Assembly: GCA_021785195.1 (NCBI GenBank)
Contig: JAJYGC010000005.1
Location: 99,809-163,808, forward strand
Reading direction: 5' to 3'
Origin: Nitrospirota bacterium
GTDB taxonomy: Bacteria; Nitrospirota; Leptospirillia; Leptospirillales; Leptospirillaceae
Length of the DNA stretch: 64,000 bases
The number at the start of each line of letters is the position of its first letter. The stretch's first letter is position 1. The notes beneath the pieces are model-generated. The model saw only the letters and a list, made by a program, of their open reading frames with translations. It ran no database searches and was not told the DNA's origin. The translations under genes were made by a program, and so were the position numbers. Positions 1-64,000 of the stretch are shown one piece after another.

Positions 1-10
1 TTCGAAAACA

Positions 11-1009
11 ATGCCGACCTCAGGGCAAGGAGTTCGGAATCCAACACATTCGAAACCTATCTGTGATCAGGGGAATCGGTTCTTGGACCAGGTCGTCAAT
101 CCGTTCAAAGCATCCCTTTCCCATCCCTCTTCTTCCTACCGGCTTCTTTCCGCTGGCAGGGATTTCCCCGTCCTGTACCCCGTCCAACATCTTCGGACTC
201 CTCCCGGAGAAGGACTCCTGGGCCTTTCCGGCCCAAGCCAGATCCTGCGAAAAAACCTTGCCAGTTTCGAAACTGGATTGTCTCCTGTCTCCACGCTTAT
301 CCACGGATTTCGGGGAACGGGCAAAACATCAATGGTTCTCCAGGTCTGGCGCCAGACAGACAACCACCACAAGTCCATTGGAATTTCTCCGTGCCGCCTG
401 ATCCAAATTGACCGGGAGGGGATTCCGCACCTTCTCCCCCTGATAGAAGCACTGGACACCCGTCCTGAATTTGCATTGATTTTGTTCGACGACCTCTATT
501 TCCCCCCCGAAGACCCACTGTTCCACCATTTTCGATCATTTCTCGATGGCGGAATTGCTGGCCTTCCGGAAAACGTTGGACTCATCGTGACATCCAATCA
601 CCGGCATATGATCTCCGAGTCATTTTCGAGGAGAGACGATGCCCTCCATCCGAGGGAAACAGTGGACGACTCGCTGGCACTATGGGACCGCTTTGGACTG
701 ACACTCTCCTTTACCGAACCCAGTCTTGACCAATATCTGGATCTCGTCCTGGCAAAACTGGAATCGCGAAAACTTCTTCCCCAGGGGGCGCGCACACCCA
801 ATACCTCTTCCGACGACCTCCCACTGGGAAACAGTCATGAATTCTCCCCCCCTGACACGCTTACAGGAATCATACAAAGGGCAACACTGTTTTCCAGGCT
901 CAGGGCCTCAAGGTCAGGAAGAACCGCCGAATGGTTCGCAGATCTTTATGAGCGTGGACTCATTGATGTCATTGCCGGGGAGCAGAACAACGGAGCGGGT
1001 GGTGAATAA
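11..1009 (+). CDS. AAA+ ATPase, DUF815 family (possibly 5'-truncated by window edge)
   Basis: Walker A-like HGFRGTGKTSMV, Walker B-like LILFDDLYF, and PENVGLIVTSNHRHMI typical of DUF815 ATPases; frame is open to the window start. Confidence 0.75.
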   Translation: MPTSGQGVRNPTHSKPICDQGNRFLDQVVNPFKASLSHPSSSYRLLSAGRDFPVLYPVQHLRTPPGEGLLGLSGPSQILRKNLASFETGLSPVSTLIHGFRGTGKTSMVLQVWRQTDNHHKSIGISPCRLIQIDREGIPHLLPLIEALDTRPEFALILFDDLYFPPEDPLFHHFRSFLDGGIAGLPENVGLIVTSNHRHMISESFSRRDDALHPRETVDDSLALWDRFGLTLSFTEPSLDQYLDLVLAKLESRKLLPQGARTPNTSSDDLPLGNSHEFSPPDTLTGIIQRATLFSRLRASRSGRTAEWFADLYERGLIDVIAGEQNNGAGGE

Positions 1010-1016
1010 AGCTGCC

Positions 1017-1511
1017 ATGGACCCTGCGGAAATTTTGATCGAGCGCCTTGGACTCCTACCCCACCCCGAGGGAGGAGTCTACCGCGAGATTTTTCGATCC
1101 ACCTCTTTGGTGGAGCATCCTATCCTGGGAAAGCGCCCTTCTGCCACCATAATTTACTATTTACTGAGAGCCGGTGAAAAAAGTGCCTGGCACCGGATTC
1201 GTTCCGAGGAGATCTGGCAATATTTGGCTGGGGCCCCCCTCTCTCTCGAATCCCTGTCCCCGGACCTTTCCGATCTTGCACGGACCCGGCTCAACGCACC
1301 CGACCAGGACGGTGAATCGGTAAAGGTCATCCCGGGAGGAGAATGGCAGGCTGCGAGGACTGAAGGCCGATTCACACTGGTCCTTTGCACCGTTGCCCCA
1401 GGGTTCGAGTTCAGGGACCTAGAGTTTCTTGATTCCGGCCATCCCCTGATTGCATCCCTCCCGGAAGAGCTTCAGATCCGGATTTCCAGCTTCCTCAGAT
1501 TCGCTCCATAA
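1017..1511 (+). CDS. Cupin superfamily protein, DUF985 type
   Basis: LGLLPHPEGGVYREIFRS...ATIIYYLL...WHRIRSEEIWQYLAG signature; ATG at 1017 preferred over the ORF-track start at 726, which overlaps the previous gene. Confidence 0.75.
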   Translation: MDPAEILIERLGLLPHPEGGVYREIFRSTSLVEHPILGKRPSATIIYYLLRAGEKSAWHRIRSEEIWQYLAGAPLSLESLSPDLSDLARTRLNAPDQDGESVKVIPGGEWQAARTEGRFTLVLCTVAPGFEFRDLEFLDSGHPLIASLPEELQIRISSFLRFAP

Positions 1512-1639
1512 GATTCTCGGGATCCACCTCCGGGTCTCCCTGAAGGGCAACGGATACCTTTGACCCGCTCATTTCCATTCGATGCCCAGAGTCATCATAC
1601 TGCCGACGTTACCAGCATCTTTATTCCCAAGGAGGGATC

Positions 1640-2305
1640 ATGATTCCAATGGAGTCCATCAACATTTCCGCCAATCTCATCCTTCTGGCAGGTTTTTCCT
1701 GCTGCATCAATGGCGGGAGCCTTTCGGACAAGCAGGTACCGGAGTATACGGGACCCTCCTTCCAGGAAAGATCTCCCCAGGTTGCCGTGTTGGCCGGAGG
1801 ATGTTTTTGGGGTGTCGACGCGGTATACAAACATGTCCTCGGCGTACTGGAGGTGAAATCCGGTTATGCGGGCGGCTCCGAAAAAACGGCAAACTATGAA
1901 TCAGTTTGCACAGGGAAAACAGGGCATGCGGAATCAGTCAGGATCGTCTACGATCCGGATTCCATTTCATTTTCCACCCTCCTGAAGATCTTTTTTACTG
2001 TTGTTCACGATCCAACTGAAGTGAACCGGCAGGGACCGGACACCGGGACCCAATACCGATCGGCCATTTTTGCGACCACTCCTTCACAGAAACAGATCGC
2101 GGAATCCTATATTGACCAGATCAACCAGGCGGGGGTTTTCCCGAAACCAATCGCTTCCCAGGTGGCGGTCCTTGAGCACTTCTACCTGGCGGAAGATTAT
2201 CACCAGAACTTTCTGGAGTTACACCTTTCCAATCCATACATCGTGATCCATGATCTCCCAAAGCTGAACCACCTCAGAAAACGATTTCCGGAGCTTTACC
2301 GGTAG
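1640..2305 (+). CDS. msrA: Peptide methionine sulfoxide reductase A
   Basis: AGGCFWGVDAVYKHVLGV...GYAGG...TGHAESVRIVYDP...QGPDTGTQYRSAIF motifs. Confidence 0.95.
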   Translation: MIPMESINISANLILLAGFSCCINGGSLSDKQVPEYTGPSFQERSPQVAVLAGGCFWGVDAVYKHVLGVLEVKSGYAGGSEKTANYESVCTGKTGHAESVRIVYDPDSISFSTLLKIFFTVVHDPTEVNRQGPDTGTQYRSAIFATTPSQKQIAESYIDQINQAGVFPKPIASQVAVLEHFYLAEDYHQNFLELHLSNPYIVIHDLPKLNHLRKRFPELYR

Positions 2306-2336
2306 CCCGGGAAATTGGATTTCTAATTTCCCGGGC
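2305..2336 (+). terminator. 12-bp inverted repeat (GCCCGGGAAATT/AATTTCCCGGGC) abutting the msrA stop
   Basis: Perfect 12-bp stem, 8-nt loop, no U-tract. Confidence 0.6.
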
Positions 2337-2399
2337 AGTCCAGAACCCTGGAATCAGATACCCCTGAGAACCGCGATTGACTGATGAAAACTGGGGAGA

Positions 2400-2560
2400 A
2401 AAACCTGAAACCCCTTGTCGTTTCAGGCAAAATGGATGTTGTCGAGACAAACCATTCCCGATTGTAAAGACCTGCTCACCCGAAAGACGGGAGGCTTGCG
2501 TGCAGAGAGCGCCTTAAAACCTTTTAAATGAAGGGTTTGAGGAAGATTCCAACCTCCATT
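2400..2560. ncRNA. Candidate structured non-coding region
   Basis: Perfect 8-bp stem CCTGAAAC/GTTTCAGG (2404-2411/2420-2427), hairpin AATGG..TTGT/ACAA..CCATT (2431-2456), and CCCG-AAAGA-CGGG just downstream; on the minus strand the first hairpin is followed by TTTTT; no credible ORF. Confidence 0.35.
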
Positions 2561-2633
2561 CCGAGAAGATCAAATGGCCGGAAGAAAAATCCCGTCCGAA
2601 CATCCGGATTTTCTCTCCTCACCCTTCCTGTGA

Positions 2634-4220
<1,587 letters not shown>

Positions 4221-4274
4221 ACGGCTCCCCACTTCTGACAATCTGACAGCGCACCTCTGACGAACGGTTCCAAC

Positions 4275-5825
4275 ATGCCACAATCACTTCCCGATCCAGT
4301 CCTCATTCTGGATTTCGGCTCCCAACTTACCCAAAATATTGCGAGACGCATCCGGGAGCTGGAAATCTATTCCGAAATTCTCCCCCACACCGTGAGCATA
4401 GGGGATATTCGCGCAAAAAAGCCACGGGCGCTCATCCTGTCCGGAGGCCCTTCTTCTGTTTTCGAAAAGGGAGCTCCCGCGGTCGATCCGGAAATTTTCA
4501 ATCTTGGCGTTCCTGTCCTCGGAATCTGCTACGGAATGCAGTTGATGGCCCATGTCCTGGGGGGAAAAGTGGTCTCTGCGGAGGTCAGGGAGTATGGAGT
4601 CACCCCCATTACCATTGAAGCCGATGCCTCTTCCCTCTGGAAAGTGTTTTCCCCCGCTTCCGCCGTCCTGATGAGCCATGGAGACACGATCCTGAAGCTT
4701 CCTTCCGGGTTCCGCAAAACAGGACATACACGCTCCACTCCAATTGCCGCGATGGAGGATGTAAAGAAGCGACTCTATGGAGTCCAGTTTCATCCCGAGG
4801 TTACGCAAACCCTCCAGGGAGTCCCATTCCTCAAAAATTTTCTCTTGGAAATTGCGAACATCTCCCCCAACTGGACGCTGACTGGATACATCGACCGGCA
4901 GATTGCCGAAATCTCCAGAACAGTTGGAAAGGATCACCTCATTTGCGCCCTGTCAGGAGGAATTGATTCAACCGTCACAGCGCTTCTTTGCCATCTGGCA
5001 CTCGGGGATCGCTTTCAGGCCGTCTTTGTCGACAATGGACTGATGCGTTCGGGTGAAGCCCGCCAGATCATTGTTGACCTGACACATCTGAAATTACCGC
5101 TGCTCCATGTCAATGCCGAAAAAACCTTTCTTGACCGCCTAAAGGGGATCCGCGATCCGGAGCGAAAAAGGAAAGTCATCGGAAAGACCTTCATCGATGT
5201 CTTCTGGGAAGAGGCCCTCCACCTTCCGGTTCGCCCCAGATATCTGGCTCAGGGGACCCTTTACCCTGACGTCATTGAAAGCGTATCCCACAAGGGGCCG
5301 TCAAGCGTAATCAAGTCGCACCACAATGTGGGGGGACTTCCGAAAAAAAACCCATTCCTGCTCGTTGAGCCCCTAAAGGACCTTTTCAAGGATGAGGTCA
5401 GGAGACTGGGAAAAGAACTGGGCCTCCCGGAAACTTTTATCCGGAAACAGCCCTTTCCCGGACCAGGTCTCGCCATCAGGATCATCGGCTCTGTTACCCC
5501 CGAAAGGCTCAGGATCGTACAGGAAGCCGACCGGATCGTTCGGGAAGAACTGGACCATTCCCCCTATGCGGCAACCCTTTGGCAATACTTCGCTGTTTTG
5601 CTCCCGATCCAGTCCGTAGGGGTTATGGGTGACCAGAGAACGTATGAAAATGTCATCGCCATCCGGACCGTTTCAAGCCAGGACGGCATGACGGCGGATG
5701 TAGGGGAAATTCCCTATCCTGCCCTCGCCCATTTATCCCACCGAATCATTGCGGAAGTCAGGGGCGTCAATCGTGTCGTCTATGATATTTCTGCAAAACC
5801 TCCCAGCACGATCGAATGGGAGTAG
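4275..5825 (+). CDS. guaA: GMP synthase (glutamine-hydrolysing)
   Basis: GATase motif VLGICYGMQLMAH, SGGIDSTV PP-loop, C-terminal IEWE. Confidence 0.97.
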   Translation: MPQSLPDPVLILDFGSQLTQNIARRIRELEIYSEILPHTVSIGDIRAKKPRALILSGGPSSVFEKGAPAVDPEIFNLGVPVLGICYGMQLMAHVLGGKVVSAEVREYGVTPITIEADASSLWKVFSPASAVLMSHGDTILKLPSGFRKTGHTRSTPIAAMEDVKKRLYGVQFHPEVTQTLQGVPFLKNFLLEIANISPNWTLTGYIDRQIAEISRTVGKDHLICALSGGIDSTVTALLCHLALGDRFQAVFVDNGLMRSGEARQIIVDLTHLKLPLLHVNAEKTFLDRLKGIRDPERKRKVIGKTFIDVFWEEALHLPVRPRYLAQGTLYPDVIESVSHKGPSSVIKSHHNVGGLPKKNPFLLVEPLKDLFKDEVRRLGKELGLPETFIRKQPFPGPGLAIRIIGSVTPERLRIVQEADRIVREELDHSPYAATLWQYFAVLLPIQSVGVMGDQRTYENVIAIRTVSSQDGMTADVGEIPYPALAHLSHRIIAEVRGVNRVVYDISAKPPSTIEWE

Positions 5826-5827
5826 AA

Positions 5828-7153
5828 ATGACCAAATTGCCTCCCCCAGAATTTCCAGATGACTCCAATGACGAACCCGGAAAAGGGGTCCGTCTCCAAA
5901 AATTGATTGCCCACCGTGGTTTGGCTTCGCGCCGAAATGCCGAAATCATGATCCAAGGGGGACTTGTCCGCATTAATGGGGAAGTTGTCACCGTCCCCGG
6001 GACCAAGGTCGATCCGCTACACGATCAGGTTTCAGTGGAAGGCCGTCCGGTTCCGCTGGAACCGGAGCCTTTCCTGTTCCTTTTCTACAAACCCAAGGGT
6101 GTCGTTTCAACATTGCACGATCCTGATGGAAAAACCACGCTGAAGGAGTTTTTTCCACAAATCAATCCTTTGATCCATATTGGAAGGCTGGATTTACAGT
6201 CGGAAGGCGTTCTCCTTCTGACGAACAACGGGGACCTTGCACAGCGCATCCTTCACCCCCGTTTTGCCATTCCCAGAACATATCTGGTCAAAGTCCAGGG
6301 AGTCGTCTCTCCACAACACCTGGAACGGCTCCAGACCGGAAAAGTCAAGCTGGACGGCCATCCTGTCCTTCCTGTGGAACTTGCACTGGAACGCTTGACC
6401 CAGACAAATGCTTGGTACCGCATTTCCTTGACAGAGGGCCGGAATCGTGAAATCCGACGATTATTTGAGGTATTGGGATACTTTGTCCTGAAACTGACCC
6501 GAATCTCCTTCGGAACACTGGATCTCAACGGGTTGGAGCCAGGAGAGTATCGACTTGTTTCTCCTGCAGAAATCGAAACACTCCTTTCCGGAGCCGGCAG
6601 AAAGAAAAACCTTCCGCCATCCCCCAGTGCGAATGCCTTCCCATCTGACAGCCCTTCCAGATCGAATAGAAAGGCCCCCCAACATGACAACCGGGGACCC
6701 AGGGACTTCTCCGACCGTCCTTCCCGCCCCTCGGCTCCGCGCCACAACGACTCCCGAAGGGATGCCTCCTTTTCCAGGGATTCGAGGCCTCCCAGAAACG
6801 ACCGGGAAGACCGGGGACCCAGGGACTTCTCCGACCGTCCTTCCCGTCCCTCGGCTCCGCGCCACAACGACTCCCGGAGGGATGCCTCCTTTTCCAGGGA
6901 TTCGAGGCCTCCCAGAAACGACCGGGACTCCATGGATGGATTCAACAGGCATTCTTCACCGAATCAACGGAAGGACAAATCCTCCAGACCTGCAAACTAT
7001 CCCCAGAACAGGAATGCAAGCTCCACAGGGGAGCCTCAGGCCAAAAAGTCAGGTCACTCCGGAGGTCTTGGCCGACCTTCCGGAAACCCCAAGAATCCAT
7101 CCCGTCCAAACACCCACCGCAAACATCCTGGACGGAATAATCCTTCAAAATAA
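5828..7153 (+). CDS. RluB/RsuA-family 16S/23S rRNA pseudouridine synthase with long Arg/Ser/Pro/Asp-rich C-terminal tail
   Basis: S4 domain (LQKLIAHRGLASRRNAEIMI), GRLDLQSEGVLLLTNNGDLA catalytic motif, EGRNREIRRLFE; low-complexity tail. Confidence 0.9.
   Translation: MTKLPPPEFPDDSNDEPGKGVRLQKLIAHRGLASRRNAEIMIQGGLVRINGEVVTVPGTKVDPLHDQVSVEGRPVPLEPEPFLFLFYKPKGVVSTLHDPDGKTTLKEFFPQINPLIHIGRLDLQSEGVLLLTNNGDLAQRILHPRFAIPRTYLVKVQGVVSPQHLERLQTGKVKLDGHPVLPVELALERLTQTNAWYRISLTEGRNREIRRLFEVLGYFVLKLTRISFGTLDLNGLEPGEYRLVSPAEIETLLSGAGRKKNLPPSPSANAFPSDSPSRSNRKAPQHDNRGPRDFSDRPSRPSAPRHNDSRRDASFSRDSRPPRNDREDRGPRDFSDRPSRPSAPRHNDSRRDASFSRDSRPPRNDRDSMDGFNRHSSPNQRKDKSSRPANYPQNRNASSTGEPQAKKSGHSGGLGRPSGNPKNPSRPNTHRKHPGRNNPSK
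6691..6930 (+). repeat. Tandem duplication, two 120-bp (40-aa) units inside the RluB-like gene
   Basis: 6691-6810 and 6811-6930 differ at 6727/6847 (C/T) and 6757/6877 (A/G) apart from the last few bases. Confidence 0.95.
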
Positions 7154-7164
7154 ACGGAGAAGAG

Positions 7165-8919
7165 ATGTATCGCTCACATCCCATTGAGGAAGTTACAACG
7201 TTGCCCATTGGCACCTCTGTGACGCTGTCCGGGTGGGTCCAGTCAGTACGTGACCACGGTGGCCTCCTTTTTTTTGACCTTCGAGATCGATCTGGGGTCA
7301 TCCAAGTCGTAGTCAATCCAGAAACCAATGCCCTTCTGAACGACCTCGCAAAATCTCTCCGTGACGAGTGGGTCCTTTCACTCCATGGGCGAATCGCTGA
7401 GCGCCCAGCCGGTACCCATAACAAAACGGTTCCCACCGGCTCGATTGAAATTCAGGTACAAGAACTCCATGTACTCAACACTTGTCCCACTCCTCCATTC
7501 CCCATCGACGACAGGATCGAAGTCTCAGAAGCATTGCGGCTGACTTATCGATATCTGGACATGCGTAGGGGCCCCTTGAGGGAATCCTTGAGCCTCCGGG
7601 CCGAATTGACACATTTCATCCGGAACTATCTCCACGACCATGGGTTCTGGGATATAGAAACCCCGATCTTGACCCGGTCCACACCTGAAGGTGCCCGGGA
7701 TTTTCTTGTTCCTTCCAGACTGGAGAAAGGGTCGTTTTATGCCCTTCCCCAATCACCCCAATTATTCAAGCAACTCCTTATGGTGGGTGGAATTGAGCGT
7801 TACTACCAAATCGCCCGATGTTTCCGGGATGAGGATCTGCGCGCAGATCGACAGCCGGAATTCACCCAGGTCGATATCGAAGCCTCATTTCTGACCATGG
7901 ATCAATTTCTCTTTATGATGGAGGGAATGATCCAGTCTGTATTCGAACGTTTTTCCACCTCCACTCCCTCCCGTCCCTTTATGAGGATTACCCATAAGGA
8001 AGCCCTCGAAAAATACGGATCGGACAAACCCGATCTCCGATTTGGTCTGCCGATTCAAAATGCGACTGAGCTTGCCAGAAAAACCCAGTTTCGGGTCTTT
8101 CTGGATGTTCTGGAACAAAAAGGAAGCGTTCTCGTACAGCGGTTCCCCGGTGGAGCCTCATTCAGTCGGAAAGAGATTGATGAATTGACACAGTGGACGA
8201 TCGACCAGGGAGCCAAAGGACTGGCGTGGCTCAAGCTGGAGGGAGACACATTCCAGAGCCCGATTCTGAAATTCTTTTCTGAAGAGTCCCTGAACGATCT
8301 CCGAACGCTGCTCCAACCTGAATCTGGAGACCTTCTCCTTTTCATTGCGGACAAAACCGACCTGGCCCAAAAAATCTCCGGTCAGCTTCGCCTGAAGATT
8401 GGAGATGCACTGGGACTCCGGTCGACTCAAACCCATTCCCTCCTCTGGGTCGTCGACTTCCCGCTCTTCGAATGGAACGAGGATGAGAATAGACTTGAAG
8501 CCCTTCATCATCCTTTTACCGCACCCAGACGCGAAGATATCCACCTTCTTGAAACAGATCCCCTCTCTGTAAGGTCGGATGCCTATGATCTTGTTCTGAA
8601 TGGAACAGAACTCGGTGGAGGCAGCGTCCGTAACTTTGAACCCCACCTTCAGGAAAGATTGTTTCAGAAAATAGGGATTTCTCCGGAGAGCGCCCGGGAA
8701 CGATTCGGATTTCTTCTTGATGCCTTGACCTTTGGCGCCCCCCCCCACCTGGGCATGGCGTTGGGCCTTGACAGATTTGCCATGCTGCTTTCGGGACAGG
8801 AATCCATACGCGACGTCATTGCATTTCCAAAAACACAGAAAGGGACCTGTCTTTTAACTCAGGCTCCTTCACAAGTCGACCCCAATCAATTGAGGGATCT
8901 GGGAATCCGTCAAATTTGA
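7165..8919 (+). CDS. aspS: Aspartyl-tRNA synthetase
   Basis: OB-fold GWVQSVRDHGGLLFFDLRDRSG, class II motifs, GAPPHLGMALGLDRFAMLL. Confidence 0.97.
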   Translation: MYRSHPIEEVTTLPIGTSVTLSGWVQSVRDHGGLLFFDLRDRSGVIQVVVNPETNALLNDLAKSLRDEWVLSLHGRIAERPAGTHNKTVPTGSIEIQVQELHVLNTCPTPPFPIDDRIEVSEALRLTYRYLDMRRGPLRESLSLRAELTHFIRNYLHDHGFWDIETPILTRSTPEGARDFLVPSRLEKGSFYALPQSPQLFKQLLMVGGIERYYQIARCFRDEDLRADRQPEFTQVDIEASFLTMDQFLFMMEGMIQSVFERFSTSTPSRPFMRITHKEALEKYGSDKPDLRFGLPIQNATELARKTQFRVFLDVLEQKGSVLVQRFPGGASFSRKEIDELTQWTIDQGAKGLAWLKLEGDTFQSPILKFFSEESLNDLRTLLQPESGDLLLFIADKTDLAQKISGQLRLKIGDALGLRSTQTHSLLWVVDFPLFEWNEDENRLEALHHPFTAPRREDIHLLETDPLSVRSDAYDLVLNGTELGGGSVRNFEPHLQERLFQKIGISPESARERFGFLLDALTFGAPPHLGMALGLDRFAMLLSGQESIRDVIAFPKTQKGTCLLTQAPSQVDPNQLRDLGIRQI

Positions 8920-8975
8920 CGGGATTCCTCTATTTTTTTAAACATCACTGACTCCAAGACACAAGTGGCAAAAAA

Positions 8976-9003
8976 AAGGCCCGGGGAAATCTCCCCGGGC
9001 CTT
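8976..9003. terminator. Bidirectional terminator between convergent aspS and glnA
   Basis: AAGGCCCGGGGA aatc TCCCCGGGCCTT with flanking A7 and T4. Confidence 0.85.
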
Positions 9004-9022
9004 TTACATTCCAGAAGCGTGC

Positions 9023-10432
9023 TCAACAATCATAATACAGGAAGAACTCATGGGGATGAGGTCTCAACCGAACGGGATCAACCTCCTTTTTCTTCTTTTC
9101 CTTGATCCATGTTTCAATGACATCCGGCGTAAACACACCACCTTTCAACAGAAAATCATGATCCTTTTCCAATGCCTGAAGGGCACCTTCAAGGCTGCCT
9201 GGCATCTGCTTGATCTTCCGGCGTTCGCGGTCGGACAATTCATAAAGATCTTTATCGATTGGCTCCGGAGGGGTCAATTTTCTTTCGATTCCATCCAGAC
9301 CAGCCATCAACATGGCAGAGAATGCCAGGTAAGGATTTGAGCTGGGATCCGGCGTGCGGAACTCAATGCGCTTGGCTTTCTCGCTCTTCGAATACATTGG
9401 AATCCGGATACAAGCAGAACGATTCCCCTTGGAATAGACCAAGTTGATCGGGGCTTCATACCCAGGAACAAGTCTTTTGTAAGAATTGGTCGTTGGCGCA
9501 ATAATGGCCAGAAGGGCTGGTGCGTGATGGATCAAACCACCGATGTAATGGGTTGCCATCTGGGAAATATCCGCATAGGTCCCCTTCTGGAAGAACAGGT
9601 TTTTTCCACCTTTCCAGAGGCTCTGGTGGACATGCATCCCGGATCCATTGTCACCGAACAGGGGCTTTGGCATAAATGTGACTGACTTTCCGTATTTCAA
9701 GGCTGTGTTTTTCACCACATACTTATACTTCATGACATTGTCGGCCATCTTGACCATCGTGTCATAGCGCATGTCGATTTCACACTGACCCGCCGTGGCC
9801 ACTTCATGATGATGGACTTCAGTCCGGATGCCGACCCGCTCCATGGTCAGGATCATGTCGGAACGGAGATCCTGCAGTGAATCGGTCGGGGGAACAGGAA
9901 AGTAACCTTCCTTATGGCGAACTTTATAACCAAGATTGGGTTCCTCATCCCTGTCCGAGTTCCAGATCCCTTCAGAGGAATCTACCGAATAATGGGAATA
10001 ATTGGCACCCCCACCAAAACGGACATCATCAAACACGAAAAATTCGCATTCTGGTCCCCAATAGGAGATGTCAGCGACTTTTTTCAGATAATTTTCCGCT
10101 TTCTGGGCGATATAGCGAGGATCCCTTGAATATGCCTCTCCGGAAATGGGGCTCTTGATGTTGGCAATCAGGACGAGCGTCGGGACTTGCGTAAATGGGT
10201 CTAGGAATGCGGACTGTGGGTCAGGAATCAGCAGCATATCGGACTCATTGATCGTTTGGAAACCACGAATGCTGGAGCCATCAAAACCAAGCCCATCTGA
10301 AAACAGGTCTTCACTCAGTTCATGGGTTGATGTGGAAAAGTGCTGCCAGGTTCCAAAAAGATCCACAAAGCGGATGTCAATGATCTGGACATTGTTTTTC
10401 TTAGCGAACTCCAATACCTCTTTGGGCGTCAT
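9023..10432 (-). CDS. glnA: Glutamine synthetase type I
   Basis: [47 protein letters not shown]. Confidence 0.97.
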
Positions 10433-10529
10433 AAAAACTCAACTCCTTTCCAGTTTAGGAAAGATCCAGATGGTTGCAGGGTGGATGGATTCACCCCGGG
10501 TATCCGACTACCGCCTGCTGTCCCGTCGC

Positions 10530-10559
10530 AAAAAAAAAGCGTCTTTTTCAAAAAGACGC
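10530..10559 (-). terminator. Intrinsic terminator inside the putative glnA 5' leader
   Basis: On minus strand GCGTCTTTTT-G-AAAAAGACGC followed by T9; lies ~70 nt after a promoter and ~100 nt before glnA. Confidence 0.8.
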
Positions 10560-10603
10560 CTTTGTCTTCTGAATAAAGGGATCCCGAAGTCCATTGGGGA
10601 ATG

Positions 10604-10632
10604 ATTCTAGGAACAAGGTCGTCACCTGTCAA
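10604..10632 (-). promoter_or_regulatory. Putative sigma70 promoter upstream of glnA
   Basis: Minus strand TTGACA-17 nt-TAGAAT. Confidence 0.7.
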
Positions 10633-10770
10633 GAGTGAACCAAAATTTAAACAAAACACCCTGTTTTCAGGATCAAATCGCCTTGCATTCCCCTGTTCTC
10701 CTTTGTAGCATGGACAGAGTTTTGCGTTTTAGTCTGTTTAAACGGAAAAGTCAAAAGAGGATTCCCGCCG

Positions 10771-12153
10771 ATGGAACATCCCCACGAGATTCTTGTGATT
10801 GGGGCCGGGTCTGCTGGACGGTATGCGGCACGCGCTGCCGCTTTGCTGGGAAAAAAGGTGACCCTTGTCGAGTCCGGTCCTTTCGGCGGTCTTTGCATTC
10901 TCAAGGGTTGCATGCCCTCAAAGGCACTCCTGAGACCGGCACACATCCTTTATCAGGTCAATCACCATCTCCATGAAATGGGTCTCCGGCTTGAAGGAAA
11001 GGTATGGCCGGACATTCCCCAGATGATCCGCCAAAAAAATGCGATGATCCAGGAAATGGCGGATGATGCCCTCCATGGCATTGAAACCACCAAGGGGATC
11101 ACCCTGAAGAAAGGGAACTTCAGGTTCACGGGGCCTCACGCGGGCCAGCTGGACGGCACTCCCGTCACCTTTGAAAAAGCAGTCATTGCCACAGGCTCCA
11201 GAATCAAGATCCCCGCCATTCCCAGTCTCCAGAAAGAATGGATCCTGACCTCGGACAACGTACTCGATCTTGAAGAGCTGCCCCGATCCATCTTGGTAAT
11301 GGGAGGAGGCCCCGTTGGACTGGAGCTTGGACAATACCTGTCCCATCTTGGAGCCATCGTTTCACTCGTGGACACCAACATCAACTGGCACCCCCAGGTC
11401 GATCACACCCTTGGCAGAGCATATCTGGATGCGCTTGAATCGCAGGGAATGGCGATTTATCTTGGGATTCGGAAAGAAGAATTCATCATTCGAGGCAACA
11501 CCCCGATCTTTCGATTCCAGATCGCGGACAAACAACACGAGATCCCTTTTGACAAGGTCCTGGTCGCCACTGGACGAAAGCCGGACACAGAGTTTCTGAA
11601 CCTTCCGGCGGCCAATATCAATACTTCCCGACACGGCCATGTCCACGTGGACAATTTCCTGAGGACCTCCAATCCACAAATCTACGCCGCGGGGGATGTC
11701 ACCGGGATCCTGCCGGTCCTGAACCTTGCCACCTTTCAGGGTGAGCAGGCCGGTCGGAATGCCGCTCTCGCCACACCGGTCCCGGTCAGGGCGCCCCTCG
11801 TTCCCATTGCAATTTTCACCGAACCGGAATATGCCCGGGTTGGAATGACAGAAACCCAAGCCCACGAACGAAAAATCCCGGTTAAAACCGGGATGATTTC
11901 CTTTTCGGACTTAGGAAAGGCCATTGTCAACAGGCAGACCCAAGGGGGACTGAAAATCATCGCGCACGCCAAGACCCGCGAAATCCTTGGCGTGGAACTC
12001 TTCGGAACGGGCGCTTCCGATCTCATCCATACCCTGACCGTCGCCATGCATTTTCATTCGACCATAGATCAGTATCAGGAGATCCTGCACATCCATCCGA
12101 CTTTCTCAGAAATCTTCAAATACCTGATTGATGAGATGACCGATTCACTTTAA
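10771..12153 (+). CDS. Pyridine nucleotide-disulfide oxidoreductase (dihydrolipoamide dehydrogenase/mercuric reductase-like)
   Basis: GxGSAGxxAA FAD motif, GGLCILKGCMPSKALL redox motif, second Rossmann MGGGPVGLELGQ, YAAGDVTG. Confidence 0.85.
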   Translation: MEHPHEILVIGAGSAGRYAARAAALLGKKVTLVESGPFGGLCILKGCMPSKALLRPAHILYQVNHHLHEMGLRLEGKVWPDIPQMIRQKNAMIQEMADDALHGIETTKGITLKKGNFRFTGPHAGQLDGTPVTFEKAVIATGSRIKIPAIPSLQKEWILTSDNVLDLEELPRSILVMGGGPVGLELGQYLSHLGAIVSLVDTNINWHPQVDHTLGRAYLDALESQGMAIYLGIRKEEFIIRGNTPIFRFQIADKQHEIPFDKVLVATGRKPDTEFLNLPAANINTSRHGHVHVDNFLRTSNPQIYAAGDVTGILPVLNLATFQGEQAGRNAALATPVPVRAPLVPIAIFTEPEYARVGMTETQAHERKIPVKTGMISFSDLGKAIVNRQTQGGLKIIAHAKTREILGVELFGTGASDLIHTLTVAMHFHSTIDQYQEILHIHPTFSEIFKYLIDEMTDSL

Positions 12154-12854
12154 GGGATTTCCAGAGGCGGTTGTACGGGCCCAGCGGATTTGACCGACCG
12201 GCGCGAACGCTCCTTCAACGACATGAAGACAAGAAAAGCAATCTCATTTTTATAAATTCGATCCAGGTAGACTGACCTCGCCTCCCCCTTTCGGCCGCTG
12301 TACAAACCAATCCCCTTCGCCAGGTCATTTTTTTCAAGATCAAGGTCATGCTTCAGGATCATCATCCCAACATGAACATTGACCGGGATCTGGAACAGTT
12401 CCTCGGGATGGAGGGGAAGCAGTTTCCCCTCCTTCTTGCGAGCGAAGTACCTTCTCCAAAACGGAAAATGCACCTGAAACAACCCATAATCCTGGGAAGT
12501 CGCATTCAGTGCATCGGGATCAAATCCTGATTCCTGCTGGACCACCGCAACCGCGAGATAGATCGGAACATTCTGTTCCCCAGATTCTCCCAGCAGACTC
12601 CTTGAAATCCTGGCCCGGATGATGGAATTCATGGGAGTCCGGGAATGGAGGGCGATGTATTCGGACAGGAAATCGATCTGGGATTTGGACGATTCGATGG
12701 CCATTACCGATGGAGGCGGGAGAAATATTTCGGAAAAAGTGATGGTAAGGAACAGGACCGCTGGGAAAAAAAAGATGATCCGGGTCTTGAAAAAAAGAAA
12801 AGGCCCCGTTAAAACCAAGGCCTTTTCCAGTCGCGCAGCAATCCAATGGCTCAT
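12150..12854 (-). CDS. Lytic transglycosylase (SLT-like), membrane-anchored
   Basis: VAVVQQESGFDPDALNATSQDYGLFQVHFPFW SLT-type motif; N-terminal hydrophobic segment; start ATG 12854. Confidence 0.75.
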   Translation of the reverse strand: MSHWIAARLEKALVLTGPFLFFKTRIIFFFPAVLFLTITFSEIFLPPPSVMAIESSKSQIDFLSEYIALHSRTPMNSIIRARISRSLLGESGEQNVPIYLAVAVVQQESGFDPDALNATSQDYGLFQVHFPFWRRYFARKKEGKLLPLHPEELFQIPVNVHVGMMILKHDLDLEKNDLAKGIGLYSGRKGEARSVYLDRIYKNEIAFLVFMSLKERSRRSVKSAGPVQPPLEIP

Positions 12855-12885
12855 GCCAGAACCAACAACCCTATCAATTAAGGGC

Positions 12886-13209
12886 TTAGGTCGAGAAGGA
12901 ACTCCCGCAACCGCAGGATGACTTGGCGTTGGGGTTTTTGATCGCAAAACCTGAACCATAGAGATTCTCAACATAATCGACTTCAGCGCCTTCGAGAAGG
13001 GGATAGCTCTGGGCATCGACAAACAGCTTCACTCCCCCTTCTTCCACGATCTGATCCATGTCTCCGGGAGCTTCCTCAAAGGCCATGCCATACTGGAACC
13101 CGTGGCAACCTCCGCCGGAAACATAAACCCGAAGGCCATAACCGGGCTTGTTCTCTGCAATCAGATATTCGGATACTTTTTCAATTGCCTTTTCTGTCAA
13201 TGTAATCAT
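12886..13209 (-). CDS. erpA: A-type iron-sulfur cluster insertion protein (ErpA/IscA family)
   Basis: LRVYVSGGGCHGFQYGMAFEE and C-terminal SSCGCGSSF. Confidence 0.9.
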   Translation of the reverse strand: MITLTEKAIEKVSEYLIAENKPGYGLRVYVSGGGCHGFQYGMAFEEAPGDMDQIVEEGGVKLFVDAQSYPLLEGAEVDYVENLYGSGFAIKNPNAKSSCGCGSSFST

Positions 13210-13228
13210 ATGAATCCTCCCTTAAAAA

Positions 13229-13426
13229 TTAACTGTAGGCCATGATCTTTCTGTTGCGGCCGACAAGTGGCGCCGGACGGTTCTTGCGGTTTGACAATAT
13301 GACGGAGTCTACTATTTCTCCGCATAAAATGCACCGCCAGCCCCTGAAATTCATAAACCCCGTATCATCCCTCAAATCACTGAATTCCTCTTCGATCATC
13401 TCGTTCTGGCATCGCGGACAGTCCAT
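13229..13426 (-). CDS. Small zinc-ribbon protein
   Basis: CPRCQNEM...WRCILCGE CxxC pairs. Confidence 0.55.
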   Translation of the reverse strand: MDCPRCQNEMIEEEFSDLRDDTGFMNFRGWRCILCGEIVDSVILSNRKNRPAPLVGRNRKIMAYS

Positions 13427-13614
13427 CTTTTTCCTCCTTGTCCTCATTGAGATCACTTGGGATCCCCTATGCCAAGTATAAACAGCAATAGTTATGCCAG
13501 ATAGGCGAAATAGAGTGTTTTCTGACCGGATCTTTTTTTTCCCTTTAACGGCCTCCCAAAATTCGTTTCATAATGAAACACTCACAGGACAGACTGTCCC
13601 AAATGGAACAGGTT

Positions 13615-13740
13615 TCAGGGATTGCCCATCGCCCTGTGATAAAGAGTAAAGCCAAAATAGGCATTTGCCAGAATAACCAGTGTGGGAACCAGAATGACCA
13701 GAACAAATACAATGATTGTCACCCGCTTTTTAAGGTCCAC
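13615..13740 (-). CDS. Candidate 41-aa single-TM small protein downstream of greA (not in ORF track)
   Basis: GTG start preceded by GGAGGAGCGT; product VDLKKRVTIIVFVLVILVPTLVILANAYFGFTLYHRAMGNP*. Confidence 0.5.
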   Translation of the reverse strand: MDLKKRVTIIVFVLVILVPTLVILANAYFGFTLYHRAMGNP

Positions 13741-13767
13741 ACGCTCCTCCGACAATCACTTCTGACT

Positions 13768-14250
13768 CTATCCCGACACTTCGTAGCAGATTTCCGCAAT
13801 CGTGTACTGAACCTCTCCTGAAGGAACCCGTATCGTGATCGTTTCACCTTCCGACCTGCCGATCAGGGCTTTCCCCACCGGAGAATGCACAGAGATCCGT
13901 CCCGCCTTGAGGTCTGACTCTTCCTGACCCACAAGGGTATAACGTTTTTCTTCCTTTGAGTCCACGGGAACAAGCCGGACTGTCGCACCAAAAGTGATCC
14001 GGGTGGGATCCTGATGGGCCGAAGAAACAACAATTGCAGAAGCCAGCTTGGATTCAAGCTCCTTGATGCGCGAGTTGATAAAACCTTGCCGCTCCTTGGC
14101 CGCATGATATTCCGCATTCTCGGAAAGATCACCGTGAGCCCGGGCCTCAGCAATGTCCTGAATGTTTTTGGGACGGTCCACATGCTTAAGCCGTTCAAGT
14201 TCTTCCTTGAGTTTTTCATATCCGGATTTTGTCATCGGAACTTGATTCAT
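13768..14250 (-). CDS. greA: Transcription elongation factor GreA
   Basis: PMTKSGYEKLKEELERLK...IAEARAHGDLSENAEYHAAKERQGFI. Confidence 0.95.
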   Translation of the reverse strand: MNQVPMTKSGYEKLKEELERLKHVDRPKNIQDIAEARAHGDLSENAEYHAAKERQGFINSRIKELESKLASAIVVSSAHQDPTRITFGATVRLVPVDSKEEKRYTLVGQEESDLKAGRISVHSPVGKALIGRSEGETITIRVPSGEVQYTIAEICYEVSG

Positions 14251-14323
14251 TCACACACTCCAACCTGTTTCAACACCAGTTTCCCTCGCCCTTTAGACAG
14301 TATAACCGAAGGAAATGCTCCTC

Positions 14324-17300
14324 TCAAGGCAACAAGGGAGATGATTTTCTGAAAATTTCCTGAAGGGATAAGACCTCAGGTTCCTTTTCCCCCCCGATCT
14401 CACCCGAAAGGGCCAGAGAAACCGCTTTTGCCCCGGCAACGGTAGTATAGTAAGGGATGTTCCTGAGCAAGGTCTCACGCCGGATCGAAAGGGAATCTTT
14501 TTGGGCAGCCCTTCCGGCAACGGTATTGATGACCAGCTGGATTTCACCGTTCTTGATTTGGTCGACCACATGTGGGCGGCCTTCCTTGACCTTGAGCACC
14601 TCCTCAACGGCAATGCCCTCCCCCTCCAGAAACAGGCGGGTTCCATGAGTGGCCACGATCCGAAATCCGAGAGAGGCCAACGTTTGGGCAACAGGACCAA
14701 TCGCGGCCTTGTCCTGATCGCTTACGCTGATGAAAACGGTTCCTGAGCGCGGTAAGGTCATTCCTGCCGCCTCCTGGGCATCCAGAAAGGCCTTTCCGAA
14801 CTTTTCCCCAATTCCCATAACCTCTCCGGTCGATTTCATCTCCGGACCCAGCAATGTATCCACCCCCTGGAATTTCCGAAATGGGAATACGGCTTCCTTG
14901 ACGGAAACATAGTGGTGAGTCGGGGCAGATTCCAGAAGGCCCAACTCCTTGAGCGAAGCGCCGAGCAAAATCCGCATGGCCATTTTGGCGATCGGGATCC
15001 CGATTGACTTGCTGACGAATGGGACTGTCCGGGAGGCCCTCGGATTGACCTCCAATACATAAACTGTTTCATTTTGAACAGCAAACTGAATGTTCATCAA
15101 TCCTCGAACCCCCATGAACAACCCGAGTTTTCGCGTCTCCTCACGAATCCTGGACAAAACGTGGGGAGAGAGATTCAGGGGGGGAAGAAAGCAGGCCGAG
15201 TCTCCAGAGTGGATCCCGGCCTCTTCGATATGCTCCAGAATACCGGCTACAAAGACATCCTCACCATCACACAGGGCATCTACATCAACCTCTGTGGCTT
15301 GACCGATAAAGGAATCGATCAGGAGGGGGAAGCGAAAATCCAGGGAAATGACTCTTTTCAGATATTCCGTCAGACCTTCATCATCATACAAAATCTCCAT
15401 CGCCTCTCCACCCAGCACATAGGATGGTCGAATCAGAAGGGGAAATCCGATGGTTTTCGCAAGCGTTCCCGCCTCTTCAATCGAATGGGCCAGCGCACTG
15501 GCCGGTTGCCTGAGGCCCAGCTCTTCGATGACTGCCCGAAAGCGTTCCCGGTCTTCAGCAAGGTCGGTCATGTCGGGTTGGGTTCCCAAAATGGGAATTC
15601 CAAGTTCGGCAAGCTTGCCTGCCAGTCGAAGAGGGGTTTGTCCTCCAAACTGGACCACGACACCCATCGGGTTTTCTTTTTCCAGAATTCCCAGAACATC
15701 TTCCAGGGTCAGCGGGTCAAAATACAGTCGGTCCGAAAGATCAAAGTCAGTTGATACTGTTTCCGGATTGCAGTTGATCATCACCGCTTCGATGCCGTGT
15801 TCCCGCAATGCCATGACTCCATGAACACAGCAATAGTCGAATTCAACGCCCTGTCCAATCCGATTCGGACCGGAACCCAGAATCACAACCGATCTTCGAG
15901 ACCCCGGGGTTGGGGTGACTTCATCCCTCCCTCCATAGGTACCATAGAGGTAAGGAGTTCGGGCTTCAAACTCTGCAGCACAGGTATCCACATGGCGATG
16001 ATGAAGAAGAATCCCTCTCCTGAGTCGCATTTCCCGAATTATTTCCTCATCTTGGTCCAGCAAGTGGGAAAGGGCCCGGTCTGAAAATCCATTCCGCTTG
16101 GCCGATATCAAAAGCTGTTCGGGGAAAAGGGCAGGCGGCTCCCCCTTGTATTGCTGAATGGTCCGCTCAAGCAGAATCAGCTCCAGAATTTCACGCAGAA
16201 ACCACGGGTCAATTCCGGTCCATTCATTGATTTTCTCCAACGGGAATCCCCGCCTGAACGCTTCGGCAACCGCCTGTATGCGGGTATCGACCGGGGATTT
16301 CAGGATCTGGGCGACGTCTTCCGGATCGTTTGGCAAGTCAATCGGCATCAGGCCATAAGAATTATTTTCCAGGGAACGGAGCGCTTTCAGGAAAGCTTCC
16401 TTGAAATTGTGACCGATGCCCATGACCTCACCGACCGACTGCATCTGGGGACCGAGCACCCGGGAAACCTGCGGAAACTTCTCGAAGTGAAATCTGGGCA
16501 CCTTGACCACCACATAATCAAGGGAAGGCTCAAAAGATGCGGGGGTCGTTCCGGTAATATCATTTACGATTTCATCAAGCGTGTACCCGATCGCCACCTT
16601 TGTTGCAACACGAGCGATCGGAAATCCGGTCGCCTTGGAAGCCAGGGCAGAACTTCGGGAAACACGGGGGTTCATCTCGATGACAACAAACCGTCCCGTT
16701 TCCGGATGAACGGCAAACTGGACATTCGACCCTCCCGTCTCTACCCCCACTTCCCGCAAGACAGCAATGGAAGCGTTTCGGAGAACCTGAAACTCCCTGT
16801 CCGTGAGGGTCATCGCGGGTGCCACAGTGATGCTGTCTCCTGTATGAACTCCCATCGGGTCAAGATTTTCAATCGAACAAACAATAATCGCATTGTCCTT
16901 GCGGTCCCGGACGACTTCCAGCTCGAATTCCTTCCAGCCAAGGAGAGATTCTTCCACAAGGACCTCATGGACCGGACTCATCTCAAGACCGACCAGAAGA
17001 CGTTGCTCGAATTCTTCCCGGTTATAGACCACCCCCCCGCCTGATCCCCCCAGTGTAAAGGAGGGCCGGATCATGAGGGGAAAACTGAATTCAGCAAGAA
17101 CCCGACGGGCCTCATCAAGGGAATGGACGACATAACTCCTGGGACTGGCCAGGCCGATCGATTCCATCGCTTTTTTGAACAGCCCGCGGTCCTCCGCTTT
17201 CCGGATGGTTTCCACCGACGTGCCGATCAGTTCAATGCCAAGACGGGAAAGGACTCCCGCATCCGAAAGGGCCACGGAAAGATTCAGGGCAGTCTGGCCT

Positions 17301-17656
17301 CCCATGGTCGGAAGGATCGCATCCGGACGATCTTTTTCCAGAACCTTTTCCACCGCTTCAAGGGTCAATGGAACCATGTAGGTGGCATCCGACAACTCCG
17401 GATCCGTCATGATGGTCGCCGGATTCGAATTGACGAGGGACACCTCGTATCCCTCCTCCTTCAGCGCCCGGACCGCCTGCGTTCCAGAATAATCAAACTC
17501 ACCAGCCTGTCCGATCACTATCGGGCCAGAACCAATGATCAGAATCCTCTTCAGATCCGTACGTCTAGGCAATTTTTCTCCCCGATTCCGTTTCCGGGAT
17601 TTCTGCCGGTTCCGAGGCAGAAGGATCCCTCCACTCCGAATCAAACTCTTGCACAT
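14324..17656 (-). CDS. carB: Carbamoyl-phosphate synthase large subunit
   Basis: [26 protein letters not shown] and duplicated ATP-grasp; start within the N-terminal ~35 aa uncertain. Confidence 0.96.
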
Positions 17657-18560
17657 AACCTTCCATCAGGTTCTCTTGAAAAAGAATCTCAAGGGCCTGA
17701 TCATATTCCTCTTCCGTGATTCGCCTTGCGAGAAGAGGCTTCCTCATAGACCGATTGGTTGGAAAATATTGGGCCATCAATGATACAGTCGCCTCAGTTC
17801 CAACCTCCCGGGCGATAAATTTTGCCGTTTCATCCCAGCCGCCCAATCCATTCGGCATAATCAGGTGCCGGATCATCAACCCCTTCCGGGCGATGCCCTC
17901 CCCATCAAGGACAAGCCTGCCCACCTGACGGAACATTTCCTTCACCGCCGCCCTGTTGGCAGCCACGTAGGAATCTGCCTTGGAAATCCTTCTCGCCCAC
18001 AAATCGTCACTGTACTTCATGTCCGGAAGGTAGATGTCCACCCATCCTTCAAGGAGCCGCAACATGGGAATGGAATCGTACCCGTTCGAATTGTAGACAA
18101 CAGGAACCTTGAGGCCCCACTGCCTGGCAAGGACCAGACTGTGCAAGACAGGAGGAACAATATGGCTAGGGGTGACGAGGTTGATGTTATGGGCTCCGCG
18201 TTTTTCGAGGTCAAGATAGATTTCGGCCAGTTTCTCGGGAGTGACTGGCTTTCCGTAATCCATCTGGCTGATCGGGAAGTTCTGGCAGAAATCGCAGCTC
18301 AGATTGCAGGCCGCGAAGAATACTGTCCCGGAGCCACGGGTGCCTACGAGAGGGGGTTCTTCACCAAAGTGAACATTATGGGCGGACAGGACGGGAAAAA
18401 CTCCGGTCCGGCAGGTTCCCATCTCCCCTTCGAGGCGATTGACTCCACAGTTTCGCGGACATACGGAACAGGAGGCATAAGCGAGATAGGCACTCTCCAC
18501 AACGTTCCGCACCCCGTCACCTTTGATCCCTGTCAGGTCGGGACTGCCTTCACCCACCAT
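17565..18560 (-). CDS. PflA-like radical SAM protein (COG1313-like)
   Basis: [14 protein letters not shown] (CxxxCxxC), upstream [12 protein letters not shown]; start ATG 18560 overlaps carA stop. Confidence 0.8.
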
Positions 18561-19650
18561 GGGTTCCCCTGGAGATGATCTGCATGAATTCCTCAAAGAC
18601 AGGATGGGCATCGGTCGGTCCAGGGGCGGCTTCTGGATGGAACTGGACAGACAGGATGGGAGTGTTCGAAAACCTGACCCCTTCAAGAGATCCGTCATAA
18701 AGGCTCCTGAACCAGATATTGCACCCCTCCGGAAGCGTGTTTTCATCCACCGCGTAATTATGGTTCTGGGAGGTGATCCATACCCTGCGGGTCCTGATGT
18801 CCACAACAGGATGATTCACTCCATGATGGCCAAACGGAAGCTTGTAGGTCTTGGCCCCGGAAGCGAGACACAATAGCTGGTGGCCCAGGCAGATTCCCAG
18901 AATGGGAATCCGACCCAGGAGCCCACGAATTTCTGAGATGATTCCGGTCAATCGGGAAGGGTCACCGGGACCATTGGAGAGGACCACTCCGTCCGGACGG
19001 CTTTCCAGAACATGCTGCGCACGGGTATCGGGGGGAACCACCCTGACCTGGGCCCCGGCGAGCTCCAATTGCCCAATGATCGACCCCTTGGCCCCAAAAT
19101 CGTAGACAACGACCTTGATCCCGCCCGTGCCCCCTTGCAACCTTTCCGGAAGAGCCGTTCCCGTCACGCGGGAGACAAGGTCCTGGGATTCGATCGAAGG
19201 CACGTCATTGGCCAGTCGCAATAGCTTTTCCCGGTCTTCTACCTCAGTGGTCAAAACCCCCCTGAGAACGCCCGATCTCCTGAGATGGATGGTCAGCGCA
19301 CGGGTATCGATCCCAGTTGCGGCGACCGTGTGCTGGGACGTCAGGTATTCAGGCAGGGAAAGACGGCTTCGGTGATGGGAGGGGGTGGGACACATTTCTG
19401 CCGTTACGAAACCCGATAGGTGGACCCTCCCCGACTCGGAATCCTTCAGGTTGATGCCGGTATTTCCAATCATCGGTGATGTCATCACCACAATCTGTCC
19501 GGCATAGGACGGATCGGTCAGGACTTCCTCATACCCTGCCATGGCAGTATTGAACACCACTTCTCCACTCACTGTTCCGGGGATCCCTGTGGAAACTCCC
19601 TTGAAGACCATTCCATCCTCAAGCGCCAACCAGATCAAATCCTGCATCAA
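18550..19650 (-). CDS. carA: Carbamoyl-phosphate synthase small subunit
   Basis: GATase motif PILGICLGHQLLCLA, LSNGPGDPSRL. Confidence 0.96.
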   Translation of the reverse strand: MMQDLIWLALEDGMVFKGVSTGIPGTVSGEVVFNTAMAGYEEVLTDPSYAGQIVVMTSPMIGNTGINLKDSESGRVHLSGFVTAEMCPTPSHHRSRLSLPEYLTSQHTVAATGIDTRALTIHLRRSGVLRGVLTTEVEDREKLLRLANDVPSIESQDLVSRVTGTALPERLQGGTGGIKVVVYDFGAKGSIIGQLELAGAQVRVVPPDTRAQHVLESRPDGVVLSNGPGDPSRLTGIISEIRGLLGRIPILGICLGHQLLCLASGAKTYKLPFGHHGVNHPVVDIRTRRVWITSQNHNYAVDENTLPEGCNIWFRSLYDGSLEGVRFSNTPILSVQFHPEAAPGPTDAHPVFEEFMQIISRGTHGG

Positions 19651-20981
19651 GACTTTCCTTCCCTCCTATCAAAAACCTTCCGACCCCCCACAAAGGTCAT
19701 CCGGACCTGACCGGGAAGCTTCTTGCCACGAAAAGGCGAATTGCGACTTCTGGAGAAAAACTCCGGAACACCAGCCTCAATCACATCATCTGGCTCGAAT
19801 ACGACAAGGTCTGCCAGCCCCCCAGGGCAAATCTCCCCTCGGGGAAGCCCAAAAACCTTGGCAGGACGGACCGACATCAGGTAAAGAAGGGTTCCCATAT
19901 CGAGGGTCCCTTCCTGAACCAACATGAGGCCAAGGGACAGGGCCGTTTCAAGTCCAATGATTCCAAAAGGGGCCTGGTCAAACTCGCGCTCCTTCTCGAA
20001 GGGCGCATGAGGCGCATGATCTGTTGCGATCATATCGATGGTTCCGTCCCGAAGGCCTTCGATGATGGCAAGCCGGTCCTCTTCAGAACGAAGGGGGGGA
20101 TTCATTTTTGCATCCGCATGATGGCACCGCACTGCCTCATCGGTCAGGGCAAAATAATGGGGGCAGGTTTCCGCCGTCACATTGAGATGGCGCTTTTTCG
20201 CCTCCCTGACCAGCCTGACCCCACCTGCCGTTGACAGGTGGGCGACATGCAATCGTCCATTGGTCATTTTGAGGACTTCGAGATCCCGGGCCACAATCAC
20301 CTCTTCCGACGCATTGGGGATGCCACGCAATCCAAGCTCCGTCGCGACCCAGCCCTCATTCATCACCCCGCCATCGGAAAGATCCCGGTCTTCGCAGTGG
20401 TCAATGATCGGGCGCTTGAAGATCGCCGAATACTCCAGGGCCCTCCTGAGCAGCCTGGAGGTCTTGACCGGATACCCATCATCGGAAAACCCGACGCAAC
20501 CGGCCTGGGTCAGGGCGCCCATCTCGGTCAGGGTCTCCCCCTTGAGTCCGATCGAGACCGCCCCTATGGGAAAGACCCGGCATAACCCGATGTCCTGGGA
20601 TTTGCGGATAATGTCCAGCGTAACCCCAGGATGATCATTGACCGGATCCGTGTTGGCCATGACACAGACAGAGGTAAATCCACCGGCAACGGCAGAACGC
20701 GATCCGGTCTCGATCGTTTCCTTGTACTCGAATCCGGGTTCCCTGAAATGGGCATGAACATCCACAAGACCCGGAGTGACAATGCACCCCTCCCCGTCAA
20801 ACACAGGAATCTGACCCGTTTTTGGAGGAAGAATGGATCCATGGGATACAATCCTTCCCTGCTCCACATGAAGGTTCCCCCTCTCGTCCAGCCCATGGGC
20901 CGGGTCCACCAGACGGACATCCTTCAGAAAAAACGAGTGACCGTGACTCAAATCCGACATATCATTCCCCTTTGGATCCAC
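19647..20981 (-). CDS. pyrC: Dihydroorotase
   Basis: VDVHAHFREPGFEYKETI, DHAPH motif. Confidence 0.95.
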   Translation of the reverse strand: MDPKGNDMSDLSHGHSFFLKDVRLVDPAHGLDERGNLHVEQGRIVSHGSILPPKTGQIPVFDGEGCIVTPGLVDVHAHFREPGFEYKETIETGSRSAVAGGFTSVCVMANTDPVNDHPGVTLDIIRKSQDIGLCRVFPIGAVSIGLKGETLTEMGALTQAGCVGFSDDGYPVKTSRLLRRALEYSAIFKRPIIDHCEDRDLSDGGVMNEGWVATELGLRGIPNASEEVIVARDLEVLKMTNGRLHVAHLSTAGGVRLVREAKKRHLNVTAETCPHYFALTDEAVRCHHADAKMNPPLRSEEDRLAIIEGLRDGTIDMIATDHAPHAPFEKEREFDQAPFGIIGLETALSLGLMLVQEGTLDMGTLLYLMSVRPAKVFGLPRGEICPGGLADLVVFEPDDVIEAGVPEFFSRSRNSPFRGKKLPGQVRMTFVGGRKVFDRREGKS

Positions 20982-21900
20982 CCGCCATCAATAAGTAAAG
21001 AACCGCCATCCGGATTCCCACACCAAAATGGACCTGGTCCAGGATTCCCGAATGCCCCCGGAACGACTCCTCGTCCTGAATCTCTATGCCGCGATTGATG
21101 GGTCCAGGGTGCAGGACCAATACATCCGGACGGGCTTCCGTCAGGACACCTGGCGATATCCCATAGAGCTTCGCATATTCCTTGAGGGAGGGAATAAAGC
21201 TTGCCGTGGCGCGTTCAAGCTGAAGGCGGAGCGTCATCACGACATCACAATCCCGGACCCCTTCCCGAAGATCGTGAAATACCTCTACCTTCCAATCCCC
21301 GAGATACTTTGGAATCAGGGTGGGAGGACCGACCAGTCGGACAGAAATTCCCATCCGGGTCATGGCCATGATATTCGAACGGGCCACCCGGCTGTGAAGG
21401 ATATCTCCGACGATCGCCACCGTCAGTCCCCTCAAACGGCCTTTTCGCTTCTGAATCGTGTAGAGGTCCAGCAATGCCTGCGTTGGGTGTTCATGAAGGC
21501 CATCCCCCGCATTGATGACATGACATTGGACCCTCTTCGAAATCCATTCCGGGACGCCAGAGGACGGGTGTCTTATCACAACCCCATCGGCACCTAGCGC
21601 CTCAATGGTCAGAACCGTATCCAGAAGGCTTTCACCTTTCACTACACTGCTCTGTGACGTAGAAATGTTGATCACATCCGCAGACAATCTCTTTGCGGCA
21701 ATTTCAAATGAAGTCCGGGTCCGGGTCGATGGCTCATAAAACAGGTTGACCAAGGTTTTTCCGCGAAGGGACGGAACCTTCTTGACCGTTCGGGACGACA
21801 GGTCCAGAAAAGAATCGGCAGTTCTGAAAATGCCCTCCATCTCTTCCGGACTCAAGTCATTGACCGTCAGAAGATTGGATGTGCGCAACGAATCATTCAC
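20962..21900 (-). CDS. pyrB: Aspartate carbamoyltransferase catalytic subunit
   Basis: FYEPSTRTRTSFE, HPTQALLDLYTI, HPGPINRG. Confidence 0.96.
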   Translation of the reverse strand: MNDSLRTSNLLTVNDLSPEEMEGIFRTADSFLDLSSRTVKKVPSLRGKTLVNLFYEPSTRTRTSFEIAAKRLSADVINISTSQSSVVKGESLLDTVLTIEALGADGVVIRHPSSGVPEWISKRVQCHVINAGDGLHEHPTQALLDLYTIQKRKGRLRGLTVAIVGDILHSRVARSNIMAMTRMGISVRLVGPPTLIPKYLGDWKVEVFHDLREGVRDCDVVMTLRLQLERATASFIPSLKEYAKLYGISPGVLTEARPDVLVLHPGPINRGIEIQDEESFRGHSGILDQVHFGVGIRMAVLYLLMAGGSKGE

Positions 21901-21903
21901 AAA

Positions 21904-22515
21904 TCATCCTTTTCGATGAAGACTGACATGCTCGCGCCCTGGTTCGAGGGAAACCTGAACCGTTTCATCAAGGCTCGTCGGAAGATTCTTCCCGACAAAA
22001 TCAGCCCGAATCGGCAGTTCCCGGTGGCCACGGTCGATCAGGACCGCCAACTGGACCCGAGATGGCCTGCCAAGGTCCATCAGTAGGTCCAGGGCCGATC
22101 GGACGGATCGCCCCGTAAACAGAACATCATCCACCAAGATGACCCGCTTAAGGTCAACCGATTCGGGAAGGTCGCTTTGTTTCAGAAATGGAGGGGAAGC
22201 CCTTGAGGAAAGATCATCCCGATAAAGCGTGATGTCAACCGTACCGAGCGGAACGGAGGCACCCTCGATTGAGGCGATGATGGAAGCGAGACGTTCTGCC
22301 AGAATGCCCCCTCCCTTGAGGATCCCGATCAAATAGAGATCCTTGGTTCCCTGATTGCGTTCAAGAATTTCATGGGCCATCCGGCGGATCATCCTGCCAA
22401 TCTGCGATGAATCGAGAAGAACACGGGGAAAGGATGAAGGGACGTCCTTCGGGGGAGCAGACAATACACGCGGGTCATCGGATTGCATGTGGGCATAAAC
22501 CTTTCCCAGGCTCAC
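21904..22515 (-). CDS. pyrR: PyrR bifunctional regulator/uracil phosphoribosyltransferase
   Basis: PRPP motif [46 protein letters not shown]. Confidence 0.93.
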
Positions 22516-22556
22516 AGTCCTGGAATTAAAAGGTTTGAAGAATCAACGAAATGCCG

Positions 22557-23243
22557 TCAAGGAGACGGGGAGCCTTTCTTTTCCATGGCCAGGCCATTCT
22601 GAAGGCCCATCTTCTGGAACGAAGGCTTCACAAGCTTGGTCATATGTGTCGATCCGTCCTCGTGGACTTCGGGATAAACACAATAGTTGGCCAAAATTGT
22701 GGCCTGTGTATCCTTGAAGAAATTACCCGAAAACGGGCCACCGGTCAAGATTGACCCCGCCTTGAGAAGGAATCCCCTGTACATCTCGATGTTTCGGGGA
22801 TAGATCTTTCCTTTCTCAATGTCGAAATTCGGCTTTCCATCCACCAGGCTTTCCTTGTCCTGAACAACGGTCCAGAGCCATTCCCGAACACCCTGAAGAT
22901 CCGTGAACACGGCAGCTTCACGTGTCCATGGATGCTGGTTGATCGGCATGAAGTAATCATAAAACCCATGCAGTTCCCCCTCTGCCACCAACATCCTGGT
23001 GGACCAGTCCTTTTTCCAGGACCGGAATTCGGACGGACTGACATCCTGCCGGTCGAGCATGGCATCCATTGATTGGGCCAGCTGTTTGTACTGGTCATAA
23101 AGGGAGGACAGCTGGGCATGAACTTTATCAACGGGGTAATTTGGCTTCTGGCTTACAACCCAGGCATTGGCCCGATTTGGGAGGAGCAGAGCGGAACATA
23201 CAAGGATCGCCAGAAAGGTAACAGACAATGGACGCATCTTCAT
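22557..23243 (-). CDS. Exported protein of unknown function
   Basis: Signal peptide-like MKMRPLSVTFLAILVCSALLLPNRANA then soluble domain; no recognised family. Confidence 0.6.
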   Translation of the reverse strand: MKMRPLSVTFLAILVCSALLLPNRANAWVVSQKPNYPVDKVHAQLSSLYDQYKQLAQSMDAMLDRQDVSPSEFRSWKKDWSTRMLVAEGELHGFYDYFMPINQHPWTREAAVFTDLQGVREWLWTVVQDKESLVDGKPNFDIEKGKIYPRNIEMYRGFLLKAGSILTGGPFSGNFFKDTQATILANYCVYPEVHEDGSTHMTKLVKPSFQKMGLQNGLAMEKKGSPSP

Positions 23244-23290
23244 CCCTTTCTTTCCAAATGAGAAAAACGCATTGGACGCCTTAACGGATT

Positions 23291-23767
23291 TCAACAGACC
23301 TCCAGCCGGTGGAAGTGCGGGGCCAATCGGTCATAGGTATCCAGTAGCCCTTCCGGAAGAACCCTCAACTCATGGACAGTCGTCATGAAGTTCGTGTCCC
23401 CCTCCCATCTCGGAAGGATATGGGCGTGGAGATGATCCTGAATCCCTGCCCCTGCACTGCGATCCACATTGATTCCCAGATTGAACCCGTTTGGATTGTA
23501 TTCCTTCCGAAGGATTTCCTCACAACTTCTGAGCAGATCCATCATCTGCCGGAGTGTCTCGGCATTCTGGGAAAGGAGCGTTCCTCCGTGGGAATGGGGA
23601 ACGACCATCATATGGGCACTGGTATAGGGAAACGCATTCAGAACCACGTAGCAGTGTGATGCATTGTAAAGAACCAGGCGGTCCCGCTTCACTCCTGTCT
23701 GGGCGAGTTCACACAGGACACACCCGCCATCCGAAGTTGACCGTGACTCTCCCTTGATATACTTCAT
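23291..23767 (-). CDS. HIT-family hydrolase
   Basis: HIT motif HLHAHILPRW; start 23767 avoids overlap with tsaE. Confidence 0.88.
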   Translation of the reverse strand: MKYIKGESRSTSDGGCVLCELAQTGVKRDRLVLYNASHCYVVLNAFPYTSAHMMVVPHSHGGTLLSQNAETLRQMMDLLRSCEEILRKEYNPNGFNLGINVDRSAGAGIQDHLHAHILPRWEGDTNFMTTVHELRVLPEGLLDTYDRLAPHFHRLEVC

Positions 23768-23795
23768 TCGCCACGGGGCACTCAAAGAATCCAAC

Positions 23796-24326
23796 TCAAC
23801 CCCCCCTACTGATTGCCGGAAATCCCGATCCGGCAATGAGCCGATCCAGGAAGAGGGTTACCAATGACTCCCCTTCTCCAGTCCCATCAGCACCACCGAG
23901 AGATCTGACAGTCATCAGGCGACCTTCGTCAGATTCCCATGAAAAGCGGAGACCGATCACAACCAGAAACAACCCCCACAGCGATGGGGAGAGTTTCCCA
24001 CCCCATTCGACCAGGGACCAACTCCACTCCCTTGAAGCCAGAAGGGCTTCAACAAAGTCCGTCCCTCCTCCATCGGGAAGGCGATCCAGATCCCCATGGA
24101 ACAGAGCCCCATTCGTCCCCTCATACTCCTGCAGGGTGACGAACGTCGGGCTTGTCACAGTTTCACGAACACCCAACGCCCTGGCAAAACCTCGTACAAA
24201 TTCCGTTTTTCCGATCCCCGTCGGCCCTTCCAGAATCACGAGCGAACCCACTGGGAGAAGGGAGGCCAACACTGCACCCGCATCCCCGGTTGAAAATCCG
24301 GGAGGAAGAAGGAGCGAATCAGCCAT
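23796..24326 (-). CDS. tsaE: tRNA t6A biosynthesis ATPase TsaE
   Basis: LEGPTGIGKTEFVRGFARALG, VTSPTF, HGDLDRL. Confidence 0.88.
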   Translation of the reverse strand: MADSLLLPPGFSTGDAGAVLASLLPVGSLVILEGPTGIGKTEFVRGFARALGVRETVTSPTFVTLQEYEGTNGALFHGDLDRLPDGGGTDFVEALLASREWSWSLVEWGGKLSPSLWGLFLVVIGLRFSWESDEGRLMTVRSLGGADGTGEGESLVTLFLDRLIAGSGFPAISRGG

Positions 24327-24777
24327 TTTCCTCCTGGAGCAAGGACCTCACCAAGTCTGTCCGACCAATGATACCCTTGAGCTGGCCGCCTTCTATTACG
24401 GGCAACATATCTGAGTTCGTCTGCTCGAAAAGCAGGGCCATTTCCTCAACCGTGGCATTGGGCGAAACAATTGCCGGGTTTTTCTGGTAGATGTCCATGA
24501 CCTGGGTGGCGGCTATCCGCTCGATCTCTTTCTTCAATGCACTGGGAGGCTCGAGGAAGATCCAGGCATCCAGAAGGGAAATCGTTGTCGGAATATGAAG
24601 GGGTTTTTCATGATGAATCAGATCATGCTGGCCGACAACTCCCAGGAACTTACCACGGGCATCCAGAACAGGAACGCCGTTCAACCGGTTTTTGACCAGG
24701 ACATCAGCCAGATCCCTGAGACTTGTTTCAGGCAGGACCGATACAACAGATGTCGTCATCAAATCTTTCGCCGTCAT
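24319..24777 (-). CDS. CBS-domain pair protein
   Basis: MTAKDLMTTSVVSVLPETSLRDLADVLVKNRLNGVPVLD; second CBS at C-terminus. Confidence 0.85.
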   Translation of the reverse strand: MTAKDLMTTSVVSVLPETSLRDLADVLVKNRLNGVPVLDARGKFLGVVGQHDLIHHEKPLHIPTTISLLDAWIFLEPPSALKKEIERIAATQVMDIYQKNPAIVSPNATVEEMALLFEQTNSDMLPVIEGGQLKGIIGRTDLVRSLLQEENG

Positions 24778-24856
24778 ATTCCCTCCATAGAACATCCCCA
24801 TTGTCTTTGTGTCCCCCATCCTACTCCAACCGGAGAGATCTTTCCAGATATTCAAA

Positions 24857-26089
24857 TCATTCCCTTGGATGCAGAACCAGATGCCTGGAATTCCAGGCCA
24901 ATCCCACCCCCAATGCGACAGGAATGAACAACACGACCAACAGGGCATGATCAAGGGTGGAGTTCTGAGAGATCCAACCGATCAGGGTCGGAGAGGGTAA
25001 GTCCCCGAGAAAATGGGAGACCAGCAGGCCCCATCCCATGATCGGGGCTGCTTCCAAAGGAGATTGCCATGACAGAATCAGCCAGTTGATCGGCACGGTC
25101 ACAAGGAAAAGGCCAAAGGTCGAGCAAACCAGACCCAACCCGACCGAAATCTCATTTTTCCCGAAAAGCACACCGGCAATTCCCAGGATGGAAATGGAGA
25201 ACCCCCACAATGTCGTCATGCTTCCCCATTTTCCATCGTGTCCGGCCCTTTCCCGATCGAGGAAACGCCCTCCCAGAATCATTCCTGAAACTCCACCCAA
25301 TACGAGAGCGATGCCGGGCATCATATTGGCCGTGGAAAGCTCAAAATGCTTGCTTCTTGTCAGATAAACACTGATCCAGGCCGCCATCCCCCCCAAAACG
25401 AATGTGACCAGGGTCTGCAACGAAAAAGACAGGGCGATTCTCTTCCAGAAATGCTTCATCGTTCTTACGGACACATGCTGGGAAGGAACTGGAAGCATTT
25501 CTGAACGGAACAGGAACCATGTAAGGGCTCCCAGCAGGATCCCAGGAATGACCGGCAACAGTAACACAGACTGAAAATCCATGTGCCCGGGGAAATAGGC
25601 CCCAAGAGCAAATCCGAAAGCAGATCCCAGTGGGATTGCCGAAAAAAAGATCCCGAGCCTCACTCCCTTGCCCGTGGTGAGTGAGCCCAGGAGAAAAAAT
25701 GGCCCCAGGGTTGTCAGTGTAGCCTCCCCAACCCCCGTCAACATCCTACCCAGGAAAAGGAGCGGAAGAGTGGGAGCGACCCCGGAGATGGCCATTCCTG
25801 CGGAGAAGACAAGAATTCCGCTTCCCAGGAGAATGCCCGGAGGCAATTTCCGGATGAGATATCCTGCCAATGGAGCCGAGATCACATAGACCAGCGTAAA
25901 CGAGGATGCCAAGACACCCAGCATGGGATCTGAAAGGGAAAAACGGGTTCGAAACAATGGAAAGAGGGAAAGGAACAGCTGGCGATCAAGGTAATTGAGG
26001 AGATTTCCGCACAGAAGGGACCCAAACAGGATCAGATGGGGGGGAGTTTTCCTGACCTGGTCAGGAAGGGGGAAGGGATGTTTCGACAA
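24857..26089 (-). CDS. MFS transporter
   Basis: ~12 hydrophobic segments, NYLDRQLFLSLFP, GRMLTGVGEA. Confidence 0.85.
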   Translation of the reverse strand: MSKHPFPLPDQVRKTPPHLILFGSLLCGNLLNYLDRQLFLSLFPLFRTRFSLSDPMLGVLASSFTLVYVISAPLAGYLIRKLPPGILLGSGILVFSAGMAISGVAPTLPLLFLGRMLTGVGEATLTTLGPFFLLGSLTTGKGVRLGIFFSAIPLGSAFGFALGAYFPGHMDFQSVLLLPVIPGILLGALTWFLFRSEMLPVPSQHVSVRTMKHFWKRIALSFSLQTLVTFVLGGMAAWISVYLTRSKHFELSTANMMPGIALVLGGVSGMILGGRFLDRERAGHDGKWGSMTTLWGFSISILGIAGVLFGKNEISVGLGLVCSTFGLFLVTVPINWLILSWQSPLEAAPIMGWGLLVSHFLGDLPSPTLIGWISQNSTLDHALLVVLFIPVALGVGLAWNSRHLVLHPRE

Positions 26090-26567
26090 TCCCCTGGTCC
26101 TCTTTCATGGGGTGAAACAATGACCGGTTCCGGCTCAGGTAAACGACAATCACAACATTCAGGACAAAGGCTGAAAGGCGAAACCAGGAAAAGTGCTCAT
26201 GAATCGCATAGAGCTCAAACGGAATCAATGCCGAGATCTCAATGATTGTCATATATTCAGCCCAACGATACCGCTTGTGAAGGCCCCATGCCACAGCATA
26301 GTTCAGAATCCCGTAGAGGACCCCCCCGACAGAAATCATTTCAAGAATGTTGGGAGAAATCAATCCGGCCTTGTGGAGAAGCTTTCCCGTCCAGGCGTTG
26401 TCAACATCAAGATTGAAATTCTGCGCAACATGGACCAGAAGCGTGCCCAGATTCACGTGAATCATGCTCAGGCCGCCAATCCCCAGAATCAGGGTGAGGG
26501 AACCCTTAGCAATCCGCTCGAGGATAATGTATTTTAAAAAGAGTGGGGATTTTTTCTTGAAAATCAT
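26061..26567 (-). CDS. DUF2127-like membrane protein
   Basis: Four TM segments, RIAKGSLTLILGIG...GVLYGILNYAVAWGLHKRYRWAEY. Confidence 0.65.
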   Translation of the reverse strand: MIFKKKSPLFLKYIILERIAKGSLTLILGIGGLSMIHVNLGTLLVHVAQNFNLDVDNAWTGKLLHKAGLISPNILEMISVGGVLYGILNYAVAWGLHKRYRWAEYMTIIEISALIPFELYAIHEHFSWFRLSAFVLNVVIVVYLSRNRSLFHPMKEDQGIVETSLPPS

Positions 26568-26595
26568 TCGGCCATTCTAACAGAGGCGCACATCA

Positions 26596-27033
26596 GTGTC
26601 GAACAAGTGTCCGCACTCAGGGCAATTTTCCCAAACCTTTTTGGCCAGGGGCCTACTTTCTTGTCTGATTGCCTGCACGGCCGTGATCGAACCTGTCGTC
26701 GTGTCTGTTGCGGATGAAACGCAGAACATGATCGTCTCCCTACCCAAACGGATCCCGGCCGGTCAGGACATCCGGATTTCCGTTTTTTTCCAATCACACC
26801 CAAAACCACATCATTTTTTCCAGATGGAAATAGACGTTGACGGAAAGCCCTCCGCATTGGCGGATTTATCCATCGGGAACAAGACTGAAGTGGATATTCC
26901 AACGCCCCCCCCAGGGATGCACACGCTCAGGGTGGTCTGGAAGAACGCCCCCTCCCGCCCGACCATCATCGAAAAGATGATCACTGTAACCGATCTTCCG
27001 TCAACGCATCCAACAGGAGGACCCCAGCCATGA
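26596..27033 (+). CDS. Putative exported protein, unknown function
   Basis: ORF with hydrophobic N-terminal segment, overlaps next gene by 4 nt. Confidence 0.45.
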   Translation: MSNKCPHSGQFSQTFLARGLLSCLIACTAVIEPVVVSVADETQNMIVSLPKRIPAGQDIRISVFFQSHPKPHHFFQMEIDVDGKPSALADLSIGNKTEVDIPTPPPGMHTLRVVWKNAPSRPTIIEKMITVTDLPSTHPTGGPQP

Positions 27034-27623
27034 AAAAAGGCCTTTTTCTATTTTTGCTTGCCCTTCTTGGGGCCTGTTCCACCGCGCAGTTACCCCCCGT
27101 TTTTATCAATGCTCCCTCAGCGGTAAACTACCCCAATTCAGGAGGAAATGGAGAAAGGACTCCAATTGCGGTCCTTCCCGTTACTCTTCCGGGAGACGAC
27201 CATCTCGTAGGGGTCATGTTTCACACCACGGGTGGAAAATCGGATCTGATGACCCGGGATTCATTGTCCAAGAGTGTAGAAAAATCGCTGAAGGCTGCCC
27301 TCAGGGCCAATGGCTACAAACCCTATGATGCAACAACCGAACACCATGCGCTGGCAATCCAGATGGACCTGGTCACGTTCAACGACAAAATCACCGCAAA
27401 CCTTCTTCACGTTCGGGAAAAAGCCGTCCTTAAATGCAATTACACCATCATCCGATATTCTGGAGAAGAAAAAACAACCATGGTCAAAACCTCCGAGAGA
27501 TACCACTCACCGACACCATCGGCCATTTTTGACGAGAAGTCCCCGACCAAGCTCCTCGGGACCCTCCTTCAGGAATCCCTTCAGAATGACCTGATTCCCA
27601 CACTGAACCATCTGTTGAATTAG
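27030..27623 (+). CDS. Putative lipoprotein
   Basis: MKKGLFLFLLALLGACSTAQ lipobox. Confidence 0.75.
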   Translation: MKKGLFLFLLALLGACSTAQLPPVFINAPSAVNYPNSGGNGERTPIAVLPVTLPGDDHLVGVMFHTTGGKSDLMTRDSLSKSVEKSLKAALRANGYKPYDATTEHHALAIQMDLVTFNDKITANLLHVREKAVLKCNYTIIRYSGEEKTTMVKTSERYHSPTPSAIFDEKSPTKLLGTLLQESLQNDLIPTLNHLLN

Positions 27624-27632
27624 GGGTCCGAC

Positions 27633-27992
27633 TTGAATAACCGGTTTAAACCCATGGACAATAAAATGGCAATCGCCGTGACGGTCTTCATCGCGATCCT
27701 TTTCTTCGTCCTGTTCCTCTTGATTCCTGAACCCCATGAAAAGAAGGATTCCAGCGCGCCCCTGATTCAAGGGCGCGCCTACCCATCAACGCTCTCATCC
27801 ACGGATCTCTTTCACATGGCCTGTTCCCAGTGTCACAACCTGCCGCCGCTGACACACAGGGATCGGGAAGAATGGAGGATCCTTGTCCTGAAAATGAACA
27901 GGAAAATGATGCAGACAGGCAAACAATATCTCTCTCCGGAACAGGTCGATCCCCTCATCGACTACATCGTCTCCCAGCAAAAATCATTCTGA
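27633..27992 (+). CDS. Membrane-anchored monoheme c-type cytochrome-like protein
   Basis: N-terminal TM and CSQCH heme motif. Confidence 0.7.
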   Translation: MNNRFKPMDNKMAIAVTVFIAILFFVLFLLIPEPHEKKDSSAPLIQGRAYPSTLSSTDLFHMACSQCHNLPPLTHRDREEWRILVLKMNRKMMQTGKQYLSPEQVDPLIDYIVSQQKSF

Positions 27993-28000
27993 CCGCCAGA

Positions 28001-29101
28001 TCACGATTCTCTATATGGGAGGCCTGTTCCCCGGAAACCTTTCCAGGGAACAGGCCTGACCTCTCCCTTGGAAAGAAGCATGACCTTGAAGGCCTGCCCC
28101 ATCCGAAAAGGGTGAATCAAAGTCATCATTCGGGACATTTCCTCTTCAGATATCCCTTCCTCGCCCTGAATCAGGCCCTCCATTCCCAGATTGGTCAGAA
28201 AATGCATCTGGTCGGTAAACCCTTCGACCCGATAACCGATTGAGGAAAGGTGTTTTGCCAAAACTGGAAAATCCACATGCACTGTAAGATCGATGCTTCC
28301 TGGAACGGTTTCAAGAACATTCTCTACGATTTCATGGGATCGGTATCCCATTAAAGTTCCCTTTGCCCTTCTCGGAGAAAATCGTTCGAACACGCTATCG
28401 CCATAATCGATCCAGAGCATGAATCCCCTCTCGAGGATCTGGTCGAACCGTGAAACCATCTCACACATTTCCTTCTCCACTTCCCATTCGAAGCCTTCCG
28501 GAATCTTCGCGGGAGGAAGGTGGATTCCCTCAATCAGGGAAGGGTCAGACAGTTCTCCCTCGACTTCCCGAAAAACATCTCCATCTTTCTCAACATAGAT
28601 CTCACAGATACCATTCGTCGTCTTCCTGAGCCGATGTGCTGGCATTGCATCCAGAAACTCATTTCCAAGAATGACCCCGGTAAATGGACGCCCGGAATCC
28701 CAATCAGACCGGCTGCCATCGATCCATTCAGGGTTAACCCCTTGGACCTTACCCAGTTTGGTGACCTGTTCCTCGCGCAAACGTGGACTCGTTTCAAAAA
28801 GTCGCGGACGGATTCGCCCAAAAAATCCGGGAGCAAGCATTTTGATCGAAACAAGGATGTCCCTCATGAGTGTCCCATTGCCCGGCCCTGCTTCCATCAG
28901 GTAGAATTCGGAAGGATGGTTCAGGGCTTCATCCAGCTCCATGATTTGCTGGGTTAACAGGAGTGCGAAAACAGGGCTGAGTTCAGGAGCAGTATAGAAG
29001 TCCCCTCCATCGAAACCGATCCTGGCATTTTTGGTGTAGTAACCATGAAGAGGGTCCACCAAAGCTCTTGTCATGAAATCCCTGAATGTCATCCGCTCCA
29101 T
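28001..29101 (-). CDS. SAM-dependent methyltransferase, MidA/NDUFAF7 (DUF185) family
   Basis: LYGYYT..IGFDGGDFYTAPELSPVF, MEAGPGNGTLMRDIL, WIDYGDS. Confidence 0.85.
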   Translation of the reverse strand: MERMTFRDFMTRALVDPLHGYYTKNARIGFDGGDFYTAPELSPVFALLLTQQIMELDEALNHPSEFYLMEAGPGNGTLMRDILVSIKMLAPGFFGRIRPRLFETSPRLREEQVTKLGKVQGVNPEWIDGSRSDWDSGRPFTGVILGNEFLDAMPAHRLRKTTNGICEIYVEKDGDVFREVEGELSDPSLIEGIHLPPAKIPEGFEWEVEKEMCEMVSRFDQILERGFMLWIDYGDSVFERFSPRRAKGTLMGYRSHEIVENVLETVPGSIDLTVHVDFPVLAKHLSSIGYRVEGFTDQMHFLTNLGMEGLIQGEEGISEEEMSRMMTLIHPFRMGQAFKVMLLSKGEVRPVPWKGFRGTGLPYRES

Positions 29102-29120
29102 TGACGCTCCTTAAACCTGA

Positions 29121-29387
29121 TTGAGTCTGGAAATGATCCTATTGCGGATTATATTGTTTCTTTTCTTTCTGCCTGTCGTCTTTCTGGTCCTGCGGCGCAT
29201 CGGAACTGTCGCAGTTCGACCCAAAAAACCTGCAGTTTCGATTCCCACCGTCCGGGACCCTGTGTGTGGAATGTTTCTAGATCCGAAATCCCCTTCCGTC
29301 CTGGTGGAAAATCTCAACGATTCACTCGTCTACTTCTGCAGTCCGGAGTGCCGGGACAAACACATCCACCAAAACCAGCATGCATAA
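29121..29387 (+). CDS. TM-anchored YHS-like protein
   Basis: N-terminal TM followed by VRDPVCGMFLDP...VYFCSPECRDK. Confidence 0.7.
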   Translation: MSLEMILLRIILFLFFLPVVFLVLRRIGTVAVRPKKPAVSIPTVRDPVCGMFLDPKSPSVLVENLNDSLVYFCSPECRDKHIHQNQHA

Positions 29388-30721
29388 TGTCTATCCCCAA
29401 AAACTCCGGCGTTGAGCCCAAATGGTTCATTTCCTTCTCCAGGGATCAGATTCCTGAACTTTTGCGTCAACTCTCTCCTCAATCGCTGATCGAGGAAGTT
29501 CCCTCGGAAATCTGGTCAAAGCTGAAGGAAAAACCACCGTATATCCTCTCCGTGGGCAAAGCCGCCCGACAGATGTCCGAGACCCTGACCCAACTGTTTT
29601 CCGTCCCGAGATCCCAAACATTGACAATCATTCCCGAAGGATATCCCCCACCGGAAGACTTGCCTTATCTTATGGGAAATCATCCCTTTCCTGGAACCAA
29701 AAGCCAGACCGCTGCCCTTCAGGCATTATCCTTTGTAAAATCCATCCCAGAACAGGAACGCCTGCTTTGCGCCATTTCCGGAGGGGCTTCCAGCCTTCTC
29801 TTTCAACCGGCCACCGGATTGACCGAACAGTCAAAGTCGGCCCTGATCTCACGACTCATGATGAAAGGGGCGCCCATCGAGATCCTGAATCATGTCCGGA
29901 TTCATCTTTCAGCGATCAAGGGGGGTGGATTGCTAAAGGGGTTTCGGGGTCGGGAGGTTCATACCGTCCTCCTTTCAGATACCCCCTGCCTGCCATCGGA
30001 GACGGTTGGATCAGGCCTAACCTTTCCACTGACGAGAGATGGGAAAAAAACAATTTCCATCCTTCAGGAGTGGATGCCTTTCCAGGAAATCCCTGAGGAG
30101 ATCCGACAATTCCTGCTCTCCGCCCAGAACGATCCTCCCGTTATTTCCTGGAAATCCGACATCACTCTTGTGGGAAACTCCGAAACAGTTTTAAAAAAAG
30201 CAGCACATCTTCTAACCCCGGAAGGAGTCCAGCCGGAGTTTCTCACCGCCTGCCTCTCGGGTGAGGCACAGGAGGCGGGCAAGGTATTGGGATCCATCAT
30301 CCGGTGGCAAGCCCAGGACAAAACCAGGGCCAGATTGTTCCTGGCGACAGGAGAAACAACTGTCACTCTTTCAGAAGAAGCCGGAAAGGGTGGGCGGACC
30401 CTCGAACTCGGACTTTCCCTGGGACTCTCCCTAAAAGGGATTCGCGGAGTGATTGGATGTCTGGCAACCGATGGAGTGGACGGCAATTCAGGGTTGTCCG
30501 GAATCCTTCTGGATACCTTTGACATCCAAAACGAGTCGATCCGGACAAGAATCCGGAATTCCCTCAGGTGGCACGACACAGCCCCCCTGGTTCTGGAAGA
30601 GGGTTTTTCCTTGCAGCTCGGACCCAGCGGGACCAATCTCAACGACTTGCTCTGGATTTACCTTCCCCCCAAAACCAGTAGAAAGGTCACCCCATGGACC
30701 AGCGCAACTCAAGACAATTGA
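29387..30721 (+). CDS. Glycerate 2-kinase (GckA/MOFRL family)
   Basis: ISGGASSLLF, HLSAIKGGGL, MOFRL-like LATGETTVTL; ATG overlaps previous stop (TAATG). Confidence 0.85.
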   Translation: MSIPKNSGVEPKWFISFSRDQIPELLRQLSPQSLIEEVPSEIWSKLKEKPPYILSVGKAARQMSETLTQLFSVPRSQTLTIIPEGYPPPEDLPYLMGNHPFPGTKSQTAALQALSFVKSIPEQERLLCAISGGASSLLFQPATGLTEQSKSALISRLMMKGAPIEILNHVRIHLSAIKGGGLLKGFRGREVHTVLLSDTPCLPSETVGSGLTFPLTRDGKKTISILQEWMPFQEIPEEIRQFLLSAQNDPPVISWKSDITLVGNSETVLKKAAHLLTPEGVQPEFLTACLSGEAQEAGKVLGSIIRWQAQDKTRARLFLATGETTVTLSEEAGKGGRTLELGLSLGLSLKGIRGVIGCLATDGVDGNSGLSGILLDTFDIQNESIRTRIRNSLRWHDTAPLVLEEGFSLQLGPSGTNLNDLLWIYLPPKTSRKVTPWTSATQDN

Positions 30722-31071
30722 CAGGGTGGGTCGCATCGGTTCTGGTCTTCCTGCTCTTGCCAACCCTTCCCGCATTCGCTGATGACGAATACTCGGTTGC
30801 ATTCTGGGGACAGACCCACATCAAGGAAGCGGTCCACCTCCATCAGACGCTGACCCCCTCAGACTTCAGCATCGCCTGTCATCAGGGGATCAGATCGATT
30901 CACATCCAGTCCCCCTCAAGAATCATTTCCAGTGAAACTTATTCGGCATGGAAAGACTTTTCAGACCCCAGACGGTTGAAATATTGCAGGAAGTTCCCGC
31001 ACAAGGTCTGGTACCTTCTTGGGGAAGCCCCCTATTTCATGCTTCCCTCAAAACCTGGGGACCATAAATAA
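30694..31071 (+). CDS. Exported protein of unknown function
   Basis: Signal peptide-like N-terminus ending LPAFA-DDE; overlaps glycerate kinase end and sppA end. Confidence 0.5.
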   Translation: MDQRNSRQLTGWVASVLVFLLLPTLPAFADDEYSVAFWGQTHIKEAVHLHQTLTPSDFSIACHQGIRSIHIQSPSRIISSETYSAWKDFSDPRRLKYCRKFPHKVWYLLGEAPYFMLPSKPGDHK

Positions 31072-32024
31072 AGGAGCGACGGCCCAGTCTGTGTCAATAC
31101 TCCCGCAATGTGACCTGCCTCCGACAAAGGATCCGGGCTCATGCTCGAACTTCCAAAAAGTCCGGTCGAAGCCAGGAAGGGTTCTTGATAACGGATGATC
31201 CTGAAACGGTCGACATGCATGAGTCGCTTCATGTGGTCTATCAGTTCGTCCCGGTACCCGATACGGTCAATCAGATGGTTTTTCAACGCCTGCCTTGCGG
31301 TATAAATTCGGCCATCGGCAATTCCCTTGAGCGTATCCGGAGGAATCTGCCGATCTTGGGAAACGATATCGAAAAACTGTTGATAAAGGTCTGATATCAA
31401 TCCCTGGAAAAGCTTTTTGTCATTGTCAGACATTGGCTTCAGCGGAGATCCCATTTCTTTTTCAGGACCAGAGGCCAAGCTTCGGTCTTCGACCCCAATT
31501 TTCTGCATCAACCCAGTAATCCCGACATTGAAGATCACGACTCCAATGCTTCCCACAACACTCGTTGGGTGGGCCCAAACCTCATCAGCCCCCACGGAAA
31601 CATAATATGCCCCCGAAGCACCCATATCCCCGATCATTGCGAACACGGGAATCGAATTTTTTTGTTTGAACTCCCGAATTAGGTGATAGACCCTGTCAGA
31701 GGCCGTGACCGACCCTCCAGCACTGTCAATCAGCAGTATGACCCCGCGAATTTTGGGATCCCGGGATGCTTTCCTCAAGGATTCCCGGACCATCGTCACC
31801 GTATCCTCACGTCCTCCCAAAAAGGGGACTCCCTTGCTTGTCTGGTCCCCGACAAACCCTTTGATGGGGATCAAAAGCACCTTGTTATTGGAATCCGATC
31901 CCGAAAGAACCTGCTCCTGAAGTCCTTTTTCTGTCGGGAGCAAATTGATGCTGATGCATGAGGTCAGCATCAGTGGGATAAACCAAAGAAAAATCATTTT
32001 TGGAACTCGATTTCCAAATCGCAC
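31032..32024 (-). CDS. sppA: Signal peptide peptidase SppA-like (S49)
   Basis: GVILLIDSAGGSVTASDRVY, MGASGAYYVSVGADEVWAHPTSVVGSIGV. Confidence 0.92.
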   Translation of the reverse strand: MRFGNRVPKMIFLWFIPLMLTSCISINLLPTEKGLQEQVLSGSDSNNKVLLIPIKGFVGDQTSKGVPFLGGREDTVTMVRESLRKASRDPKIRGVILLIDSAGGSVTASDRVYHLIREFKQKNSIPVFAMIGDMGASGAYYVSVGADEVWAHPTSVVGSIGVVIFNVGITGLMQKIGVEDRSLASGPEKEMGSPLKPMSDNDKKLFQGLISDLYQQFFDIVSQDRQIPPDTLKGIADGRIYTARQALKNHLIDRIGYRDELIDHMKRLMHVDRFRIIRYQEPFLASTGLFGSSSMSPDPLSEAGHIAGVLTQTGPSLLYLWSPGFEGSMK

Positions 32025-32047
32025 AGTCAGACTCCGGGAGAAATGGT

Positions 32048-32542
32048 CTAGGAACGGTAGTTGGTAAATTGCAGATCAATTCCAAAATCTTTTGACTTCA
32101 GCAATCCGATCACGCTCTGAAGGTCATCTTTCGATTTGGCCAGGACCCTTACCGAGTCTCCCTGTATCTGGGCCTGAACCTTTAATTTCGAGTTCTTGAT
32201 TTCCTTGACAACATCCTTGGCAACCTCCGCTGACAATCCCTGTTTGAAACGGACGCGTTGCCGGACTTTTCCCCCCAATGATTCTTCCACCTTCTGCCGA
32301 TCAAGGTTCTTGAGCGGAATTCCTCGTCGAACACACTTTGATTCCAGGATTTCCTGAACCGAAAGTAACTTATGACCATCAGGCGCATGAACAACCAGAT
32401 CTTCCTTGTCCCATTCGATCTGTGCACCGGAAGCCTTAAGGTCAAAGCGATTCAATAGTTCCTTGTTCGACTGATCCACTGCATTTCTGGCTTCTTGCAT
32501 ATCCACTTTCGAGACGATATCAAAAGAGTTTTCCAATGCCAC
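32048..32542 (-). CDS. YajQ family nucleotide-binding protein
   Basis: SFDIVSKVDMQEARNAVDQSNKELLNRFDLKAS signature. Confidence 0.92.
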   Translation of the reverse strand: MALENSFDIVSKVDMQEARNAVDQSNKELLNRFDLKASGAQIEWDKEDLVVHAPDGHKLLSVQEILESKCVRRGIPLKNLDRQKVEESLGGKVRQRVRFKQGLSAEVAKDVVKEIKNSKLKVQAQIQGDSVRVLAKSKDDLQSVIGLLKSKDFGIDLQFTNYRS

Positions 32543-32581
32543 AGGCTCCCCCCTTTCCCAAAAAATTCACCACATTCATCA

Positions 32582-33400
32582 CTAAGAAGGACTTTCCTGA
32601 TTAAAAAGGCGAATCGCAAGAAACGACATCACAGCACCGAAGAGACACACTCCAATCAAATCTTCTGGATAAGAAAAATAGTGGAGGCCAAGAAAAACTC
32701 CACGAAGAAGGTCCACTCCATAGGTCACCGGGTCAAGATGGGCCAGTACGCTGAGCCAATTTGGCAAGCCATTGATCGGAAACATGGCCCCTGAAAGAAA
32801 GTAGAGAGGAAGGATGATGAAATTCAACAGTACCATGAACCCCTGACTCGAAGACATGCGCACTGACAATGCTATTCCCATTGCGGTCTGGGAAACGGCG
32901 ATCATCATCATGATTCCCAAAGCCATGAGCACTTTCCAGAATGATAAATGCATTCCAAATACCGGAGTCAACCCCATCAGGATCGTGGCCTGGATCAGGC
33001 TGTTGGTGCTTCCACCCAGAACCTTCCCTATGACAATGGCTGTTCTGGAAAGAGGCGCGACAAGGACCTCCTTCAGAAATCCCACTTCACGATCCCAAAC
33101 GACGGCAATTCCGGCGAACGAAGCCGTAAAGAGAATACTCATCGCCAAAATTCCTGGAAAAATGAAGGATTGATAGTTCATATGGGTATTTCCGGCGGTA
33201 AGGACACGCCCTTTGAGACCACCTCCCAAAATGAAAAGAAACAACAAGGGTTGGACAAACGCTCCAATCAGACGAAGCTTATCCCGCCACAACCGAATGA
33301 TATCCCGAAACCATAGAGTATAAATGGCCCTGAGGTCCCTTAGGAGAGGGGAAGAAAAGGTGATGTTCGTACTCCCCCGATAGGCAACTTCTGTTTTCAT
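32582..33400 (-). CDS. ABC-2 type transporter permease
   Basis: ABC-2 membrane domain with LPLYFLSGAMFPINGLP. Confidence 0.9.
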   Translation of the reverse strand: MKTEVAYRGSTNITFSSPLLRDLRAIYTLWFRDIIRLWRDKLRLIGAFVQPLLFLFILGGGLKGRVLTAGNTHMNYQSFIFPGILAMSILFTASFAGIAVVWDREVGFLKEVLVAPLSRTAIVIGKVLGGSTNSLIQATILMGLTPVFGMHLSFWKVLMALGIMMMIAVSQTAMGIALSVRMSSSQGFMVLLNFIILPLYFLSGAMFPINGLPNWLSVLAHLDPVTYGVDLLRGVFLGLHYFSYPEDLIGVCLFGAVMSFLAIRLFNQESPS

Positions 33401-34380
33401 AACTTTCCCCGATAGACGCGGTGAAATGGAGAAGCAGCCTCCGAACTGCTGGATACCCCTTTCCCAGTGATCTGGATGAATACATCATCTAGATCAGGCG
33501 AGCGAATGGTCATGGCTTGAATGGGAACAGTGATCTTTTGGACAACATGAATGGCATTCCCGATATCCGCCGGCAAGGGAAAAGAAAAGGATCCAATTCT
33601 CTCATCTCGAAATTCCTTGATTCCAAATTGTTCACAAAGGAAGGATTTAATCAATTCAATCTTGTCGGGATCTGATTCAAGGGTCACAATCTCTGGACCA
33701 ACCTGTTTCTTAAGATTTTCTGGAGTGTCCAGGGCGACGAACCGGCCTTCGTTCATAATGGCGAGGCGGTCAGCAGATTCGGCTTCCTCAAGATAATGGG
33801 TGGTCAAAAGGATGGTCATCCCCCATTCTTTCCTCGCAAAATGAACGTATTCCCAGATGGTTCTCCGCGTGGCCGGGTCCAATCCAATTGTCGGTTCATC
33901 AAGGATAAGCAGTTCAGGGAAATGCATCAATCCCCGCGCAATTTCAAGCCTTCGACGCATCCCTCCCGAATAGGTCCGAACAAGATCATGGCGCCTCTCC
34001 CACAAATCGACAGTGGAAAGCATAAATTGAATTCTTTCTTTGCGCTGTAGGGAGGACATCCCATATAGGCGCCCGTGGAAATCCATGTTTTCTATGGCTG
34101 ATAGTCGATCATCCAGGCTTGGATCCTGAAAGATCACTCCAATTTTCTGTCGAACGCGATGGGGTTCCTGGGTGACATCGAGAGAATCAATGGAAACTGT
34201 ACCTTCAGTTGGTTTTAAGATGGTCGAGAGAATGGAGATGGTCGTCGTTTTGCCCGCCCCATTTGGGCCAAGCAGTGCAAAAAACTCCCCCTTTCGGACA
34301 TCAAAGTCAAGACCATTGACAGCCGTCCTCGCCCCTTTGCCCGTATAAAAAATTTTTTTCAGATGACGAACTTTTACCAT
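33397..34380 (-). CDS. ABC transporter ATP-binding protein (DrrA-like)
   Basis: Walker A GPNGAGKTTT, signature YSGGMRRRLEIARGL, Walker B LLILDEPTIGLDP. Confidence 0.93.
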   Translation of the reverse strand: MVKVRHLKKIFYTGKGARTAVNGLDFDVRKGEFFALLGPNGAGKTTTISILSTILKPTEGTVSIDSLDVTQEPHRVRQKIGVIFQDPSLDDRLSAIENMDFHGRLYGMSSLQRKERIQFMLSTVDLWERRHDLVRTYSGGMRRRLEIARGLMHFPELLILDEPTIGLDPATRRTIWEYVHFARKEWGMTILLTTHYLEEAESADRLAIMNEGRFVALDTPENLKKQVGPEIVTLESDPDKIELIKSFLCEQFGIKEFRDERIGSFSFPLPADIGNAIHVVQKITVPIQAMTIRSPDLDDVFIQITGKGVSSSSEAASPFHRVYRGKL

Positions 34381-34440
34381 AGGAGACGATTCTACGTGAA
34401 TTAGGATGAAGGGGATAGATTTCATTTATAGGGATAAAAA

Positions 34441-34468
34441 AAGAGCCCCTATAACGGGGCTCTTTTTT
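34441..34468. terminator. Terminator for the minus-strand pet operon (bidirectional)
   Basis: GAGCCCC tataac GGGGCTC TTTTTT, with A7 on the other side. Confidence 0.9.
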
Positions 34469-34492
34469 GAGGCAAGGATTCGTGATTAAAAA

Positions 34493-35458
34493 CTATTGCT
34501 TGAAGGACGCCTTTTTGAAAGCGGAATCAGGCAAGACACCAATGTTACCCTTGGTAACAGGAATCGGAACAGGACGTCCCTGAGTTCTCTCAACAGGCAA
34601 GTAGGATTGTGGAACAGTAATGACTGCTGGGTCAACTAACCCAAGCACCCAAGTGGTCAAGGCGGTGGTTTGTTCATCAGTCAAGTGGAAATTGGGCATG
34701 ATCGTCGGTGGCACCTTAAAGGCTGGAACACCTGGCGAAATTCTCCTGGGATTTTTAAAATGCTCCCATTCCCATTCCCGCTCTGAATGGATCCCATTGA
34801 CGTAAACAAACAGGTGAACATTATAAAAGCCGAGCTCGGTCCTGGATCCAAAACCGGATAGGTCAGGCGCCAGCACACCATGGAGGTCAAATTGGGCCAT
34901 GGAATGACAGGATCCGCACCCTTTTTCCTTAATGGTTTTCTTGGCCAAGTTCAAATAGGGGGTCATTGGGGGATTGACACCGGCATTGTAAAGGTCGGTG
35001 TGACATTTTGCGCAGCTGGCCTCTGCAAATGGGCCGATCTTTGGCTGATAGTCAAGTGTCACATTGAATCCATGTGCCGACTTGACAGTGGTTGCCAGAC
35101 CGTTTCCATCGTGGCACACGGTACACCCAAACTTTCCGAATGGATGCTTGTGCATAAAACCTTCAAGATCAGGATGAGTCGTAAAGGGTTCCGGAGCATT
35201 TCTGAAGATGGGCACATCAATGCCCATATGGCAGGTCTGGCACCGGTCTGCCTTGTTGAGGATGTTGTTCCATGTCTGAACGACCATCAAAGGAGAATTG
35301 GCCAGGGCTGGCTTGTTCGTCTTCTCAGCCAGAAGCTTATAGTATTGCCTCTGGTAAACCATCCATGATGGGTGGGTGTTTTTGTACATGTCATATGCGA
35401 TGGAGGCCGCAAGAATGATTGTAGAAAAAAGAAACAGGACATAGATCTTTGTTTTCAT
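34493..35458 (-). CDS. Membrane-anchored multiheme cytochrome c (four CxxCH)
   Basis: CQTCH, CTVCH, CAKCH, CGSCH and N-terminal TM. Confidence 0.88.
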   Translation of the reverse strand: MKTKIYVLFLFSTIILAASIAYDMYKNTHPSWMVYQRQYYKLLAEKTNKPALANSPLMVVQTWNNILNKADRCQTCHMGIDVPIFRNAPEPFTTHPDLEGFMHKHPFGKFGCTVCHDGNGLATTVKSAHGFNVTLDYQPKIGPFAEASCAKCHTDLYNAGVNPPMTPYLNLAKKTIKEKGCGSCHSMAQFDLHGVLAPDLSGFGSRTELGFYNVHLFVYVNGIHSEREWEWEHFKNPRRISPGVPAFKVPPTIMPNFHLTDEQTTALTTWVLGLVDPAVITVPQSYLPVERTQGRPVPIPVTKGNIGVLPDSAFKKASFKQ

Positions 35459-35673
35459 GCGCGTCGACCCCTTTCATTCATCGCATCGGGATCCTTCCGA
35501 AGGGGATGCCCTTCTGGATAGAACGAACGTTCCTGCCACTTCTGGAACCAAACCAACAGATAATAAAAAAATGCGGTTCCAACCAAGAGGATGAGGGAAA
35601 TTCCGATCCGATAGGGGAAGCCAAAGTACTGCTCAACCCAAGGCTCGTTCAAGAGATTGTGGAATGGACTCAT
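35455..35673 (-). CDS. Small single-TM protein of cytochrome b complex operon
   Basis: 72 aa, one strong TM, 4-nt overlap with downstream cytochrome. Confidence 0.65.
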   Translation of the reverse strand: MSPFHNLLNEPWVEQYFGFPYRIGISLILLVGTAFFYYLLVWFQKWQERSFYPEGHPLRKDPDAMNERGRRA

Positions 35674-35772
35674 AGCCTCTCCTTAGCCTAAAAACCTGTT
35701 TTCAACCAAGCCCAAAATGGGATCTGCAACATATCGTTCAATTTATAGAGACAAGAGACACAGGTAGAGCAT

Positions 35773-35802
35773 GTCTACCCTCCCCTGGCAAGGAGGGTAG
35801 AC
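35773..35802. other. Intra-operon hairpin
   Basis: Perfect 11-bp stem GTCTACCCTCC/GGAGGGTAGAC with 8-nt loop, no U-tract. Confidence 0.7.
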
Positions 35803-35832
35803 CAAGAGAACAACCCAGAAAACGATCAGGGG

Positions 35833-36663
35833 TCAGACATTAATCCAGGGGGTGACAACGATATATTTGATATTGAACAGGAGTCTCAGAATAATTTTAA
35901 GCCCTACTCCCATCATTGATAGAAAGAAAAACATGAAGACAAAGTATCGGGAACGTCCCAAGTAATCAAAAAACTTCCTCATAAAGAAGTAGGGTATTGC
36001 CATCCCAATCGCAAAATAGGCAAAGAAGATGATGTCACAAAGGCCTTTTGCAACATCCTTGGAGACATGGAGAAGGTTGACAAATACAATGTGAAGGGGA
36101 ACAAGTGTCACCAAAGCGGGATTCATATGCTCGAGGTGATTGCTCCACGGCCAGTACCACTGCCAATCAAGACCCCTAAGGTAAGTCCCGATCACAATGG
36201 TTACCCACCAGAGTGCAAACCCGAATGAGTAGTTGAAAATTGCAAATTTTCTCTCGCTAAAGGTGTAATAACCAATGCCCTTAGGGTTTGTGTCGACATA
36301 CGGAAACACCATGAGACCCAAAATGATCATTCCTGGCAAAACAACCCCGGCATACCAGGGATCGAAATACACCAGAAGTTCCTGAAGTCCCAAAAAGTAC
36401 CAAGGGGCACGCATGGGGTTTGGTGTTGTGGAAGGATCCGCCAAAGACCGAAGCGGCGCATGCACAAACTGGACGAGGATGATCAGTCCAGCTGTCACAA
36501 GCAAGGCGCAAATAAGCTCAATCATGATTAGATTGGGCCAGGTATAGACAGTATCTTCCGGCTCTTTGCGAACAATCGGGGCCGAGCCTTTCATCAGCTC
36601 TACTAGCCCATAGCTTTTTCTAGCATCACGAGGAAATATTTCCCGAGTCGCCTTGTTCTCCAT
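35833..36663 (-). CDS. Cytochrome b C-terminal/subunit IV-like protein
   Basis: [35 protein letters not shown] (petD-like) with additional TM segments. Confidence 0.88.
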   Translation of the reverse strand: [276 protein letters not shown]

Positions 36664-36732
36664 TCAAGTATCCCCTTTAAGCACCTGAACAATCCAATTA
36701 TGGGTACATTTATTGGCCCAAACGGGTTCTTG

Positions 36733-37494
36733 TTACAGGGGCCCCGAAAACCCATCCTTCCGAATTCTCCAAAAATGCACTGCCAGGAAGACGGTGACAA
36801 CCAGCGGCAGAACAACGCAATGGAGAACGTAGAATCGAATCAGTGCATTTTGTCCGACAACCGTTCCACCAATCAACATGAACATGATGTCATTGGTCGG
36901 AAGGAAACCGAGTTGGGCACCCCAAGGACCGTTTTGTCCGATGAAGGGAGTGTAAGAAGCCATTTTTGTTCCAACGGTCACAGCCCAGTATGCCAACTGG
37001 TCCCATGGAAGCAGGTAGCCGGTCCAGCTGAGAACCAAGGTATTGACGAGCAAAACAACCCCAACGACCCAGTTGAATTCGCGAGGTGCCTTGTATGCTC
37101 CGGTCAGGAACACCCGCGTCATGTGCAACCAAACAAACAGGACCATTCCGTGTGCCGCAAAACGATGCAAGTCACGCATCAGGTTTCCACCGAAAATCAC
37201 AAACTGCAAATCCTGAATATTGTTGTATGCCAAACCTGTATAAGGAGTGTAATAGAACATAAGCCAGATTCCGGTCACTGCCAACATGATGAAAAGAAAT
37301 AGCGTGATTCCACCGAGACAAAACGTATAACGCATCCGCAATGCGCTTCGACGAACCTTGACTGGATGAATATGCAAAAACACGTTGCTGAACACTGTGT
37401 AGGCCCGGTTCATGTCATTGTCCGGAAATCCATGCCGGAAAATGGAACGAAACACTTGGGACCTGACGACCTTCTCCTTCATATTCTCAAGCAT
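36733..37494 (-). CDS. Cytochrome b6-like N-terminal cytochrome b
   Basis: [25 protein letters not shown]...[30 protein letters not shown]. Confidence 0.92.
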
Positions 37495-37615
37495 TCGCGA
37501 TCCTTTCGATTATGCGAACCCACAACCTGAATCAATCATGCAGTCGTCCCAATGGGACATGGTCCATATCATGGGGCATCAACAAGACCTGACGCCCCAC
37601 CATTCATTGACTTGT

Positions 37616-38236
37616 TTAACAAAGAAGCCTGTTTGATGAACAAGAGGCTCCTGGAGGAGGTGTATGAGTGATCCAGTAAGGCTGAACCTCCTTGACCTTT
37701 TCCTTGACCCAGAGACCTTGCGGGGTTTGAGCCGGATTGGGATCAAGACGAATCACCGTATTGACAACGAGCTGCCCGTCAACCGGATCCTTTGAAATCT
37801 GCCCTCTCCAAAGGGTCCTAGGAGCAGGTCCTCCACGAACATTTCCATGAACATCATAAATCGAACCATGGCATGGACAACGAAACCTTTTCTGGTCCGG
37901 AAACCAGTTTGGGGTACAACCCAGATGGCGACAGATCGAAATCATGTTATAGATTCCTCTCATGTTTCTGACCACCCAAAACCGCCCCTTTAACTTCCAG
38001 CGTTCATCCACTCCAAGTCCATACTCTGTGACGTGCCCAATCTTGAATACGGTCGGGGGCTCATACAGGACAGGTGGAAAAAGAAACTTATAGGCGGCAT
38101 ACGCCGACCCGGCAAGAGTCAGGCCAACAACTCCCCAACTTGCCGCCAGCATAAACTTACGTCGTTCCAGATCTGCCGGCGAAACCGCATCATTCAGGGG
38201 ATCATTACTTCCAGTTCCAGAGACAGCTGTACTCAT
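37616..38236 (-). CDS. Rieske iron-sulfur protein
   Basis: [10 protein letters not shown]...CPCHGSIYD cluster-binding boxes; N-terminal TM. Confidence 0.93.
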
Positions 38237-40074
38237 GGTAAGGCGACCTCCTGTTTAATTTCTAGAAACTCCATCGAGATGGCTCCGGTCGGACAGCGCT
38301 TTGCACACAATCCACACCTGATGCATCTGGATCCATCCCAGATCATCGCTGTCGAAAGGCTCAATTCCTGGACTACCTCTTCCTCTGCAGGCTTGGCGAG
38401 ATCTATTCCCAAAAATCCCTCAATGACCTTTGCCGTCGCCTCCTGATCCAGATCAGCATCGTTCAGGGGAATCATCTTCAGTGCATATTCAGGACAAACA
38501 TCGACACATCCGCCGCACAGGATGCATTTCTCCCCCACAAAGATGGGGTTCACATGACAGGTAAGACATCTTGATGCCTGCGCCTTTGCTTCTTCCTCGC
38601 TGAAGGAAAGCTCAGCCAACTCAAAATTTGTCCGACGGAACTCAGGATTTAGAAGAGGCGGATTCACCCTTGTAATTCCATAGTAACCATCTACATTAAA
38701 ATCGACTGGCCAGACGGGTGTTGGATTACCCCGGTGTTCCACTGGCGTCGAAACCCCGTACACCTTGACTGGACTTGATGCTTCCGAAAGAAAGCGATGG
38801 ACAGAAGCTGCCGCCGCTTGGCCCCCCGCAATTGCATCAATAAAAATCCTTGGTCCCGTGACAACGTCTCCAGCGGCAAACACTCCCGGAATGCCAGTCT
38901 CCATGGTATGGATATTTGCCCTGATCATTCCGTTCCTACCAACAACAGAATCGAACTCGGAAGGAATAAATGAAGAATCGATGGACTGCCCAATGGCCAT
39001 GACCACTGAATCAATCGGCAACACGGTCCGGTCAGTTTCATCGTACACTGGAGAGAAACGTCCCTGATCATCGAATACGGACAGGGCCTTGACTAGCTCA
39101 AGTCCCTGAACCTTACCTTCTCCCACAATCTTGCGCGTTCCCCGGCGAACGAGGAACTGCACACCTTCGGCAACGGCATCCTCGATTTCCATGTCATCCG
39201 CTGGCATCTCATCCCAATCTTCCAACGCAATGACGCTCACTTTTTCTACGCCGGGAAGACGAACCGCCGTCCGACAGACATCCATCGCCACATTTCCGGC
39301 ACCCACCACAGCGACATGCCGTCCGACAGAAACCGGGGAATGCTCTAGATAGACTGATTGAAGAAAGGGTAATGCGGAATAAACATTTTCGAGTTCCTTG
39401 CCCTCAAACGGGATTGGCCTGCTACCCCATGCCCCAACCGCAACAACGATTGACTTGAAGGAATCTTGAATCTCCTTGAAGGAAATATCCTTGCCAATTT
39501 TGGTCCCAAGCCTTACATCCAGACCCATGCTGGCAATCGCATCAACTTCCGCACGAATAAGGGGTCGTGGAAGACGGTACTCCGGAACGAGGTAAAAGAG
39601 CCCGCCAAGCCTGTTGTTCGCTTCAAAGATGGTAACCCGGTAACCAAGCCTTGCCAGATCGTGAGCCGCCGTCAAACCAGCAGGGCCACCCCCAATAATT
39701 GCGACCTTTTCACCCGTCGCCCTTCCATAAGGAACCCCGGGGGCCGTCGAATACCGCAAAGTTGAAGCGGGATCGTGGACAGCCTCGGCACCATATTTCT
39801 CAGTCACAAACCTCTTGAGCGCCCGGATTGTTACGGGAGAGTCGATATTGCCCCGGGTACATGACGCTTCGCATGGAGCATTACAGACCCAGCCACAAAC
39901 AGACGCGAACGGATTGGGCCCGCGAGCGATCGCATAAGCCTTCTCATATTCACCATCACGTATTGCCTGAACATAACCGCCTGCATCGGTGCCAACCGGA
40001 CAACCTTTTCGGCAGGCCACCTGATCTGCATAGTACTGATATTCTGGAATATGGAGCTTGTATTTCCCCTTCAT
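38233..40074 (-). CDS. GltD-like FAD-dependent NAD(P) oxidoreductase with C-terminal 2x[4Fe-4S] ferredoxin domain
   Basis: [85 protein letters not shown] 40074 with GGAGG spaced 8 nt. Confidence 0.88.
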
Positions 40075-40250
40075 TTTGCCATCCTCCGCCTCCGTCATGA
40101 ACGGCGACTCGGTTCATTGAAACGCCTTAAGCGGTTTGAGCCGGTAAGAGTAGGGACCGCCCCTTGGAGGCCCATATCATCTCGGTACGGGGAGAACTCT
40201 CATGAACAGTGTTGTCAGGTTAAGAGATTTTGGTGCTTTTAGGTTTGGCG

Positions 40251-40279
40251 TTTATATCACGGCACCCTTTTAATGTCAA
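40251..40279 (-). promoter_or_regulatory. Putative sigma70 promoter of the respiratory operon
   Basis: Minus strand TTGACA-17 nt-TATAAA. Confidence 0.75.
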
Positions 40280-40310
40280 GCCGGGTTTCTTTTTTGAAAC
40301 CACCCGGCTT
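40278..40310. promoter_or_regulatory. Inverted repeat overlapping/adjacent to the -35 box
   Basis: AAGCCGGGTTTC ttttttGAAACcaCCCGGCTT. Confidence 0.55.
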
Positions 40311-40521
40311 TGATGGGCCGGCCTTTCAGTTTTTAAACATTTATGGAGATTCTGATTCCTGACAAGAAGCGCTTCAATTTTGGCACCAAATCGTACTATA
40401 GTGTTCGAACGAATAAATGCACTGCCCCGACCACAATTGGGTATTCGGATGCGCCCCGGCTCCAATTCCGGCATCAGGAGTGGATGGCTCGTCATCTTTG
40501 CCCCCAACGAACCGGACCAGC

Positions 40522-41439
40522 ATGACCACACAAATCACGCGCGCTCCCGTATTGTCTGTTGGCATATTTACAAAGCCCCATCGCTCCGAAGAGATCCGGT
40601 CCATCCTTCTGGAACTGATCCCTTGGTTGCGGGATCAGGGAATCACTCCATATCTCGATATCGAAGGCGCAAAAACGCTTTCGGGGGAAAAAGGGTGGGA
40701 CAAGAGCGACATTGCCAATCGGTCTGACCTGATTCTCGTGATGGGAGGGGACGGAACCTTGTTGGCCGCTGCAAGGGTCTTAGGTGACCAACAACTGGCA
40801 GGTGATCTTGGGGCCAGGACCCCTCCCATTCTTGGAATCAATCTAGGTAACCTTGGGTTTCTCACGGAAGTTCAGGCATCGGAAACCTTTTCGGTCCTTC
40901 AGCAGGTCTTTTCAGGTCACTACCTCACCGAAGAACGAATGATGCTGAAAACCAGAATTATCCGTCATGGCAATCCCGTCACAGAATCCCATGTATTGAA
41001 CGATGTGGTGATCAACCAGGGTTCCAAAGCCAGGCTGGTGGAATTTGACATTTACATGGATGCACTCTTTGTCACCTCCCTGAGGGGAGACGGAGTCATC
41101 TTCTCAACCCCCACCGGATCGACAGCCTACAATCTTTCCGCCGGGGGACCAATCGTTCATCCCGAAATGGACGGGATCATCATGACTCCGATCTGTCCTC
41201 ATACCCTGACACATCGACCCCTTTTGGTCCCGGCACATGTTCGCCTTGAAATCCTGATCAAGAAAGGTGACACGGTCACAGTCACATTCGACGGACAAAT
41301 TGATTTTCCCCTGTTTGCGGGGGACCTTGTTGAGATAACCCGATCTCCGGCAAGAACAACCTTGATCGTTTCACCCAATCGCAATTATTTTGAGGTCTTG
41401 CGGGATAAACTCAAATGGGGAGATCGATCCCAGAGATAG
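40522..41439 (+). CDS. nadK: NAD kinase
   Basis: VMGGDGTLLAAARVL, GINLGNLGFLTEV, STPTGSTAYNLSAGGPIVHP. Confidence 0.94.
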   Translation: MTTQITRAPVLSVGIFTKPHRSEEIRSILLELIPWLRDQGITPYLDIEGAKTLSGEKGWDKSDIANRSDLILVMGGDGTLLAAARVLGDQQLAGDLGARTPPILGINLGNLGFLTEVQASETFSVLQQVFSGHYLTEERMMLKTRIIRHGNPVTESHVLNDVVINQGSKARLVEFDIYMDALFVTSLRGDGVIFSTPTGSTAYNLSAGGPIVHPEMDGIIMTPICPHTLTHRPLLVPAHVRLEILIKKGDTVTVTFDGQIDFPLFAGDLVEITRSPARTTLIVSPNRNYFEVLRDKLKWGDRSQR

Positions 41440-41462
41440 AAACGTGGGGAAGGATTTTAGAG

Positions 41463-42254
41463 ATGGAGCAAATACACAATCCGTTGGAAATAATCAAAAG
41501 AATCATTTCCGCAGGTGAAAAACTCGGGGCCCATAAAATCAAGGAACTGGGAGTTGTTGAAACGGGGTCCGGTACCTGCCCAATCATCAAGCTCAGCTGG
41601 AAATCCAGCCAGGAGTTTCCTCGGATCCTACTTTCTGCGGGAATTCATGGTGACGAACCTGCCGGTCCCCACGCGGTACTCTCACTTCTGGAGTCCTGGG
41701 CCCCATCGGGAACTCCGAAGATCCAGGAATTAAACCTGGACATCCTTCCCCTCATCAACCCTTCAGGTTTCCTGAACAAAACCAGGGAAAATCAGTTTGG
41801 AATCGACCTCAACAGGGAATTTGCAAAAGGCCACCCCTCCAAAGAGATTCGCCTTTTGATGGACTTTCTCAGAAATCGGACGTATGACATTTCCATTGAG
41901 TTTCATGAAGACATCGATGCTCAGGGGTTTTATCTCTATGAGCATTTTCCCGGCCAAGCTCCTCCAATTGCTCCAGAAATCATCTCCCGACTCGAAAAAA
42001 AAGGTCACAAAATTCTTAAGGACCCTGTCATCGAAGGAATGCCCGCACAGAACGGCATCATCCATCCCACAATCGACAGAAGGCGCTCTCGGTTCAGGCG
42101 TCACGGATGGCCTGAAGCCATTTACATGTTCAGGCATGGAACACCCAGGACCATTACCTTGGAGACGCCTACGTTTCGGGAGCTGGAGGATCGGATTGAA
42201 ATGCATAAGCTGGCTTTTGCCACAGCCACGGAACATCTATTCCTAAGGTCCTAA
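41463..42254 (+). CDS. M14/AstE-AspA-like zinc carboxypeptidase family protein
   Basis: LLSAGIHGDEPAGPHAVL (HxxE), LPLINPSGF, SIEFHED, ITLETP. Confidence 0.8.
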   Translation: MEQIHNPLEIIKRIISAGEKLGAHKIKELGVVETGSGTCPIIKLSWKSSQEFPRILLSAGIHGDEPAGPHAVLSLLESWAPSGTPKIQELNLDILPLINPSGFLNKTRENQFGIDLNREFAKGHPSKEIRLLMDFLRNRTYDISIEFHEDIDAQGFYLYEHFPGQAPPIAPEIISRLEKKGHKILKDPVIEGMPAQNGIIHPTIDRRRSRFRRHGWPEAIYMFRHGTPRTITLETPTFRELEDRIEMHKLAFATATEHLFLRS

Positions 42255-42268
42255 GGCGGCAGGGTTGA

Positions 42269-44566
42269 TTATGGGACCGGCAGCGGCATGATGGGATTCA
42301 GAATCGGGGCCAGACTGGCGATCCCGTTCAGTGTAATGGTAAACCCGAACCCCGTCTGAGGCGGCAAGGGAGATGGTTCTTCCACTATGTAGTACATGAA
42401 AGCTGCGCTCCAGCACTGACCATTGTATCCACCGTTAAAGGACTCCATCTGGATTCCCCCGGAAGCTCCCCCCCCCAGTTCTTCATAGTAGGATATTCCG
42501 CCAAATAGCCCCATGGTTGTTGTCACATTGATCGCGGGAACCAGAAAATTGACGCCCGTTGGTTGTTGGTACCCGACAGTAATGGCCGTTGGGCTGAAAA
42601 AATTTCCCATAAGGGGCACGTTTCCGGCACGAATGGATGTTTGTCCGATCTGGAACTGAAGCATGACCGGGGCAGTCAGATATGCGGCCTGATTGAAAAC
42701 GATTGCCGTATCCTCTGTATCGAAAACCCTCTGGTTCGGATCAATGAAACCCTCCCCAAAGATTGAAAAAGGACTTCCGGGCAAAAGGTGCATCGACGCA
42801 TAGATCGGAGAAAAAGGCTGATTCAGGGGAACAAAGGGGTTGGGCAAAAGCTGTCCAGCATAATTGACCGGGGTCGAAAAATAGGGTTGTGCTCCCATTT
42901 GGTAATCCTCTGCCACCTTAAAGGAGAGGAGCTCTTCGATCCCATTTGATCCGGAACGGAAAAACCGGTTGGTGACGGAATAGTAAAGGGAATTCATCCC
43001 CAGAATATTGTCGCTGAAACCACTCTGGATCAAGGCTGTCTGATTGTTCTGTTGCGCATATTCGAAATCGGCATCGAACTGGATTTGATGCGTCAGGCTT
43101 CCCCCACCCAACTCCACCGGAAGCGCAAAAGTTCGTTCAAGGGTCGACTCTGCCGTCACACCAAAATTTGGAACCGTCTGACTATACGGAGAAGGGCTGG
43201 TGTTCGTCACGCTATATGCCGACTCCAAGACATCGGCATGGGGCGAAATCATCAACGCCCCATCACCCAGAGAGAATGAACCACTCATCCTGGGGTAAAC
43301 GATTCCCCGTTGGAGAAAGAGGGTTCCCGACTGAAAGCTCACGCCCGAAAGGAAGGAAGAGAAATAGAAGGGTGAATCCCCGATCTGGTAGTCGTAAAGG
43401 CTGGAACTTCCCTGGGGAAGTTTGGAGACAGTCGTATTGGGTCCGGGAAAAATATTTTCGTTGTACTCCCCAGCCAGGTCCACTTCACTGTTATCCTGAT
43501 AAAAGTTTGCAAAAACTGACGAGAGCAGCAGGGGAGAGAATGTCATCGCACTGCCAGCACTCATCAACTGATAAAAGTCCTGGGCACTCACATAGTTGAT
43601 GTTGCCCAAGAGAGTCGTATCTTCCCCGGTATAGGAATAAAGGTCGGTTGTCGAGAGAATGTTCGACTTAAGGCCGAGAGCCGGGTCGTTGATCCCCTGC
43701 TGAAGAATGTTCACGCTAAGATTCTGGATGCTGGAGATCGCCTGCCTGTATGTCACCGCCTCCCCAAGACCAAAATTGCTCATCTCATCGAACGTGAACG
43801 TCAGGTCGTAGGATGGATCCAGATTCCAGAAAAAAGAGTCATAAAAAACCAACCCCTGAATGTTGTTGAACTGGACAAAAGGAAACAGGAAGCCAGTTTT
43901 TTTACTGGCGGTGGGAAAAGTAAAATACGGCATGTAAATGGCCGGGATCCCCCGGATATCCAGCGTGTCTCCGGCACTTGAAAAATGGTCTCCCAAAAAA
44001 ATGTCACCGGAATTGGTGTTCAGGAGCCACGAAGGTGAAGAATTCGGCAAGCAGTCACAGGTCGTTACGCTTCCATGATCCACATGATAATGTTCCGGGG
44101 TGACCCTCTCAATTGTTTCCCCGTGAATGTGATACGTATATTCAGTCTTAGTATTGTTGTAAGAAAAAAATTGCCGTGTCTCGACCTCTCCATCAAAAAT
44201 AATCACATGTCCACTGATGAGATTGATCCTCATCCTGGGGCCCTTCATGATTGTTTTGGGTCCCCTGAACTGTACATGGCCCGCGGCCCAGACAACACTC
44301 GTCTCCTTGTTCAGGATTAACTCATCCCCCTTGATAAACAGATTTCCTTTTTGCAGGAATGCGTGTCCCGTTGCATGAATGAGGTGAGTCTTACGGTTAA
44401 AACGGATATGGTCCGCCAACACGGCAACCCTGTCAGAATCTTCCACTTGGGGGGTCGTCGACGCAATTGTGGAAGGGACATTAAAGAACAATGGGAGGAC
44501 TGATGCGACCAACATCAAAAAAAGAGCGGTCAGGCTCGCAGAATGATCAGGTTTTTTTGGGGTCAC
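42269..44566 (-). CDS. lptD: LPS assembly protein LptD (OstA/Imp)
   Basis: N-terminal OstA-like repeats (ADHIRFNRKTHLIHATGHAFLQKG), TTCDC, large beta-rich C-terminal domain. Confidence 0.85.
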   Translation of the reverse strand: MTPKKPDHSASLTALFLMLVASVLPLFFNVPSTIASTTPQVEDSDRVAVLADHIRFNRKTHLIHATGHAFLQKGNLFIKGDELILNKETSVVWAAGHVQFRGPKTIMKGPRMRINLISGHVIIFDGEVETRQFFSYNNTKTEYTYHIHGETIERVTPEHYHVDHGSVTTCDCLPNSSPSWLLNTNSGDIFLGDHFSSAGDTLDIRGIPAIYMPYFTFPTASKKTGFLFPFVQFNNIQGLVFYDSFFWNLDPSYDLTFTFDEMSNFGLGEAVTYRQAISSIQNLSVNILQQGINDPALGLKSNILSTTDLYSYTGEDTTLLGNINYVSAQDFYQLMSAGSAMTFSPLLLSSVFANFYQDNSEVDLAGEYNENIFPGPNTTVSKLPQGSSSLYDYQIGDSPFYFSSFLSGVSFQSGTLFLQRGIVYPRMSGSFSLGDGALMISPHADVLESAYSVTNTSPSPYSQTVPNFGVTAESTLERTFALPVELGGGSLTHQIQFDADFEYAQQNNQTALIQSGFSDNILGMNSLYYSVTNRFFRSGSNGIEELLSFKVAEDYQMGAQPYFSTPVNYAGQLLPNPFVPLNQPFSPIYASMHLLPGSPFSIFGEGFIDPNQRVFDTEDTAIVFNQAAYLTAPVMLQFQIGQTSIRAGNVPLMGNFFSPTAITVGYQQPTGVNFLVPAINVTTTMGLFGGISYYEELGGGASGGIQMESFNGGYNGQCWSAAFMYYIVEEPSPLPPQTGFGFTITLNGIASLAPILNPIMPLPVP

Positions 44567-45897
44567 GGATGAGAAGAAGGAAAAACGTTTCGTTCACCGG
44601 CAGAAAGTGGAGACTTGGATCCTGCCTGCCATCTTTTAAATCCACCCACCAAGTAAAAGGACCCCGTGACCACCAAGATCCGGTCATGGCCCTGGCTGGC
44701 CCATTCCAATGCCTCGGCCGACATCAGCTCGAACGGACCCGTTTTATGAAAGCAGTCCTTCCCCGTTCCCAAGCAGGAAGCCAGAAGCTCAGGATCCACT
44801 GCATCGGTATCGGGAGGGGTTGTGAGGAAGAAAGTCCTGCCTGCCCCGGGAAGGATCCTGAGCATTTCTTCCCAGGCCTTTCCACGGATGAATCCTGTCA
44901 GAAAACCAACCTGCTCCGGATCCGGAAAAACTTCGCGGATTTGTCCAACAAGTTCGCTCACGGACTCAGGATTATGGGCTCCGTCCAGAATGACCGGAAG
45001 CTGGGAAAGCCGTTCCCATCTTCCCGGATTACGGACAGAGGGCAAGGTTGCAGAAATGACCTCATCAGGAATTTCCCAGGGACCAAATTCAAGAACCGCC
45101 ATTGCCGAAAGCAGGTTATTCAACTGATACCGGGCGACAAGCGCTGTTTGCAAAATCTTCTTCTCCGCCCGACCCTGATATTCGAAAAACCGTTTTTCCA
45201 AGTGGTCCGGTGATGTCCAGGCGCCATTGAAATCCCGCCCTCTCAGAACGGAAAGGAATCCCTTTTTCTCCTCAATCCCTGACCATTCATTCAATAAATG
45301 CTCCGGGAATGTTGCAACAAAAGGTTTCTGAAATCTTCCAATCGCGGCTTTTTCTTGTAAAATTTTTTCCAGGGTATCGCCCAGAATCTCCGTATGGTCC
45401 TTCGAAATCGAGGTCAAAACCGACACATTCGGCCGGGAAGTGGAAGTGGCATCCCAGCGTCCACCCAAACCTACCTCGAGAATGGCGATGTCAACCGACG
45501 CTCTTTCAAAAGCCAGAAAACCGATGACGGTCAGGATCTCAAAGAAGGTTAGGGATAACCCAAGTCGTTCCTGAACGCGATGGGCATCACGAAGGCAAGT
45601 GAGAAAGGAGGAAGGATCGAGAGGTAGACCATCAATCTGAATCCGCTCCCGGACATCCAGCAGATGGGGGGAGGTGAAGAGCCCGGTCCGGAATCCCGCC
45701 GCCTGAAAAAGGGAGGCAAGGATGACGGCTGTCGTACCCTTACCATTCGTCCCTGCAATCTGGACTGCGGGGAATGAGTATTGTGGATTACCGAACCCGG
45801 ACAGCACCCTTCCCACGGAATCCAGGTCTGGATGGATTCCATGCCGGGACAAGCCTGCCAGGAATGCCCCCGCCGAAGCAAGATCCGGAAAATCCAA
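44563..45897 (-). CDS. folC: Bifunctional folylpolyglutamate/dihydrofolate synthase
   Basis: VQIAGTNGKGTTAVILASL, TSPHLLDVRERI, EVGLGGRWDATS, LDGAHNPES. Confidence 0.93.
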   Translation of the reverse strand: MDFPDLASAGAFLAGLSRHGIHPDLDSVGRVLSGFGNPQYSFPAVQIAGTNGKGTTAVILASLFQAAGFRTGLFTSPHLLDVRERIQIDGLPLDPSSFLTCLRDAHRVQERLGLSLTFFEILTVIGFLAFERASVDIAILEVGLGGRWDATSTSRPNVSVLTSISKDHTEILGDTLEKILQEKAAIGRFQKPFVATFPEHLLNEWSGIEEKKGFLSVLRGRDFNGAWTSPDHLEKRFFEYQGRAEKKILQTALVARYQLNNLLSAMAVLEFGPWEIPDEVISATLPSVRNPGRWERLSQLPVILDGAHNPESVSELVGQIREVFPDPEQVGFLTGFIRGKAWEEMLRILPGAGRTFFLTTPPDTDAVDPELLASCLGTGKDCFHKTGPFELMSAEALEWASQGHDRILVVTGSFYLVGGFKRWQAGSKSPLSAGERNVFPSSHP

Positions 45898-46821
45898 TCA
45901 TGCCCCGCCTTCTCCCGCGTCGGTCACGGTAGGAATACAATGTCGACCAGCCGGAGTAAAGATACACATCAGTTGGGAAAGGGTTTCCTTCAGGCGACCT
46001 CTTTCGACAACCATGTCGAGAAAGCCATGGGACAGAAGGAACTCAGCGCGCTGAAAACCATCCGGAAGCTGTTGCTTGATCGTTTGCTCAATGACTCGGG
46101 GACCGGCAAAACCAATCAGTGACCGGGGCTCTGCCAGAATCACGTCCCCCAGCATCGCAAAGCTTGCCGTCACCCCGCCAAACGTGGGATCCGCCAGAAC
46201 GGAAAAGAAGGGGACGGACTCCTTGTTCAGGCGACTGATCGCAGCACTGGTTCGTGCCATCTGCATCAGGGAAAAAATTCCTTCTTGCATCCTGGCTCCC
46301 CCGGAGGAGGTGACCAACACCAGGGGAATGCGCTGTTCCAAAGCCTTTTCTGCAGCCCTGACAACTTTTTCACCGACAACGGACCCCATGCTTCCGCCCA
46401 TAAAACCAAAGGAAAACACCCCAAGAACGGCGTGTTTTCCCGAAATGGAGCACTCTCCGATCCGAATGGCTTCATTGAGCCCTGTTTTCTTCTGTGCCGC
46501 CTTGATTCGGTCAGTGTAACGATGGCTATCCACAAACTCCAGTGGATCGACAGACTCAATGTTCTGTCCGAACTCCTTGAATGTATCCGGATCAGACAGC
46601 TGGGAAATCCTCTCTTCAACCGTAATCGGAAAGTGGTAGTTGCACTTGGGACAAACCTTACCGGCTTTTTCGACTTCTTTCCTGTAAACGATCTGCCTGC
46701 AAAGCGAGCACTTAATCCATAACCCCTCGGGGACACGAACTTTTCTCTCCGCATCCTCCGGCTTTCTGTTCACCGGGTCATCATTGCTCCCATGATTTCG
46801 GGAACGTGTCAGCCAACCCAT
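45898..46821 (-). CDS. accD: Acetyl-CoA carboxylase carboxyltransferase subunit beta
   Basis: Zn-ribbon CSLCRQIVYRKE..CPKCNYHF, SSGGARMQEGIFSLMQMART. Confidence 0.95.
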   Translation of the reverse strand: MGWLTRSRNHGSNDDPVNRKPEDAERKVRVPEGLWIKCSLCRQIVYRKEVEKAGKVCPKCNYHFPITVEERISQLSDPDTFKEFGQNIESVDPLEFVDSHRYTDRIKAAQKKTGLNEAIRIGECSISGKHAVLGVFSFGFMGGSMGSVVGEKVVRAAEKALEQRIPLVLVTSSGGARMQEGIFSLMQMARTSAAISRLNKESVPFFSVLADPTFGGVTASFAMLGDVILAEPRSLIGFAGPRVIEQTIKQQLPDGFQRAEFLLSHGFLDMVVERGRLKETLSQLMCIFTPAGRHCIPTVTDAGEGGA

Positions 46822-46877
46822 ACAATCAACCTCCTATAGCTCATTCCAAAAACGCGACCGGCGGTCCCCAGCGGGTG

Positions 46878-47666
46878 TCAGGAAACACTCCCAGCGGGGA
46901 CGGTTCTTGCCGCATTGCAAAACGAGGCCAACAAAGCCTTCCAGCGCACCGGATCCCTTTCATCCTGCACAAGGCGGGAACCCACAATCACCCCATCGGC
47001 AAACTTCAGGACATTTTCTGCCGTGGAGGGTGTCTGGATTCCGAAGCCAACACAAACCGGGGATGATGTCATTTCCCGGATTTTAGAAACGCAACGGGAT
47101 ACGTCTCCCGTCTCCGAAAGCTCCTTGCCGGTCGTTCCCAACAAGGATACAAGGTAAATAAATTCCTCGGAGGTTGCAACAATCCTCTTCATCCGGGCCA
47201 ATGAGGTGGTCGGGGCGACAAACGGAATCAGGGAGAGTCCCCCCTCATGAAATACCTTTCGGACATTATGGGAGTCTTCATAAGAGAGGTCTGGAATGAC
47301 TGCTCCAACGATCCCTCCTGTTTTTTGAGCCTGCTCCACAAAATCCTCCAGCCCCAAGGCAAGAAAAAGGTTGAAGTACGTCATCAGAAAAATCGGAGGC
47401 CGCTCGTTCCGGGGAATTTTTGACAGCCAGGACAGAAGTGAACGCAAGGAAGTCTTGGAAGAAAGTGCCCGATTTGCCGCCTGCTGGATCACTGGACCAT
47501 CTGCCGTGGGGTCCGAAAAGGGAACACCCAGTTCCACGGCCCAGACCTTCTCCTCCTTTGCCCCGAGCAAAAGCGCCCTGGTCGTCTCCAGATCGGGATC
47601 TCCCGCCATTAAATAGGGGATGACCCGTTTCCCATTTGCAGGCGGAGGCAACATTTGTCTTTTCAT
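46878..47666 (-). CDS. trpA: Tryptophan synthase alpha
   Basis: [19 protein letters not shown]. Confidence 0.94.
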
Positions 47667-48898
47667 GAGAATGAGACCCCCTTTATCCTGGCGACTTCCA
47701 TCACATCCTTGTCCCCCCTTCCGGAAAGATTGACGACAAGAACCCGGTCGGGGCCAAGGTCCCTGGCCTTCCGGATAGCCCAGGCAATGGCATGGGAACT
47801 TTCAAGGGCGGGCAGTATCCCTTCCGTCTTGCCTAATGTCTCAAAGGCCTCCAAGGCCTCATCATCACTGACAGAGACAAAGGAAATTCTCCCGGAATCA
47901 TGGTAATAGGCAAGTTCCGGACCGACTGCCGAGTAATCGAGTCCCGCAGAGACCGAATGGGTCTTTTCAATCTGACCATCACCATCCTGCAACACATAAG
48001 TCCTTGATCCTTGCAATACACCGACCTTGCCGGTCTGGAATCGTGCCGCATGCTCCCCTGGTTTTAGGGAACGCCCCCCTGCCTCCACTCCGTACAGGAC
48101 ACATTCCAGATCGGAAAGGAACGGGAAAAAAAGGCCCATGGAGTTACTGCCCCCACCGACACATGCAATCAGGGCATCCGGGAGACGGCCTTCCTTGCGA
48201 AGGATTTGTTTTCGGGCCTCACGACCAATCACAGACTGAAAAGAACGGACAATCAGGGGAAAAGGGTGGGGACCAAATGCCGTCCCTAACACATAATGCG
48301 TCGACAGCACCGAATGGGACCAGTCCCTCAGTGCTTCGCTTATTGCATCCTTCAGGGTCTTCGTTCCTGAATCAACCGGCTTCACCGTTGCCCCCAGAAG
48401 ATTCATCCGAAAAACATTCAGGGACTGCCTGCGGGCATCCTCAGAACCCATATAGACATCGCATTCAAAACCATATCGGGCCGCAACCGTTGCCGTTGCC
48501 ACACCATGCTGTCCGGCACCCGTTTCTGCGATCAACCTCTTCTTCCTCATCCGGAGAGCCAGAAGGGCCTGTCCAACCGTATTGTTGATCTTATGGGCTC
48601 CCGTATGGTTCAGATCTTCCCTTTTCAGATAAATTCGGGCTCCACCCAGCTTTCTGGTGAGCCCTTCAGCAAAATAGAGGGGGGTCGCACGACCGACAAA
48701 ATCCCGATAAACCTCATTCATCTCCCGGTGGTACGTTGGGTCCGCCCAGGCTTTCCTGAATGCAGCCTCCAGCTCATAAAGGGCTTCCATCAAAGATTCC
48801 GAGACGAAACGCCCTCCATACTCTCCGAAATAACCGTTTCGGTCCGGAAGAGAGGACGGCCTCCGCATTGCTGCCGCCATCCGGCTGGAATCACTCAT
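47663..48898 (-). CDS. trpB: Tryptophan synthase beta
   Basis: [32 protein letters not shown]. Confidence 0.96.
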
Positions 48899-49523
48899 AC
48901 CTTTTTACCTCCGAAAAAAACCGAGAAAGCCGATCATAACTTTTTTTCCCAGGACTCGACTCAACTCCTGAAGAAACATCCACTCCAAACGGGTGGACGG
49001 ACTTGATCGCATCATAGACATTGGTGTCATTGAGCCCACCTGAAAGGATCAACGGAACCGGAAAAGGAATCCCTGAAACCAGGGAATGATCCCACGCATG
49101 AGCATTTCCACCCGGGGACTTGGAGGAAAATCCCTCCACCAGCAGGTATGAAGCCTGGGCGGAAGGGTTGATCGAAAGGGAGGAAGGACGTGCTTCGGCC
49201 GCGATTTTTTTGACCTCTATCCAGGGGATTCCCAGGTTCCCCAGCTTCGCTTGCAAACCCTGCGTCACTATATCCCCATGCCATTGGATCATGTCCAGGG
49301 GAACCATCTGCACCAACCGTTCCACTTCTTTCCAATCCGGATCGACAAACACACCCACTTTCCGTATTCCCGCCGGCAGAACTTCCGCAATGGAGCGGGC
49401 CATCTCCCCTGTCACATGTCGGGGGGACGGTGGGTAAAACACAAAACCGATGGCATCGGGGCCAAAACCCGCTACGACTTCCGCATCATCTTGAGAGGTG
49501 ATCCCGCAAATTTTAATCCACAT
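48891..49523 (-). CDS. trpF: Phosphoribosylanthranilate isomerase
   Basis: [40 protein letters not shown]. Confidence 0.94.
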
Positions 49524-50331
49524 GACCCAAAAACCTTTTCAGGGCAAGTCCCGGATCCTGTTGGGACAGAAATGATTCTCCGACGAGCACCGCATGGTAT
49601 CCCAGATCTTCCATCCTTTTCCTGTCTTCGGGAGTCTTCAGGCCGCTCTCTGCGATGCGAACCAGAGATTGTGGCATGCACGGCGCCAATCTTTCCGAAA
49701 GTCCAAGATCCATCTTGAGAGAATCCAGGTCCCGATGATTGACCCCCACCACGGAGGCACCCGCATCAAGGGCGATCATCAACTCTTCCCGCGAGTGCAC
49801 CTCAACCAACGCAGACAGAGAGAGCGAACGGGCCAGCTCGATCATTTTCCGAAGATCTTCCGGCAAAAGGATTCTGACAATCAGGAGGACAAGGTCCGCT
49901 CCCGCCAACCGGCTCTCCCATATCTGGTAGGGATCGATCAGAAAATCCTTGCGGAGGAAAGGAATGTTTCCCTTAGGGGCCAACCCAGATTTCAGCGTCC
50001 GAAGATCGTCCAGACTTCCCCCGAAGAAGGGAGCATCAGTCAAGACAGAAATCCCGGAAGCCCCGGCTTCAAGATATCCCGACACGATGTCCAAGGGGAA
50101 ATAAGGATCCCGTATCATCCCCCTGGACGGAGACTTCCTCTTCGTTTCGGCAATCACCCTGATAGGGAGGTTTCCTTTCCACTGATCCTCGATCCGAAAA
50201 GCCGGCGGCATCCGGGAAACTGACTCTTCCATCTTGGTGATGGGGAACAAACGGGACGCTGACGCAATTTCGGCCCGCTTGGATTCGACAATCGCCTTCA
50301 GTAGGGGATGGTCTTCGACAACTCGACCCAT
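49513..50331 (-). CDS. trpC: Indole-3-glycerol phosphate synthase
   Basis: AETKRKSPSRG, LRKDFLIDPYQI, VVGVNHRDLDSLK, ESGLKTPED. Confidence 0.95.
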   Translation of the reverse strand: MGRVVEDHPLLKAIVESKRAEIASASRLFPITKMEESVSRMPPAFRIEDQWKGNLPIRVIAETKRKSPSRGMIRDPYFPLDIVSGYLEAGASGISVLTDAPFFGGSLDDLRTLKSGLAPKGNIPFLRKDFLIDPYQIWESRLAGADLVLLIVRILLPEDLRKMIELARSLSLSALVEVHSREELMIALDAGASVVGVNHRDLDSLKMDLGLSERLAPCMPQSLVRIAESGLKTPEDRKRMEDLGYHAVLVGESFLSQQDPGLALKRFLGHVD

Positions 50332-51326
50332 TCTTCCAGGATCTCCAATGGTTTTTTTGAAAAGATGACCTCACGGGCCATTGCCACTCCCTCACGGGGG
50401 CCAGAAACCTTCTCTGCCACCCAAAACCCCAATGCGGCATTCGCCAGTGTCACGTCCAGAAATGGACCAGGATTTCCGGAGAGGACATTCCGAAGGATCT
50501 CCGCATTGTCCTTTGCCGTGCCCCCCAGCACCTTCTGGACAGGGACCTCAGGGAGCCCGAAATCCCTTGGCCACAGATCCTGTTCCACATTGTTGCCCCG
50601 AACGGACCGGATGATTCTTGTCGCACCGGAGAGCGTCGCCTCATCCAGCCCATCTCCATGAATCACACAAAACGATTCGTGGCCTGCCCGCTCCAGAACA
50701 CCCGCCAGTCTTGGGACAAGATGGGAAGAGGACACACCCAGAATCTGTTTTCGGACAAATGCTGGACTGGCAAGCGGAGCCACTAGGTTGAACAGGGTCC
50801 GAATTCCCAGCCCTCTCCGGAGAGGGGCCAGAAGCTTCAGTGCGGGATGGTACAAAGGAGCCCATAAGAAAATAATTCCCAGCTTTTCAAGAATCTGCCT
50901 GGACAGATCGGGAGCCACATCGATCCGAATTCCGAGCCCCTCGAGAACGTCTGCACTTCCCGAACGACTTGAGATCGCCCGATTGCCGTGCTTGACCACC
51001 GGGACACCACCCCCCGCCAGTACAAAGGACACTGTCGTGGAAATATTGAAGCTTCCTGAATGATCCCCACCCGTTCCGCAGGTATCAATGGCCGTCTCCT
51101 GCAACCCTCCGGAAAGAGGAAAGGGCAGCAAATGCTCCCTCAGGGAGTCCAATGCCCCAGAAAGCTCCCCTTCCGACTCCCCTTTCATGGCCAATGCGGT
51201 CAGAACGGCAGAGACCTCATATTCGGGAACTTTCCCGCCAAGGACACCGTCAAGCCATTGCTTCATGGAAACCCGGTCCAGGCTCCCACCTCCCAGAAGA
51301 ACGGGAAGAGGACGAAAATCTGTCAT
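50298..51326 (-). CDS. trpD: Anthranilate phosphoribosyltransferase
   Basis: [49 protein letters not shown]. Confidence 0.96.
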
Positions 51327-51919
51327 AAAGAGTCAACCACTGAGTTTTTTTGGGTCAAGCGCCTGAAATTTTCAAGAATTCTCTTCCCTTCAAGCGTCAG
51401 GATCGACTCCGGGTGGAACTGGACACCCCATACAGGGAGGCTCCGGTGAGACAAGCCCATGATTTCATTTTCAGCGGTCCAGGCGGTCACTTTCAGGTCA
51501 TCCGGCAAGGATTCGGGGGAGACGACAAGGGAATGGTACCGGGTGGCCTCAAAAGGATTCGGAATTCCCTCGAACAGATCCAACCCATCATGATGAACCA
51601 TGGATGTCTTTCCATGCATCAGTCGACCCGCACGCACCACATTCCCCCCAAAAACATCGCCAATGACCTGATGTCCAAGACAAACACCCAACAGGGGAAT
51701 GACCCCCGACAATTCACGAACGACATTCTGGCATACCCCGGATTGGGATGGGTCGCCGGGACCCGGGGAAAGGACGATTCCCTCATATCCCCTTTTCCGA
51801 ATTTCCGAACAGGAAATCTGGTCATTTCTGACGACATCCACCTCACAGCCCAGCTCCCAGAAGTACTGGACAAGGTTGTACGTGAACGAATCATAGTTGT
51901 CGATCATCAAAAGAGCCAT
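51323..51919 (-). CDS. trpG: Anthranilate synthase glutaminase component
   Basis: [41 protein letters not shown]. Confidence 0.94.
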
Positions 51920-53412
51920 GGACCCTCTTCACCATTGGCAATCCTCAATGCCCTCATCATCGCTCCGGCTTTCATCTGGACTTCCCGGTCCTCTTTCTCC
52001 GGGATCGAATCCGCCACAATTCCCGCACCCGCCTGGAAGAACGCATCCTTTCCATTGAGAAAGATCGACCTGATGGCAATGGCCAGGTCACAATCCCCCG
52101 TCAGGGAAAGAGTCCCGATCGCCCCCGCATAGGGGCCCCTCCGCATATGCTCAAGTTCTTCAATGATCTCCATCGCCCGAATTTTTGGAGCACCAGACAA
52201 TGTTCCCGCAGGATAGACCGCCCGAATGACATCAAACATATCCTTGCCAGGCTCCAGCTTCCCTTCCACATGGGAGACGATGTGAATGACGTGGGAATAT
52301 TTTTCGAGAGTCATCATTTCGCTAACACAGACAGTACCCTTCTGGGCCACCCGACCCACATCGTTCCTTCCAAGGTCAACAAGCATGACATGCTCGGCAC
52401 GTTCCTTCGGGTCCGCCAGCAGTTGTCTGGAGTTTTCCTCATCTTCAGCGGTGATCCCGGTTCTCCTGACCGTCCCCGCGATCGGTCTCAGGTCAACCTT
52501 CCCTCCCCTCACACGAACCAGAAGCTCCGGAGAAGAACCGACCAGGGCCCGACCCCCTTCCTCGATCAAGAACAGGTAGGGAGAGGGATTGATCGCACGC
52601 AGGACCCGATAAAGGTCGAGGGGATTTCCCTCAAACCGAAGGGAGAATCTCTTCGAAAGCACGATCTGGAAGATATCTCCGGCACGAATGTGTTCCTGTG
52701 CCTCAAGAACATTTTTTTTGAACTCTTCGGAGGTTGGAGTCTCATGAAACTTGAGCGCAGGAGCTTCCACCGGAGAAGCAGGATTGAACGGAGTCTTTCT
52801 GACAGAGTCCACGAAGCCTGTGAGCTCCGATTCAGCTCTTTCAAAAACTTCATCCGGATCCTCTCCCAAAGCGGGCTCAATCCATGTTACGATCTGAACT
52901 TTCTGTGACACATGATCAAAGACCACCAGAAATTCCGGGAAAACGAAGAAGAGATCGGGAAACTCTTCCTGTGCGGGAAGCCTTCCGGGAAGATGCTCAA
53001 ACGTCCTGACCATATCGTAGGACAGATACCCGACCAGACCGCCATTCACCCCTTCCGGCAAGCCTCCGGGATCGATCTCCAACTGATAAAGCTCCTTCCG
53101 GAGCATGTCCAGAAGATCACCTTTCCGTTCAGTCTGGGTCGTATTTCCGTCATTGGCCAGGCAGGTGACCTTCAATCCCTGGTCTATCCGCCCTTCAAAC
53201 CTGAACCGGACCCCTGACCCGACATAGGAAAAACGGCCCCATTTTTCCCCTCCTACAACGCTTTCCAGAAGGAATCCCTTTTTTCCATCAGGAAGGGCCG
53301 CATAAAACAGGACCGGAGTCAGGGAATCCGAAAGGATTTCACAACAAACCGCCACCCACCGGTACTTTTTTGCACTTTCCCTAAAATCGGGACGGGTCGT
53401 CAGGACCTTCAT
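51907..53412 (-). CDS. trpE: Anthranilate synthase component I
   Basis: [41 protein letters not shown] 53412 overlaps upstream stop (ATGA). Confidence 0.95.
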
Positions 53413-54830
53413 GCCAACTTCATTTCCTTCAGCCGTCTCCACAAGGTGGAGCGACCCATTGAAAGCCTCCGGGCAACCTCGGACACATTTCCACCGGAAA
53501 GTTCCATGGCTCTGCGAATCAGTTCCAGCTCAACATACTTGAGGGGTTCCCTTTCAAGAAGAGCGGCCTCAAAAAAAGAGGACTGGGCCTGACCAGGAAT
53601 CATATCCCCGGGAAGGTGCCGAACATCGATTCGACTCTCATTGCATAAAAGGGCCGAATGCTCAAGGATGTTCTGGAGCTCACGAATATTCCCCGGATAG
53701 TGGTAGTTCAACAGAACCTGCATCGCATCCGAAGTCAGGCCCTGAATGTTTTTTCCCATTTCAACGTTGAACCGGTCGACAAAGGACTGAATCAGCAACG
53801 GAAGATCCTCCTGTCGCTCCCGAAGGGGAGGCAAGGTGATCGGGATGACCCGAAGACGATAATAGAGGTCTTTCCGAAACTCCCCCAACTCCATGGCCTG
53901 TTTCAGATCCCGGTTGGTCGCCGCGATGACCCGGACATCCACCTTGACCGTTTTTGTTCCCCCGACGCGTTCAAACTCTTCCTCCTGCAAGACCCTCAAA
54001 AGCTTGACCTGCATGGTCGGGGAAATTTCACCGATTTCATCCAGAAACAACGTTCCGCCCGAAGCCAGCTCAAACCGCCCGAGGCGGCTCTGAACAGCCC
54101 CGGTGAATGCTCCCCTGACATGACCAAACAATTCCGATTCCAAAACCCCTTCGGAGAGGGCCGCACAATTCAGCTTGATGAATGGGCCTTCCCGGCGGGG
54201 ACTGTTTTCATGCAGGGCATGAGCCACCAGCTCTTTTCCCGTGCCGCTTTCCCCTTCGATCAAAACAGTTGATTTGCTTTGGGCGATGACCGGCAGGAGG
54301 TCAAAAAGTTCCTGCATTTTTTCGCTGCGGCCAATGATCCTCCCAAAAGAATACCGGCCTTTTAACTCCTCTTTCAGCGCCACGATCTGAGTGACATCAT
54401 GAAAGATTTCAACTCCCCCAAACACCTTTCCACCCGCATCCTTCAACAATGCCGTATTTAAGCGGAGGACCCGCTTTCTTCCGGTGGAATCAACGAGGGA
54501 AATCTCAAAATTGCGCAGGGGCTCGCCGGTCTCAACCGTCTTTTCTAGAACGCACCGTGCCTGACATTCCGATGAATTCATGACTTTTCGGCAATCGAAG
54601 GGACCATTGAGCTCATTCCGGACTTTCAGGATTTCACGTGCCGCACGGTTCATATACAGCACTTTTTTGTCCAGACCGATCGCAACGACACCTTCCTCAA
54701 GGGAATCAAGAATAACCTGAGGGTCTGCGGGGGAAACACCGTGAGGAAAGGTCCCCAAAGCCCCTCCATCCGCCACGGGCAAATCAACCTTGTTATTGAA
54801 AGGCCGAAGAGAAACCGGATCGGCTTTCAC
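53409..54830 (-). CDS. Sigma54-dependent transcriptional activator with N-terminal PAS
   Basis: GESGTGKELVAHALHENSPR, GAFTGA, FIS-type HTH ELSGGNVSEVARRLSMGRSTLWRRLKEM; PAS segment, no obvious receiver domain. Confidence 0.9.
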   Translation of the reverse strand: MKADPVSLRPFNNKVDLPVADGGALGTFPHGVSPADPQVILDSLEEGVVAIGLDKKVLYMNRAAREILKVRNELNGPFDCRKVMNSSECQARCVLEKTVETGEPLRNFEISLVDSTGRKRVLRLNTALLKDAGGKVFGGVEIFHDVTQIVALKEELKGRYSFGRIIGRSEKMQELFDLLPVIAQSKSTVLIEGESGTGKELVAHALHENSPRREGPFIKLNCAALSEGVLESELFGHVRGAFTGAVQSRLGRFELASGGTLFLDEIGEISPTMQVKLLRVLQEEEFERVGGTKTVKVDVRVIAATNRDLKQAMELGEFRKDLYYRLRVIPITLPPLRERQEDLPLLIQSFVDRFNVEMGKNIQGLTSDAMQVLLNYHYPGNIRELQNILEHSALLCNESRIDVRHLPGDMIPGQAQSSFFEAALLEREPLKYVELELIRRAMELSGGNVSEVARRLSMGRSTLWRRLKEMKLA

Positions 54831-55029
54831 CTGAAGCTCCTTTCCGATAGACAGAAAGCGCCGAGACAGGGCAGGTCACAATGCAGTACCGGCAAAGGAT
54901 GCAGTCCCCGATACCACTCTCTCCCGATAGATCCAGAACGCCCGTGGGACACAGTTCCTCACACTCACCACATTGATTGCAGCGCGCGTGATCCAGGTGG
55001 ACCCGCCCTTTTGCCACCCTCACCATCAT
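54793..55029 (-). CDS. 2x[4Fe-4S] ferredoxin
   Basis: CNQCGECEELCPTG and CILCRYCIVTCPVS. Confidence 0.8.
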   Translation of the reverse strand: MMVRVAKGRVHLDHARCNQCGECEELCPTGVLDLSGESGIGDCILCRYCIVTCPVSALSVYRKGASGESRSGFSSAFQ

Positions 55030-55068
55030 ATCACACCACCCTGGTGCCAGAATTCAAAATGACCTCCC

Positions 55069-55614
55069 TTAAAAGGAGCGATCATTGAGTCGGGAATAGA
55101 GGAGGAACCCTGCCACCGTTTTTGCATCGCTCAGACTTCCATCCTGTATCCTTTTCCAAACCTCGTCGGGAGTCAATAACAGAACCTCCTCTATTTCTTC
55201 TCCCTCGTCGGGATGGCTCTTTTTCAGATCGCCCCCCTCGGAAAGGAAGAGATGGATCCGTTCATTACAGAATCCTGGCGTCGTCCAGATCGAGGACATC
55301 AACGTCAGGATTCCTCCCGAAAGTCCCGTCTCTTCTTCAAGTTCCCGTTCGGCCGCAATTCGTAAATCCTCACCAGGTTCCACCTTCCCTGCCGGAATTT
55401 CAAGGATTGATTGCCCGACCGACGGACGGAACTGCCGAATCAGAAGGATCTTTGAACGGTATACAGGGACAACCGCGACACCTTCTCCGAACAAGACCGA
55501 CTCGTGCGTTCTTGTCTGGCCTGCGGGACCCGGGATCTGTCGGATAGACAGAGAGATCCTTTTGCCGGAATAAACAATCCCATCCTCATCCAACCGTTTT
55601 TTTTCTTCAGACAC
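55069..55614 (-). CDS. NUDIX hydrolase (ADP-ribose pyrophosphatase-like)
   Basis: Nudix box GKVEPGEDLRIAAERELEEETG. Confidence 0.92.
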   Translation of the reverse strand: MSEEKKRLDEDGIVYSGKRISLSIRQIPGPAGQTRTHESVLFGEGVAVVPVYRSKILLIRQFRPSVGQSILEIPAGKVEPGEDLRIAAERELEEETGLSGGILTLMSSIWTTPGFCNERIHLFLSEGGDLKKSHPDEGEEIEEVLLLTPDEVWKRIQDGSLSDAKTVAGFLLYSRLNDRSF

Positions 55615-55722
55615 GAATGCCCTTTCCAGAATTCGGGATCGCAGGGGATTGTTTTTTGACTCAGCGGGAACCGACCAGAAACCGGGATCAGGGGAGGTAT
55701 AGATCCGGACGCTTTAGAGCGA

Positions 55723-56334
55723 TTACCGAACCATATTCCGATTGCGGGTACGATTGATGTAAAAGAAAACCCCCAGCAAAGCGAGCACCAGAAACGACCC
55801 GATCCCCGAAAGAGCTCCCACAGAGGCACGAAAACCATAGGAAGGGCTCCGGGCAGGGCTAAAGATCACAAACAGCATGGCGTATACCGAATATGCCGTG
55901 ATGACGGAAAAAATAAAACAAAGAAGCGTAACCCATCCAAGCCGACGATGCACCATGGGATTTCGGGTCAGGATCCGTTCCCCATTTTCAATCGAAGTTG
56001 AGATGAACCCATTGAACACGACAATTCCTGTCAAGACAAGGGCCGCCGTCGATACCAGGGAATGAAAGATAATCACGGGATAATAAATCAGATATTTCAC
56101 ATAATCCGGTCCCCCAAAACCAATAATCCCGACAATGTACTGCTGGGCAAGGTACATCAGGAACCATGCGGCAACCAGGACGGAGGAAACAAGCATCGTA
56201 TTGTGATGGAGGGAGCCGCGATGGCGACGGGCAAAGTACCCCCCAAATCCCAGGAAACTGAAAACGATCGTTTCCGATGTCACCGTCAGATCCCACCAGA
56301 AATCTGCTTTTGTCCCGAGGAACCCATGCATCAT
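55723..56334 (-). CDS. DUF420-like multi-TM protein
   Basis: MMHGFLG..., LHHNTMLVSS..., HRRLGWVTLLCFIFSVITAY in TM contexts. Confidence 0.65.
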   Translation of the reverse strand: MMHGFLGTKADFWWDLTVTSETIVFSFLGFGGYFARRHRGSLHHNTMLVSSVLVAAWFLMYLAQQYIVGIIGFGGPDYVKYLIYYPVIIFHSLVSTAALVLTGIVVFNGFISTSIENGERILTRNPMVHRRLGWVTLLCFIFSVITAYSVYAMLFVIFSPARSPSYGFRASVGALSGIGSFLVLALLGVFFYINRTRNRNMVR

Positions 56335-56358
56335 TTCTCTTATCCTTTCATTGTGCCA

Positions 56359-56700
56359 TTAGGAAAGCGGGGGGGAGGATTCGCCACTTTCAAGTGCCCG
56401 GCAAACCAGATACCAGATCAGAAAAGGAACGATGCCCGCAAATAGAAATACCATCGCAAACAGGAGGGAAAACCCCATGAACGCATCTCCTGGGGATTTC
56501 CCAACAATCCGGAAAAATGCAAAAAGGAACCGCCCACCGAGCAGATTCGGGACCATGAACGTGTACCCGAATCCCCAGAATGCAAAGAGTGATGTCAGCA
56601 GGGGATGGCGTTTGGCAAGCGCAATAATGGAAAGCTTTTGGGGCTGCATCCCGGTATCGGTTTCAGGATTTTGCTTTTTCAAGATCACGGATGCGGGCAA
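56359..56700 (-). CDS. Small membrane protein, unknown
   Basis: ORF with two TM segments in operon context. Confidence 0.5.
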   Translation of the reverse strand: MPASVILKKQNPETDTGMQPQKLSIIALAKRHPLLTSLFAFWGFGYTFMVPNLLGGRFLFAFFRIVGKSPGDAFMGFSLLFAMVFLFAGIVPFLIWYLVCRALESGESSPPLS

Positions 56701-57130
56701 ACTCCTTCAGCAGAAGATTAAGCTCCTCTTTCGACAGTGAATTCCTGCGAATGGTCGCCTGGATCCTCCGCTTGTCGATTGTCTCACCCCATACCCCCAG
56801 TATGGTTCTCCCACCCTGAAACTGAAGCTTTCGAACGACCTCGTCCGCATCTCCATTTTTCCATTCAAAGGTGATGGACCTATCCGAGACCCGAATGGAT
56901 TTCAGCGACCGCCTTGCCATCAGGAGGCAATGATTGATCACTGAAGTAAATCCCGAGAACAGGGCCAACCAGAATGAAAAGAAAAAAAGATAGAAGAGAG
57001 GGGAGCCATGATCCTTCGTATAGTACTCATAACTCAGAACAGCTGACATGAAAAGCGCGGCACCATGAAAAAGTCCGCTCCAAATGGCGCCCTTCTTATC
57101 CGGGCTCAATACAAATCGTTCATCAGTCAT
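56663..57130 (-). CDS. Membrane protein, unknown (two TM plus cytoplasmic domain)
   Basis: GAALFMSAVLSYEYYTK and FYLFFFSFWLALFSGFTSVI segments; operon context. Confidence 0.55.
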   Translation of the reverse strand: MTDERFVLSPDKKGAIWSGLFHGAALFMSAVLSYEYYTKDHGSPLFYLFFFSFWLALFSGFTSVINHCLLMARRSLKSIRVSDRSITFEWKNGDADEVVRKLQFQGGRTILGVWGETIDKRRIQATIRRNSLSKEELNLLLKEFARIRDLEKAKS

Positions 57131-57205
57131 AGCGCGAACCTAGCATACCCCTTTCACATTTGCAATCTTGTTGGATTTCCTGGGTTATCCATGGAATCAA
57201 GATGC

Positions 57206-58540
57206 TCAGGAATTCCCGGACGGCGGGAGAAAATAGGAAGCATCCTGACGCAATGTTTTGTCTTTTTTATCGACCATTTCGACCGTGACCGAAAAAGGAT
57301 GTATCCCCACTCCAAGCACCTGGCCGTTCCGGATCTTCAGGGGGATGGACACCTGGCTTCCCGAGGGGATGGAAATGGTCTTTTCGGTCCAGTTTACTGA
57401 GCTTCCCGGCAGACCCACCTCCATCAGCCTGTATTGTTCCGATCTTGGCGTTTTGTTGGATAGGCGCACACTGTAAAGATCGAGGTGCCCCGGGACCTGG
57501 CTAAGCGTCATGTGAAAGGGCATATAGGTAAAAATCCCATAGATGAAGAGTGAAAGAGGGATCAAACTGAACGATCCTGTCAGGACAAACCTTGTAACGA
57601 CCGGAGACAGGAGGTTCAGTCGCCTTTTCCCGTCCTTCCCCACCCGAACCCCGTTAAAATGGAATGTCAAAAGGGAGGGAACCCCTCTTTTTTCTGAATA
57701 GTCCTCGCATGTAATGACACATTCGCCACAATTGATGCACCGTGTAAAATTCTTGGTGTCCCGTGGATCGATGTCTACAATACAGGATTTTACGCAGAGG
57801 TTGCATCCCGTGCATTCTTCCCGCCTGGCATCATCAAATGCCACTTTCATCGTCCCTTCCGATTTGAAGAAATGTTGCCAGAGTGGGTAGGGACAGACCC
57901 AATTGCACCAATAATGGCGAATCAAAAAAAGGTTCAGCATCATGACTGCGCTGATGCCGCCGATGACCCAGAAAGTCTGGTATAGGTTGGATCCCGTCAC
58001 AATGTCCTTCCAGAGGAGGGCTGGAGGGATGAAATACCCGGCGAATACGACCCCGACCACAAGGGAAATCAGGGAGACGACCACGATGAAAACGGACCAT
58101 TCCCTAATTCCGACTTTGGGGGAAGACTTTTGGGAAGTGTGGGTCAACGTGTCAAGGCCGAGGTATTTCTTTTGGGGACCAAAGATTTTCTTCACGAGGA
58201 AATCGACGAATTCGGAAAGGGTGTTCTGGATGCACGCCCATCCGCAAAAAACCATTCCAAGAACTGAGTAGATTGCCGCTGCTCCAGAAATGAGAAAAAT
58301 CCAGAATGGAAGAATCAGGAAAAAGTCACTCCACCAGACCTGATAGCCCGCAACAATGAAACGTCCTGTCGAAAGGTCTATCCTGAAAAGTCCCGTGAAG
58401 GGCAAAAGGACAATGAATGCCAGAACCGCCCCTTGGACCACATACCGGATCGATGTGACGCGGAAGTATTTCCGGAACCCTTCCCGCTTGTGGATTTCAG
58501 GCATCGGAATCAGGGATGGATTCTTGACTGTCGCTGACAT
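57206..58540 (-). CDS. CcoG/FixG/RdxA-like cbb3 oxidase accessory Fe-S membrane protein
   Basis: FCGWACIQNTLSEFVD, CTGCNLCVKSCIVDIDPRD, CINCGECVITC, C-terminal Ig-like domain. Confidence 0.85.
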   Translation of the reverse strand: MSATVKNPSLIPMPEIHKREGFRKYFRVTSIRYVVQGAVLAFIVLLPFTGLFRIDLSTGRFIVAGYQVWWSDFFLILPFWIFLISGAAAIYSVLGMVFCGWACIQNTLSEFVDFLVKKIFGPQKKYLGLDTLTHTSQKSSPKVGIREWSVFIVVVSLISLVVGVVFAGYFIPPALLWKDIVTGSNLYQTFWVIGGISAVMMLNLFLIRHYWCNWVCPYPLWQHFFKSEGTMKVAFDDARREECTGCNLCVKSCIVDIDPRDTKNFTRCINCGECVITCEDYSEKRGVPSLLTFHFNGVRVGKDGKRRLNLLSPVVTRFVLTGSFSLIPLSLFIYGIFTYMPFHMTLSQVPGHLDLYSVRLSNKTPRSEQYRLMEVGLPGSSVNWTEKTISIPSGSQVSIPLKIRNGQVLGVGIHPFSVTVEMVDKKDKTLRQDASYFLPPSGNS

Positions 58541-58854
58541 CTCAGCACTCCTCATCTATTACATAAATATTGAAGAGGACCCTATTTCCGGTCACACCCA
58601 TTCAAACCGACACCCGGAAGCGAAGGACACTCCGGTGGGCATCAGGTTGATTCCCCTGAAGTTTTCTCGACGAATTCCGGTTCACGGAAACCATTCTCCC
58701 GGTGATTCGACCGGAAGGGGGCACCGAGTGCGCACCGGTTTCATGGCCCGGCACTTCGCCTGGTCCCAGAAATCAGGTTATCCGTGGCTTCTTTCCTTGC
58801 GCTTTATATCAGGAGAAAACCGTTACTAAAACTGGCATCAGGGAAGGGAGTCGC

Positions 58855-59157
58855 TTACTCTTCCGATATATCGTCCTTGCCAAATTTGTTCGCCTCAATT
58901 TCATGACGCCAGTACCATGAAACGCCCAGATACAGGAAGATCGGTGCCAATACCCCCAGCAGGAAGACAAGGTAGGCCACCCAAGGAACGCCCAAGGTCA
59001 CGTGCACATATCGTGGCATGTAGGCAAAAGACCGCCCTGGAAAAACAAAAACCCCCAGAAAAGCGAGCCCTACCCCAATCCTTGCCACCCTGTTCAGGGA
59101 TCTTCCGATCAAGCCATTTCCACCAGGCTCACGGGGTTGTTCCGAAAGCAGCCACAT
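58855..59157 (-). CDS. Small two-TM protein
   Basis: ATG 59157 overlaps end of upstream gene; TM segments VGLAFLGVFVF and WVAYLVFLLGVLAPIFLYL. Confidence 0.55.
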   Translation of the reverse strand: MWLLSEQPREPGGNGLIGRSLNRVARIGVGLAFLGVFVFPGRSFAYMPRYVHVTLGVPWVAYLVFLLGVLAPIFLYLGVSWYWRHEIEANKFGKDDISEE

Positions 59158-59698
59158 TGTCCACTTCCCTCTCATTTGCCGGAATCTGCTTGGTTCCCTT
59201 GGCAACCTGGACAGTACTGTAAATGTTATAGGCAAATATGAAGTTGGCAAACAGGACCAATAAGCCAAACATGCCAACCATTTCCATGTAGGGCGTTTCA
59301 ACAGGCTTGATATTGGCCACATCCCCATGAAGGAGGATCATTCCACCCTTGTAACCGGCAATGCTGAATGCCAGAACCATTCCCACCAAGCCTATATTAT
59401 GTGTCCAGAAATGGATCCTCATCAACCGATAGCTGTAAAGCGGTACCTGATAGAGACGCGGAACGATGTAGTAGACGGTCCCAAAGATCGCCATCTCAAC
59501 CCAGCCCAAAAGATTGATATGGGTATGTCCCAGGACAATCAGGTCCGAAGGTCCACCTGCTCCGGCCTGTACAAAATTCCGGAACTGTTCCACACCACCC
59601 ATGATGGCTCCCCAGGAAAACCCGATGATGGCATAAAGAAGGCACGCATAATAGAATTTCATGGTGTAATCCTTGATCGCCATTTCCCTTTCCATCAT
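59129..59698 (-). CDS. Short heme-copper oxidase subunit I-like membrane protein (paralog A)
   Basis: LGHTHINLLGWVEMAIFGTVYYIVPRLY, RIHFWTHNIGLVGM; only ~190 aa. Confidence 0.7.
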   Translation of the reverse strand: MMEREMAIKDYTMKFYYACLLYAIIGFSWGAIMGGVEQFRNFVQAGAGGPSDLIVLGHTHINLLGWVEMAIFGTVYYIVPRLYQVPLYSYRLMRIHFWTHNIGLVGMVLAFSIAGYKGGMILLHGDVANIKPVETPYMEMVGMFGLLVLFANFIFAYNIYSTVQVAKGTKQIPANEREVDNVAAFGTTP

Positions 59699-59744
59699 TT
59701 CCTCCTCGCAAACAGTTTCCTAGTTTCCTTGTCAGACAGTCACC

Positions 59745-60854
59745 CTATTTTACGACATCCCGACATGTCCGAAACCCAAAAAAGTCCGACGCATAATTTG
59801 GCCAGGTCGGATTCCGGGCTGATGTCCGGGCGCTATACTGGTCACTCTTCCAGGATCCCCCACGAAGAACCTTGTAGACTCTCCCCTTCACCTGCTCCAG
59901 GGTTCCTGTTGCATCCACCTTGTATGCCAGGAATCTTGCCTTATTTGCAGTGTTTCCCGGGTATGGGGCATAACTGGATCCGGTCCATTCGAAAACATTC
60001 CCGGCCATGTCGTACAAGCCATATGGGCTGATCCCGGCTGGATAACGGGTTACAGGGGTCGTATCCCCCACTGTATAGTTGGCATTGGCCCTTCGAGGAT
60101 CCCAGGCATTTCCCCATGGCCAAAGACGGCTATCGGATCCCCTGGCAGCCTTCTCCCACTCTTCTTCCGTGCAAAGACGACTTCCTTCCCAGTGGGCGTA
60201 ATCCACCGCGTTATCATAACTGACAAAAGTCACTGGATGATCACCCTTGGAAACCGGGTAAGAGCGGTTCTTCCAACCCGGAGGAGCAATGTAATGGTTG
60301 CTGTCGATGAAACGCTTGTATTCCTTGTTGGTAACCAGCGTTTTCTTGATAAAATACCCGGGAAGAAAGACTTTATGGATGGGCTTTTCATCAAAATTGG
60401 CAAAGGGGTCTTCACTTCCCATCACAAACGGGCCAGGAGGAACATAGACATATCCTATTGGGGGAGTAATCCCATGGGTCACGACAACAATCTGTGCCGT
60501 GGCCTTGAGATCCTTTCCGAAGGTCCCGTTCGCTTCCTTCACCACAGGCAACGAGGCAGACAACCTCGGAACGACCCCTCCCATCGGACGAAAATTACCG
60601 GGTTCCTTCCCATGGGTGCGAACGCTTTCCTGTGACAGACGGTTAATCCTGTTTGAAGCGAGCCCCACAATCTGTATGGCCCCCGCAATCAGGATCAATA
60701 CGACCAAAGTGACCGAAATGGCTTTCCAGGGAAGCCCCCAGGGGGTCATTTCCTCAAGCGTCAGATCATCATCCGAGGCAAAATCCCTCCGACTTTTCGT
60801 TTCTCCCTCTTTCACATCTTTTTCCAAACCGGTTCCGGGCGTTGTCTCGTTCAT
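59745..60854 (-). CDS. TM-anchored FGE/SUMF1-fold protein lacking the catalytic Cys pair
   Basis: N-terminal TM; PPGPFVMGSEDPFANFDEKPIHKVFLPGYFI, RLCTEEEWEKAARG, GNVFEWTGSSY, VLRGGSW...FFGFRTCRD. Confidence 0.88.
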   Translation of the reverse strand: MNETTPGTGLEKDVKEGETKSRRDFASDDDLTLEEMTPWGLPWKAISVTLVVLILIAGAIQIVGLASNRINRLSQESVRTHGKEPGNFRPMGGVVPRLSASLPVVKEANGTFGKDLKATAQIVVVTHGITPPIGYVYVPPGPFVMGSEDPFANFDEKPIHKVFLPGYFIKKTLVTNKEYKRFIDSNHYIAPPGWKNRSYPVSKGDHPVTFVSYDNAVDYAHWEGSRLCTEEEWEKAARGSDSRLWPWGNAWDPRRANANYTVGDTTPVTRYPAGISPYGLYDMAGNVFEWTGSSYAPYPGNTANKARFLAYKVDATGTLEQVKGRVYKVLRGGSWKSDQYSARTSARNPTWPNYASDFFGFRTCRDVVK

Positions 60855-61408
60855 TGGAATTTTGAACCTTCCTTAAGCGGTTTCACTGACGGGACGATCG
60901 AAGTTTCTTCCTTCCGAAAATACGTCACAAAAACATTCAGGACAAAGGTCCAGTGTGCAAGACCCATCAGGAGGGCCGAAAAAACAAATCCAAATCGATG
61001 GTAAGGCTGATAATGGGCCCGGGCGACCGGGTAGACAATCCCTTCATCCAACATCCGGTTTCCCTCAAGGATACCGAAACACAGCAATACCACATAAAAA
61101 CTTCCGACTCCGGCAACCATCAGGATAAAATTGGCTTGCCCAAGCCAATGGCTCCAGATGTTTCTTCCAAGCATCCTAGGAAGAAGGTAATAAACCATTG
61201 CCATCACGATTGAAACCACGCCCCCAATCAAGTTGATGTGGGCGTGCGCCAATGGATCGACAAGGTGTCCAGCCTGCCCAGTAGAATGAATCCAGTGGCG
61301 AAGGCGGGGGGTGGATTGGAGGAAACCCTGAAGCGTTCCGACAAACAGGCAAAATACGCCAAAAAGAATAAACTTAAGACCCAGACGGTCACTCACTTCT
61401 GAAGTCAT
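60851..61408 (-). CDS. Short heme-copper oxidase subunit I-like membrane protein (paralog B)
   Basis: LAHAHINLIGGVVSIVMAMVYYLLPRML, HYQPYHRFGFVFSALLMGLAHW; 185 aa. Confidence 0.7.
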   Translation of the reverse strand: MTSEVSDRLGLKFILFGVFCLFVGTLQGFLQSTPRLRHWIHSTGQAGHLVDPLAHAHINLIGGVVSIVMAMVYYLLPRMLGRNIWSHWLGQANFILMVAGVGSFYVVLLCFGILEGNRMLDEGIVYPVARAHYQPYHRFGFVFSALLMGLAHWTFVLNVFVTYFRKEETSIVPSVKPLKEGSKFQ

Positions 61409-61872
61409 TGTTCGTTTCCCCTTTCTGAGGACGATGGCCGCCCCGCTTTCAAGGATTCCCGAAGACGGGCTTCCCTTCTACGCTTGACTTCCCGTCGATT
61501 TCTGAGCGCTTCCCCGACCCAGCCCCCAAGGAGGGAGACTTCAGGGACAGTGATGAAAAAGATCATCATGAAGGGTGCGGTCGGCATCCCAAGATCATGC
61601 TGGCCGGCATGCTCTGAAGCCAGCAAATAGGCGATAAGGATATACAGCATCGGCGGAATGGCCGCCCAGAATTTACCCCATTTTCCGACCCAATAGCCCA
61701 CAACAAAGGAAACCAGAGTCGGAACAAGAAGGTAAGTCCAGAGGATACCGCCACCGAAGAGATGATGGAAAGCCCCTTCAGTCAGGTGAAAGGACTGGTC
61801 TATGCCCCAAAAAAGAAGGGTTCCGACGACCAGGGCAATCGGAATCCGTAAAACTGGTTTCAGGTCAAGCAA
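61405..61872 (-). CDS. Integral membrane protein, unknown (~4 TM)
   Basis: Hydrophobicity of translation; 4-nt overlap with downstream gene. Confidence 0.6.
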   Translation of the reverse strand: MLDLKPVLRIPIALVVGTLLFWGIDQSFHLTEGAFHHLFGGGILWTYLLVPTLVSFVVGYWVGKWGKFWAAIPPMLYILIAYLLASEHAGQHDLGMPTAPFMMIFFITVPEVSLLGGWVGEALRNRREVKRRREARLRESLKAGRPSSSERGNEQ

Positions 61873-61894
61873 GTTTGTCTCCGGGCAGTCAGGA

Positions 61895-62101
61895 TTACTT
61901 ACGGTCCTTCATCTCTTCCGCTTTCATTTCCTCAATCTTATGCCTTCTTTCGTCATCTTCTTCCTGAAAAATGACATATTTGATATTTTCATCAAACTGG
62001 CCGTTTTTATAGGCCCAATAAATCCCGATCACAATGATCACCAGAGATACCAAGCCAGTCGCGGTCCAAAGATAAGCTACAATTCCCTCAGGCAATTTCA
62101 T
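61895..62101 (-). CDS. Small single-TM protein
   Basis: 68 aa, TATGLVSLVIIVIGIYWAY then charged tail (CcoQ-like architecture). Confidence 0.55.
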   Translation of the reverse strand: MKLPEGIVAYLWTATGLVSLVIIVIGIYWAYKNGQFDENIKYVIFQEEDDERRHKIEEMKAEEMKDRK

Positions 62102-62127
62102 GTCATCTCCTTCAAAATAAGACCGGT

Positions 62128-62565
62128 TTATTGCGGGGGCTTCGGATAATTGGGGGAACCAGGCAACGATTTGAGGCTTATCATCAAATCGATCAGCTTT
62201 TTCTTGTCTGCTGGAGGCATCTCAGAAAAATTGGTTGCGAACAGACCATCGTGCCGCGTATTCGGAACAATTTTTTTGGGATCCGCCAGGTATTGTGTCA
62301 ACCATTCCCTAGTCCGTCTAGTCCCTTCTCCGTCCATATCCGGCCCCGCAAAATCACCCACTCCATAGATTACATGACAATCCCTGCAACCAGACCGTTG
62401 ATAGACCTTATAACCTGCTTCAGTCTGCTTATTGAAAACATAAATATCATTCGTTGACCAGAAATTGATGATATGGAATTGTCCCAGAACATACAGAATC
62501 ATCACAACAGAAATCATTAGTCCCGCTAAAAAAAAGACAACCCTTTCCCCTGTTTTCATAGGCAC
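62128..62565 (-). CDS. Membrane-anchored monoheme cytochrome c
   Basis: N-terminal TM, CRDCH heme motif, distal Met candidate FSEMPP. Confidence 0.85.
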   Translation of the reverse strand: MPMKTGERVVFFLAGLMISVVMILYVLGQFHIINFWSTNDIYVFNKQTEAGYKVYQRSGCRDCHVIYGVGDFAGPDMDGEGTRRTREWLTQYLADPKKIVPNTRHDGLFATNFSEMPPADKKKLIDLMISLKSLPGSPNYPKPPQ

Positions 62566-62571
62566 CCCAAC

Positions 62572-62778
62572 CTAAACCAGAATCTTCAGGACCAGCTGGA
62601 CAATTGCAAATGCCAACACGACCAGCACGCCAAGGAAACTGAGGACAACAATCACCTGTTCCCCTTTTTTCAACTTGGAAAACGGCCCTATGATGTAGCG
62701 GGACATAACAATAAAGACAAATACGGCAGCTATCAGGAAGGTAAAGATGACAATTGAAACAGACATTTTTATATGCAT
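62572..62778 (-). CDS. Small two-TM protein
   Basis: 68 aa immediately upstream of the cytochrome c gene, downstream of a promoter. Confidence 0.55.
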   Translation of the reverse strand: MHIKMSVSIVIFTFLIAAVFVFIVMSRYIIGPFSKLKKGEQVIVVLSFLGVLVVLAFAIVQLVLKILV

Positions 62779-62794
62779 GGAGGCCTCTGAAACC

Positions 62795-62823
62795 AGTATA
62801 GGGCTGCCTTAGAACCGGATCAA
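62795..62823 (-). promoter_or_regulatory. Putative sigma70 promoter of the accessory oxidase-like operon
   Basis: Minus strand TTGATC-17 nt-TATACT. Confidence 0.6.
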
Positions 62824-62824
62824 T

Positions 62825-62857
62825 AAAAAAGGCGGCCTCATTCAAGACCGCCTCTTT
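62825..62857 (-). terminator. Intrinsic terminator of the upstream cbb3 operon
   Basis: Minus strand GAGGCGGTC ttgaat GAGGCCGCCT TTTTT. Confidence 0.8.
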
Positions 62858-62910
62858 TAAAAAGCATAGACAAAATAAGCTAAAACAGGAGGTTCAAAGT
62901 GAACCCGTCA

Positions 62911-63015
62911 CTATTCTGGCCTTCTCTCATCGATAAAAAACGAGTAGATCAACCCTAGACAGAGCATGATCATCGTTATTACCCAAAACACATAAGGGCT
63001 ATTTAAATTCCACAA
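62911..63015 (-). CDS. Candidate 34-aa single-TM CcoQ-like small protein (not in ORF track)
   Basis: TTG start with GGAGGT 7 nt upstream (alternative GTG 63024); (M)WNLNSPYVFWVITMIMLCLGLIYSFFIDERRPE*. Confidence 0.5.
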   Translation of the reverse strand: MWNLNSPYVFWVITMIMLCLGLIYSFFIDERRPE

Positions 63016-63061
63016 TTTGCCCACCTCCTCGAGAAAGACTTCCCGATCTATAATGGCCTAT

Positions 63062-63394
63062 TTAAAAGTCCTTCGCCACTTCCGTCTTCTTCAAAAGTAA
63101 ACCCATCCAAGTGTAAAAAACAGTCACATAGGTCGAATTGATCACATAACCCTGATCCCACCATGGACGACCCAAAGTCTTGCTAAGATGGGCCTTCAGA
63201 ACCGGAACGCCCTGGATCAACCAGTGATGGGGATGCCCAGGGTACTGAGGACGGGCACCAAAAAGAGGGAATGTCAACAACTCAGCAGTGACGACGGTCA
63301 TGGTCAAAATCAGGATAAGCGCAGCTGGAATATTGTTTGTTCCTTCTAGAATCCCATCAAACCGCTCGGTTAACATTTCATCAATGTCAGCCAT
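63062..63394 (-). CDS. Two-TM protein of the cbb3 oxidase locus, unknown
   Basis: 110 aa with ALILILTMTVVTAELLTFPLFG and VINSTYVTVFYTWMGLLL segments; follows ccoO-like gene. Confidence 0.6.
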   Translation of the reverse strand: MADIDEMLTERFDGILEGTNNIPAALILILTMTVVTAELLTFPLFGARPQYPGHPHHWLIQGVPVLKAHLSKTLGRPWWDQGYVINSTYVTVFYTWMGLLLKKTEVAKDF

Positions 63395-63481
63395 CGAACA
63401 ACTCCTTATTCGGTTGTATCTAACCGATAAATCCCCAAGAAAGTCTACTCGGGAACATATGATAAGTATAGCCCAAAGAGC

Positions 63482-64000
63482 CTACTTCAAACTGGACATG
63501 TAATCCGCCAGGGCATCCAGGTCCTTGCGACGAAGGTAGTTGAATGCCGGCATCATGGACTTGGGCTGGACCGCACGGGGATTGGCATGGTGAACAAGAT
63601 GCCATCCCTTGATCGGCAGCCGGCTTCCCACATGAAGCAAGTCGGGCGCCTTCCGGTCCGAACCGAACACCGTGGGACTTTCCCCCACAAAGTCGGCCGC
63701 CGTCGGAGGAGCACCAAAATACTGCCAGTCCTGGGTCTGCTCCGGAAGAAGCGTATGACACCACCAGCATCCCTCCCGGATAAAGACGACCTTTCCCTTC
63801 CCGATCATCGTTGGCCGATTGTCCCCGGTCATCATCGGGTCCTCCAGCGTCCAACCACTTTCCGTTCCGTAATCCTTCGCCTTCTGAACCGCCGTGGCCG
63901 TCGGTGGAATCTTCGCCATCTGCAGCGTCGGGAACAGGATTGTGATGGACAGAGTCACCACAAACAGGGTTGCGATCATCATCGTGCCGAATTTGTACTC
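63482..64000 (-). CDS. cbb3-type cytochrome oxidase subunit II (CcoO/FixO-like), 5' part outside window
   Basis: FIREGCWWCHTLLPEQTQDWQYFG heme c motif, VFGSDRKAPDLLHVGSRLPIKGWHLVHHANPRAVQPKSMMPAF; frame open to window end. Confidence 0.85.
   Translation of the reverse strand, partial: EYKFGTMMIATLFVVTLSITILFPTLQMAKIPPTATAVQKAKDYGTESGWTLEDPMMTGDNRPTMIGKGKVVFIREGCWWCHTLLPEQTQDWQYFGAPPTAADFVGESPTVFGSDRKAPDLLHVGSRLPIKGWHLVHHANPRAVQPKSMMPAFNYLRRKDLDALADYMSSLK

Follow-up and report, generated by a model that had tools for sequence, protein, structure and literature searches.

Described relatives of the locus

On one view, the 12-helix heme-copper oxidase (HCO) derives from a trimer whose units had four helices each. 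Single-evolutionary-unit relatives, the HCO-homology (HCOH) proteins, were reportedly described in 2014 by Pei, Li, Kinch and Grishin in Protein Sci 23:1220; they are said to have four transmembrane (TM) helices nearest to the final four helices in subunit I of HCO, to be encoded by separate genes, and to have been proposed to form homo- or heterotrimers. The 2014 work is cited in PMC4602095. On the side of the oxidases, Ca. Tenderia electrophaga is known to have a cbb3-like, highly expressed 'complex IV-2' that shares synteny with Mariprofundus ferrooxydans (PMC5371394), and a 'distal' cbb3 of Zetaproteobacteria has been described (PMC7029218); the text consulted in both papers names no short HCO subunits and no FGE-fold partner.

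The locus considered here lies in a window of 64,000 nucleotides (contig JAJYGC010000005.1) from a Nitrospirota bacterium of the Leptospirillum family. With the canonical cbb3 system CcoNOP(Q)/SGH (Pseudomonas stutzeri, 3mk7) it shares the histidine ligands and the tyrosine of CcoN, CcoO, and CcoS- and CcoG-like genes. Unlike the canonical system, the Leptospirillum type has a heme-less anchor and monoheme cytochromes instead of diheme CcoP, Q instead of E323, the extra genes F, G, H, I, and J along with a 37-aa peptide, and, in the Leptospirillum family, a detached CcoN gene. It is probably of the same oxidase type as 'complex IV-2' (PMC5371394) and the 'distal' cbb3 (PMC7029218), and the loci themselves may be identical. 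The short proteins G and I resemble HCOH proteins in having four helices, likeness to the last four helices of subunit I, and separate genes, but the present case links a pair of paralogues to one cbb3 clade and to an FGE-fold protein, and a three-unit fusion exists; G and I may be among the families of 2014. NnrS and NorB also belong to the HCO superfamily but are single chains of 12 helices, with no comparable operon here.

The gene run and its oxidase-type components

The genes of the run lie between 55723 and 63982, all on the minus strand. The open reading frames listed in a preliminary description of this DNA were all found again in the window at the same positions and strand. The order A-B-C-D-E-F-G-H-I-J-K, often followed by M-N-O, is common to every genome of this family inspected, and the core E-D-F-G-H-I-K is kept in a second Nitrospirota family with 46–53% identity of G and I; such preservation lies far beyond chance. 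The run had been said to start at its own promoter. The promoter-like site that set this left boundary (62823-62795) was detected again, such sites being no commoner than in shuffles, but the co-conserved genes A and B and the 37-aa gene lie upstream of it and had been left out. The contig ends directly above gene A, where the window stops too.

The first gene, A (63482..63982), encodes a CcoO-like membrane monoheme cytochrome c of 166 aa (PF02433 FixO, 70.5 bits), with an identity of 80–94% across the Leptospirillum family; in genome G000 it is the only CcoO above the cut-off. The site of an L. ferriphilum 'cbb3' qPCR primer maps to this gene with 3 mismatches. Protein B (63062..63394, 110 aa) resembles the membrane anchor of CcoP and is devoid of a heme motif; its match to PF14715 FixP_N is weak (E=0.0024, 18.0 bits, below the cut-off of 24.9) and concerns the N-terminal anchor of CcoP only, and B adjoins CcoO as a conserved neighbour in Zeta- and Gammaproteobacteria. 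The small gene absent from the preliminary description (62911..63024, GTG start) encodes 37 aa with one TM helix and the motif NxPxx...IYSFFID, and is directly followed by a terminator-like stem (62906-62890). Each of the 10 loci examined, that of Mariprofundus among them, has a matching small ORF between B and C; one of the 10 has IYGLFVD in place of IYSFF. The two-TM protein C (62572..62778, 68 aa) is conserved in position in the Leptospirillum family, Zeta-, and Gammaproteobacteria. Protein D (62128..62565) is a TM-anchored monoheme cytochrome c with CxxCH (PF00034, 24.2 bits, above the cut-off; FixO, 28.8 bits, slightly below it), whose ortholog is present in all clusters. Protein E (61895..62101) is a small CcoS/FixS-like membrane protein bearing QFDENIKY, which scores 21.8 bits with PF03597 FixS, under the cut-off of 23.1. 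Protein K (57206..58555) is a CcoG-like polyferredoxin membrane protein (Fer4_18, Fer4_5). It is a candidate CcoG, a kind of protein marked by two 4Fe-4S motifs, TM helices, and an Ig-like C-terminus: the domains are present, but its 131 bits with TIGR02745 stay below the NCBIfam equivalog cut-off of 317.

The expected membrane heme and electron-transfer setting is supported. The operon holds genes for CcoO and for CcoP-anchor-like, CcoS-like, and CcoG-like proteins and is regarded as the missing part of the only cbb3-type oxidase of the genome, whose CcoN is encoded elsewhere; the label 'accessory' that it had received does not suit it. It likely encodes non-catalytic subunits and assembly factors, i.e., most parts, of the genome's sole heme-copper O2 reductase. 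Because B lacks a heme motif and D is monoheme, a diheme CcoP is missing, and the oxidase is assigned to the cbb3 type as a variant rather than as a canonical member.

F (61405..61872) encodes a 4-TM protein with no Pfam match and no conserved histidine in the alignment; with no HCO match either, it was rejected as a third HCO unit that would make up 12 helices. H (59745..60854) is a TM-anchored protein whose SUMF1 fold had been recognized correctly (PF03781, FGE-sulfatase, 179.8 bits). However, an alignment of 16 homologues shows that the catalytic cysteine positions of GGSW-C-C are not kept, with GGSWKSD..S in most homologues and GGCWKCD..S in family f2. The active-site cysteine pair after GGSW being absent, H was rejected as an active formylglycine-generating enzyme and is not classed as one despite its fold. 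J (58855..59157), a signal/TM protein of uncertain start, whose conserved part begins at about YMPRYVHVTLG, is a conserved neighbour of H in Proteobacteria. M (56663..57130) is a 2-TM protein with a homologue next to I in Gammaproteobacteria (match at 4e-07), the small membrane protein N (56359..56700) is kept only in a part of the Leptospirillum family, and O (55723..56334), also kept in a part of this family, is a DUF420 membrane protein as had been stated (PF04238, 83.2 bits).

The short HCO-homologous proteins G and I

G (60851..61408, 185 aa) is a single-unit HCO homologue of the type of helices IX-XII, and I (59129..59698, 189 aa) is a CcoN-like one. Both exceed the cut-off of PF00115 COX1 (34.8 bits) with 53.2 and 52.2 bits, respectively, and I scores 62.5 bits with ccoN. 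The AF2 model of G (pLDDT 79.6) matches HCO/NOR chains with a Foldseek probability of 1.00, and the best fold match of the model of I (pLDDT 69.4) is CcoN. By Pfam and predicted fold, G and I are therefore genuine HCO homologues, as the preliminary description had proposed, and at about 190 aa they are indeed too short for a whole binuclear site. The match covers COX1 positions 305-413 of 436, the last third with helices IX-XII, which places the HxH segment at helix X; the Pfam and NCBIfam match positions rule out the helix-II identity previously ascribed to it. The profile of I picks up all three repeats of CcoN, the helix-II histidine falling under the first histidine of HxH.

The sequence DPLAHAHxN is invariant across homologues of G, as are HxHxNLLGW and HFWxHN across those of I, and HxH is retained in every separate (unfused) homologue inspected. 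The invariant HxH and an identity of 46–86% over genera and families indicate strong constraint, which rules out that G and I are a truncated or decayed CcoN; these are single-unit proteins rather than debris. With four TM helices, separate genes, and likeness to HCO helices IX-XII, they belong to the already described single-unit HCO-homology kind, and the system is therefore not wholly undescribed.

The distant CcoN and the distribution of the cluster

The only full-length CcoN of the genome is encoded on the same contig, 104 kb from the operon and outside the window. In each of G005 and G006 (99% and 96% complete), a single full CcoN and a single CcoO are encoded, the CcoO being gene A. In an alignment with 3mk7 that spans 428 residues (E=1.3e-63), the CcoN retains the six histidine ligands characteristic of the C family, in helices II, VI, VII (HH), and X (HxH), together with the helix-VII tyrosine. 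Those clade members in which the motif could be picked up (QGGFQQT or IQGPFQAT) have Q at the position of Glu323 (P. stutzeri numbering), so coupling may differ from the canonical one; canonical CcoN reads EGP, and QGP also occurs in three other Nitrospirota CcoN. The CcoN tree groups the 29 CcoN of genomes that carry G in a single clade (100/100) separate from canonical CcoN, with members from Zetaproteobacteria (Mariprofundus), Gammaproteobacteria, and Nitrospirota, which co-occur with G and usually with I. The cluster and the distant CcoN probably make up a divergent cbb3-type (C-family) oxygen reductase, predicted to reduce O2.

A gene-neighbourhood survey upheld the expected co-conservation of the HCO-like genes with their neighbours. 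Among Nitrospirota genomes at least 90% complete, G and the clade CcoN are both present in 8 and both absent from 102, with no discordant case; in Zetaproteobacteria, the figures are 37, 31, and 10 (Fisher p=1.7e-11, uncorrected for kinship). In Zeta- and Gammaproteobacteria, I, CcoN, CcoO, B, C, E, D, F, H, J, K, and G lie within one 20-kb block. At Arenicellales-type loci, G stands directly upstream of CcoN-CcoO-B-C-D-E, with no I or H within the stretch inspected; I is therefore not always needed, which counts against the explanation favoured below, as does the placing of CcoN outside the operon in the Leptospirillum family.

It could be supposed that G and I, along with D, F, and H, belong to a cytochrome b/c complex of their own, merely co-regulated with the oxidase, which in Fe(II) oxidisers might, e.g., drive electrons in reverse from cytochromes of high potential to quinone. 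Many named carriers of the cluster oxidise Fe(II), and the second Nitrospirota family has CcoN-CcoO at one site and E-D-F-G-H-I-K at another. However, in the Leptospirillum family CcoO stands with G and I and CcoN apart, whereas in Proteobacteria all are together, and the way the genes are divided thus matches no division of function; moreover, bc1 already serves reverse electron flow in Leptospirillum (PMC5772234). Such a complex appears improbable, and an operon independent of the terminal oxidase was rejected on gene order, co-occurrence, and the single CcoN and CcoO.

A three-unit fusion and the proposed working of G and I

In one lineage only, which limits its weight for the favoured explanation, three G units are fused in one protein of 716-722 aa encoded inside a CcoN-CcoO operon. 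With its HxH pattern of QxH / HxH / HxQ, just two pairs of histidines from neighbouring units stay complete, as in HCO; if two of the six histidines were lost at random, about 1 in 5 of the possible losses would give this result. The fusion with its complementary loss of histidines thus bears only indirectly on a homo- or heterotrimer with heme at the unit interfaces.

The explanation that fits best, and is held with fair confidence as a whole, is that G and I are four-helix units belonging to the divergent cbb3-type oxidase as HCO-like subunits. They would associate with each other, more than one copy of each perhaps being involved, and build an HCO-like module of three-fold form in the membrane, where a b-type heme may be held by the first histidine of HxH of one unit and the second histidine of its neighbour. 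The module would add a transmembrane path for electron transfer or electron storage alongside CcoN and CcoO. Taken alone, the heme-carrying trimer is more tentative, somewhat short of an even chance.

Alternatively, G and I may be biogenesis factors that hold heme b (or copper) on its way to CcoN and are absent from the finished enzyme. They do lie among CcoS-like and CcoG-like assembly genes, their fold resembles one third of CcoN, and G is at times transcribed apart from the structural genes. This role is nevertheless unlikely, given that in genomes with an additional canonical cbb3 oxidase G sits with the divergent CcoN and not with the canonical one, that three units joined in a 12-helix protein resemble a built subunit, and that HxH is found in all the separate homologues inspected. 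Sensing of NO or O2, or NO detoxification, proposed for many such proteins, is very improbable for G and I: HCO homologues have been linked to denitrification and detoxification (Pei 2014, as cited in PMC11218638), but neither a regulator responding to NO nor a gene for denitrification was recognized in the clusters looked at, and the neighbours are structural and assembly genes of an oxidase. The gas-sensing option raised earlier thus received no positive evidence in the analysis.

Implications for iron-oxidising bacteria

Literature searches turned up neither an account of G and I as short subunits nor anything on an FGE and cbb3 gene cluster. The oxidase loci, probably, and the HCOH kind had been noticed earlier. 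It is conceivable, if rather doubtful, that this cbb3 clade of iron-oxidising and related chemolithotrophs bears a second, catalytically silent HCO-shaped module, a (hetero)trimer or fusion with bis-His b hemes, which would be a living example of the ancestral trimer and an electron wire in a terminal oxidase. The subunit make-up of the terminal oxidase of Leptospirillum, a chief iron oxidiser of bioleaching, and of Mariprofundus has so far been left as 'ccoNOP-like', and G and I provide it with defined candidate partners. Since one oxidase clade has both separate units, G and I, and a fusion of three units that occurs in nature, the trimer origin of HCO subunit I becomes directly testable on living proteins.

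The Operon as Part of an Oxidase

The window is the terminal stretch of a 164-kb contig from a 1.4-Mb genome assembly (64% complete), and every gene listed for it in the preliminary description is present. The minus-strand operon is part of an oxidase. On the 5′ side of the boundary drawn previously lies gene A, which encodes CcoO (70.5 bits). Between A and that boundary come gene B, whose product matches the CcoP membrane anchor weakly, and a gene at 62911-63024 that was not listed before; its 37-aa product has a single helix, and each of the ten loci examined, Mariprofundus included, has a counterpart in the corresponding gap. Further along, E matches CcoS with a score near the cut-off, and K is a relative of CcoG. 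The TM-anchored protein H has the FGE fold and lacks the FGE cysteine pair, so its sequence points to a probably structural periplasmic domain. On the 3′ side of the operon (51907-55614) are genes for a Nudix protein, a ferredoxin, a sigma-54 regulator, and trpE, in an order common to several Leptospirillum-family genera.

The source genome encodes one full-length CcoN (contig positions 55391-56788), about 104 kb away from the cluster. The related genomes G005 and G006 (96–99% complete) have a single CcoN and a single CcoO each, the latter corresponding to A, while G003 carries a second CcoO. The “cbb3” marker used for qPCR in L. ferriphilum (PMC6695575) likely lies in A, since its forward primer matches A of the source genome, which is related to that species, with three mismatches.

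Short HCO Homologues G and I

Both short proteins, G (60851-61408) and I (59129-59698), score above the curated cut-off against the COX1 profile of heme-copper oxidases (HCO), covering positions 305-413 of its 436, and I also matches the NCBIfam CcoN profile (positions 341-466 of 474). They are thus equivalents of helices IX–XII, and their His pair (HxH) belongs to helix X; its earlier designation as a helix-II-type segment is not borne out. Subunit I of HCO is a three-fold repeat, so the I profile also aligns, more weakly, to helix II of CcoN and close to its helix VI, which accounts for the helix-II assignment. Among all separate homologues inspected, H55 and H57 (also H48) of G and H58, H60, H96, and H100 of I are invariant; H137 and H152 of G are conserved in Nitrospirota only. 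Shorter HCO-homology proteins (frames of about 135–150 aa, 36–44% identity to I) occur in other Nitrospirota families (L024, L025, L027, L029, and L033).

The predicted fold agrees with this sequence match. AlphaFold2 models built from ten-sequence alignments (pLDDT 79.6 for G and 69.4 for I) retrieved only HCO/NOR chains as top Foldseek matches in the PDB: the first ten for G had a probability of 1.00 and query TM of 0.58–0.67, and the first four for I were all cbb3 CcoN (query TM 0.53–0.69). The E-values are modest (~0.002–0.1), as expected for models of four helices only.

A Three-Unit Fusion

Three G units are fused into one protein of 716–722 aa in L107 (5118-7280), L143 (11169-13337), and L144 (10652-12802), scoring 103–137 bits per unit in the latter two. 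In these loci the fusion gene shares an operon with CcoN and CcoO and lies 3′ of both; the L107 contig starts just before CcoO. The fusion is found in 4 of the 47 genomes of the order, once as a fragment. The HxH reads QTH or QSH in unit 1, HAH in unit 2, and HAQ in unit 3. The helix-II His of CcoN aligns to the first His of HxH and the helix-VI His to the second, as judged from a by-eye count of the spacing to the next aromatic/Pro motif (19 and 17 residues) and, for helix II, also from the profile alignment, helix VI being ambiguous by one residue. If the second His of one unit is paired with the first His of the next, the fusion retains exactly two complete pairs, and the third pair lacks both His. 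Since one in five random losses of two of the six His would give this pattern and the three sequences are related to each other, its agreement with a three-fold, HCO-like architecture containing two heme sites is suggestive only.

A Distinct CcoN Clade and Its Distribution

In an IQ-TREE phylogeny, which gave long-branch warnings, CcoN of the G-bearing genomes form a single clade (29 rows, support 100/100) separate from canonical CcoN, including 3mk7 of Pseudomonas stutzeri. All retain Y-x5-HH and HxH, and wherever the motif was caught, the canonical Glu323 is replaced by Q (QGGFQQT or IQGPFQAT); QGP is also found in three other Nitrospirota CcoN. A third CcoN type (HVHMGTMGW, QGPSQ/QGPTQ), separate from both groups, occurs in other Nitrospirota (L026, L028, L031). 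Zetaproteobacterial CcoN of the clade (L126, L128, L130) bear an HVH in helix II at about residue 64 (RQVHVHAVIFGW), which gives their catalytic subunit an additional HxH.

Among Nitrospirota genomes at least 90% complete, clade CcoN and G occur together in 8, one without the other in none, and neither in 102. In 78 Zetaproteobacteria, both are present in 37, neither in 31, CcoN only in 4, and G only in 6 (p = 1.7e-11, ignoring kinship); several of the discordant genomes are small and probably incomplete assemblies.

Scanning GTDB genomes with the G alignment revealed relatives in Nitrospirota, Zetaproteobacteria (Mariprofundus ferrooxydans PV-1, M. erugo), and Gammaproteobacteria. The zeta- and gammaproteobacterial order is cytochrome c–I–(thioredoxin-like)–M-like protein ... 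CcoN–CcoO–B–C–E–D–F–H–J–131-aa protein–MFS/spermidine-synthase-like fusion–K ... G, the PV-1 cluster spanning two contigs. Arenicellales-type loci have cytochrome c–cytochrome c–G–72-aa protein–CcoN–CcoO–B–C–D–E–D, and a second Nitrospirota family has adjacent CcoN–CcoO, with E–D–F–G–H–I–K at another place. As these differing orders show, the parts are reshuffled between lineages and retained as a set. The transporter/spermidine-synthase-like fusion (about 870–900 aa) lies between J and the CcoG-like gene at L125:5343-7979, L126:11178-13892, and L130:6584-9196; a Pfam search with one of these proteins gave no match.

Relation to Described Oxidases and Proposed Organization

Four-helix single-unit HCO homologues are reportedly a class already described by Pei in 2014, a study cited in PMC4602095 and PMC11218638. 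The highly expressed “complex IV-2” of Tenderia, which shows synteny with Mariprofundus (PMC5371394), and the “distal” cbb3 of Zetaproteobacteria (PMC7029218) are probably the same oxidase as the one considered here. None of the papers searched names short HCO subunits, an FGE-fold protein, or a three-unit fusion among the components of this oxidase. G and I, alone or with further copies, would form an HCO-shaped module holding b hemes between its units and attached to a divergent cbb3-type oxidase, while on the periplasmic side, the monoheme cytochrome c D and the CcoO-like A may hand electrons on.
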